Shown piece after piece: positions 1 through 31,125 of a DNA stretch of 31,125 bases. The position numbers and the translations under genes were made by a program. Origin of the DNA: a virus. Every line of letters starts with the position of its first letter. Position 1 is the stretch's first letter. The stretch spans positions 1 through 31,125 of the IMG/VR virus record IMGVR_UViG_3300047457_000466; one strand, written 5' to 3'. The notes beneath the pieces are model-generated. The model was not told where the DNA came from. It was given only the letters and a program-made list of their open reading frames with translations, and did no database searches.

Positions 1-45
1 GACATCACCTTGTAGACCGGGCCGACCGGTCTACAAGGTGATGTC
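1..45. repeat. Perfect 20-bp inverted repeat at the window edge (fold-back)
   Basis: Bases 1-20 are the exact reverse complement of bases 26-45, with a 5-base centre. The right arm reads naturally as collagen-repeat codons (Thr-Gly-Leu-Gln-Gly-Asp-Val). The left arm puts a TAG stop at 13-15 in the same frame, so the fibre reading frame is broken only inside the inverted copy. A fold-back at a sequence end is typical of an amplification or assembly chimera. A real hairpin is possible but less likely. Confidence 0.85.
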
Positions 46-1710
46 GGGGCGACCGGTCCAACAGGTCTTCAGGGAGACATAGGACCAACCGGACCACAGG
101 GTGATACGGGATTGCCCGGCCCAACCGGACCTGTTGGTCCTACGGGTCCTATTGGTGCGACAGGCCCAACCGGAATTGAAGGCTCGACAGGGCCGACAGG
201 GCCGACTGGTGCCACTGGGCCTCAGGGAACCTCTGTCAACATCAAAGGAACAGTACCAACTTCGGCTGATCTTCCAACTGTGGGAAACCTTCCCGGAGAT
301 GGATACATTACGGCAGATACTGGACACCTTTGGATTTGGACAGGTCTTCTTTGGAATGATGCTGGCTTAATAGTCGGACCCACTGGGGCTACCGGGGCTA
401 CCGGTCCGATTGGTGCTACCGGTCCGATTGGTGCTACTGGGCCGCAAGGAGATATTGGTCCGATCGGTGCAACCGGACCGCAGGGGATCGATGGTCCAAC
501 AGGAGCTACAGGGCCGACTGGCCCGACAGGCCCGCAAGGAATACAGGGTAATGTTGGTGCGACAGGCCCGACAGGTTTACAGGGAGATGTCGGGGCTACG
601 GGGGCAACCGGACCAATCGGTGCAACAGGGCCACAAGGCGATACTGGAGCTACCGGACCATCAGGTTTAACCGGGGCTACAGGTCCGCAAGGTATTCAAG
701 GCGATGTTGGAGCTACTGGACCAACCGGTGTAACTGGGCCTATAGGTGCAACCGGTCCCACAGGTTCAGCCGGCGTTGATGGAATCACTGGTCCAACTGG
801 TCCAACCGGGGCAACTGGTCCTACGGGTGTCGGTGTAACTGGAGCAACCGGTGCTACAGGACCAACTGGCGCGGGTGGTGCATACGGCTATTGGGGTGCA
901 TTTTATGATACGACCAATCAAGCCGCCGCAGCAATCAACACTGCTTACGCAGTAAATTTGAACGGCACAGACCCTAATAGCAACGGTGTATCTATTGTAT
1001 CTGGAAATCAGATTACATTTGCACATGAAGGTGTTTACACACTTAATGTGTCTATTATGTTTGTCAATACAGACACTCAGATTCACAATGGCCTTGTATG
1101 GTTTAGAAAAAATGATACAGGTGCTACAGGCGATATTCCTGACAGCAGTAGTGACGTATCAGTCCCAAACTCTCATGGTGGAGTTAGTGGCTTTATCATT
1201 GTAACTGTTCCGCTAACCCTTAAACTACTTGCCGGTGATTACATTCAAGTAATGTGGGCAGTAGATAATACGCAAATTGGTATTTCTACTGTTACTCCAG
1301 CAGTTGGACCTGTAGCCCCCGGTGCTATAGTTTCTGTTCAACAAGTTTTATATACGCAACTTGGCCCAACTGGTGCAACAGGCGCTACAGGCCCAATCGG
1401 TGCGACTGGGCCTACCGGATTAACAGGAGCAACTGGCCCTACCGGATTAACGGGTCCCGTAGGGGCTACAGGGCCAACGGGTCTTACAGGGGCTACCGGC
1501 CCAACAGGGGCTACCGGTCCGACCGGTATTACTGGATCTATTTATGCCGGAACGTCTCCACCAGCAAATACAGCACTTTATCCTTTCTGGTGGAACTCAA
1601 CAACTGGAAGCATGTTTATTTACTATACCGATGCGGACAGTAGCCAGTGGGTCCAAATGGATGGATTCTATGTGTCTATCATTAGTAGTAATTCTTATTT
1701 AGTTTCTTGA
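16..1710 (+). CDS. Collagen-like tail fibre protein, 5' truncated
   Basis: A structural adhesin of the phage tail. The frame is open from base 16, directly after the TAG in the fold-back repeat, and consists of Gly-Pro-Thr / Gly-Ala-Thr collagen-type triplets, so the true start lies left of the window; in-frame TTG codons are internal. The order is: collagen repeat; a short globular module at about 235-370 (Val-Asn-Ile-Lys-Gly...Gly-His-Leu-Trp-Ile-Trp); a long collagen stretch to about 880; a globular beta-rich domain at about 880-1365 that resembles C1q/TNF-type trimer heads by layout; more collagen repeat; and a C-terminal module rich in Trp and Tyr. The two small modules recur in the tailspike at 3872-6190, which suggests module exchange. 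Nucleotide repeats are strong, for example tandem 18-base units at 403-438. The function as a trimeric fibre is inferred from family features. Confidence 0.8.
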
Positions 1711-1719
1711 GGCATAACT

Positions 1720-3138
1720 ATGGCCGCTTTAAATTTTCCCGCAACACCAACGGTAGGTCAGGTTTACACTGCTAATGGAAAATCATGGCAATGGAATGGT
1801 ACCGCTTGGCTTGCCTATAATCTTATAACGGCGCTTAGCGGAATTACAATCGACGCGTCACCAATAGGTCAAAATACAGCGGCAGCAGGTAAGTTTACAA
1901 ATCTTGAATACACCGGAACGCTGACTGGCGGGACCGGGGTAATCAACATCGGTTCGGGACAGCTCTATAAGGATGCGGCCGGCAACCTTGGCTTGGGTGT
2001 TACGCCGAGTGGTTGGGGTTCGACATTTAAGGCGCTACAAGGAGGCGCTGGATCTTTATGGTCTTATTCAACATCTGGGTTCGGATTTACTGCTAATGCG
2101 TACAACAATTCTGGGTGGAAATATGTAAATAACGGGTATGCCAATAGCTTTGAAACCGATACGGGCAAATTTGTTTGGTACACCGCCCCCTCTGGCACAG
2201 CAGGAAACGCAATCTCCTTCACTCAGGCGATGACGCTGGATGCGAGTGGGAATCTTAATGTAGCCAATCTTACGGCATCCAGAGCTTTAGCAACTGATGC
2301 TTCTAAAAATCTTGTATCTTCAGCTACCACTTCTACAGAGCTTGGATATGTCTCAGGCGTAACTAGCGCAATTCAAACGCAGTTGAATAGTAAAGCGCCG
2401 TTAACTGGAACCGGAACTTCTGGCTCTTGGCCTATTAATGTTACGGGGTCTTCCGCATCCTGTACGGGTAATGCAGCAACGGCAACCAATGCCACTACAG
2501 CAGGCGGGTTTACTCCATCTCAGTCTTCAGGTACTGCAAATCGAATTGTTGTTGCTGATGCTAGTGGGTACATACAGAACACTTATTACAATTCCACCGA
2601 CAACTCTCAAGCGTCTGGCGTTACGGGCGTTATGGTTAAGGCGGGCGATAACTGGCTAAGGACTGGTACAGCCGCCGCAGTAGCCACTTTTATCAGCGGC
2701 CAAACGATGAACATCTCTGGCTCATCGACTTCGTGTTCCGGCAACGCGGCGACCGCTACGACGGCTTCTTCATGCTCCGGTAACTCAGCAACGGCAACCA
2801 ATGGCGCGAGGGCGTGGGTTTCTTTCGGCGGTGGCGCTAATGGAACCACGGCTGGTGGAATTCTTGCGAGTGGAAGCTTGGGAGTAAGCTCCGTTACATA
2901 CAACGGGACGGGTGATTACACAGTAAACTTCTCGCCCGCGCTATCGAACGCAAATTACACCTATACATTCGGCTTGACCCGCGACATTGCTGGGGGTGGT
3001 GGTGCACAAACAATTTGTAATGACTACGGGGCAACGAAATCTACTACCGCTTTACGGGTGAGGGCAAGTTTCCGCGACGGCGGGAGCGCCGGATACTTTA
3101 ATCCAACTTACATTTACATGGCAATGTTTGCAGCATGA
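1720..3138 (+). CDS. Tail fibre protein
   Basis: A 472-residue tail fibre-type protein. The N-terminus (MAALNFPATPTVGQVYTANG, then Trp-Gln-Trp-Asn-Gly-Thr-Ala-Trp) is the common phage fibre attachment module. The middle is rich in Gly, Ser, Thr and Asn, with short repeats of the type Cys-(Ser/Thr)-Gly-Asn-Ala-Ala-Thr-Ala-Thr, as in long beta-structured fibres. The last 100 residues form a distinct beta-rich tip with Tyr-Thr-Phe and an aromatic C-terminus. GAGG at 1709-1712 lies 7 bases before the ATG, and the stop of the preceding fibre gene overlaps this Shine-Dalgarno. It sits between two other fibre genes, so it probably forms part of the same adhesion apparatus. No intramolecular chaperone or lyase motif was recognised. 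Confidence 0.75.
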   Translation: MAALNFPATPTVGQVYTANGKSWQWNGTAWLAYNLITALSGITIDASPIGQNTAAAGKFTNLEYTGTLTGGTGVINIGSGQLYKDAAGNLGLGVTPSGWGSTFKALQGGAGSLWSYSTSGFGFTANAYNNSGWKYVNNGYANSFETDTGKFVWYTAPSGTAGNAISFTQAMTLDASGNLNVANLTASRALATDASKNLVSSATTSTELGYVSGVTSAIQTQLNSKAPLTGTGTSGSWPINVTGSSASCTGNAATATNATTAGGFTPSQSSGTANRIVVADASGYIQNTYYNSTDNSQASGVTGVMVKAGDNWLRTGTAAAVATFISGQTMNISGSSTSCSGNAATATTASSCSGNSATATNGARAWVSFGGGANGTTAGGILASGSLGVSSVTYNGTGDYTVNFSPALSNANYTYTFGLTRDIAGGGGAQTICNDYGATKSTTALRVRASFRDGGSAGYFNPTYIYMAMFAA

Positions 3139-3401
3139 AAAAATTTATTATTCACCCAAATCCTGACACACCAAATCAAATTTGCTTGGTCTGTCCTGCT
3201 GAAGATTGTAATATCGCTTTGGAAGAAATTGCGAGAAAAGATGTTCCTGCGGGCCTACCTTTTAAGTTTATCGACGAGGCAGATATTCCCCGCGAGTTCG
3301 ATTACTTCGCGGCATACGAGGCTGATTTTAGCAAGCCCGACGGCTACGGTATCGGGCAGGAGGCATGGATCATTGAGCAAGAGGCGAAGCTAGCGAAATG
3401 A
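3135..3401 (+). CDS. Small fibre-associated phage protein
   Basis: An 88-residue protein whose ATG overlaps the stop of the upstream fibre gene (ATGA), indicating translational coupling. The central motif Asp-Val-Pro-Ala-Gly-Leu-Pro-Phe-Lys-Phe-Ile-Asp-Glu-Ala-Asp-Ile-Pro recalls small proteins commonly found just downstream of tail fibre genes in Proteobacteria phages. Two Cys residues occur near the N-terminus. A role in fibre folding or assembly is only an inference from position; the biochemical function is unknown. No signal peptide or membrane segment is visible. Confidence 0.65.
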   Translation: MKKFIIHPNPDTPNQICLVCPAEDCNIALEEIARKDVPAGLPFKFIDEADIPREFDYFAAYEADFSKPDGYGIGQEAWIIEQEAKLAK

Positions 3402-3634
3402 TTACGATCAATCTTGAAAAAGCGAAAGAGATCCACAAGGATATTCTGAGGCAACAGCGCGCACCATTGCTTACTGAACTTGATATTCAGTTTCAGAAAG
3501 CAATTGAGTTTAGTTCAGACCATTCTGCGATTGTCAAGGAGAAGCAACGACTTCGCGACGTTACAAAGCTCTGTGATTCCGTCACGTCCATTGAAGAATT
3601 GAAATCGATCACGTGCAATTCACCGGCTTTGTGA
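3398..3634 (+). CDS. Small helical phage protein, fibre cluster
   Basis: A 78-residue protein, again coupled to its neighbour by an ATGA overlap at 3398-3401. The N-terminus (Met-Ile-Thr-Ile-Asn-Leu-Glu-Lys-Ala-Lys-Glu-Ile-His) and the pattern of amphipathic helices with Arg-Ala-Pro-Leu-Leu resemble a family of short proteins that follow tail fibre genes in many phages. It ends just before the promoter-like element at 3661. The function is unknown; a fibre assembly or chaperone role is possible from context alone. Confidence 0.6.
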   Translation: MITINLEKAKEIHKDILRQQRAPLLTELDIQFQKAIEFSSDHSAIVKEKQRLRDVTKLCDSVTSIEELKSITCNSPAL

Positions 3635-3660
3635 TTAAATCATTTGGTACGGAAAAGGTG

Positions 3661-3695
3661 TATAATTTTACGTAGTTATTCAACCAGAGGTAACG
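3661..3695 (+). promoter_or_regulatory. Candidate promoter and leader hairpin
   Basis: A perfect TATAAT (3661-3666) lies 30 bases before the start of the 50-residue gene. No good -35 box is present at 16-18 bases, so activity would need an activator or a phage factor. After the -10 comes N5-GTAGTT, and GTTA/TAAC can pair so that the AGAGG ribosome site sits in the loop. The same -10, N5, GTAGTT layout occurs at 7335-7351. Confidence 0.35.
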
Positions 3696-3696
3696 T

Positions 3697-3849
3697 ATGA
3701 TTTTTAATCTAGAACAGCATGAAATTGAATCTATTATCGGATTCATTGATAACAACTCTACTACTAGTTCAAATTTTTGGCCTTTGGTCCAAAAACTCAA
3801 ATTTCAATATCAGGAACAGCTTCCAAAGCAAGAAGATCCGCAGGAATAA
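3697..3849 (+). CDS. 50-residue hypothetical protein
   Basis: A short gene encoding 50 residues (Met-Ile-Phe-Asn-Leu-Glu-Gln-His-Glu-Ile-Glu...). AGAGG at 3686-3690 is 6 bases before the ATG, and the gene fills the gap between two structural genes on the same strand. The sequence is acidic and amphipathic, with no membrane segment, Cys or obvious motif, and ends in Gln-Glu-Asp-Pro-Gln-Glu. Similar tiny helical proteins are common in tail-fibre clusters. I do not recognise a function. Confidence 0.55.
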   Translation: MIFNLEQHEIESIIGFIDNNSTTSSNFWPLVQKLKFQYQEQLPKQEDPQE

Positions 3850-3871
3850 TTGTTTTTAATTAGGTGTCCAC

Positions 3872-6190
3872 ATGACGACTTTTGTAGACGGTGAGATTCT
3901 TACCGCCGGTCTTCTAAACGGGGCTCTTCAAGAAGCTTCCCAAGGAGCAACAGGACCTGTTGGGGCTACTGGCCCCACTGGACCCACTGGCCCACAAGGA
4001 GTAGCCGCGACAATTAAAGGTTCTGTGGCCACAGTTGCCGATCTACCGGCTAGTGCTACTGTCAACGATGGTTATATCGTTCTCAGTAACGGTAATCTAT
4101 ACATCTGGAACGGTTCAGCGTGGATCGACGCCGGACAAATTGTTGGCCCTGTTGGCCCTGCCGGTCCAACCGGTCCTTCTGGATTAACAGGAGCCCTGCT
4201 TTGGTTTGGTCTAACACCCCCGACGGATCCAATATCTTATCCGCAATGGTGGCATACTGAATTAGGTGTTCTACTCTCTTATTACACTGATATTGATTCA
4301 GCGCAGTGGATTCAACAGGATACGGCACCGATTGGGCCGATTGGCGCTACGGGACCAACAGGGCCGATTGGCGCTACGGGACCTACTGGCTTAACCGGAA
4401 TTACTGGTCCTACTGGACCGTCTGGAGCGACCGGGCCGTCCGGGTTAGCTTCCTCGGTTCCCGGGCCGACAGGGGCAACCGGGCCATTAGGGCCTTCTGG
4501 ACCTTCTGGACCTGCATCAACAATCCCCGGACCTACCGGAGCAACTGGACCAACAGGCCCGCTTGGTTTAACCGGCGCCACAGGACCGCAAGGCCTAACC
4601 GGAGCGACAGGCCCGACAGGCCCGACAGCTACACTTTCTACTGTGGTTAAAGAATCAAACGGCACCAGTTTTACACCAACACCCACCGAACGTTTGATTA
4701 GTAATATGTTGGGGGACTACGTTAGTGTTTGGGACTTTTACATCGCGGGTCAAACTTATTGGGACACAGCTATTGCAAATGCCCTGTCAGCACTTGGTTC
4801 CGAAGGCGCCCTTTATTTTCCGCCGGGCATTTACAACATCAGCAACCAGATTAATATTACCAACGCGAACGTAACACTAAAAGGTGCCGGAAACGCGACT
4901 ATTATTAGACAAAATACGTCTAACAAACCGATTATAGTTCCTACTGGGGTACGTCTGACGGTATCTGACATGCAACTTACGTATGCATCACAAGGTACCA
5001 GTTCTGGCGGAACATCTGGAGCGGCGATATTAATTACCGCCGGAAACCAAGGGACTTATAACAACCTTTGGATTTACAACGCTTATGTGGGTATGGAATG
5101 CGGGAATGGCGCTAACGTCAATTCAGCAATGAACATATCAATTTATGAATTTACATATGCTGGATTCTATTTCCACGATAACGCTTACAACACAAGTATT
5201 ACAAATTTCTGGATGGGCATTAGCGACGCTGGAATAGCTGCCGGCCTTGGGACACAAGGAAACATCGTTCTAATCAACAGAAATGAAGGACATACCTTTG
5301 TAAATGGGCAAATATATCAAGGTGCAAACGCGCTTTATTGCAACGCGTCTGCTGCGACTTACACAAATTGTCCGTCGTATTGTTTTTTCACAAATGTGTA
5401 TTTTGACAGTGCCACATTAACATCAAACATAACAAAATCAGCATTTTTGTTTTTTACCGGATGCTGGTTTAGTGGCGGAAGAAATCCTTCAAATCCGCAA
5501 CCCGGAGTGTATGTTAACTCGTCTAACAACATAATTTTTTCTAATTGCGGATTTGCAAATAATGGATCGTACGGTGCTCTTGTAGAATCAGGATGCAATA
5601 GAGTTAATTTTAACGCTTGTGAATTTAACAGCAATTCATATTCATCATCTGGAAGCTATGATGGGCTATGCTATGCTAATAACAATACAAACTTTTCAGT
5701 CGTAGGATGTATTTCAAGTAGCGGATTTTTTGCAAACACACAAAGATATGGAATACTGGTTGGTACGGGGTGTACAAATTTTGTGCTAACAGACAATCAG
5801 GTATCCGGAAATCTTTCTGGTGGCATTCAAAACAATTCTATTGGAGATACGGTCCGAGTTTACAGTAATCCCGGCGCAAATGATCTTTTCCAGTATCACG
5901 ACGTAAACGGAGCCCGTTTTTTGACTGGACCAAGCGGTACTGTTTATAATTATCAAAATACCACCGGTAAACCGATTCACGTTGAAGCTTTTGGGATCAG
6001 TGGATCAAACAACAACATGAATATGTGGATCAATTCTTCCAACGGAGGCCTTGGTTCTGGTTACGCGGTAAGTGGCCAATCCGGTACAGCGTGTTCAGTG
6101 TCAAGTTTAGTTCCGCCGGGATGGTGGTATCGTATTGAGTCGCAATCTCCGGGAGCAATGACTTTGCTATCTTGGGGCGAAATGTATTAA
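3872..6190 (+). CDS. Tailspike: collagen-like stem with pectate-lyase-type beta-helix
   Basis: A 772-residue adhesin. Residues 1-20 ([10 protein letters not shown]) form a typical baseplate-attachment start. Collagen-like triplets follow, interrupted at about 44-91 and 105-150 by two modules shared with the fibre at 16-1710, and continue to about residue 251. From about 275 the protein is a right-handed beta-helix of the pectate lyase superfamily: Val-Trp-Asp-Phe, then [10 protein letters not shown], then repeated Asn-rich rungs to about 690, and a small C-terminal cap. Such spikes bind and often cleave capsule or O-antigen, but I cannot identify catalytic residues. The ATG at 3872 follows TAGGTG at 3861-3866. 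Identical 27-base repeats occur around 4335-4380 and could slip. Confidence 0.8.
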
Positions 6191-6208
6191 TTATTCTGAG
6201 GAGGACAC

Positions 6209-7315
6209 ATGGCTCGTTTGCATTTACTGGGGTTGTTTCACACAATCCCTAGAGCTGATTATTCACATTGTGCTTTTACCGGCCGTGTAATCCGGTTTGG
6301 TAAAATGATGGAGCCTTTTGGCCACGAAATTATCGAGTACTCGAATGAGGGTTCTGAGAGTTACGCCGATGAACATGTGACTATTCTTAGCTCTGAACGT
6401 TTTGAGGAATTGAAGGTACTATATAAACAGGAGCAACCAAATGAAGCGGCCTCAACGAACTCAACGCTTTATCGGGAATTCGCTAATATTCTTCGCCGGG
6501 AGCTTGCATCTCGCCTTCAGCCTAACGATATTGTTTGTCATCCTTTCGGTATTGCTCATGCCGATTTGGTTGTTGCTTTTCCTGACGCAAAACATCTTGA
6601 AATAGGAATCGGATACACCCAGTGCGCTATGCCGCTTCGGGTATACGAAACATATCAATGGATGAGCTGGCATCAAGGTAAAGAGCAGACCGGCGGAAAC
6701 GATTACCAATGGGTATGCCCAATGGGCTACGACATCGAAGACTGGGAACCATCTTACGAAACCGGTTCATATCTTTTGTATTTTGGACGGGTTATCGAAT
6801 GCAAAGGCCTACACATTGTCAAAGAATTAGCCCGGCAAGTAGATTTACCAGTCCGCATCGTCGGCGAAGCAAATCCTATGTGGCTATCTTCTTTTATGGC
6901 AGACGCACCATCAAATCTCAGCTATAGCCCACCGGTGACTGGTACGGCTCGAAGCGACTTGCTTCGAAACGCTTACGCTATGCTGATGCCAACGCGTTAC
7001 ACCGAACCTTTTGGTGGGGCTGGTGTTGAAGGTATGCTTTGCGGCACGCCTCTCATTGCTTCCGATTTTGGTGCTTTTTCCGAAACCGTTATACATGGTT
7101 ACAATGGCTTTCGATGTCACACGCTTGGTGATTGGATTCAAGCAGTACGGGAAACAAAGAATCTTAACCGTAGAGCCGTAGCTTCTACAGCCCGTATAAC
7201 GTACTCTCTTCAAAATGTCGGCCGGCAAATGGATAAAATCGTCAGGCAGATAGAAAATCTTAGTAATAAAGGATGGTATTCGCTGGACGGAACGGACGCC
7301 GTTTGGGAGCGGTGA
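6209..7315 (+). CDS. GT-B fold glycosyltransferase (GT4-like)
   Basis: A 368-residue retaining-type glycosyltransferase of the group 1 (GT4-like) family. The C-terminal Rossmann half carries the recognisable features: Tyr-Phe-Gly-Arg-Val-Ile-Glu-Cys-Lys-Gly at about 191-200 (Arg and Lys that usually contact the nucleotide-sugar phosphates) and the E-x7-E motif at Glu266/Glu274, followed by Cys-Gly-Thr-Pro. There is no signal peptide or membrane segment, so it acts in the cytoplasm of the infected cell. A GAGGAGG at 6198-6204 gives it one of the strongest ribosome sites in the window. It is placed directly after the tailspike, which suggests that it glycosylates a fibre or a host surface glycan precursor. 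DNA glycosylation is a less likely alternative. Donor and acceptor cannot be read from the sequence. Confidence 0.8.
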   Translation: MARLHLLGLFHTIPRADYSHCAFTGRVIRFGKMMEPFGHEIIEYSNEGSESYADEHVTILSSERFEELKVLYKQEQPNEAASTNSTLYREFANILRRELASRLQPNDIVCHPFGIAHADLVVAFPDAKHLEIGIGYTQCAMPLRVYETYQWMSWHQGKEQTGGNDYQWVCPMGYDIEDWEPSYETGSYLLYFGRVIECKGLHIVKELARQVDLPVRIVGEANPMWLSSFMADAPSNLSYSPPVTGTARSDLLRNAYAMLMPTRYTEPFGGAGVEGMLCGTPLIASDFGAFSETVIHGYNGFRCHTLGDWIQAVRETKNLNRRAVASTARITYSLQNVGRQMDKIVRQIENLSNKGWYSLDGTDAVWER

Positions 7316-7367
7316 CAGTCGCTATTCTTCGGCGGATAATGCTTTGTAGTTCAATTTAGGAAACTAC
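7312..7367 (+). promoter_or_regulatory. Sigma70-like promoter and leader hairpin for the tail operon
   Basis: GTGACA (7312-7317), a 17-base spacer and GATAAT (7335-7340) match the sigma70 consensus at 10 of 12 positions. The -35 box overlaps the stop codon of the glycosyltransferase gene. The predicted transcript begins near GTAGTT (7346-7351), which can pair with AACTAC (7362-7367). The Shine-Dalgarno TTAGGA lies in the loop and the TTG start follows at once, so translation of the first tail gene may depend on this hairpin. Confidence 0.6.
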
Positions 7368-7368
7368 C

Positions 7369-7962
7369 TTGACTAATACTAGCGCCACTGCTGGATATCT
7401 TGCCCCTACCGGTAATCCGCCTCCGTATACGGACGATGCGCTAACGAACTTTATTCACGATTGGATAGTTGGTGTTTGTGGTCTACCAAATCAAATGGTA
7501 CGCCCACGCTGGCAACCAGAGCCACCGAACATCCCAGAAGAGAATGTTGATTGGATGGCCTTCGGTATCAACATCAGGGCAATGCTCCCGGGTACCGTGT
7601 TCGAAGGACATTTCGCCGGGGATGAAAGATTTCCTGAAGGCTACAATGAAATCAGGAGTCATGACGAATTTACGGTGACTTGTTCGATCTACGGACCGAA
7701 CGCCGAACGTACTGCCATGTATTTGAGCCGTGGTGCGTATCTTGCCCAGAACCTAGAATCGTTGCAGTTGATGAACATGGGTTTGATTGCTGTTGGAGCG
7801 CAAGTTACCGTTCCTGAAATCATTAAGCAAAAATGGGTGTTTCGTCTAGATATGCCCATTGAATTAAGACGTCAGGTTGTCCTAGATTATCCGGTGGAAA
7901 ACCTGCTGTCTAGTACGTCCATTATCCACAATGAAAGTTATTCAGAACCGTCTATTAGTTAG
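7369..7962 (+). CDS. Tail terminator / neck protein, LIC_12616-like
   Basis: A 197-residue protein that matches the LIC_12616 / gp12-like neck-terminator family of contractile phages: Tyr-Thr-Asp-Asp-Ala-Leu, Phe-Ile-His-Asp-Trp-Ile-Val-Gly, Arg-Pro-Arg-Trp-Gln-Pro-Glu-Pro-Pro near the start, and Ser-Ile-Tyr-Gly-Pro-Asn in the middle. The family caps the tail tube and sheath and joins tail to head. The start is a TTG at 7369 with TTAGG 8 bases upstream; no better ATG keeps the conserved N-terminus. It is the first gene after the 7312 promoter and lies immediately before the sheath gene, the usual order. Confidence 0.7.
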   Translation: MTNTSATAGYLAPTGNPPPYTDDALTNFIHDWIVGVCGLPNQMVRPRWQPEPPNIPEENVDWMAFGINIRAMLPGTVFEGHFAGDERFPEGYNEIRSHDEFTVTCSIYGPNAERTAMYLSRGAYLAQNLESLQLMNMGLIAVGAQVTVPEIIKQKWVFRLDMPIELRRQVVLDYPVENLLSSTSIIHNESYSEPSIS

Positions 7963-7971
7963 GAGCTACCG

Positions 7972-9789
7972 ATGACGACTTCTTTGTCTATTAACCGGCT
8001 GATTCAAGCCACTGTTAATCTGGAGCCAAACGCAGCGCAGATGCAAAACATCTCCACGTTGCTGATTCTCGGTTCTTCAGACGTAATTAATGTGACTGAA
8101 AGGTATCGTCAATACGACAGCGCCTCAGCCGTAGCCGCGGACTTCGGTACTTCGGCTCCTGAGTACCTCGCAGCACAATTGTGGGAAGCACAGATACCAC
8201 AGCCCTTAAATTTGTTGATTGGACGCTGGGCCGAAACAGCTACAGCCGCAGTCTTGGTTGGCGGTTCTCTTTCAACCACTCAAAAAGCAATCAGCATCTG
8301 GCAAGCAATTTCTGATGGAGGATTTTTTGTATACGTTGACGGTGTTCCAGTTCACGTAAGCGGGCTGAATTTTACGGCAGAAACGAATCTTAACGGTGTT
8401 GCTTATGTAATCCAACAAGCTCTTGATGCCGTAAGTTCTGGATGTACCGTCACTTGGAATTCAGATTACTCCCAATTTCTTGTTACTTCAGGAACTACTG
8501 GGGTCACCTCGACTCTTAGTTTCTTAGCGGCTCCTACGGCTACAGACGCCGTGACATTTAATGCGAATGCACTTGCTGGTGACACACTCACGTTAAACGG
8601 TACGGTTCTTACTTTCGTTGATGTGATTACTGGCCCCGATCAGGTACTTATTGGAGCTACCCCGCAGGAAACAGTTGCCGCAACCGCTTCCGCTATTAAT
8701 ACTTCTGCCGATGCAAATATAGCCCTTATTGAAGGTTATCACGAAGATGCAGGTTCAATCCTCTATCTTATTGCAAAACTTACAGGGACCGCGGGAAACA
8801 GTTATACCGCTATCAGTTCGAGCGCGAATATCGTAGTCAGTTCACCAACTTTTTCAGGTGGTTCCGGAACTGATGTTGCTAATCTTATGTTGGGAACTGC
8901 CACCAGTTCAGGTGCTTACATCGCAAACGGGGTTGCAGCAGAAACACCAGTCGAGGCGGCCGCTATCTTTGACATCAACTTTGGCCAGCTGTGGTATGGT
9001 TTGATGTTTACGGCTATCCCTGATGCGGATCATCTGGAGGTTGCTTCATTTATTGAGAGCACCACCAACAAGCACACCTATTGGGTATCCTCTCAGGAAG
9101 CTGGAATCATTAGCCCGGTTAGCACAACTGACATTGCCTCAGAACTGAAAGCGCTTGGTGTAAATCGTACAGCAGTGCAGTATTCCAGCAGTACCCCGTA
9201 TGCCGTGGCTTCATTGTGTGCCAAGGCACTCACGGTAGACTACAACGGCAACAACACCGTTATTGACACCATGTATAAGCAGGAGCCCTTGGTAACTGCC
9301 GAAACACTGAACGTCAATCAGCTCAATGCTCTCGAAGCGAAGAATTGCAACGTTTTTGTAGCCTACAATAACAACACCGCAATTATCGAAAAGGGTAACA
9401 TGAGTTCTGGTACCCCGATTGATATCGTGACCGGAACCGACTGGTTGGCCTTGGCTATTCAGAACGCGGTCTATAACCTGCTCTATTTGAGCCCGACCAA
9501 GATTCCGCAGACGGATGCTGGTAACAATCTTATCGTTGGAACTATCACCGGGATTCTTTCTCAGGCGCGGACAAACGGGCTTTTGGCGCCGGGTGTTTGG
9601 AGCTCGAATGGATTTGGAGCCCTAAGCAATGGCGATTTCCTGTCAACGGGCTTTTATGTCTACGCTCCTCCGATTGCTAGCCAGACTGTAGCTGACCGTT
9701 CCGCACGTAAATCAGTCACTTTCCAGATCGCTGCGAAATTGGCCGGAGCAATTAGAACTGTGGACATCCTTATTAACGTCAACCGCTAA
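7972..9789 (+). CDS. Tail sheath protein, DUF3383 family with inserted domain
   Basis: A 605-residue contractile tail sheath subunit. The N-terminus (Leu-Ser-Ile-Asn-Arg-Leu-Ile) and the C-terminal half (Phe-Gly-Gln-Leu-Trp-Tyr-Gly-Leu-Met-Phe; Lys-Gln-Glu-Pro-Leu; Asn-Val-Phe-Val-Ala-Tyr-Asn-Asn; Arg-Ser-Ala-Arg-Lys) fit the DUF3383 sheath family. It is about 100 residues longer than usual for that family. The extra length appears to be a beta-rich domain at about 193-298 (Gly-Asp-Thr-Leu-Thr-Leu-Asn-Gly and Thr-Val-Ala-Ala-Thr-Ala-Ser-Ala-Ile-Asn) of a type seen in various phage surface proteins. It is followed after 9 bases by the tube gene, as in other sheath-tube pairs. Confidence 0.85.
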   Translation: MTTSLSINRLIQATVNLEPNAAQMQNISTLLILGSSDVINVTERYRQYDSASAVAADFGTSAPEYLAAQLWEAQIPQPLNLLIGRWAETATAAVLVGGSLSTTQKAISIWQAISDGGFFVYVDGVPVHVSGLNFTAETNLNGVAYVIQQALDAVSSGCTVTWNSDYSQFLVTSGTTGVTSTLSFLAAPTATDAVTFNANALAGDTLTLNGTVLTFVDVITGPDQVLIGATPQETVAATASAINTSADANIALIEGYHEDAGSILYLIAKLTGTAGNSYTAISSSANIVVSSPTFSGGSGTDVANLMLGTATSSGAYIANGVAAETPVEAAAIFDINFGQLWYGLMFTAIPDADHLEVASFIESTTNKHTYWVSSQEAGIISPVSTTDIASELKALGVNRTAVQYSSSTPYAVASLCAKALTVDYNGNNTVIDTMYKQEPLVTAETLNVNQLNALEAKNCNVFVAYNNNTAIIEKGNMSSGTPIDIVTGTDWLALAIQNAVYNLLYLSPTKIPQTDAGNNLIVGTITGILSQARTNGLLAPGVWSSNGFGALSNGDFLSTGFYVYAPPIASQTVADRSARKSVTFQIAAKLAGAIRTVDILINVNR

Positions 9790-9798
9790 GGGAACAAC

Positions 9799-10242
9799 AT
9801 GAGCACTTATAGTTTTCTCAACACCAACGTTGCTTTGGTTGGCCCGGGCGGCTCAATCAATCTTGGCGCAGGAGCTTCTGTGGCGGAGGAGGGTATTACC
9901 CTTGAGCCTAATGAGGACATCAACACCATGACTGTTGGAGCCGATGGTGCAGTAATGCACTCCTTGGGCGCAAACAAGTCACGGACAATAACCGTGCGCC
10001 TTTTAAAGACCTCACCGGTAAATCAAAAGCTGTCCACACTGTATGCTGTTCAGACTGCTGCGGCTCAGACCCACGGTGCAAATACCATGACGCTGACAAA
10101 TTCTGCGACGCAGGACACCGTTATTTGCCAGCAAGTTGCTTTCAAGCGTGGTGTACCCCTCACTTATGCAAAGGATGCGGGTATCAACGAATGGCAGTTT
10201 GACGCCGGTATCGTAGACACCATTCTTGGAGCTACTACCTAA
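9799..10242 (+). CDS. Tail tube protein, DUF3277 family
   Basis: A 147-residue protein of the DUF3277 type: Tyr-Ser-Phe-Leu-Asn, Leu-Val-Gly-Pro-Gly-Gly, Asn-Leu-Gly-Ala-Gly-Ala, Glu-Glu-Gly-Ile-Thr, then His-Ser-Leu-Gly-Ala-Asn-Lys-Ser. In phages of this lineage the DUF3383-DUF3277 pair is sheath plus inner tube, and the position here agrees. Its stop codon overlaps the ATG of the chaperone gene by one base (TAATG). AAGGGA lies close before the ATG. Confidence 0.8.
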   Translation: MSTYSFLNTNVALVGPGGSINLGAGASVAEEGITLEPNEDINTMTVGADGAVMHSLGANKSRTITVRLLKTSPVNQKLSTLYAVQTAAAQTHGANTMTLTNSATQDTVICQQVAFKRGVPLTYAKDAGINEWQFDAGIVDTILGATT

Positions 10243-10622
10243 TGTCAATCGAACAGTACCAAATCACGGGAAAGTTGAACGCTTTCGACCAGCTTAATGT
10301 TGCTCGAAAGCTGTCCCCCGCTCTACCTATCGTGGATGGTCTTGTTCGTGAGGAAAACGCCGGCAAGGATATGGGCATTCTCGTTGTCTATATCCTGAGC
10401 CAGCTTCCTGACAAGGACAGTGCCTATGTGGTCGAAAAATGCCTTTCCGTAGTGGCCCGTAAGAACCCGGACGGCCAGCTAAGCAAAGTCATGTCATCTG
10501 GCGGGGTTTTGATGTTCGACGACGTCAACATGAAAGACATCCTTGATATCACCGCCAAAATAATCGAGGACAACCTCGGGGATTTTTTGCGTACCGCCCT
10601 ACCAAATTTGGCTCAGGTGTAG
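10242..10622 (+). CDS. Tail assembly chaperone, G-like (upstream frame)
   Basis: A 126-residue protein in the position of lambda gpG, between tube and tape measure. It has a mixed helical fold with an N-terminal beta start (Gln-Tyr-Gln-Ile-Thr-Gly-Lys) and a conserved-looking Val-Val-Ala-Arg-Lys-Asn-Pro-Asp-Gly segment. Ten codons before its stop, the mRNA contains the heptamer T-TTT-TTG in the right phase for a -1 shift into an open frame that continues to 10804. Two products are therefore expected: the 126-residue form and a 187-residue fusion. Such pairs bind the tape measure protein during tail assembly in other phages. The chaperone role is inferred from position and frameshift layout. 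Confidence 0.7.
   Translation: MSIEQYQITGKLNAFDQLNVARKLSPALPIVDGLVREENAGKDMGILVVYILSQLPDKDSAYVVEKCLSVVARKNPDGQLSKVMSSGGVLMFDDVNMKDILDITAKIIEDNLGDFLRTALPNLAQV
10583..10589 (+). other. Programmed -1 ribosomal frameshift site
   Basis: The heptamer TTTTTTG reads T TTT TTG in the frame of the upstream chaperone gene, a canonical X XXY YYZ slippery site. A slip of one base back at this point enters the -1 frame, which is open from 10547 to the TAA at 10802-10804. The shift adds 71 codons after 116 shared codons. No strong downstream pseudoknot was identified by eye. Confidence 0.75.
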
Positions 10623-10642
10623 GATCAGCGGACGCAGCCACA

Positions 10643-10804
10643 ATGGCCAGCGAGGAGGATTACCTCCTCCGGCCAATCCTAAGAGGGATGTGCCAATATG
10701 AATCCCTGAAAGACGGGACTCTGAACCTCTTGGATATTTGTAAGATGAACGAGGCTTTAGACGTTCAAGCCGAAAATCAATTTAGGATGCGGAACTCCAC
10801 CTAA
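10643..10804 (+). CDS. GT-like frameshift extension of tail chaperone (DUF6889-like)
   Basis: The frame codes for Glu-Glu-Asp-Tyr-Leu-Leu-Arg-Pro-Ile-Leu-Arg-Gly-Met-Cys-Gln-Tyr-Glu-Ser-Leu-Lys and Leu-Asp-Val-Gln-Ala-Glu-Asn, which I recognise as DUF6889-like, a short protein found before tape measures in DUF3383/DUF3277 phages. It can be expressed as the 71-codon tail of the frameshift product (10589-10804). Alternatively it is a separate 53-residue protein from the ATG at 10643; GGA triplets lie upstream but no clear Shine-Dalgarno does. Its TAA shares a base with the ATG of the tape measure (TAATG). By analogy with lambda gpGT, this part would contact the tube protein. Confidence 0.7.
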   Translation: MASEEDYLLRPILRGMCQYESLKDGTLNLLDICKMNEALDVQAENQFRMRNST

Positions 10805-12279
10805 TGTCTAGCGAAATCTTACAAGAGTATTTGGTCAAGCTTGGGTACAAGACTGATACTATATCGCTCGCCAAATTTACCCAGAACCTTACAGGCGTAC
10901 AAAAGCGGGTAACTGCCGCCGGAATCGCCGTTGCGGGTGTGGTTACCACTACCGCCGCAGCTGCAGCCGCTTTCTCTTACTCGATGCGAAAAATGTATTT
11001 TGCCTCCGAGTTAGCCAACAGTTCCGTCAAGAATCTCAAAGGCATGGAATATGCCGGTCAGCAGATTGGGGTATCCGGGGAGGCGATGGCCTCTTCGATA
11101 CACGACATGGCTCAGGCTCTTCGTCTCAATCCGGGTTTGACTGGATTTTTAAATAGCCTCGGTGTCCCAGTAACTGGCAGGGACATGAGCGATGTTATGG
11201 TTGACCTCGTCGCCGCTCTGTCAAAAATGCCGGAGTATCAAGCAACACAAATTGCAGGTATGTTTGGGATTAGCCCAGATGAATATCACCAGATGGTGAA
11301 TCATCTCGATACCCTCCTCGAAAAGAAAAAGGAGCATGCCGAGCTGTATCAAAAGATGGGTGTTGACGTTGATGCCGCAAAAAAGACGGTTCTTGAATAT
11401 ACTCAAATCCTCGATAACCTCAAAGTTCGGATTGAGATTCTAGGCGAAGCGATTTTGATGCATTTTGTTGCCCCGTTCAAGGAAGCTACAAAATGGTTAG
11501 ACGAATCAATGTCCGACATGTCGAAATGGATAACTGGGGATATGACCTCGGGAGACATGTTCGACGATTTAGCCACGAAAGCTAAGCATGGGGTAGAAAC
11601 CGCGCAGAGGGAAATTGACGCGCTCCATCCGGGAGGCCTTGCCGGTTCTGCGCTGGGTAAATTAATTTCTCGTGGCGAAGGTGGATACGGCTCTGTCAAC
11701 CTTGGAAAAGCCGGGAATTACCGAGCCGGTAAACGCGACCTCGAAAACATGACCGTTTCGCAGGTTATGGCCGCTCAGCGTTCTGGTGAATTTAATGCGG
11801 TAGGCCGTTACCAGCTGATCAAAGGGACACTCGCTGACGCGGTTAAAGACCTCGGCCTGTCTGGTTCAGAGAAATTTGATAAAGCGACGCAGGATATGAT
11901 TTTCGAAAAATATCTGTTGTCGCATAAACAAAAGGCCATCGGGGACTACCTGAGCGGTAAAACTGATGACATTGTCGGAGCGGCAGCTGCAGCAGCCCGC
12001 GAATGGGCGAGCATAGCTGATCCATTTACGGGACAAAGTCATTACGCCGGCGTTGCAGGTAACAGGGCCTCAGTGTCTCCACGTGAGATTATGGGGGCCT
12101 TAGAAACTACGCGGCTTGGTCTTCAGCAAGGTGCCGGCCAGCAGGGCGTTCAAGTCACACAAAACAATACTTTTAATGTGACCGGTACAGAGGCTAAAAA
12201 GATAGCCGAAGAAATCGCTACCCAACAGGATCGTGTGAACGCCAATACCGTGCGCCAGTTTAAGGAGAGAGCTCGATGA
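10804..12279 (+). CDS. Tape measure protein with lysozyme-like domain
   Basis: A 491-residue tail length protein. Residues 1-37 are amphipathic, 38-57 form an Ala/Val-rich hydrophobic segment, and 65-270 are largely helical. A lysozyme-like domain spans about 284-430, with Ile-Ser-Arg-Gly-Glu292-Gly-Gly-Tyr-Gly-Ser-Val-Asn as the likely catalytic loop and Ala-Val-Gly-Arg-Tyr-Gln-Leu-Ile at 332-339, a pattern typical of phage muramidases. The C-terminal 60 residues are polar and end in Asn-rich and charged helices. At about 0.15 nm per residue the length predicts a short tail near 74 nm. The peptidoglycan-cutting domain would help local wall penetration at ejection. Catalysis is inferred from the motif, not proven. 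Confidence 0.8.
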   Translation: MSSEILQEYLVKLGYKTDTISLAKFTQNLTGVQKRVTAAGIAVAGVVTTTAAAAAAFSYSMRKMYFASELANSSVKNLKGMEYAGQQIGVSGEAMASSIHDMAQALRLNPGLTGFLNSLGVPVTGRDMSDVMVDLVAALSKMPEYQATQIAGMFGISPDEYHQMVNHLDTLLEKKKEHAELYQKMGVDVDAAKKTVLEYTQILDNLKVRIEILGEAILMHFVAPFKEATKWLDESMSDMSKWITGDMTSGDMFDDLATKAKHGVETAQREIDALHPGGLAGSALGKLISRGEGGYGSVNLGKAGNYRAGKRDLENMTVSQVMAAQRSGEFNAVGRYQLIKGTLADAVKDLGLSGSEKFDKATQDMIFEKYLLSHKQKAIGDYLSGKTDDIVGAAAAAAREWASIADPFTGQSHYAGVAGNRASVSPREIMGALETTRLGLQQGAGQQGVQVTQNNTFNVTGTEAKKIAEEIATQQDRVNANTVRQFKERAR

Positions 12280-12971
12280 CAGGTTTAGCCGGGATAGTCA
12301 CCGCCGCAGCCGCATTTGGTAGCTCTGCCATTTTAGTCTCTCCGCAAAGAGGCTTTTATAATTTGACGCTGCCGGATGGCTCTTTTCTACCCAGTATTGC
12401 CGCTCAGGCTACTGTCGAAGAAAAACATTTAGATGAAATGGAAATCACGGAGCATCCAGTTGAACAGGGCGCCGCCATTACTGACCACATGTATAAGCTC
12501 CCGGCGCGCGTCTCACTTCAACTTGGATGGTCAGATAGTTTCAGCCTATCCAGCGGAATGCTCGGGTCCACCGTTAATTCTGTGGCCATCAACGGTCCAA
12601 GCGCGTTGGTTGATAGTGCCGGCGGACCCGGCCCAACTACGCAGTCTTTAATTACTGGCTCAGGAGTCTTGGGTATACGAGCCATTTATGATAAGTTGCT
12701 TGAAATGCAGCAGCTTAGAACGCTTTTTACCCTTTATACCGGAAAGCGCGTTTACCGAAACATGGTGTGTCGGTCACTTTCGACGGTTAGCGACTTTCGT
12801 AACGCCCACACCCTACCCGTTACAATGGAGTGTCAGGAGGTTATCCTTGTCAATACCCGGACGGCCCCATTGCCGGCTAGCCAACAAGCAAACCCTAGTG
12901 CCACAGCCTCTCCGGTAAATAAAGGCATTCAGTCTCCCTCCCCGGTCGCTTCTGGAGTTACAAGCCGATGA
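12276..12971 (+). CDS. Dit-like baseplate / distal tail protein
   Basis: A 231-residue protein coupled to the tape measure by an ATGA overlap. The core (Glu-Lys-His-Leu-Asp-Glu-Met-Glu-Ile-Thr-Glu-His-Pro-Val-Glu-Gln-Gly-Ala; Ile-Thr-Asp-His-Met; Leu-Pro-Ala-Arg-Val) matches the Dit-like N-terminal domain of phage baseplate proteins, which closes the tube end and organises the hub. The middle contains Arg-Thr-Leu-Phe-Thr-Leu-Tyr-Thr-Gly-Lys-Arg, as often seen in the family. The last 35 residues are a Pro/Ser/Ala-rich linker with low complexity. The N-terminus is Ala-rich and hydrophobic. Confidence 0.7.
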   Translation: MTGLAGIVTAAAAFGSSAILVSPQRGFYNLTLPDGSFLPSIAAQATVEEKHLDEMEITEHPVEQGAAITDHMYKLPARVSLQLGWSDSFSLSSGMLGSTVNSVAINGPSALVDSAGGPGPTTQSLITGSGVLGIRAIYDKLLEMQQLRTLFTLYTGKRVYRNMVCRSLSTVSDFRNAHTLPVTMECQEVILVNTRTAPLPASQQANPSATASPVNKGIQSPSPVASGVTSR

Positions 12972-13282
12972 GTACCGCATATCGTATCCCATTAACCCCG
13001 GAAGCCCAGCTCTTTTCCATCTCCTTGAACGGGAAGGCTTATGCCATGCGCCTGTTGTGGAACGGTTATGCGAACGTGTGGCAGTTGGATATTTCAGACA
13101 ATTTAACCGGGGTCGCTATCCTGAGTAACCTCTTAGTGGTCGCCGGTACAGATTTGCTAGAACAGTATTCGTATTTAGATTTTGGTGGACAGCTTATAGC
13201 TCAAACAACGAACGACCTTAACGCCCCGCCGACTTACGATAATCTCGGGATTACCGGCGAGCTTTATTTTGTAGTACCATGA
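12968..13282 (+). CDS. Baseplate plug protein, Pam3 gp18-like
   Basis: A 104-residue protein with ATGA overlaps at both ends, a sign of a tightly coupled baseplate operon. The layout Ile-Pro-Leu-Thr-Pro-Glu-Ala-Gln, Phe-Ser-Ile-Ser-Leu-Asn-Gly, Leu-Leu-Trp-Asn, Trp-Gln-Leu-Asp-Ile fits the family of small baseplate plug proteins typified by Pam3 gp18, which fills the hub channel. The order Dit-like, plug, hub, spike is the same as in related contractile phages. Confidence 0.7.
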   Translation: MSTAYRIPLTPEAQLFSISLNGKAYAMRLLWNGYANVWQLDISDNLTGVAILSNLLVVAGTDLLEQYSYLDFGGQLIAQTTNDLNAPPTYDNLGITGELYFVVP

Positions 13283-14223
13283 CCACCCTCTGTGATCAAT
13301 GGATTCGAAAACTAGGGCTTTTTGTCTTTTCCGACAAAGAGACCATAGACCTATCTGCATTCCACGTTAAATTCGATGTCGCCAATGCGGACGTTGAGTC
13401 CCCGAATAATGCGGCTATTCGGATTTACAATTTATCGAACGACACCGTCAAAAAGCTTACCCAGAACAGTGAATATAAAAACGTCTCGTTGAATGCCGGC
13501 TATGCGAACGGGAATTATGGGATCGTTTTTCAGGGCCAGATAAAGCAATACCGTGTTGGGAAAGAAAGTCCGACAACAACGTATCTTGACATTCTCGCAG
13601 CAGACGGAGACATAGCCTACAACCAAGGTTACATCAATCAGTCTTTAAAAAAGGGTGTAACCCAGCAAGACACTATGACAGCCTCTGCTCAGGCCATGGG
13701 AATTTCAGTCGACTACGGTTCATTAAAAACTGAATTGCAGTATGTCCCAAGCATCCGCGGAAAAGTCCTTTTCGGGATGGCCAGAACATATATGCGTAAT
13801 TCAGCGTCGACGTTGGATGCCACTTGGTCTATCCAAAACGGGGTAGTCCAAGTTATCGACAACAAAGGATATCTAGACGGCCAAGCGGTGGTTCTCAATT
13901 CAGATACAGGGCTCATCGGTATTCCGGAACAGACCGACGAAGGCATCCGTATGAAATGTCTTTTAAATAGTCGTATACGAATTGGTGGTTTGGTTCAAAT
14001 AGACAACTCGGTAGTCAACAAGACAATTTACCAAAACACTAATACTGCGGCAATTCCGTATGATCGGTATTCTGGACTTATGCCCTTGGCCCCTCTTTCT
14101 GATGACGGTATCTATCGGGTGATGGTGGCTGAACACGAAGGCGATAATAGAGGAACCCCGTGGTACACTAATTTGGTGTGCTTGGCCTTTGACGCCACCA
14201 AGAAAGAGACATTGGCCCAGTAA
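13279..14223 (+). CDS. Baseplate hub protein
   Basis: A 314-residue protein in the hub position between plug and spike. Its N-terminal part (Phe-His-Val-Lys-Phe-Asp-Val, Asn-Ala-Ala-Ile-Arg-Ile-Tyr-Asn-Leu-Ser, Gly-Asn-Tyr-Gly-Ile-Val-Phe-Gln-Gly-Gln-Ile) resembles the first tube-like domain of gp27/gpD-type hubs, including a likely strand for annulus formation. Later segments contain a Gly-Ile-Pro-Glu-Gln-Thr motif and a short basic stretch. The start ATG overlaps the stop of the plug gene, and the stop codon TAATG overlaps the spike start. Assignment rests on fold pattern and gene order. Confidence 0.7.
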   Translation: MTTLCDQWIRKLGLFVFSDKETIDLSAFHVKFDVANADVESPNNAAIRIYNLSNDTVKKLTQNSEYKNVSLNAGYANGNYGIVFQGQIKQYRVGKESPTTTYLDILAADGDIAYNQGYINQSLKKGVTQQDTMTASAQAMGISVDYGSLKTELQYVPSIRGKVLFGMARTYMRNSASTLDATWSIQNGVVQVIDNKGYLDGQAVVLNSDTGLIGIPEQTDEGIRMKCLLNSRIRIGGLVQIDNSVVNKTIYQNTNTAAIPYDRYSGLMPLAPLSDDGIYRVMVAEHEGDNRGTPWYTNLVCLAFDATKKETLAQ

Positions 14224-14882
14224 TGGACAGACTTGAACGCATTGAACATCCACAAGAAGCGCTCCTTTCCGCGCTTCAGGGCAACCAGCTTAACATCTGG
14301 ACCGCTCTGCCGGGCATTATTCAGGAAGTCAATCTAGACGAAAAAACGTGTTCGGTCCAGCCTTGTATACAAGCTCAGCTTGAAGACGAAATAACCGGGA
14401 CTTACACCGATGTCAATCTTCCATTGTTGCTTGACTGCCCAATTCTATTCCCAAGCGGCGGCGGATGCACTTTAACCTTCCCTGTGGCTAATGGAGACGA
14501 ATGCCTTGTCATCTTCGCCTCTCGGTGCATAGACGCGTGGTGGCAATCCGGCGGAATTCAGAAACAAGCGGAATTTCGCATGCATTCTCTTTCTGACGGA
14601 TTTGCCATCCCGGGAATAAGTTCAGTTCCAAAGGTACCCCCATTTATAAGTAACACTGAAGCCGCTCTTCGAAGCTTTGATGGAGAAACCATTGTAGCCG
14701 TTAATCCAACAGCTAAAACAGTCCGAGTAGCAGCTCCGAATGGTATGACTGTTCTTGGGGATTTAGTTGTCACTGGTACTATCCGAAGCATGGAAGACGT
14801 GATAGCCGACTCCGTGCATTTGAAAACTCACGTCCATTCTGGGGTATCCACAGGTGGTTCAAATACTGGGGGTCCGGTGTGA
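14223..14882 (+). CDS. Baseplate spike protein, Gp138/gpV-like
   Basis: A 219-residue puncturing spike. The N-terminal OB-like domain (Ile-Trp-Thr-Ala-Leu-Pro-Gly-Ile-Ile-Gln-Glu-Val; Cys-Ser-Val-Gln-Pro; Leu-Leu-Asp-Cys-Pro; Phe-Pro-Val-Ala-Asn-Gly-Asp-Glu-Cys-Leu-Val-Ile-Phe) matches the Gp138 N-terminal family. A beta-prism region follows, with Ala-Pro-Asn-Gly-Met-Thr-Val-Leu-Gly-Asp. The C-terminus contains His-Val-His-Ser-Gly-Val and a Gly/Thr/Ser tail, the usual metal-binding tip of gpV/gp138 spikes (iron via HxH). It acts as the trimeric tip that pierces the outer membrane. It overlaps its neighbours at both ends. Confidence 0.8.
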   Translation: MDRLERIEHPQEALLSALQGNQLNIWTALPGIIQEVNLDEKTCSVQPCIQAQLEDEITGTYTDVNLPLLLDCPILFPSGGGCTLTFPVANGDECLVIFASRCIDAWWQSGGIQKQAEFRMHSLSDGFAIPGISSVPKVPPFISNTEAALRSFDGETIVAVNPTAKTVRVAAPNGMTVLGDLVVTGTIRSMEDVIADSVHLKTHVHSGVSTGGSNTGGPV

Positions 14883-15226
14883 TTTATCGTAAACTCGATG
14901 CCGCTGGTGATTATACTTTCGGGCAGGGCTCAGCTAATTTTTTAGTTGATTCACCCGCGGCTGTAGCCCAAGCCGTTTCTACCCGCTTAAAATTGATCCA
15001 AGGAGAATGGTTCTTGGATACGCAGGCCGGGGTCCCATACAACACTGAGGTTCTTGGTTTTGGGACCATTCCGTATTATGATTTTGCAATCAAAGACGCG
15101 ATCATCAATACTCCAGGAGTGTCTAGCATAGTAAGCTATTCCAGTTACATCGCGAACCGAGACGTATCAATAACAGCTACTATTAACACCATTTACGGGC
15201 AGACCACTATTCAGCAGGTTTTATGA
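14879..15226 (+). CDS. Baseplate wedge protein, gp25/W-like
   Basis: A 115-residue protein that begins with GTG at 14879, overlapping the TGA of the spike gene. The family features are a short N-terminus, Ala-Val-Ala-Gln-Ala-Val-Ser-Thr-Arg-Leu near residue 30, Gly-Glu-Trp-Phe-Leu-Asp-Thr-Gln-Ala-Gly-Val-Pro-Tyr and a final beta strand. These fit the phage gp25/W-type proteins that join sheath to wedge. The residue order Glu-Trp-Phe is the strongest local hint. ATGA overlap with the J-like gene downstream supports co-translation. Confidence 0.7.
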   Translation: MIYRKLDAAGDYTFGQGSANFLVDSPAAVAQAVSTRLKLIQGEWFLDTQAGVPYNTEVLGFGTIPYYDFAIKDAIINTPGVSSIVSYSSYIANRDVSITATINTIYGQTTIQQVL

Positions 15227-16410
15227 GCACTTATCCGCTACCTACTCTCGGCCCGACAATCTCAGCCACCGGAATTAGTATTCCAAGCTATTCTGATGTA
15301 TATCTCAGTCTAATCGCAAAGTTTCAGGAAATCTACGGCTCTGACATCTACGTTTCGGCAGACTCTCAGGACGGGCAATGGCTTGCGGCGATGGCCAAGG
15401 CTATTGACGACAGCAATCAGGCGGCCGTAAGTATTTTTATGTCTTTCTCCCCGACCTACGCCCAAGGAAATCAGCTGTCTTCTGTGGTCAAAATTAACGG
15501 GATAGCAAGGAACACTTCGGGCTACTCCACAGCAGATGGTTATGTTGTCGGTGAAGTGGGGCGAACTATTTCAAATGGTGTTGTTCAAGACAGCGTTGGT
15601 AATCTTTGGAACTTACCGGTATCCGTCACTATCCCACCGGCTGGACAAATCCTCGTAACCATCATAGCGCAACAGCCGGGAGCCATTGGGGCTTCAGCTG
15701 GAACAATTAACAAGATTTACAATCCACAATTAGGCTGGCAAGAATTCTATAGTACCACGGACGCTAGTGTAGGCGCCCCCGTCGAAACAGACGCTGAGTT
15801 ACGTTTAAGGCAGACCCAGTCCACAGCCCTCGGTTCGCTAACCGTTCTTGATGGGATAGCCGGGGCCATTGCGAATCTGACCGGGGTAACTCAGGTCAAG
15901 GCTTACGAAAACGATACTGGGCTCACCGATTCAGATGGGCTACCGCCGCATTCTATTTCAATGGTCGTCGAAGGTGGAGACGCTACTGCCATAGCCACCG
16001 CGATCATGAACAAGAAAACACCCGGAGCTTATACTTACGGAAGCACCGTAGTCCCTGTCACCGATAATCTTGGATTGACTCACGACATTAGATTTTTTGT
16101 TCCTACACAAGAAGAAATTACGGTTGAGATTACTCTCCGGGCTTTTGCTGGATATTCTTCGACAACGGCGGACGCTATAAAAACCGCAGTGGCCGATTAC
16201 ATCAACGCCTTACTGATTGGTCAAGATGTTCTGATTACTAAGCTTTATGTCCCAGCTCAGTTAAACAGCATTGCTGCTTCTTCTACTTTTGAACTTATTA
16301 CTTTACTTGCAGCGGTTGTCGGGGATACCCCAACCACGTCAGACGTCTTAATCCCGTTCAACGGTGTCGCTAAATGTTCAATTTCCGATATCAACATAAC
16401 GGTGATCTAA
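15223..16410 (+). CDS. Baseplate wedge protein, J-like (gp6-like)
   Basis: A 395-residue protein of the baseplate J family. It starts with Gly-Ile-Ser-Ile-Pro-Ser-Tyr-Ser-Asp-Val-Tyr, has the hallmark Asp-Gly-Gln-Trp-Leu-Ala-Ala-Met-Ala and the later Gly-Ala-Pro-Val-Glu-Thr-Asp-Ala-Glu-Leu-Arg-Leu-Arg, and the segment Leu-Thr-Gly-Val-Thr-Gln-Val-Lys-Ala-Tyr-Glu-Asn-Asp-Thr before Pro-Pro-His-Ser-Ile. J proteins form the iris ring of the baseplate wedges. The stop TAA shares a base with the ATG of the next gene. Confidence 0.85.
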   Translation: MSTYPLPTLGPTISATGISIPSYSDVYLSLIAKFQEIYGSDIYVSADSQDGQWLAAMAKAIDDSNQAAVSIFMSFSPTYAQGNQLSSVVKINGIARNTSGYSTADGYVVGEVGRTISNGVVQDSVGNLWNLPVSVTIPPAGQILVTIIAQQPGAIGASAGTINKIYNPQLGWQEFYSTTDASVGAPVETDAELRLRQTQSTALGSLTVLDGIAGAIANLTGVTQVKAYENDTGLTDSDGLPPHSISMVVEGGDATAIATAIMNKKTPGAYTYGSTVVPVTDNLGLTHDIRFFVPTQEEITVEITLRAFAGYSSTTADAIKTAVADYINALLIGQDVLITKLYVPAQLNSIAASSTFELITLLAAVVGDTPTTSDVLIPFNGVAKCSISDINITVI

Positions 16411-17138
16411 TGACTGGTTCCGTCATCACGTATCAAGATTTAATTACCTCCGAACATTCGGACAAACCGAAATACATGGAGATGGTTGGGTATTCAGCCC
16501 AACCGTATGCTGACACCATTAGCGGATTTGATTCGGTAACCTCAGCTTACGATGTGGATTCAGCCATTGGAGCACAGCTTGATGTCGTCGGGCAGTGGGT
16601 TGGTGTTTCACGTTATCTCTCAACACCGCTGGATGTTTACTTTTCTTTTGATGATGCTGCTTTAGGATTTGACCGTGGAACTTGGAAAGGTCCGTACGAT
16701 CCAATTTCCGGTTTAGTCGAACTACCCGACGACTATTATCGTCTTCTTTTAAAAACAAAAATTCTTGCAAATGTTTGGAACGGCACTTTTGAAGAATTAA
16801 ATCAAATTCTGTCCACAATAATGCCGGACATAAACGGGCTTGTTCTCGGGATTAGTATTCTTCCCGGAATTCTCGGGACAGCCGAATCCGGGCCGGGAAT
16901 CAACATGTTCGTTGTGGATAACCAAGACATGACAATGAGCGTTTACGTTGTCGGGGCTGGAATAACGGCAATATTAGAAGCCATTATGAAATTAATGATT
17001 CAGCTGTTAAAACCCGAAGGAGTTGGTATAAAATCTTTTGAAATTACGTCTACCAGTGGGACACCGTTTTTTGGTTTTGATATCAATAATCAATACGTTG
17101 CAGGTTTTGACACTGGTTCTTTTGGTGTGCCTTTTTAA
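16410..17138 (+). CDS. Baseplate / tail protein, DUF2612 family
   Basis: A 242-residue protein starting at the ATG at 16410, which overlaps the stop of the J-like gene (TAATG). An in-frame ATG at 16374 would add 12 residues but lies inside the J gene and lacks a ribosome site. The sequence (Tyr-Gln-Asp-Leu-Ile-Thr-Ser-Glu-His; Gly-Ala-Gln-Leu-Asp-Val-Val-Gly-Gln-Trp-Val-Gly-Val-Ser-Arg; Phe-Ser-Phe-Asp-Asp) fits DUF2612, a tail-protein-I-like wedge component placed after J. The C-terminal tail repeats Phe-Gly-Phe-Asp and Ala-Gly-Phe-Asp-Thr-Gly, plausibly the fibre-docking end. Confidence 0.75.
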   Translation: MTGSVITYQDLITSEHSDKPKYMEMVGYSAQPYADTISGFDSVTSAYDVDSAIGAQLDVVGQWVGVSRYLSTPLDVYFSFDDAALGFDRGTWKGPYDPISGLVELPDDYYRLLLKTKILANVWNGTFEELNQILSTIMPDINGLVLGISILPGILGTAESGPGINMFVVDNQDMTMSVYVVGAGITAILEAIMKLMIQLLKPEGVGIKSFEITSTSGTPFFGFDINNQYVAGFDTGSFGVPF

Positions 17139-17156
17139 TTTAAACACGGTGATCTT

Positions 17157-17741
17157 ATGCCCGGGACTTCACAATTCAAAACGTTTGCGGCAAGTGCCGG
17201 CGCGAACGTAATGACTCCTGCGGAGTATTCCGCAGAAACAGCTTTACTTGCAGACGGTTTTCTTGCGGGAATCGCAGAATCTAAAAAGCTGAATACAGTA
17301 TGGCGCCAAAGCTCTTTTGTAGCTGCAGCTGTTGCTCAACTAATGGCGAATGTAACCGGAGAAAATATCTTAGACGATGGAAACACCTCGTCTTTCATAG
17401 CTCAATTAGCTGCGACAATTAGTGGTATTGATCCGGGGTCACTGCTTGGGACTTCAGGCTATCAGGAGCTTCCCGGGGGATTTCTTTTGCAATGGGGTCG
17501 CAACCAAATTACTAGTGGTGGTCAAACAATAACTTTTCCATTAGCTTTTACTTCAGCCTGTTATGGTGTTCTTACTTGTGAAGGCGCTGCGGGGAATAGT
17601 TCGTGGGGAACTGGTGTTGTGACTATCCACGGTGCAGGAGACAGGACTGTTACTAATTACAAAGCTTGGGCGCTAAGTTGGACTGGATCAGGTTGGGCGG
17701 TAGGCAACATCACTCAGTTTTATCTTGCGTTAGGTAAATAA
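17157..17741 (+). CDS. Tail fibre / receptor-binding tip protein
   Basis: A 194-residue fibre. The N-terminus (Phe-Lys-Thr-Phe-Ala-Ala-Ser-Ala-Gly-Ala-Asn-Val-Met-Thr) is a well-known start of short fibres attached to DUF2612-type wedges. The C-terminal 100 residues contain Gly-Tyr-Gln-Glu-Leu-Pro-Gly-Gly-Phe-Leu-Leu-Gln-Trp-Gly, the mark of gp53-like fibre tips in phages and prophages. It is therefore likely to be a short receptor-binding fibre, in contrast to the larger fibres at the left end. One base separates it from the assembly-like gene downstream. ACGGTG lies 7 bases upstream of the ATG, and the same bases precede the DUF2612 gene. Confidence 0.75.
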   Translation: MPGTSQFKTFAASAGANVMTPAEYSAETALLADGFLAGIAESKKLNTVWRQSSFVAAAVAQLMANVTGENILDDGNTSSFIAQLAATISGIDPGSLLGTSGYQELPGGFLLQWGRNQITSGGQTITFPLAFTSACYGVLTCEGAAGNSSWGTGVVTIHGAGDRTVTNYKAWALSWTGSGWAVGNITQFYLALGK

Positions 17742-17742
17742 C

Positions 17743-18210
17743 ATGAAATTTTATTCAAGCTTGACAAACGGTTTTTACGGTGAAAATTATTCTGGGCTGC
17801 TACCAGAACAGACCGTTTCTATTTCTGATGATGAATGGCGTGGATTTTTAAAAGCTCAAAGTGACGGCTATATTATCAGACCACGCTCAGACGGTTATCC
17901 GGAAGCGGTGCCGCCAACAATAACAGTTTTAGCAGAAGCTCAAAAACGAGTATCTGATGAAGTGAGAATGCGCCTTGATTCTGGTGTTCAGGCTTGGGGT
18001 TACAGTAATTTGCTTACTGCATTGTCATATCTTTCAAGTTCCGTCACTGTTTGGGCTGAAGAAGCTGCGCTATTTCAAAAATGGCGTGATGATGTATGGA
18101 CTTGGGCACTACTAAAAATAGATACCGCTTTAATAGATGGTGAGCCTTTAGACCTCGAGGCTTTTATGGTAGACATGCCACCAGCACCAAAACGTCCAAA
18201 AAGAAAATAA
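17743..18210 (+). CDS. Tail fibre assembly-like protein
   Basis: A 155-residue protein with the usual start of fibre-assembly proteins: Lys-Phe-Tyr, Asn-Gly-Phe-Tyr, Ile-Ser-Asp-Asp-Glu-Trp-Arg-Gly-Phe-Leu, followed by Gln-Ser-Asp-Gly. The second half is helical, with several Trp, and ends in a basic stretch (Pro-Lys-Arg-Pro-Lys-Arg-Lys). It lies directly after the short fibre and is the last gene of the operon before the terminator. The chaperone role for the preceding fibre is inferred from family and position. Confidence 0.65.
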   Translation: MKFYSSLTNGFYGENYSGLLPEQTVSISDDEWRGFLKAQSDGYIIRPRSDGYPEAVPPTITVLAEAQKRVSDEVRMRLDSGVQAWGYSNLLTALSYLSSSVTVWAEEAALFQKWRDDVWTWALLKIDTALIDGEPLDLEAFMVDMPPAPKRPKRK

Positions 18211-18213
18211 AAG

Positions 18214-18238
18214 AATGGCCCCGAAAGGGGCCATTTTT
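18214..18238 (+). terminator. Rho-independent terminator at the convergence of the two operons
   Basis: A 9-base stem (AATGGCCCC / GGGGCCATT) with a GAAA tetraloop is followed by a T-run on the + strand. On the - strand the same hairpin is followed by T-rich bases (TTCTTTTATTTT), so it can end both the virion operon and the polymerase operon. It lies 4 bases after the last virion gene. Confidence 0.9.
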
Positions 18239-18294
18239 GTTTACGCCGGTTGCGGTCCGGCAACGCCTAATCAGGATTCTCCGGAGGACAGACA

Positions 18295-18417
18295 ATGAAG
18301 CTGTACTTGAGCCCGCCGATTAGGGTGGTTCCGTTACCCACGGTTTCCTTGAGGGGATCACTTGGCGTGACCCCAGTCCGGTCCTTTATCGCCGTCAGCG
18401 CGAACCGGAATCGATAA
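18295..18417 (+). CDS. Possible 40-residue ORF antisense to the polymerase 3' end
   Basis: GGAGGA at 18283-18288 lies 6 bases before an ATG that opens 40 codons, the last third antisense to the polymerase gene. The peptide is basic and Pro/Val-rich, with no recognised motif. It lies beyond the terminator at 18214-18238, so it would need its own promoter, and none is evident. The rest of 18,239-18,357 holds only a small GCCGG/CCGGC hairpin (about 18,245-18,262). It may be fortuitous. Confidence 0.2.
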   Translation: MKLYLSPPIRVVPLPTVSLRGSLGVTPVRSFIAVSANRNR

Positions 18418-20355
18418 CGGGAGAGCAGTCTCCATTATGTGCTGCATTTCCCTAAAAGCTTCATCTCGGCCTCCAGGATCACTGAAGTCCAATTCATCAT
18501 GCACCGTAAGCCGGGGAATACCCGTAGCGTCGAAGACCCCGTCTTTCCAGCACTTCCACATGGCCGTCTTCATTAGATCCGCGGCAGATCCCTGAAGTCT
18601 TCGATTAAGAGCTTTGTGGGTATACGCTCGCCGGATCTTGCCGTATTTGAGAATAGCTTGATGATACGGAAGGGCTATAGTTTCAGCTCCCCAGTCTTCC
18701 GGTTCCCACAAATCGAAGCGTGAGCGACGTCCAAGAATTGTCGTAATGACTCCAGTGTTCGCGGCTTCAGCCATGGTTGCTTCCATCGTTGGGGCGGCAA
18801 AAGGTACTCCACCACGGTAAGCCTTAAAAAAGGCCTTTGCCTCTTTTTTGGACAAACCAAGATTGGCCGCTAGCGTTGCTTCACCCATCCCGTAGATCAT
18901 GCCGAAGTTAACGTTCTTCGTTGGTTTACGGAAAGGCTTTCTCTTCTCCGGGGTGCTGATATCCCAACCGGCGACTGGAGCTACAAGGTCAAGTGTCCAT
19001 TCATGATAATCCATATCCGGATTATCGTTGAATTGTTTGCGGGCCTCATGGCTCCCCGGACCAACAGCGTAATGGATTAGGAAGCGATACTCGATCTGGG
19101 AGTAGTCGTACTTACGCCAAAGCGCGTGCCCTTCATCCGGGATAAACAAGCCGCGGACCATTGGGGCCAATTCATCGTCTCTACTGGGTAAGTTTTGCAG
19201 ATTAGGGGTGGAGCTACTCAACCGTCCGCTACGTGTCCCTCCAGAATCTCCGCGCATCGGGTGGAACTGGCCGTAGACTTTCCCGTTTACATGGGAATCC
19301 AGAACATATGATTCAACAAAAGTACCCCGCAGCTTTGCTAGCTTCCTGATTTCCCGGATATGATCTGCAAGCGGATGTTTTAAGTCCGTCAGGAATTGCT
19401 TAGTAAAGCTTGGGGCACCCTTTGCTGTTCGGGTGTATTTGAGCCCGATATGGTCGAAAGCCCGGGCAAGGGACTGGGCGGCGTTAATGTCGACTTGGAA
19501 TCCCACCAAGTCATTAAGCTTCAACTGCTCTATACGTTCGCGTTCCTGTAATTCATCCCGGAGTTTTTCAGCCTTGTGGATATCCACGGTAACCCCGGCG
19601 AAGCGCATTTCAATGAGCACATATATCAGGTCGCATTCCATCCGGAAAAGGTTGAGCAAATTTTCCTTAATGAGGAGCGGGTATAGTTTTTCGATTAGGC
19701 GGAGCGGTAAGTCGGCATCACTTTCGGCGTATGGACCTACAAGCCTTGGCGGGGAGCGATAGATGTTCGCCCTTTGCTTCCCGGTAACCGGTCCACCGTA
19801 GAAATCTGAGCACCAGCGGTAGAGCAACGAGGATTCCTTTCCCTCCCCAAGATATTTCTGCGCCAAGATTTCCAAAGCAACTTCTGACCGCTCATCTAGC
19901 AGGGCTTCAGCGAACTGGACATCCATAAGCTCCCCGCGAACAATTACGCCTTCTTGACGAAGCCAGCCCACGTCATAGATTAGATTCGCACCGATCTTCG
20001 GTTGCTTAGGATTGCCCAGCATGGCGGAGAGCCAAGCCATCACCGGTTCGACTGGCCAATTATCCTCTTTCTCGATTTCGTGGCGAAGCGGGAAATACCA
20101 ACGGTGCCCACCGGGGACCCCTATAGAAACACCGACGATATGGCCTTTGCCACGAGCCCAGCCGGGGCCGTTATCTAACAGCTCTGGGTCATAGGTTTCA
20201 CAGTCGATGGCGATGGCAGGGGCTTGGGATAAATCCGGGAGGTAATTAGGCTTAACCCATCCCGTTTCCGGAATGGGTGGCATTGCCCGAACGGTTTTAT
20301 TTCTTCCGGTAGACTGAAGGTCTTCCCAAAAGAATCCAATACTATCAATTCTCAT
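18358..20355 (-). CDS. Family A DNA polymerase with 3'-5' exonuclease
   Basis: A 665-residue replicative polymerase of the Pol I type without the 5' nuclease domain. The exonuclease domain shows Asp51-Cys-Glu53 (motif I), Asn-Leu-Ile-Tyr-Asp128 (motif II) and Tyr209...Asp213 (motif III). The polymerase domain has motif A Asp417-Tyr-Ser-Gln-Ile-Glu, motif B Arg476...Lys480...Phe484-Gly-Met-Ile-Tyr488-Gly and motif C His619-Asp620-Glu621, so all metal- and dNTP-binding residues are present. The residue equivalent to E. coli Phe762 is Phe. Its ATG overlaps the stop of the 67-residue gene (ATGA). It is downstream of the 21.2-kb promoter, with the clamp gene just upstream of that promoter. Confidence 0.95.
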   Translation of the reverse strand: MRIDSIGFFWEDLQSTGRNKTVRAMPPIPETGWVKPNYLPDLSQAPAIAIDCETYDPELLDNGPGWARGKGHIVGVSIGVPGGHRWYFPLRHEIEKEDNWPVEPVMAWLSAMLGNPKQPKIGANLIYDVGWLRQEGVIVRGELMDVQFAEALLDERSEVALEILAQKYLGEGKESSLLYRWCSDFYGGPVTGKQRANIYRSPPRLVGPYAESDADLPLRLIEKLYPLLIKENLLNLFRMECDLIYVLIEMRFAGVTVDIHKAEKLRDELQERERIEQLKLNDLVGFQVDINAAQSLARAFDHIGLKYTRTAKGAPSFTKQFLTDLKHPLADHIREIRKLAKLRGTFVESYVLDSHVNGKVYGQFHPMRGDSGGTRSGRLSSSTPNLQNLPSRDDELAPMVRGLFIPDEGHALWRKYDYSQIEYRFLIHYAVGPGSHEARKQFNDNPDMDYHEWTLDLVAPVAGWDISTPEKRKPFRKPTKNVNFGMIYGMGEATLAANLGLSKKEAKAFFKAYRGGVPFAAPTMEATMAEAANTGVITTILGRRSRFDLWEPEDWGAETIALPYHQAILKYGKIRRAYTHKALNRRLQGSAADLMKTAMWKCWKDGVFDATGIPRLTVHDELDFSDPGGRDEAFREMQHIMETALPLSIPVRADGDKGPDWGHAK

Positions 20356-20555
20356 CCGGGGTAAGTAGCCACGTAAGAGTTAAGCCCGTGCAATAGAAGA
20401 ACGGTCCCATATTTTTCCACAAGTTTCGGGTAATCATGAATGTTGGCGTAAGGGCCGTTCTCAATTTTGAAATCCTTCCCGGCGTACCAATCGGCCAGCA
20501 AGGCGTTTCTCGTTTTGTATTTGCGCCCGTAGGCTGGAAGAAGTGCAATTGCCAT
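20352..20555 (-). CDS. 67-residue hypothetical protein
   Basis: A small protein (Met-Ala-Ile-Ala-Leu-Leu-Pro-Ala-Tyr) with AGGAG 7 bases before its ATG and an ATGA overlap with the polymerase. The central stretch Asn-Ala-Leu-Leu-Ala-Asp-Trp-Tyr-Ala-Gly-Lys-Asp-Phe-Lys-Ile resembles a short motif in phage hypothetical proteins. The competing frame at 20345-20548 has no matching ribosome site and a less protein-like composition, so this frame is preferred. Function unknown; its coupling to the polymerase suggests a replication-related role. Confidence 0.65.
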   Translation of the reverse strand: MAIALLPAYGRKYKTRNALLADWYAGKDFKIENGPYANIHDYPKLVEKYGTVLLLHGLNSYVATYPG

Positions 20556-20575
20556 GTCGATCTCCTAGGAGGCTC

Positions 20576-21151
20576 TCAAACGAGAACCGGGCGGGAAAGG
20601 ATGGTTTGTTTCTCACCATCTCGTTCGTTGTGAGCCTTAATCGTGGCCTTGATTGTAAAGACTTCGTCTTTGTCGGCAAGATGCTTACTTCCCTTATAGA
20701 CGAGGCGATTACCCGCGTCGTCCTTTAACAAATGGATGTAGCAGATTCCAAACTCGGAAGAAAAAATCAGGACTTGCTGACAAGTCAGCTTAAAGACTTC
20801 CCGCTTACCGACTTCGCCGATATATTGGGAAAGGCTCTTTTCTACTTCTCGCTTAGCTGCCCATTCCGCCTTTTTCTCTTCCTCACGGTCGAGAATACGC
20901 AAAACAGCTTCGACCTGTTTTTCGGAGAGCTTCCCGTAAGTATCCAGAGCCTTGGCTAAAGAGCCGGCAAACGAATCCGCATAACCTTCCCGAGCCCAAT
21001 CACCGTTGCGATTGTAACCACGGTGCTGCAAGAAAGCCTCGATCTCACGTGCTCTGGGGACTTTGGTTTCCCAAGTCTTTCGAGCATTTGCTACGATGCG
21101 GCGGCGAATAGCGTTTTCATAAGCGTCTTCGTTTCTGATAGGTGCGGCCAT
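20576..21151 (-). CDS. Hypothetical protein with OB-like C-terminal domain
   Basis: A 191-residue protein, the first gene after the 21.2-kb promoter. The N-terminal half is helical (Tyr-Glu-Asn-Ala-Ile-Arg-Arg-Arg; Leu-Ser-Glu-Lys-Gln-Val-Glu-Ala-Val-Leu). The C-terminal part reads as a beta-barrel-like module: Leu-Val-Tyr-Lys-Gly-Ser-Lys, Phe-Thr-Ile-Lys-Ala-Thr-Ile-Lys-Ala-His-Asn-Glu-Arg, Lys-Gln-Thr-Ile-Leu-Ser-Arg-Pro. This segment recurs in uncharacterised phage proteins, and its shape allows a single-strand binding (OB) fold, but no assay-level evidence is visible. GGGAGAG lies before the ATG. A replication accessory role is plausible from the polymerase downstream; I do not know the function. 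Confidence 0.65.
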   Translation of the reverse strand: MAAPIRNEDAYENAIRRRIVANARKTWETKVPRAREIEAFLQHRGYNRNGDWAREGYADSFAGSLAKALDTYGKLSEKQVEAVLRILDREEEKKAEWAAKREVEKSLSQYIGEVGKREVFKLTCQQVLIFSSEFGICYIHLLKDDAGNRLVYKGSKHLADKDEVFTIKATIKAHNERDGEKQTILSRPVLV

Positions 21152-21198
21152 GGTACTCTCCCGTCAAACCCCCGTGGGGGTGGTGAATCGACCGGTCC

Positions 21199-21251
21199 GG
21201 GCCAACTCCCGAACCATGAGTAATTATAGTCGATTACTCTAAAAGTGTACA
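21199..21251 (-). promoter_or_regulatory. Repeated phage promoter, copy A
   Basis: On the - strand, TGTACA (21246-21251), a 17-base spacer and TATAAT (21223-21228) precede ACTCATGGTTCGG. The block TATAATTACTCATGGTTCGG also occurs at 28.0 kb and, with one change, at 29.1 kb. The predicted RNA starts just before a short hairpin (CGGG/CCCG at about 21,199-21,211). It drives the 191-residue gene, the 67-residue gene and the polymerase. Confidence 0.75.
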
Positions 21252-22205
21252 CTATCCTCGTAGGCCGGAAATGGCCCCGCGTATATTTTCGCCAAAGAAT
21301 AAGGACGGGCTAGCACCTTCCCCAAAGCACCAGCGAGTCGCGACATCCTGAAGAAGCCGCATCTGCTTGATGTTGTAGACCCCAGTCCCATCCAGCCCAG
21401 TAACTTGAACTGCTGACGAGGCGTCTTCGGTATCCCCTGTGGCTATCATTCCGGGGCTGAAGTAAACACGGCCCATGTCATCGGCGAAAGGTTCAATCTT
21501 TTCCAGCCCTACCCACAAGTCTTCTGGGATGTGCTTCAAGTTCGGTACTCGCATGTTTAACACACGAGACACGTCAGGCCAGTCAGTTGAATTGAGATTG
21601 GTCCTAAGCCAACGCTTTCCCGGAAAATGAAAAGTGCAGCTCGTCTCAGTCATCTGCAGCGAAATAGGCTCTTCCCCGATACGGACTAATTCGACCACAG
21701 CAGAGCGCGGAATGTTAATTTCGACAGGAAATGAATAGCCCAGCCAATGCTCTACCAGATTGATATTGTTTGTCGCAAAGGCTGATTGGCCTCGGAGGAG
21801 AATTCCCCGCGCCCAAGGCCGAGAGGCGTCTTCGGCAATGAAAGGTAACAGTTTTTTTAAAACGTCTCGAATACCCCGCGACAGGGGGATTTCTTCTCCC
21901 TCCGGAAGCACTTCGGGGAAGTCCGTTGGGAGACATTCGATCTGCGCACGGAACTTGCCGGACTTAATGGAGAGCCGCCCGGTAGCCGTTACATTCAGCT
22001 GAATAGTTTCATCACAGCTCTGTATAGCTTTGACGAACGGAACGGCCTTCGGACTGACATCCAAGTCGAAGTCGATAGGGCTGCAAAGACTAAGATGCCC
22101 ATTGAAACCTCTAATTGTTTTGTTGGTGATGTTGAAATGGGTTAGCTCCGGCACAAAGCCTTTTCGAGCCACAGAACCTTGGACAAAACGAATAGCGTCT
22201 AACAT
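21252..22205 (-). CDS. DnaN-like sliding clamp
   Basis: A 317-residue protein that reads as a beta-clamp relative: Ala-Arg-Lys-Gly-Phe-Val-Pro-Glu-Leu-Thr-His-Phe near the start (first clamp domain), Gly-Lys-Phe-Arg-Ala-Gln-Ile-Glu-Cys-Leu-Pro, and domain-repeat-like beta strands over the length. E. coli DnaN is 366 residues, so this is a compact version. Processivity for the family A polymerase downstream is the natural role. No clamp loader is in the window. The start overlaps the DpdA stop (TAATG). Similarity is by overall pattern, not by a diagnostic motif, so confidence is moderate. Confidence 0.6.
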   Translation of the reverse strand: MLDAIRFVQGSVARKGFVPELTHFNITNKTIRGFNGHLSLCSPIDFDLDVSPKAVPFVKAIQSCDETIQLNVTATGRLSIKSGKFRAQIECLPTDFPEVLPEGEEIPLSRGIRDVLKKLLPFIAEDASRPWARGILLRGQSAFATNNINLVEHWLGYSFPVEINIPRSAVVELVRIGEEPISLQMTETSCTFHFPGKRWLRTNLNSTDWPDVSRVLNMRVPNLKHIPEDLWVGLEKIEPFADDMGRVYFSPGMIATGDTEDASSAVQVTGLDGTGVYNIKQMRLLQDVATRWCFGEGASPSLFFGENIRGAISGLRG

Positions 22206-23134
22206 TAGAAGAGTCCTATCTGAGCGCCTTGGTACACGGGGTTCCCCGCCTTCTCAGCGGTGATGGTATCCCCCAGTAAAGTGTAAGCGTAGATGTTGTA
22301 ACACCAACGGCTAAGGTATTCGGTCTGAAGGCGTTCCGGGTCACCCCCATAAGAGCGAATACGCTCCTCGACGGCATCTCGCAATACCGGGGCGAAAGTA
22401 GTCAGATGTTGGTTTTCGATTCTCTTTGACGGACTCTGGGATGATACACTTACTACGTTCGCGCCGGGAAGAAGCAAGATACCACCGGCCGCGGCTACTT
22501 GGACCCATGAAGATGAGTCTGTGGAAAACCACGGATACCGGCGCATCATTTCCGGTTTTGTAAGACCGAAGCCATGGACCCGGGTCTTCGCCCGGCCAGC
22601 TCCGTCAATCATGTATTTTTCCCAAATCATATCCAGCCAAGGACGGACTAGATTATCTGGTTTACCGACAAGACCTCCGATGGTAATCGAGGTGTAGTTC
22701 GCAACATAATACTCGAGGTAGCGTGGGTCTTCCCCATAGTGAAAGCAGGGAAGAGGACGAACCCCTAGCTTTTCCATCGCCTTCTGATTTTCAAAAGTCT
22801 TCTGGTCATCGCCGATAGCATCAAGAACCGAGGCCCACAGATCCCCGTCGACCTTTAACAGGATGTCATCGTTCTCCTTGATGTAATGGCAGTAACTGGG
22901 GAGGTCTACTGAAACACCTTTAGACCAAGCCGAGAAAGCTCCAGAGTCAAGAAATACTTGAACACCATCTTTCCGCATACGATCCACGTAAGCTTGTCGA
23001 TGAACGTAGTGATAAGACTCCAGCAGATTTTTCGCATACAGCCTCTGGTATCTCTCGTACTCCGTGCAGCGGGCGAAAAGCCGCCCGCCCACGTCAAAAT
23101 TCGAAGTATACAAACCGGCTAAGAAAAGTTTCAT
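22205..23134 (-). CDS. dpdA: DpdA-type 7-deazaguanine DNA transglycosylase
   Basis: A 309-residue protein of the tRNA-guanine transglycosylase superfamily. Key positions: Phe-Leu-Asp63-Ser-Gly-Ala-Phe-Ser-Ala-Trp matches the base-binding Asp-Ser-Gly-Gly-Phe loop of TGT; Thr-Ile-Gly-Gly-Leu155 matches the Gly-Gly-Leu loop; and Phe-Ser-Thr-Asp206-Ser-Ser-Ser-Trp is the likely nucleophile site. The C-terminal Cys-x-Cys-xx-Cys zinc site of tRNA TGT is absent, as in phage DpdA proteins. It would exchange guanine in phage DNA for a 7-deazaguanine base. Start and stop overlap both neighbours (ATGA, TAATG), linking it with a DenV-like glycosylase and a clamp. The proposed DNA role follows from family and operon; which base it inserts is open. 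Confidence 0.85.
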   Translation of the reverse strand: MKLFLAGLYTSNFDVGGRLFARCTEYERYQRLYAKNLLESYHYVHRQAYVDRMRKDGVQVFLDSGAFSAWSKGVSVDLPSYCHYIKENDDILLKVDGDLWASVLDAIGDDQKTFENQKAMEKLGVRPLPCFHYGEDPRYLEYYVANYTSITIGGLVGKPDNLVRPWLDMIWEKYMIDGAGRAKTRVHGFGLTKPEMMRRYPWFSTDSSSWVQVAAAGGILLLPGANVVSVSSQSPSKRIENQHLTTFAPVLRDAVEERIRSYGGDPERLQTEYLSRWCYNIYAYTLLGDTITAEKAGNPVYQGAQIGLF

Positions 23135-23523
23135 AATTCGAAAGAAACAACTCTGGGTTCAACAGGTGCGAGACCTGTAAGTAATCCATCCTCAGCCTGC
23201 AGGTCATGATACCGGGCTTGGCATTCCGGGCACCGGCGAATAAGCTCCGCTAACGAAGCCATCCGGTCAATCGGATTGTCTGGAAGATGGTCCAGCGGAA
23301 CCACATCAAGAGGACTCTTGTGGTTATACCCACGCCATTCCATTTCGTTGACAAGGTCTTCATGGCGCTGGTACAAGGACTCCGGCTCGAACAACTTGTC
23401 CCGGAGATAACCCTGTACAGAGATACCCCGTTTGAGCGTCCCTACAAGCATATGTAATTCCACGTGTTCACCAAGAAGATGCTGGCGGCACATAATCATC
23501 GGGTCAACCATCCACATTCTCAT
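23131..23523 (-). CDS. Pyrimidine-dimer DNA glycosylase, DenV-like
   Basis: A 130-residue protein starting Met-Arg-Met-Trp-Met-Val-Asp-Pro, with Gln-His15-Leu-Leu-Gly-Glu-His-Val-Glu22-Leu. This aligns with Gln-His-Leu-Met-Ala-Glu-Tyr-Arg-Glu-Leu of T4 endonuclease V (138 residues), putting Glu22 at the catalytic Glu23 position. Basic residues and Tyr-Asn-His-Lys-Ser follow, and the C-terminus has Arg-Arg-Cys-Pro-Glu-Cys. T4 DenV uses the amino group of Thr2; here residue 2 is Arg, so chemistry may differ. It would remove UV dimers from phage DNA. It precedes dpdA with an ATGA overlap. CGGAGAAAGACG supplies the ribosome site. Confidence 0.6.
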   Translation of the reverse strand: MRMWMVDPMIMCRQHLLGEHVELHMLVGTLKRGISVQGYLRDKLFEPESLYQRHEDLVNEMEWRGYNHKSPLDVVPLDHLPDNPIDRMASLAELIRRCPECQARYHDLQAEDGLLTGLAPVEPRVVSFEL

Positions 23524-23542
23524 CGTCTTTCTCCGTTTGATT

Positions 23543-23573
23543 AAAAAGGGTGTAACCTTTCGGCCACACCCTT
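23543..23573 (-). terminator. Intrinsic terminator after folE
   Basis: On the - strand AAGGGTGTGGCC, a GAAA loop and GGTTACACCCTT form a 12-base stem (two G-U pairs) followed by a run of five T's. It lies 30-60 bases after the folE stop codon. On the + strand the hairpin is followed by TATTTTAGTTT, so it may also stop opposite transcripts. Confidence 0.85.
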
Positions 23574-23602
23574 ATTTTAGTTTAAACGAAAAACGCAGTC
23601 AA
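23574..23602 (-). promoter_or_regulatory. Sigma70-like promoter overlapping the folE terminator
   Basis: TTGACT (23597-23602), a 17-base spacer and TAAAAT (23574-23579) match the consensus at 10 of 12 positions. The -35 box touches the folE stop. The predicted start, near 23,567, is inside the first arm of the terminator hairpin, so transcripts from here lack the full stem and should pass. It would drive the glycosylase, dpdA and clamp genes. Confidence 0.65.
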
Positions 23603-24493
23603 TCATTTGTGTGATGCAAGCGACAGGAATTCCGCCCGGGCTGACGGGGTGTCTTTCAGGACTCCGCGTAGCGCAGATGTAACCGTTGAATGGCCCTGCT
23701 GGCAGATACCCCTAGACTCCATGCAAAGGTGGCGAGCTTGGATAACTACACCCACACCTTTCGGATCAAGGCCGTCCACCAAAGCGTCGGCAATCTGGTT
23801 AGTCAACCGCTCTTGAACCTGCAATCGGCGTGCAAAGATATCCACAAGGCGGGACAGCTTTGACAGGCCAACGATTTTTCCGTCTGGGATGTATGCAACG
23901 GTGGCCGTTCCAAAGAACGGGGCCAAATGATGCTCACATTGAGAATAGAATGGGATGTCCCTAACCACGACCATTTCATCACAACGGTCAGCCCCATCCT
24001 CAAAGACTTTGAGCACTTCCATTGGGTCCCGGGTGTATCCGGATGTCCAATGCTTCCAAGCCTTGGCTACGCGCTTCGGTGTTTCCAGCAGACCACCTCG
24101 CGCCGGATCTTCCCCAAAGAATTGCAGAAGACGGATGATGTTATCTTCGATGCTTCCTTCTGCATTTCCTTCCCAAGGAAAGACAAGCCATTCATACTCG
24201 AATCTACCGAAAGCCTTTGTGATGAGGGCGTAGAATGGTTTCTGGGGAAAACGCTTATACCAATGGTCCGCGGTAGTCCCAGAATCGATAAGATCATCAA
24301 GGAAGAAATCAGCGTCTTCCGCTGTATCCACAATGACCATTTCGGGAAGGTATTTCGCTAAAGCGTAAGCTGCTGGGACACCACCGCGGGGAATGGGGTA
24401 GCAACGGCGAGTTGCCAAAGGAAGCTCATTCTCAATACGTGCCGCCAAGTCTATGGCGAGCTCAGCTATTTCAACATTAGATAGATGATACAT
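23603..24493 (-). CDS. folE: Bifunctional Gpt-like phosphoribosyltransferase / GTP cyclohydrolase I
   Basis: A 296-residue fusion. Residues 1-110 form a type I phosphoribosyltransferase: Pro35-Arg-Gly-Gly, the PRPP loop Asp66-Asp-Leu-Ile-Asp-Ser-Gly-Thr-Thr74 and Trp-Leu-Val-Phe-Pro-Trp, close to the end of E. coli Gpt (Gln-Pro-Trp-Asp). Residues about 113-296 are GTP cyclohydrolase I: Glu-Thr-Pro-Lys-Arg-Val-Ala, Ser-Gln-Cys186-Glu-His-His189-Leu, Gly-Leu-Ser-Lys-Leu-Ser-Arg, Arg-Arg-Leu-Gln-Val-Gln-Glu-Arg-Leu and Cys257. Zinc ligands are present (Cys186, His189, Cys257). FolE makes dihydroneopterin triphosphate from GTP, the first step to preQ0. The salvage domain could raise guanine nucleotide supply from degraded host DNA; that is an inference. 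It sits 6 bases after queD. GAGG precedes the ATG. Confidence 0.85.
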   Translation of the reverse strand: MYHLSNVEIAELAIDLAARIENELPLATRRCYPIPRGGVPAAYALAKYLPEMVIVDTAEDADFFLDDLIDSGTTADHWYKRFPQKPFYALITKAFGRFEYEWLVFPWEGNAEGSIEDNIIRLLQFFGEDPARGGLLETPKRVAKAWKHWTSGYTRDPMEVLKVFEDGADRCDEMVVVRDIPFYSQCEHHLAPFFGTATVAYIPDGKIVGLSKLSRLVDIFARRLQVQERLTNQIADALVDGLDPKGVGVVIQARHLCMESRGICQQGHSTVTSALRGVLKDTPSARAEFLSLASHK

Positions 24494-24499
24494 AAGACC

Positions 24500-24952
24500 T
24501 CAAACAGCAAGGTGAGCTGAAGCGGAACATTTACGGGTTTCTTCAATTTCAACTGAAATGAGGAAAGCTCCAGTACCGACAAGTTGCATGGGACCAATGG
24601 TATGAAGCAGATGCTCAGCCATGTTCTCCGCAGTTGGGTTAAAGGGTACCCAGACCACAGATTCTTCGACCATTTGCCCGGACTGGGTATCTACCGCAGC
24701 ATAACGCAGCGTTTGCATTAACGGGTCGTCTTCCCACGCCAAGAATTTATGATCCCAATTATCCTCGAGCCACATGCACAGCTTTTCTTTAATGACTGAA
24801 AAGTCGAGAACGCGCCCAATTCCATCAAGCTCGTTGGCTTCCACGGTAAAATGAATGCGGTAGTTATGTCCGTGTAGATGAGCACACTTACTTTCATGGT
24901 TGTGGACTCGATGCCCTACCGAAATGTCATGATAGCGTTTCGCAGTAATCAT
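24500..24952 (-). CDS. queD: 6-carboxy-tetrahydropterin synthase QueD
   Basis: A 150-residue QueD/PTPS-type enzyme that converts dihydroneopterin triphosphate to 6-carboxy-tetrahydropterin. The active site is clear: zinc ligands His14, His27 and His29 (His-Leu-His-Gly-His-Asn-Tyr), catalytic Cys23 four positions before the HGH motif, Asp67-His68 (Trp-Asp-His-Lys-Phe-Leu) and a late Glu137 in Val-Glu-Ile-Glu-Glu-Thr. A central insertion at about 75-100 makes it longer than the E. coli protein (121 residues). Its ATG overlaps the stop of queC (TAATG type). It is the second of four pathway genes, co-transcribed with queE, queC and folE. Confidence 0.9.
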   Translation of the reverse strand: MITAKRYHDISVGHRVHNHESKCAHLHGHNYRIHFTVEANELDGIGRVLDFSVIKEKLCMWLEDNWDHKFLAWEDDPLMQTLRYAAVDTQSGQMVEESVVWVPFNPTAENMAEHLLHTIGPMQLVGTGAFLISVEIEETRKCSASAHLAV

Positions 24953-25734
24953 CAGAGGCCACCATCAAAGCAGTCAAGCTGGAGATTTTTATAGTTGTCC
25001 GTATCCGGGAGCTCCATCAGACCTTCCCGATGCGCGCGAAGTACCAATGGGTCCGGGTAACCAGCTTCAAGGAATCCCTGCGCCCTAAGAACATTGGAAT
25101 GATTCATCCCGGTCGGCGGATAGATCCCATCATAGCTTGTGTGGCTATAAGCCAGCGCTTCCCAGCAACCGGGGAGTTCCCGGGCAAGAAGAACGGACTG
25201 AGCCTTACTCAACATCAGGAGCGGGGCGTAGATTTCAATCCGGGGTGTTCCACGATGGTCATGGCCGAGGGCGGTGTTGATGTAGTTCTCCGTGGCTTCA
25301 AGGAAAACCAGTCGGCAGTCATCGTAGTTGGCGTTGTCCATCTGGCAGACACCAGTCACGATGTTTTGGATACCCAAAGCTTCCGCCCGGTTCGCTGCGA
25401 TGGTCAGGAATAAAGCATTGCGCATAGGCACAAAAGTCAGCTCCCGACGATTCCCGATAGTTGCGTCCATCTGCTCGAAGCTATCGTATTCTTCTAGTTC
25501 GTTGTCGCTGGTAAGCGGGCTAACCGAAACCAAACAGTTTGGGACTTTTACAAATTCATGGGTTATAACGCCGGCCATCTCCCCCACTTTTAAAGCGGCT
25601 TCCAGCTCAAGACTATGGCGCTGACCGTAATCAAACGTAATAGCGTGAATCTCATCAAACGTTTTCTGCGCCCAGAAAAGGCACGTTGTTGAATCTTGCC
25701 CACCGCTAAGAACAACTAAGGCTTTTGTAGTCAT
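24952..25734 (-). CDS. queC: 7-cyano-7-deazaguanine (preQ0) synthase QueC, variant zinc site
   Basis: A 260-residue ATP-dependent synthase that turns carboxy-deazaguanine into preQ0. The start is the ATG at 25734, which overlaps the queE stop and has GGAG upstream; an in-frame extension to 25806 lies within queE and is rejected. The PP-loop Ser10-Gly-Gly-Gln-Asp-Ser15, Tyr-Gly-Gln-Arg-His and Phe-Val-Pro-Met-Arg-Asn are all present. The region that normally holds the four zinc Cys (about 196-220) reads Tyr-Ser-His-Thr-Ser-Tyr-Asp-Gly-Ile-Tyr-Pro-Pro-Thr-Gly-Met-Asn-His, with no Cys at those positions. Hence zinc binding is changed or absent. Whether the product is preQ0 remains an inference. 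Confidence 0.85.
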   Translation of the reverse strand: MTTKALVVLSGGQDSTTCLFWAQKTFDEIHAITFDYGQRHSLELEAALKVGEMAGVITHEFVKVPNCLVSVSPLTSDNELEEYDSFEQMDATIGNRRELTFVPMRNALFLTIAANRAEALGIQNIVTGVCQMDNANYDDCRLVFLEATENYINTALGHDHRGTPRIEIYAPLLMLSKAQSVLLARELPGCWEALAYSHTSYDGIYPPTGMNHSNVLRAQGFLEAGYPDPLVLRAHREGLMELPDTDNYKNLQLDCFDGGL

Positions 25735-26468
25735 TATGGAGCTCCAATGTATTTGTGAATTTGAAGTTGAAGGGTATAGCCGTGCTTGTAACAAGACTCG
25801 ATGCATGCCGCAAGATTAGCATCGTCTTTTTCCATGTCCCGTTCATCCACAGGTTGCAGGTAAACCGTGTGCTCGAAGTCTTCGGGCGGTCTAGCCAGCC
25901 TTGGATGCGCCGGATGGTTCAGGGCTCTGCCCGGGAGCCCGTCTTCGCAGATGGATTCCATTGTGGCCACATACTTATAGGCGCAGGCCGCTTCGGTAAT
26001 GCTGGGATGAACTGTCCCGGTTTTCGGGCTGACTACAATGTAGACACCTTCTTTTAAACCGGTATCCTTTTCAAGATACATGGCCGGGAACCGGGAAGGG
26101 AGCGCCATAGTACCATTGGTTTCGATCTGAACAAAAAAATCGAGGCCAAGCAATTGGAAGACAAGATTACTGAGATTTTGCCGGAAAGGCTCACCACCAG
26201 TAATCACTACAAGCCTAGTTTTGTTTGATGCTGTTAGTTCCAACACGTTGTCAACAATTTCACCGGATGGGAGTTCCTTGCGGCCTTCGGTGTAATCGGT
26301 ATCACAGAGTGGGCATTGAAGATTGCATCCAGCTAGCCGGATAAAAACAGCGGGGACTCCACAGAATGGACCCTCGCCTTGGATAGTATGAAATATGCTG
26401 TGTACGTCTAAAAAAACCCCGGTTTGCGGGGCTTTCTTTTCTGGTTCTTGAGTATTAGTTTTTAACAT
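25734..26468 (-). CDS. queE: 7-carboxy-7-deazaguanine synthase QueE (radical SAM)
   Basis: A 244-residue radical SAM enzyme. Gly-Cys48-Asn-Leu-Gln-Cys52-Pro-Leu-Cys55-Asp-Thr-Asp is the short CxxxCxxC cluster site; Thr-Gly-Gly-Glu-Pro at 90-94 binds SAM; Ile-Phe-His-Thr-Ile-Gln-Gly-Glu-Gly precedes the cluster as in QueE proteins; and the end has Leu-Gln-Pro-Val-Asp-Glu and His-Lys-Tyr-Ile-Gly. It contracts carboxy-tetrahydropterin to carboxy-deazaguanine. The first 20 residues are a polar extension, and the matching DNA holds a terminator-like hairpin (26,410-26,431). GGAAG lies 8 bases before the ATG. Its stop overlaps the queC start. Confidence 0.9.
   Translation of the reverse strand: MLKTNTQEPEKKAPQTGVFLDVHSIFHTIQGEGPFCGVPAVFIRLAGCNLQCPLCDTDYTEGRKELPSGEIVDNVLELTASNKTRLVVITGGEPFRQNLSNLVFQLLGLDFFVQIETNGTMALPSRFPAMYLEKDTGLKEGVYIVVSPKTGTVHPSITEAACAYKYVATMESICEDGLPGRALNHPAHPRLARPPEDFEHTVYLQPVDERDMEKDDANLAACIESCYKHGYTLQLQIHKYIGAP
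26410..26431 (-). terminator. Terminator-like hairpin inside the start of queE
   Basis: On the - strand CCCCG-CAAAC-CGGGG is followed by seven T's, the form of an intrinsic terminator. It lies about 40-60 bases after the queE start codon, inside codons for Ala-Pro-Gln-Thr-Gly-Val-Phe. Ribosomes on the early codons would block the hairpin, so it could act as a translation-dependent attenuator of the queE-queC-queD-folE operon. This is a sequence-based inference. Confidence 0.45.
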
Positions 26469-26485
26469 GGGTTGCTTCCATTAGG

Positions 26486-26519
26486 GTGAGGGGTAACCGG
26501 AGCCACCCCTCTTCGGGGG
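26486..26519 (-). promoter_or_regulatory. Mutually exclusive leader hairpins before queE
   Basis: GAGGGGT (26488-26494) pairs with ACCCCTC (26505-26511). The bases CCCC (26506-26509) can instead pair with GGGG at 26515-26518. The two stems share bases and cannot form together. They lie between the 95-residue gene and queE. The spacer could be a simple overlap or a regulatory leader; a preQ1-type riboswitch fold was not recognised. Confidence 0.3.
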
Positions 26520-26521
26520 AC

Positions 26522-26809
26522 TTACTCTGCAGCCGCAGTCTTTTCGGTGGGCTCTTTACCCAGATTGTGGAACTTACGCCACTGGCCGTACTGCGTAGCG
26601 GCCGTTGAAACGTTGATGTCAGCCTTGGTGGCTTCAGCAAGAACGTCTTTGCGAGCGGCCGGGGCCTGAAGCTTTGCGCTCAGAGCATCGGCGATGTCCC
26701 ATACCTTTGCAGTCTTGGTACCGGCGTTTGGACGGACAACGCCGTTCTGAACAACCTTTTCAGGCTTCGGGGCTTTTTCTTTCTTGGGGGCTTTCACTTC
26801 TTCGGTCAT
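26522..26809 (-). CDS. Small protein with HTH-like domain (paralogue 1)
   Basis: A 95-residue protein. The first 25 residues are rich in Lys, Pro and Glu (possible nucleic-acid-binding or disordered tail). Residues about 31-82 form the shared domain: Ala-Lys-Val-Trp-Asp-Ile-Ala-Asp, then Arg-Lys-Asp-Val-Leu, then Asp-Ile-Asn-Val-Ser-Thr-Ala-Ala-Thr-Gln-Tyr-Gly-Gln-Trp-Arg-Lys. The helix-turn-helix-like spacing resembles a small DNA-binding module. Two neighbours on the same strand, at 26,902 and 27,390, carry the same domain. It is preceded by a promoter-like region with a palindrome. I recognise similar sequences among phage hypothetical proteins but know no function. Confidence 0.7.
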   Translation of the reverse strand: MTEEVKAPKKEKAPKPEKVVQNGVVRPNAGTKTAKVWDIADALSAKLQAPAARKDVLAEATKADINVSTAATQYGQWRKFHNLGKEPTEKTAAAE

Positions 26810-26839
26810 GATTTACTCCATTGGATTGGGGGTTGAAAG

Positions 26840-26869
26840 GTTCTTAAATAAGAACACAAACCTATATTA
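26840..26869 (-). promoter_or_regulatory. Candidate promoter and palindromic operator
   Basis: A perfect 7-base palindrome (GTTCTTA-AA-TAAGAAC, 26840-26855) lies 9 bases downstream of a TAATAT -10-like box (26864-26869) on the - strand. No good -35 is visible. The position, from about +2 to +18 of the predicted transcript, suits a repressor operator for the 95-residue gene and the que operon. Confidence 0.35.
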
Positions 26870-26901
26870 GCGAAACTCAAAACTTCTGGATAGTTCCTTT
26901 A

Positions 26902-27390
26902 CTAAAAATTTTGATGCTTCCACTTGCTAAGCTGGACTTGAGCGGTTGCAGGATTGATCCCGGCGTTCGCGCATTCCTCTAAAACACGGGCTCTAAATAA
27001 AGGCCAGCCATGCTCGAGGATGCTTTTATGTTCTGTGGCTATCTCCCAGACCTTAGCCGTGGCCCCAGTGCGGGGTTTCTCCTTTGTGGCAGGCTCTTCT
27101 TGAGGCGTTACCGCAAAGGCCGGGACTTTCTTACGGGGCTTAATTAAAAGCGCCAATTCGGTTGAAGCTTTAACCAAGGCTTCTCGGTTAAGCTGGCCGC
27201 GCCACTGCGTCGACGCCAGCTTCTCATATACGGTTAACATGGCGAAAGCATCGAAAGCATCGAAGAGATGGTCAATCCGAGAAATGCTCGCCGCCATAAT
27301 GGAATTGTCCACCATCACATCGCAGAGGTAGGAGAAATTCTCCGAAGCCTCCACGATGCTCATGGTTGAATGATCGATGAGATAAAACAT
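26902..27390 (-). CDS. Protein with C-terminal HTH-like domain (paralogue 2)
   Basis: A 162-residue protein whose start overlaps the stop of paralogue 3 (TAATG). The first 85 residues are an uncharacterised, mostly helical domain (Phe-Tyr-Leu-Ile-Asp-His; Ile-Asp-His-Leu-Phe-Asp-Ala-Phe). A polar linker follows, and residues about 107-162 match the shared domain: Ala-Lys-Val-Trp-Glu-Ile-Ala, Arg-Ala-Arg-Val-Leu, Ala-Gly-Ile-Asn-Pro-Ala-Thr-Ala-Gln. The conserved Trp-Glu-Ile-Ala and Ala-Gly-Ile-Asn patterns link it to its neighbours. No known family assigned. Confidence 0.7.
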   Translation of the reverse strand: MFYLIDHSTMSIVEASENFSYLCDVMVDNSIMAASISRIDHLFDAFDAFAMLTVYEKLASTQWRGQLNREALVKASTELALLIKPRKKVPAFAVTPQEEPATKEKPRTGATAKVWEIATEHKSILEHGWPLFRARVLEECANAGINPATAQVQLSKWKHQNF

Positions 27391-27962
27391 TACTTTTTGG
27401 TCAGGAAGTATTGAAGCTGGGTACGGGCTGTATTATAAGCGACCCCGGCAGCAACACACCGGTCGAGGATAGCCTTACGCTTAACCGAAGGATCAGCCTT
27501 GGTCATCTCGTCAGCGATTTCCCAAACACGCTGACAGGGGCGAACTGTCGTGCTTACACGCTCTACTTTACCTGCTTCCTTTTTCGCTTTCGGAGAGGCC
27601 TGTTTTTCTTCCCGGTGTTCCCAGCCGCAAGCATGACATCCGATTACGGAGTCTTCATTGATTACAAGACCGATGCCACCACTGCCGGGCTGACACTCAC
27701 CCATATACAATTCAGTCGAACCGCAATCCGGGCAACGATCCGTATTCATTCCTTTAAATTCGCCGACGATGCGGCTGGGGGCGTCGAAGTCAATATCAGT
27801 ATCGGCTACCGCAGCGTACTGGGCGAGCTCCGCGAGCTCTTCATCGAAGCCCCATGTACCATCAGCGAGCTTGTAAAGGAGCTGGTCCGCTCTTTCAAGA
27901 GCCTTGTCACCGACAGACTTGAGCGCACGACGAGCATTAGACTTAGAGGAAAAGGTCTTCAT
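27390..27962 (-). CDS. Zinc-ribbon protein with HTH-like domain (paralogue 3)
   Basis: A 190-residue protein, first in the group. It has a Lys/Arg-rich N-terminus, an acidic stretch, then a zinc-ribbon-like pair: Cys77-Pro-Asp-Cys80 and Cys109-His-Ala-Cys112. Residues about 140-190 are the shared domain: Gln-Arg-Val-Trp-Glu-Ile-Ala-Asp, Lys-Arg-Lys-Ala-Ile-Leu, Ala-Gly-Val-Ala-Tyr-Asn-Thr-Ala-Arg-Thr-Gln. Together with the two paralogues below, it suggests local duplication and domain shuffling. It starts 40 bases downstream of promoter copy B, with no other gene between. DNA or RNA binding is likely from the zinc ribbon plus HTH-like module, but unproven. Confidence 0.7.
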   Translation of the reverse strand: MKTFSSKSNARRALKSVGDKALERADQLLYKLADGTWGFDEELAELAQYAAVADTDIDFDAPSRIVGEFKGMNTDRCPDCGSTELYMGECQPGSGGIGLVINEDSVIGCHACGWEHREEKQASPKAKKEAGKVERVSTTVRPCQRVWEIADEMTKADPSVKRKAILDRCVAAGVAYNTARTQLQYFLTKK

Positions 27963-27983
27963 TGTTAATCTCCGGTGGGGGCC

Positions 27984-28038
27984 GGGGCCATTCCCCGAAC
28001 CATGAGTAATTATAGAACACTTGATCCAAAAGCATCAA
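27984..28038 (-). promoter_or_regulatory. Repeated phage promoter, copy B
   Basis: TTGATG (28033-28038), an 18-base spacer and TATAAT (28009-28014) precede ACTCATGGTTCGGGG. The RNA would begin just before a CGGGG/CCCCG hairpin (27,984-27,998). The sequence matches copy A in the core and copy C over a longer stretch, including AAAAGTTGTTG at the same distance upstream. It drives the three-paralogue group and probably reads on into the que operon. Confidence 0.75.
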
Positions 28039-28044
28039 CAACTT

Positions 28045-28128
28045 TTAGAACAAAATCCAAGGGATAATGTAGCCCACAACCATAAAGAAACAAAAAAACC
28101 ACATCCCGAAAACAATTAAATGTTCCAT
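28045..28128 (-). CDS. 27-residue membrane peptide
   Basis: Starts with ATG directly after the TAA of the 45-residue gene. The 27 residues are almost entirely hydrophobic (Ile-Val-Phe-Gly-Met-Trp-Phe-Phe-Cys-Phe-Phe-Met-Val-Val-Gly-Tyr-Ile-Ile), with an acidic start. It is the length of one membrane span. The stop overlaps the upstream part of promoter B. The function is unknown; it could be a small membrane protein or a translational leader. Confidence 0.45.
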   Translation of the reverse strand: MEHLIVFGMWFFCFFMVVGYIIPWILF

Positions 28129-28266
28129 TTAGCCCACCGCTGTTTGATTGGGTTTAGTTAATGCCGGGGCGCAATCGTGAGAGCGTTCCCAGTCTTGGTA
28201 GTCCATTTCATTGGCCAATACAAAACACATGAAAGCAAGTGCGATAATCAGGAATCGTTCGAACAT
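28129..28266 (-). CDS. 45-residue protein with N-terminal membrane segment or signal
   Basis: AGGAGG lies 5 bases before the ATG. The start has Met-Phe-Glu-Arg-Phe then a hydrophobic run (Leu-Ile-Ile-Ala-Leu-Ala-Phe-Met-Cys-Phe-Val-Leu-Ala) and a polar 27-residue tail ending Gln-Thr-Ala-Val-Gly. The pattern is a signal peptide or membrane anchor with a short exported or cytoplasmic tail. No lipobox was clear. Its ribosome site and position between two small membrane genes support expression. Confidence 0.55.
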   Translation of the reverse strand: MFERFLIIALAFMCFVLANEMDYQDWERSHDCAPALTKPNQTAVG

Positions 28267-28275
28267 GATAACCTC

Positions 28276-28452
28276 CTAATGGATGCCGCCAAGGAAACGA
28301 GAATACTTAGCATCGCGGGTCCGGCGCTTACGTTCATCGCTGGTAAGCCTGTGGCCATCCCGGACTTTATGGAAGAACTGGATAGCCCCGAAGACGACCA
28401 GCGTAAGTAGAGTGAAGACAGCAAAAATCCAAAGTGTTACAAAAGCGGCCAT
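28276..28452 (-). CDS. 58-residue single-span membrane protein
   Basis: GGAG lies 8 bases before the ATG at 28452, which is chosen over an upstream in-frame ATG lacking a ribosome site and with shadow-like composition. Residues 2-28 are a membrane helix (Ala-Ala-Phe-Val-Thr-Leu-Trp-Ile-Phe...Gly-Ala-Ile-Gln-Phe-Phe). The rest is basic (Lys-Val-Arg, Asp-Glu-Arg-Lys-Arg-Arg-Thr-Arg-Asp-Ala-Lys), so the C-terminus is probably cytoplasmic. It is not recognisable as a holin or spanin; it may be an early host-interaction protein. Confidence 0.6.
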   Translation of the reverse strand: MAAFVTLWIFAVFTLLTLVVFGAIQFFHKVRDGHRLTSDERKRRTRDAKYSRFLGGIH

Positions 28453-28477
28453 TGATTTTCTCCAGTGGATTGAAATG

Positions 28478-28493
28478 GCGCCATCCGTGGCGC
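28478..28493. repeat. Intergenic hairpin GCGCC/GGCGC, copy 1
   Basis: GCGCC-ATCCGT-GGCGC. The same hairpin, with one loop change, occurs at 28789-28804, also between two - strand genes. No T-run follows, so a classical terminator is unlikely. It may be an RNA processing or stabilising element. Confidence 0.5.
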
Positions 28494-28501
28494 TGAATAA
28501 A

Positions 28502-28762
28502 TTAGTTCCAACCTTTCCCGGTCGCGCAATCGTCGCAGTTACAAGGGATGACGGAGCGAAGAACCTCGAGAGCATCCTTCACCCTGTATTCGATTAGGGT
28601 ATGACACCCCGGCTCGCGCTCCACGCACCAACCACGCTCGAGAAGAATGTCGTAAGCCGAACCGTCGAGATAGTTGTCGCTGAAATCAATCTCGCGGATT
28701 TTATGCGCGTTCTTTTGTGCGTAGGCCTTCAAAGTCTTAGATGGGCAATAAATGATGTTCAT
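28502..28762 (-). CDS. 86-residue hypothetical protein, Cys-rich C-terminus
   Basis: The ATG at 28762 is preferred over the one at 28795, because AAGGA lies just before it and the earlier start begins inside the hairpin at 28789-28804. The protein starts Met-Asn-Ile-Ile-Tyr-Cys-Pro-Ser-Lys and ends with Cys-Asn-Cys-Asp-Asp-Cys. The Cys cluster could bind a metal. No family recognised. It is part of an early operon from promoter C. Confidence 0.6.
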   Translation of the reverse strand: MNIIYCPSKTLKAYAQKNAHKIREIDFSDNYLDGSAYDILLERGWCVEREPGCHTLIEYRVKDALEVLRSVIPCNCDDCATGKGWN

Positions 28763-28788
28763 TTTCCTTTCTCTTTTGGGTTGATGAT

Positions 28789-28804
28789 GCGCCATCCTTG
28801 GCGC
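28789..28804. repeat. Intergenic hairpin GCGCC/GGCGC, copy 2
   Basis: GCGCC-ATCCTT-GGCGC, nearly identical to 28478-28493. It lies between the 74-residue and 86-residue genes, with no T-run. Confidence 0.5.
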
Positions 28805-28812
28805 GGGGTTGA

Positions 28813-29037
28813 TTAAAGGCGATCAGGGGTGATGGCTTCGCCGTTCCAATTCACAAACCGCGCAACCAATAAGCGGTAAAAACTCTTCTCAACAGCGTCC
28901 TGCCTAGCCTCTGTCCACCGGATGTCAGCGGGACCAAGAATTTCGTAATCAACAAACAATGTCTTTTCTTGGGTATTAGTCCACGCCGCAGCTTGTTCGA
29001 TGGTCAAAGTGTTGGTGAATTCTTCGAAGGTGCTCAT
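28813..29037 (-). CDS. 74-residue hypothetical protein
   Basis: First gene after promoter copy C. It starts Met-Ser-Thr-Phe-Glu-Glu-Phe-Thr-Asn and ends with Arg-Phe-Val-Asn-Trp-Asn-Gly-Glu-Ala-Ile-Thr-Pro. GGAG is 8 bases before the ATG. It is acidic and helical in the first half, with no membrane segment or Cys. It has no recognised function; early-gene position suggests host takeover or regulation. Confidence 0.6.
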   Translation of the reverse strand: MSTFEEFTNTLTIEQAAAWTNTQEKTLFVDYEILGPADIRWTEARQDAVEKSFYRLLVARFVNWNGEAITPDRL

Positions 29038-29056
29038 CGTCTTTTCTCCGTTGGCG

Positions 29057-29113
29057 CCGGGGCCAATCCCCGAACGATGAGTAATTATAGAACATCATGT
29101 TTAACTTGTGCAA
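29057..29113 (-). promoter_or_regulatory. Repeated phage promoter, copy C
   Basis: TTGCAC (29108-29113), an 18-base spacer and TATAAT (29084-29089) precede ACTCATCGTTCGGGG. One base differs from copy B in the core. A CGGGG/CCCCG hairpin follows the expected start. AAAAGTTGTTG occurs upstream at the same distance as in copy B. It lies after the 60-residue gene and drives the 74-residue gene and the small-protein group. Confidence 0.75.
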
Positions 29114-29124
29114 CAACTTTTTGT

Positions 29125-29307
29125 TTAAAATGGGATGTCGATTTCCCATTCCTCAAGGCAGGAATAAACGATGGTCTCGGCTGGGGGCCGAACTCCCCAG
29201 TGCCGGCAGGTTTCGGTCTTTAAATCGAAAAGGGCGCAGTTAAGACAGCTCCGGTCGATGAACCGTTCAATGAGCATCCGGTGGATGCTGGGGTCCCGCA
29301 TCATCAT
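29125..29307 (-). CDS. Small Cys-motif protein
   Basis: A 60-residue protein from the ATG at 29307, with AAGG upstream; the gene overlaps the helicase 3' end. The pattern Cys-Leu-Asn-Cys-Ala-Leu-Phe, Thr-Cys-Arg-His-Trp-Gly, Pro-Pro, Ser-Cys-Leu-Glu-Glu-Trp-Glu-Ile-Asp-Ile-Pro-Phe is a motif I associate with a widespread small phage protein, probably metal-binding (4 Cys). An upstream in-frame ATG would add 14 residues, deeper inside the helicase gene. Function unknown. Confidence 0.6.
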   Translation of the reverse strand: MMMRDPSIHRMLIERFIDRSCLNCALFDLKTETCRHWGVRPPAETIVYSCLEEWEIDIPF

Positions 29308-30979
29308 GGTCGCCTTCGGAGAATGTTTGTCCGGTGTAGTCATAGCCAATTACCTCGTCAAATGATTTCTTATGTTGAACCCGGATGTTAACCGGAATGC
29401 GTAAGTCATCCACATAAGTCATGGCCTCAGTCGTTGTGTTCGGGACCAAGATAGTCCCGGCCCGCTCACGCCACCACTGGTGCGCTTTATGTTTTGGATA
29501 GCCCTGATGTTCAAAGCATACCCATTCACGAAACATGGATAGCCCGCAGAAGTAAGACACCTGCATGGATGGGGGCCGGCCCTCTTTTTCGTGGATTCGA
29601 TAGGTGACCCTGTCTACCTTCAGGTCTGAAATACGGATGGTGGCATCTGCTATAAGAGCGGCAGTCCCGGCCTCGTGTTCGATCTTAACATCTTTTGGAA
29701 ATTCATCAAGGCAGTTAGTGCAGAACCGGACGCTGGCGTGATTGTATGTCATACAGGCCGGACACACCTTAATGGGGGCCATGCCCTTCCCTTTGCCTTT
29801 CCCTTTTTTCTTGGGCAGTATCGGATCATTGATTGGCCCCAGTCTTCGAGAATTCCCGGCAAAGTCCATGACCAACGTATTTTGTTTAGGACCCTGCTTA
29901 ATGGCCTCCAGCCGCCCCTGCGGACCGGATAAATCAAACCCCGGAGCATAAACCGGACGCGTCCCACGCCCCAGCATTTGTACCCACAAAGAGGCTGAAT
30001 GCGTTGGTCTAAGCACCCCGATAAGGTCGATGCCCGGAAAGTCAAACCCTGTGGTTAAAATCCCATTGTTTACGACCGCTTGGTAGTAGCCAGCTTTGAA
30101 TCCATCAATGCGGGCATCCCGGAGCTCGGTGCTAATCTTCGAGTGAACGTAAGTGGCCCTGATTCCGTATTCCAAAAGGATGTCGGTGACATGCTCTGCG
30201 TGCTCTATGCCTGAAGCGAAGATGAGCCAATGGTTCCGGTTGACCCCATGCTCCACCATCTCGGCTACAGCCGCCCGGGTAACGGCATCTTGGTCAACAG
30301 CCGCCTGCAATTCATTTTGCTTGAATTCCCCGCCAGACAAATGAACCCCGCTAACGTCTAATTCGAGCGCGGTCATCTTCGGCACCAGCATACTCAGGTA
30401 GCCTTGATTCAACAGCCAGTTAAAAGACTCCAAGTCTGTCAGGTCGAAGGCCAAGTCCGTAAACAGCTGGCCGGGATCGGTAAGCATCCCGGTGCCCATC
30501 CGGTAAGGAGTCGCTGTCAGCCCGACAACTTTCAGATAGGGATTAGTTTCTTTTAAGCCAGCAATGACTTTTTGATACTGGGTAGTATTTTTTGGGGAAA
30601 GCAGATGACATTCGTCAATAAGCAACAAGTCTATGCGACCGAAAATTTCAGGATCTGCATTGGCTACCGTTCCAATGCCGCCGAACACTATGGGGTTTCC
30701 GGTGTCTTTCCGTTTAAGGCCAGCTGAATAAACTCCGGCCGGGGCCGTAGGCCAGAGCTGGAGGAACCGCTCGTAATTCTGTTCGATAAGCTCTTTGCTG
30801 TGAGTCAGCTTCATGATCCGTGTACCGGGATACTGGTAACAAGCCCGCTGAATGAAGCTGGCTATGACTACGCTCTTCCCGGTCCCGGTGGGCAGAGCAA
30901 TAATAGGATTGCCCGACTTCTTGGCGAAATAGGTGAAAAGGCTGTCGACCGCGGCCTCTTGGTAATCCCGGAGTATCAT
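29267..30979 (-). CDS. SF2 DNA/RNA helicase, DECH-box, ResIII-like
   Basis: A 570-residue helicase. Motif I Pro30-Thr-Gly-Thr-Gly-Lys-Ser36, motif II Asp122-Glu-Cys-His125, motif III Thr154-Ala-Thr-Pro157, and motif VI Gln-Met-Leu-Gly-Arg-Gly-Thr-Arg-Pro near 334-342 are present. A Lys/Gly stretch at 390-399 is followed by a zinc ribbon (Cys406, Cys409, Cys420, Cys423) and a C-terminal domain of about 140 residues without a known signature. The family includes type III restriction-like translocases and phage replication helicases such as UvsW-type. It is probably used in replication, recombination or DNA repair. Its ATG overlaps the stop of the upstream gene (TAATG). No nuclease motif was seen. 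Confidence 0.85.
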   Translation of the reverse strand: MILRDYQEAAVDSLFTYFAKKSGNPIIALPTGTGKSVVIASFIQRACYQYPGTRIMKLTHSKELIEQNYERFLQLWPTAPAGVYSAGLKRKDTGNPIVFGGIGTVANADPEIFGRIDLLLIDECHLLSPKNTTQYQKVIAGLKETNPYLKVVGLTATPYRMGTGMLTDPGQLFTDLAFDLTDLESFNWLLNQGYLSMLVPKMTALELDVSGVHLSGGEFKQNELQAAVDQDAVTRAAVAEMVEHGVNRNHWLIFASGIEHAEHVTDILLEYGIRATYVHSKISTELRDARIDGFKAGYYQAVVNNGILTTGFDFPGIDLIGVLRPTHSASLWVQMLGRGTRPVYAPGFDLSGPQGRLEAIKQGPKQNTLVMDFAGNSRRLGPINDPILPKKKGKGKGKGMAPIKVCPACMTYNHASVRFCTNCLDEFPKDVKIEHEAGTAALIADATIRISDLKVDRVTYRIHEKEGRPPSMQVSYFCGLSMFREWVCFEHQGYPKHKAHQWWRERAGTILVPNTTTEAMTYVDDLRIPVNIRVQHKKSFDEVIGYDYTGQTFSEGDHDDAGPQHPPDAH

Positions 30980-31125
30980 TAAACGTTTTTGATGGCTAGG
31001 TAATCATCACAGGGCTTTCCCTGCTCCTCCTTAGAACGGTTCGAGGCCTGCTTGGAGCAATACCATTCCCCGCCCGAAATAGGCTCAAGATGAACACAGG
31101 TCCTACAGTTGACCAGCATCTGCGC
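30979..31125 (-). CDS. Small Cys-rich protein, possibly cut by the window edge
   Basis: The frame is open to the end of the window. An ATG at 31119 would give 46 residues. The sequence contains Asn-Cys-Arg-Thr-Cys-Val-His-Leu-Glu-Pro, Glu-Trp-Tyr-Cys and Pro-Cys-Asp-Asp-Tyr-Leu, a small metal-binding pattern. The stop overlaps the helicase start (TAATG), so it is in the same operon. AAGGAGGAG inside this gene lies too far from the helicase ATG to serve it. Function unknown; a start upstream of the window cannot be excluded. Confidence 0.55.
   Translation of the reverse strand, partial: AQMLVNCRTCVHLEPISGGEWYCSKQASNRSKEEQGKPCDDYLAIKNV

Follow-up and report, generated by a model that had tools for sequence, protein, structure and literature searches.

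Tandem phage paralogues beside a preQ0–DpdA cassette share a predicted HTH-like domain that may accompany base-modified DNA

The locus reported here encodes a DNA transglycosylase, DpdA, that belongs with the 9g/CAjan type, as distinct from the nt-1 type, which is the DpdA2 of Hutinet et al. (PMC6884629). CAjan has been used for dpdA genetics (PMC6884629), which suggests that under laboratory conditions the phage can do without the modification; according to a statement cited in PMC8306585 the modification of CAjan is motif-specific, at GA or GGC, and the title of a reference gives one modified motif for Iggy. The small proteins that we describe below belong to a domain family that is nameless in the main family databases, and the papers we consulted do not discuss them.

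We analysed a window of 31,125 nt (positions 1 to 31,125 of the IMG/VR virus record IMGVR_UViG_3300047457_000466), a 31 kb record carrying myovirus-type tail genes. A gene for a RadD-like helicase (29267..30979, minus strand) forms the upstream border of the cassette and is followed by a few small ORFs and then by the three domain genes. Downstream of these, on the same strand, come a QueE-like radical SAM enzyme, the first gene of the preQ0 cassette (25734..26468; domain match and synteny), QueC (24952..25806; PF06508, E 6e-48), QueD (24500..24952) and FolE, the GTP cyclohydrolase I (23603..24493), the last two recognized by family-database matches. A pyrimidine-dimer DNA glycosylase-like gene (23131–23523; PF03013) sits between FolE and DpdA (22205..23134; PHROG 887), and a sliding-clamp-like DNA polymerase processivity factor (21252..22205; PHROG 947), the downstream border, precedes the DNA polymerase. 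The window DpdA is 45–55% identical to DpdA of the 9g/CAjan type and, judged by sequence, groups with this type and not with the nt-1 type. The complete FolE–QueD–QueE–QueC–DpdA set predicts base-modified DNA in the window phage, and the domain proteins would be made together with the enzymes of preQ0 synthesis and insertion.

The three tandem paralogues described in the first-pass annotation are present as minus-strand ORFs: P95, of class A (95 aa, 26522..26809), P162, of class B (162 aa, 26902..27390), and P190, of class C (190 aa, 27390..27962), the ATG of P162 overlapping the stop of P190. P95 as the sole query against the window matched P162 and P190, with E values of 3.3e-6 and 6e-4, and nothing else. 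When 4000 shuffled versions of P162 and P190 were included in the database, P162 scored E 6.2e-5 with no shuffled copy listed, and P190 as a single sequence fell below the pass level. Profile–profile alignment of classes A, B and C with hhalign gave probabilities of 98.5–99.4% and E values of 2.8e-15 to 7.7e-22. The shared domain, with the signature VWxIAD...GINxxTAxTQYxxWRK and the recognition-helix motif TQYxxWRK, covers residues 35–81 of P95 (26567..26707, from the P95 search and profile alignment), 113–162 of P162 (26905..27054) and 145–190 of P190 (27393..27530), the latter two from the AF2 models and profile alignment; VWxIAD...TQYxxW was found in all three proteins. The common block of about 50 residues noticed at first pass is thereby upheld by both the single-sequence and the profile searches, and, in place of independent known families, sequence comparison identifies the three genes as one homologous family with a single domain type on different partner parts.

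These partner parts differ, as had been noted before, except that the N-terminal part of P162 is predicted to be an alpha/beta domain and not purely helical. P95 consists of a short K/P-rich N-terminal tail, a 'QNGVVRPNAGTKT' linker, the HTH-like domain and a short tail, and has no more than a slight basic excess (17 K+R versus 12 D+E). The near neutral or acidic P162 and P190 carry the HTH-like domain at the C terminus, preceded in P190 by an N-terminal 'MKTFSSKSNARRA' domain and a zinc-ribbon-like segment (about residues 76–117, 27612..27737). The proposed zinc ribbon fits the CxxC...CxxC pattern and a Lar-like match but is modelled at low confidence, and membership of the Lar restriction-alleviation family fell below both the Pfam (PF14354, E 0.022, 15.4 bits against a cut-off of 28.6) and the NCBIfam (TIGR03655, 13.1 against 39.6) thresholds. 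Pfam and NCBIfam searches of the three proteins gave nothing above cut-off, and a PDB sequence search gave no convincing relative. Matches were obtained to PHROGs 18634, 11298, 21588, 7864, 22313, 28664 and 17772, all function-less families (best for P95, phrog_18634, E 1.5e-17). The PHROG families agree with classes A, B and C in sequence but are split, and the common domain, the three architectures and the tie to modified DNA are absent there. An FtrA-domain annotation of class A found no support in the literature.

AlphaFold (AF2) models of P162 and P190 agree with the HTH-like fold suspected at first pass, the domain being modelled as tri-helical at a pLDDT of about 97–98. In P162 (mean pLDDT 90.6; domain near 98; N terminus alpha/beta) the helices span residues 110–120, 129–142 and 147–161, and in P190 (domain 97–98; N-terminal 50 residues 85–96; zinc-ribbon segment 56–68) residues 142–156, 162–171 and 176–189, with helix pLDDT of about 96–98 in both proteins. 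We infer a tri-helical, HTH-like domain in which helix 2 and a short turn lead to a recognition-like helix 3, and because of this predicted fold the family probably binds DNA. A Foldseek search of the PDB returned no significant structural match (E at least 1.4), which we count against our main reading, given below. Among the weak PDB hits of P190, DNA-binding proteins of the HTH and homeodomain kinds are prominent (FapR, LrpC, TnpE, Pax5 and homeodomains), and viral structure matches include proteins from R7M- and Iggy-type que phages.

We scanned sequence collections with class A, clamp and DpdA queries; for the class A query on the viral collection, 107 of 109 pattern matches were relatives. 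The order helicase – domain genes – queE-C-D-folE-dpdA – clamp – polymerase recurs in VpKK5, PSASB_03, RHEph04, Iggy, BcepGomr, CAjan (homologue AJT60531), 9g, ART and others. Across 121 distinct viral loci, the helicase-to-queE interval holds three domain copies in 58, two in 42 and one in 21; C-B-A is the commonest gene order, and class A adjoins queE in 111 loci, with 6 more unclassified. The whole records checked of phages with a 9g-type DpdA carry 2–5 domain copies each, and a few of these copies lie close to the primase or beyond the polymerase. Class A has K/A/E-rich tails, class B an alpha/beta domain and class C a small N-terminal domain, in some cases together with a zinc ribbon. Class A is essentially phage-borne, since genome contigs of bacteria and archaea gave its pattern at only four loci, each of which has the complete cassette.

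Several of these records have peculiarities of their own. The annotated class A starts of VpKK5 (11872–12267 of the extracted locus) and RHEph04 (11884–12486) are signal-peptide-like, and the true starts may lie downstream. The 349 kb Schizotequatrovirus record of Vibrio phage V07 contains, at about 278–290 kb, a Vibrio-siphophage-like helicase–domain–que–dpdA–clamp segment and is possibly a chimeric assembly. At locus L176 the RadD-like helicase ORF (2711–5404, 898 aa) has an intein-like insertion following 'ALPTGCHAKGQRILMFDGSLRCVEDIKVGD', and in Rhizobium phage RHph_X3_2 (MW960033.1, 40781–41683) the DpdA match contains one in-frame TGA near its end.

The co-occurrence with dpdA and que genes proposed at first pass proved very strong. 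Among loci gathered mostly by the domain, 91 of 94 have QueE; of the three others, two carry DpdA at another place in their record and one is a fragment of 5 kb. Every one of the 154 loci from the clamp and DpdA scans has DpdA, and 130 have the domain within the locus. A search of 15 whole records, 14 from this set plus L038, revealed, away from queE, three copies in L178, three in L176 and five in L224, and two copies in L038; the other 11 are fragments of 11–38 kb, cut near the que genes, in which absence of the domain carries no weight as evidence. The domain was thus present in every whole-searched record of adequate length with a 9g-type DpdA, including CAjan, 9g and Iggy. Annotated phage records, compared as counts by host genus (near-equal for domain and DpdA) and not record by record, number 151 for the domain, 152 for DpdA at coverage of at least 80%, 361 for the clamp and 1026 for the helicase; the domain thus keeps pace with DpdA and not with the clamp or the helicase. 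Phages with DpdA of other clades (Bipper, Godines, Dp-1, phiSM, Epa33 and Mufasa8) had the domain in 0 of 6 records, the identical search finding 14 of 14 positives. Modified DNA does not in general need the domain, since the modified-DNA phages of Mycobacterium and Cellulophaga and Streptococcus phage Dp-1 are without it.

That the domain and DpdA of the 9g type nearly always occur together would also be expected if the proteins were DpdA partners that help to choose or open target sites, in place of the ParB-like DpdB which other Dpd systems have. In keeping with this, DpdA of other clades often adjoins a ParB-like gene, ParB_N (PF02195) was found in 0 of 15 domain-bearing phage records against 3 of 6 others, with no Pfam match in the three window proteins, and CAjan modification is, as cited above, motif-specific. 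However, in E. coli 9g DpdA needs no partner other than Gat-QueC to convert about 18% of the G in plasmid DNA (PMC6884629), a sufficiency that disfavours a required role in DpdA catalysis, and phage BP63 has class A without DpdA. Nor does copy number follow motif number, an idea we dropped: CAjan and Iggy both have two copies, against two motifs and one, respectively, as given in citing papers. We regard partnership with DpdA as quite unlikely.

BP63 belongs to the Rosemountvirus/Loughboroughvirus group, which carries class A without dpdA or queC. In Rosemountvirus BP63, fHy-Eco03 and S144 class A lies at the helicase locus. The BP63 protein, BP63_59 (class A, phrog_28664), reads NGV..PAAGT...VWDLADK...SSQLTYWRK plus a K/A/E tail, and its gene comes directly behind the helicase plus one small gene, with genes for a MazG-like protein, thymidylate synthase, the clamp and the polymerase next in line; a relative is present in 63 records, and neither DpdA nor QueC was found in BP63. 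This profile-search result, missed by tblastn, led us to drop strict exclusivity to que/dpdA phages. The DNA of fHy-Eco03 was cut by 1 of 10 enzymes, from which its authors inferred a modification of unidentified kind (PMC8145870), and for S144 SspI and PacI were the only enzymes that cut the DNA, which was called modified (PMC7432712). Because these phages have the domain without que/dpdA and their DNA is reported as modified, the tie to modification genes claimed at first pass holds for the que/dpdA association but is better put as a tie to modified-DNA phages; by restriction data from few phages, the family goes along more closely with modified DNA than with DpdA. Near class A in BP63 (32000–46000) and S144 lie genes for thymidylate synthase/dCMP hydroxymethylase-like and MazG-like proteins, PHROG 36727 and dCMP deaminase, which are candidates for the reported modification.

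A stronger version of this tie would make the domain a dedicated module for base-modified DNA, a set of paralogues with one DNA-binding head and varied partner domains that would recognise motifs with the modified base or direct the enzyme that installs it. We put this forward tentatively, as a doubtful extension; if true, the family would serve both the 7-deazaguanine phages and the Rosemountvirus/Loughboroughvirus modification, and the domain would flag novel modifications.

Proteins with an HTH-like domain could also regulate transcription of the que/replication operon in the ordinary way, reading operator sites without modification and autoregulating through the palindrome GTTCTTA-AA-TAAGAAC (26840..26855), their link to modified DNA being operon membership only. 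The palindrome, reported at first pass, is present upstream of P95, between P162 and P95, and in the closest relative its arms are kept and its spacer changed. The domain genes also come first in the operon, with a sigma-70-like promoter candidate, TTGATG-18-TATAAT, upstream of P190 (28009..28038, minus strand), a consensus match of a kind whose total number shows no excess over shuffles. As a general operator of the family, however, the palindrome finds no support: arms of at least 7 occur in 6 of 144 regions upstream of class A, against 4.4 expected. Copies relocated from queE are still retained, and the 'transcriptional activator' names given to class A by several annotators derive from low-complexity similarity and not from experiments. 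Such a purely regulatory role on unmodified operators seems to us rather unlikely. At a separate locus, L103, a perfect 18-bp inverted repeat with a 5-nt loop lies immediately 5′ of the class A gene (ORF 4713–5108).

Replication genes flank the locus, and the family may have been carried along with a single lineage of phages and their replication module, doing a job in replication or recombination unrelated to the modified base. In a mirror-tree comparison, meant to probe contact with DpdA, class A distances correlate best with those of the helicase (0.56) and the clamp (0.49), the fit to the helicase being no worse than that to DpdA; the partial correlations are 0.34 for the helicase, 0.26 for QueC, probably distorted by Gat-QueC fusions, 0.21 for DpdA, 0.17 for the clamp and 0.12 for QueE. 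Yet five phages outside Rosemountvirus that have the helicase–clamp–polymerase backbone without que/dpdA (SCUT-S4, Yut1, RcSpartan, PSV3 and GEC_K2) showed the domain in 0 of 5, DpdA being absent as well, whereas cassette-bearing phages keep the domain wherever it is located. We consider mere passage with the replication module unlikely. Restriction digests of Septimatrevirus, sought as an unmodified-DNA control, were not found in the literature.

The K/A/E-rich tails of class A, together with the detection of its homologue gp60 in purified particles of fHy-Eco03 (PMC8145870), might indicate histone-like proteins that compact DNA and are possibly packaged with the genome. The same particles, though, contained 48 of 81 fHy-Eco03 proteins, including helicase and thymidylate synthase (PMC8145870), P162 and P190 range from nearly neutral to acidic, and the tails of P95 are only short, so that we hold a compaction role to be improbable.

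We prefer to read the proteins as a small phage HTH-like family that goes with base-modified DNA and probably binds the modified DNA of its own phage in a regulatory or architectural capacity, a reading to which we give an even chance. Against it stand the absence of the domain from modified-DNA phages of other lineages, the apparent dispensability of modification in CAjan and the class A distances, which fit the helicase no worse than DpdA. Position 7 of guanine (N7) sits in the DNA major groove, and because modification there would change this groove, host HTH proteins may bind modified phage DNA poorly. The family proteins would instead bind it and regulate or organise transcription and replication; both the preference for modified DNA and the regulatory or architectural role are inferred. 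If the proteins do read or handle modified DNA, they would account for the way in which a phage operates its genome once the major groove has changed and may bear on how DpdA modification stays confined to motifs, and the Rosemountvirus link offers a concrete pointer to genes around the DNA modification reported there.

Compared with known systems, the domain resembles HTH and homeodomain-like DNA-binding domains in its predicted tri-helical fold with a recognition-like helix 3, but differs in signature and gave no significant sequence or structure match to these families. In Mycobacterium, Cellulophaga and Arthrobacter phages (L269, L270, L272 and L274), DpdA adjoins a ParB-like gene, as DpdB does in bacteria. 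DpdB, the ParB-like partner of bacterial DpdA (PMC12839542), is like the family in being encoded by a gene that accompanies DpdA and in possible DNA handling. The domain family differs in having no ParB_N, no ATPase and another fold. TF1 of phage SPO1 is HU-like, and we claim no homology between it and the family. Going by the title of a paper cited in PMC8306585, site-specific binding by TF1 needs hydroxymethyluracil DNA, and the analogy lies only in the proposed idea of a phage protein that binds its phage's modified DNA.
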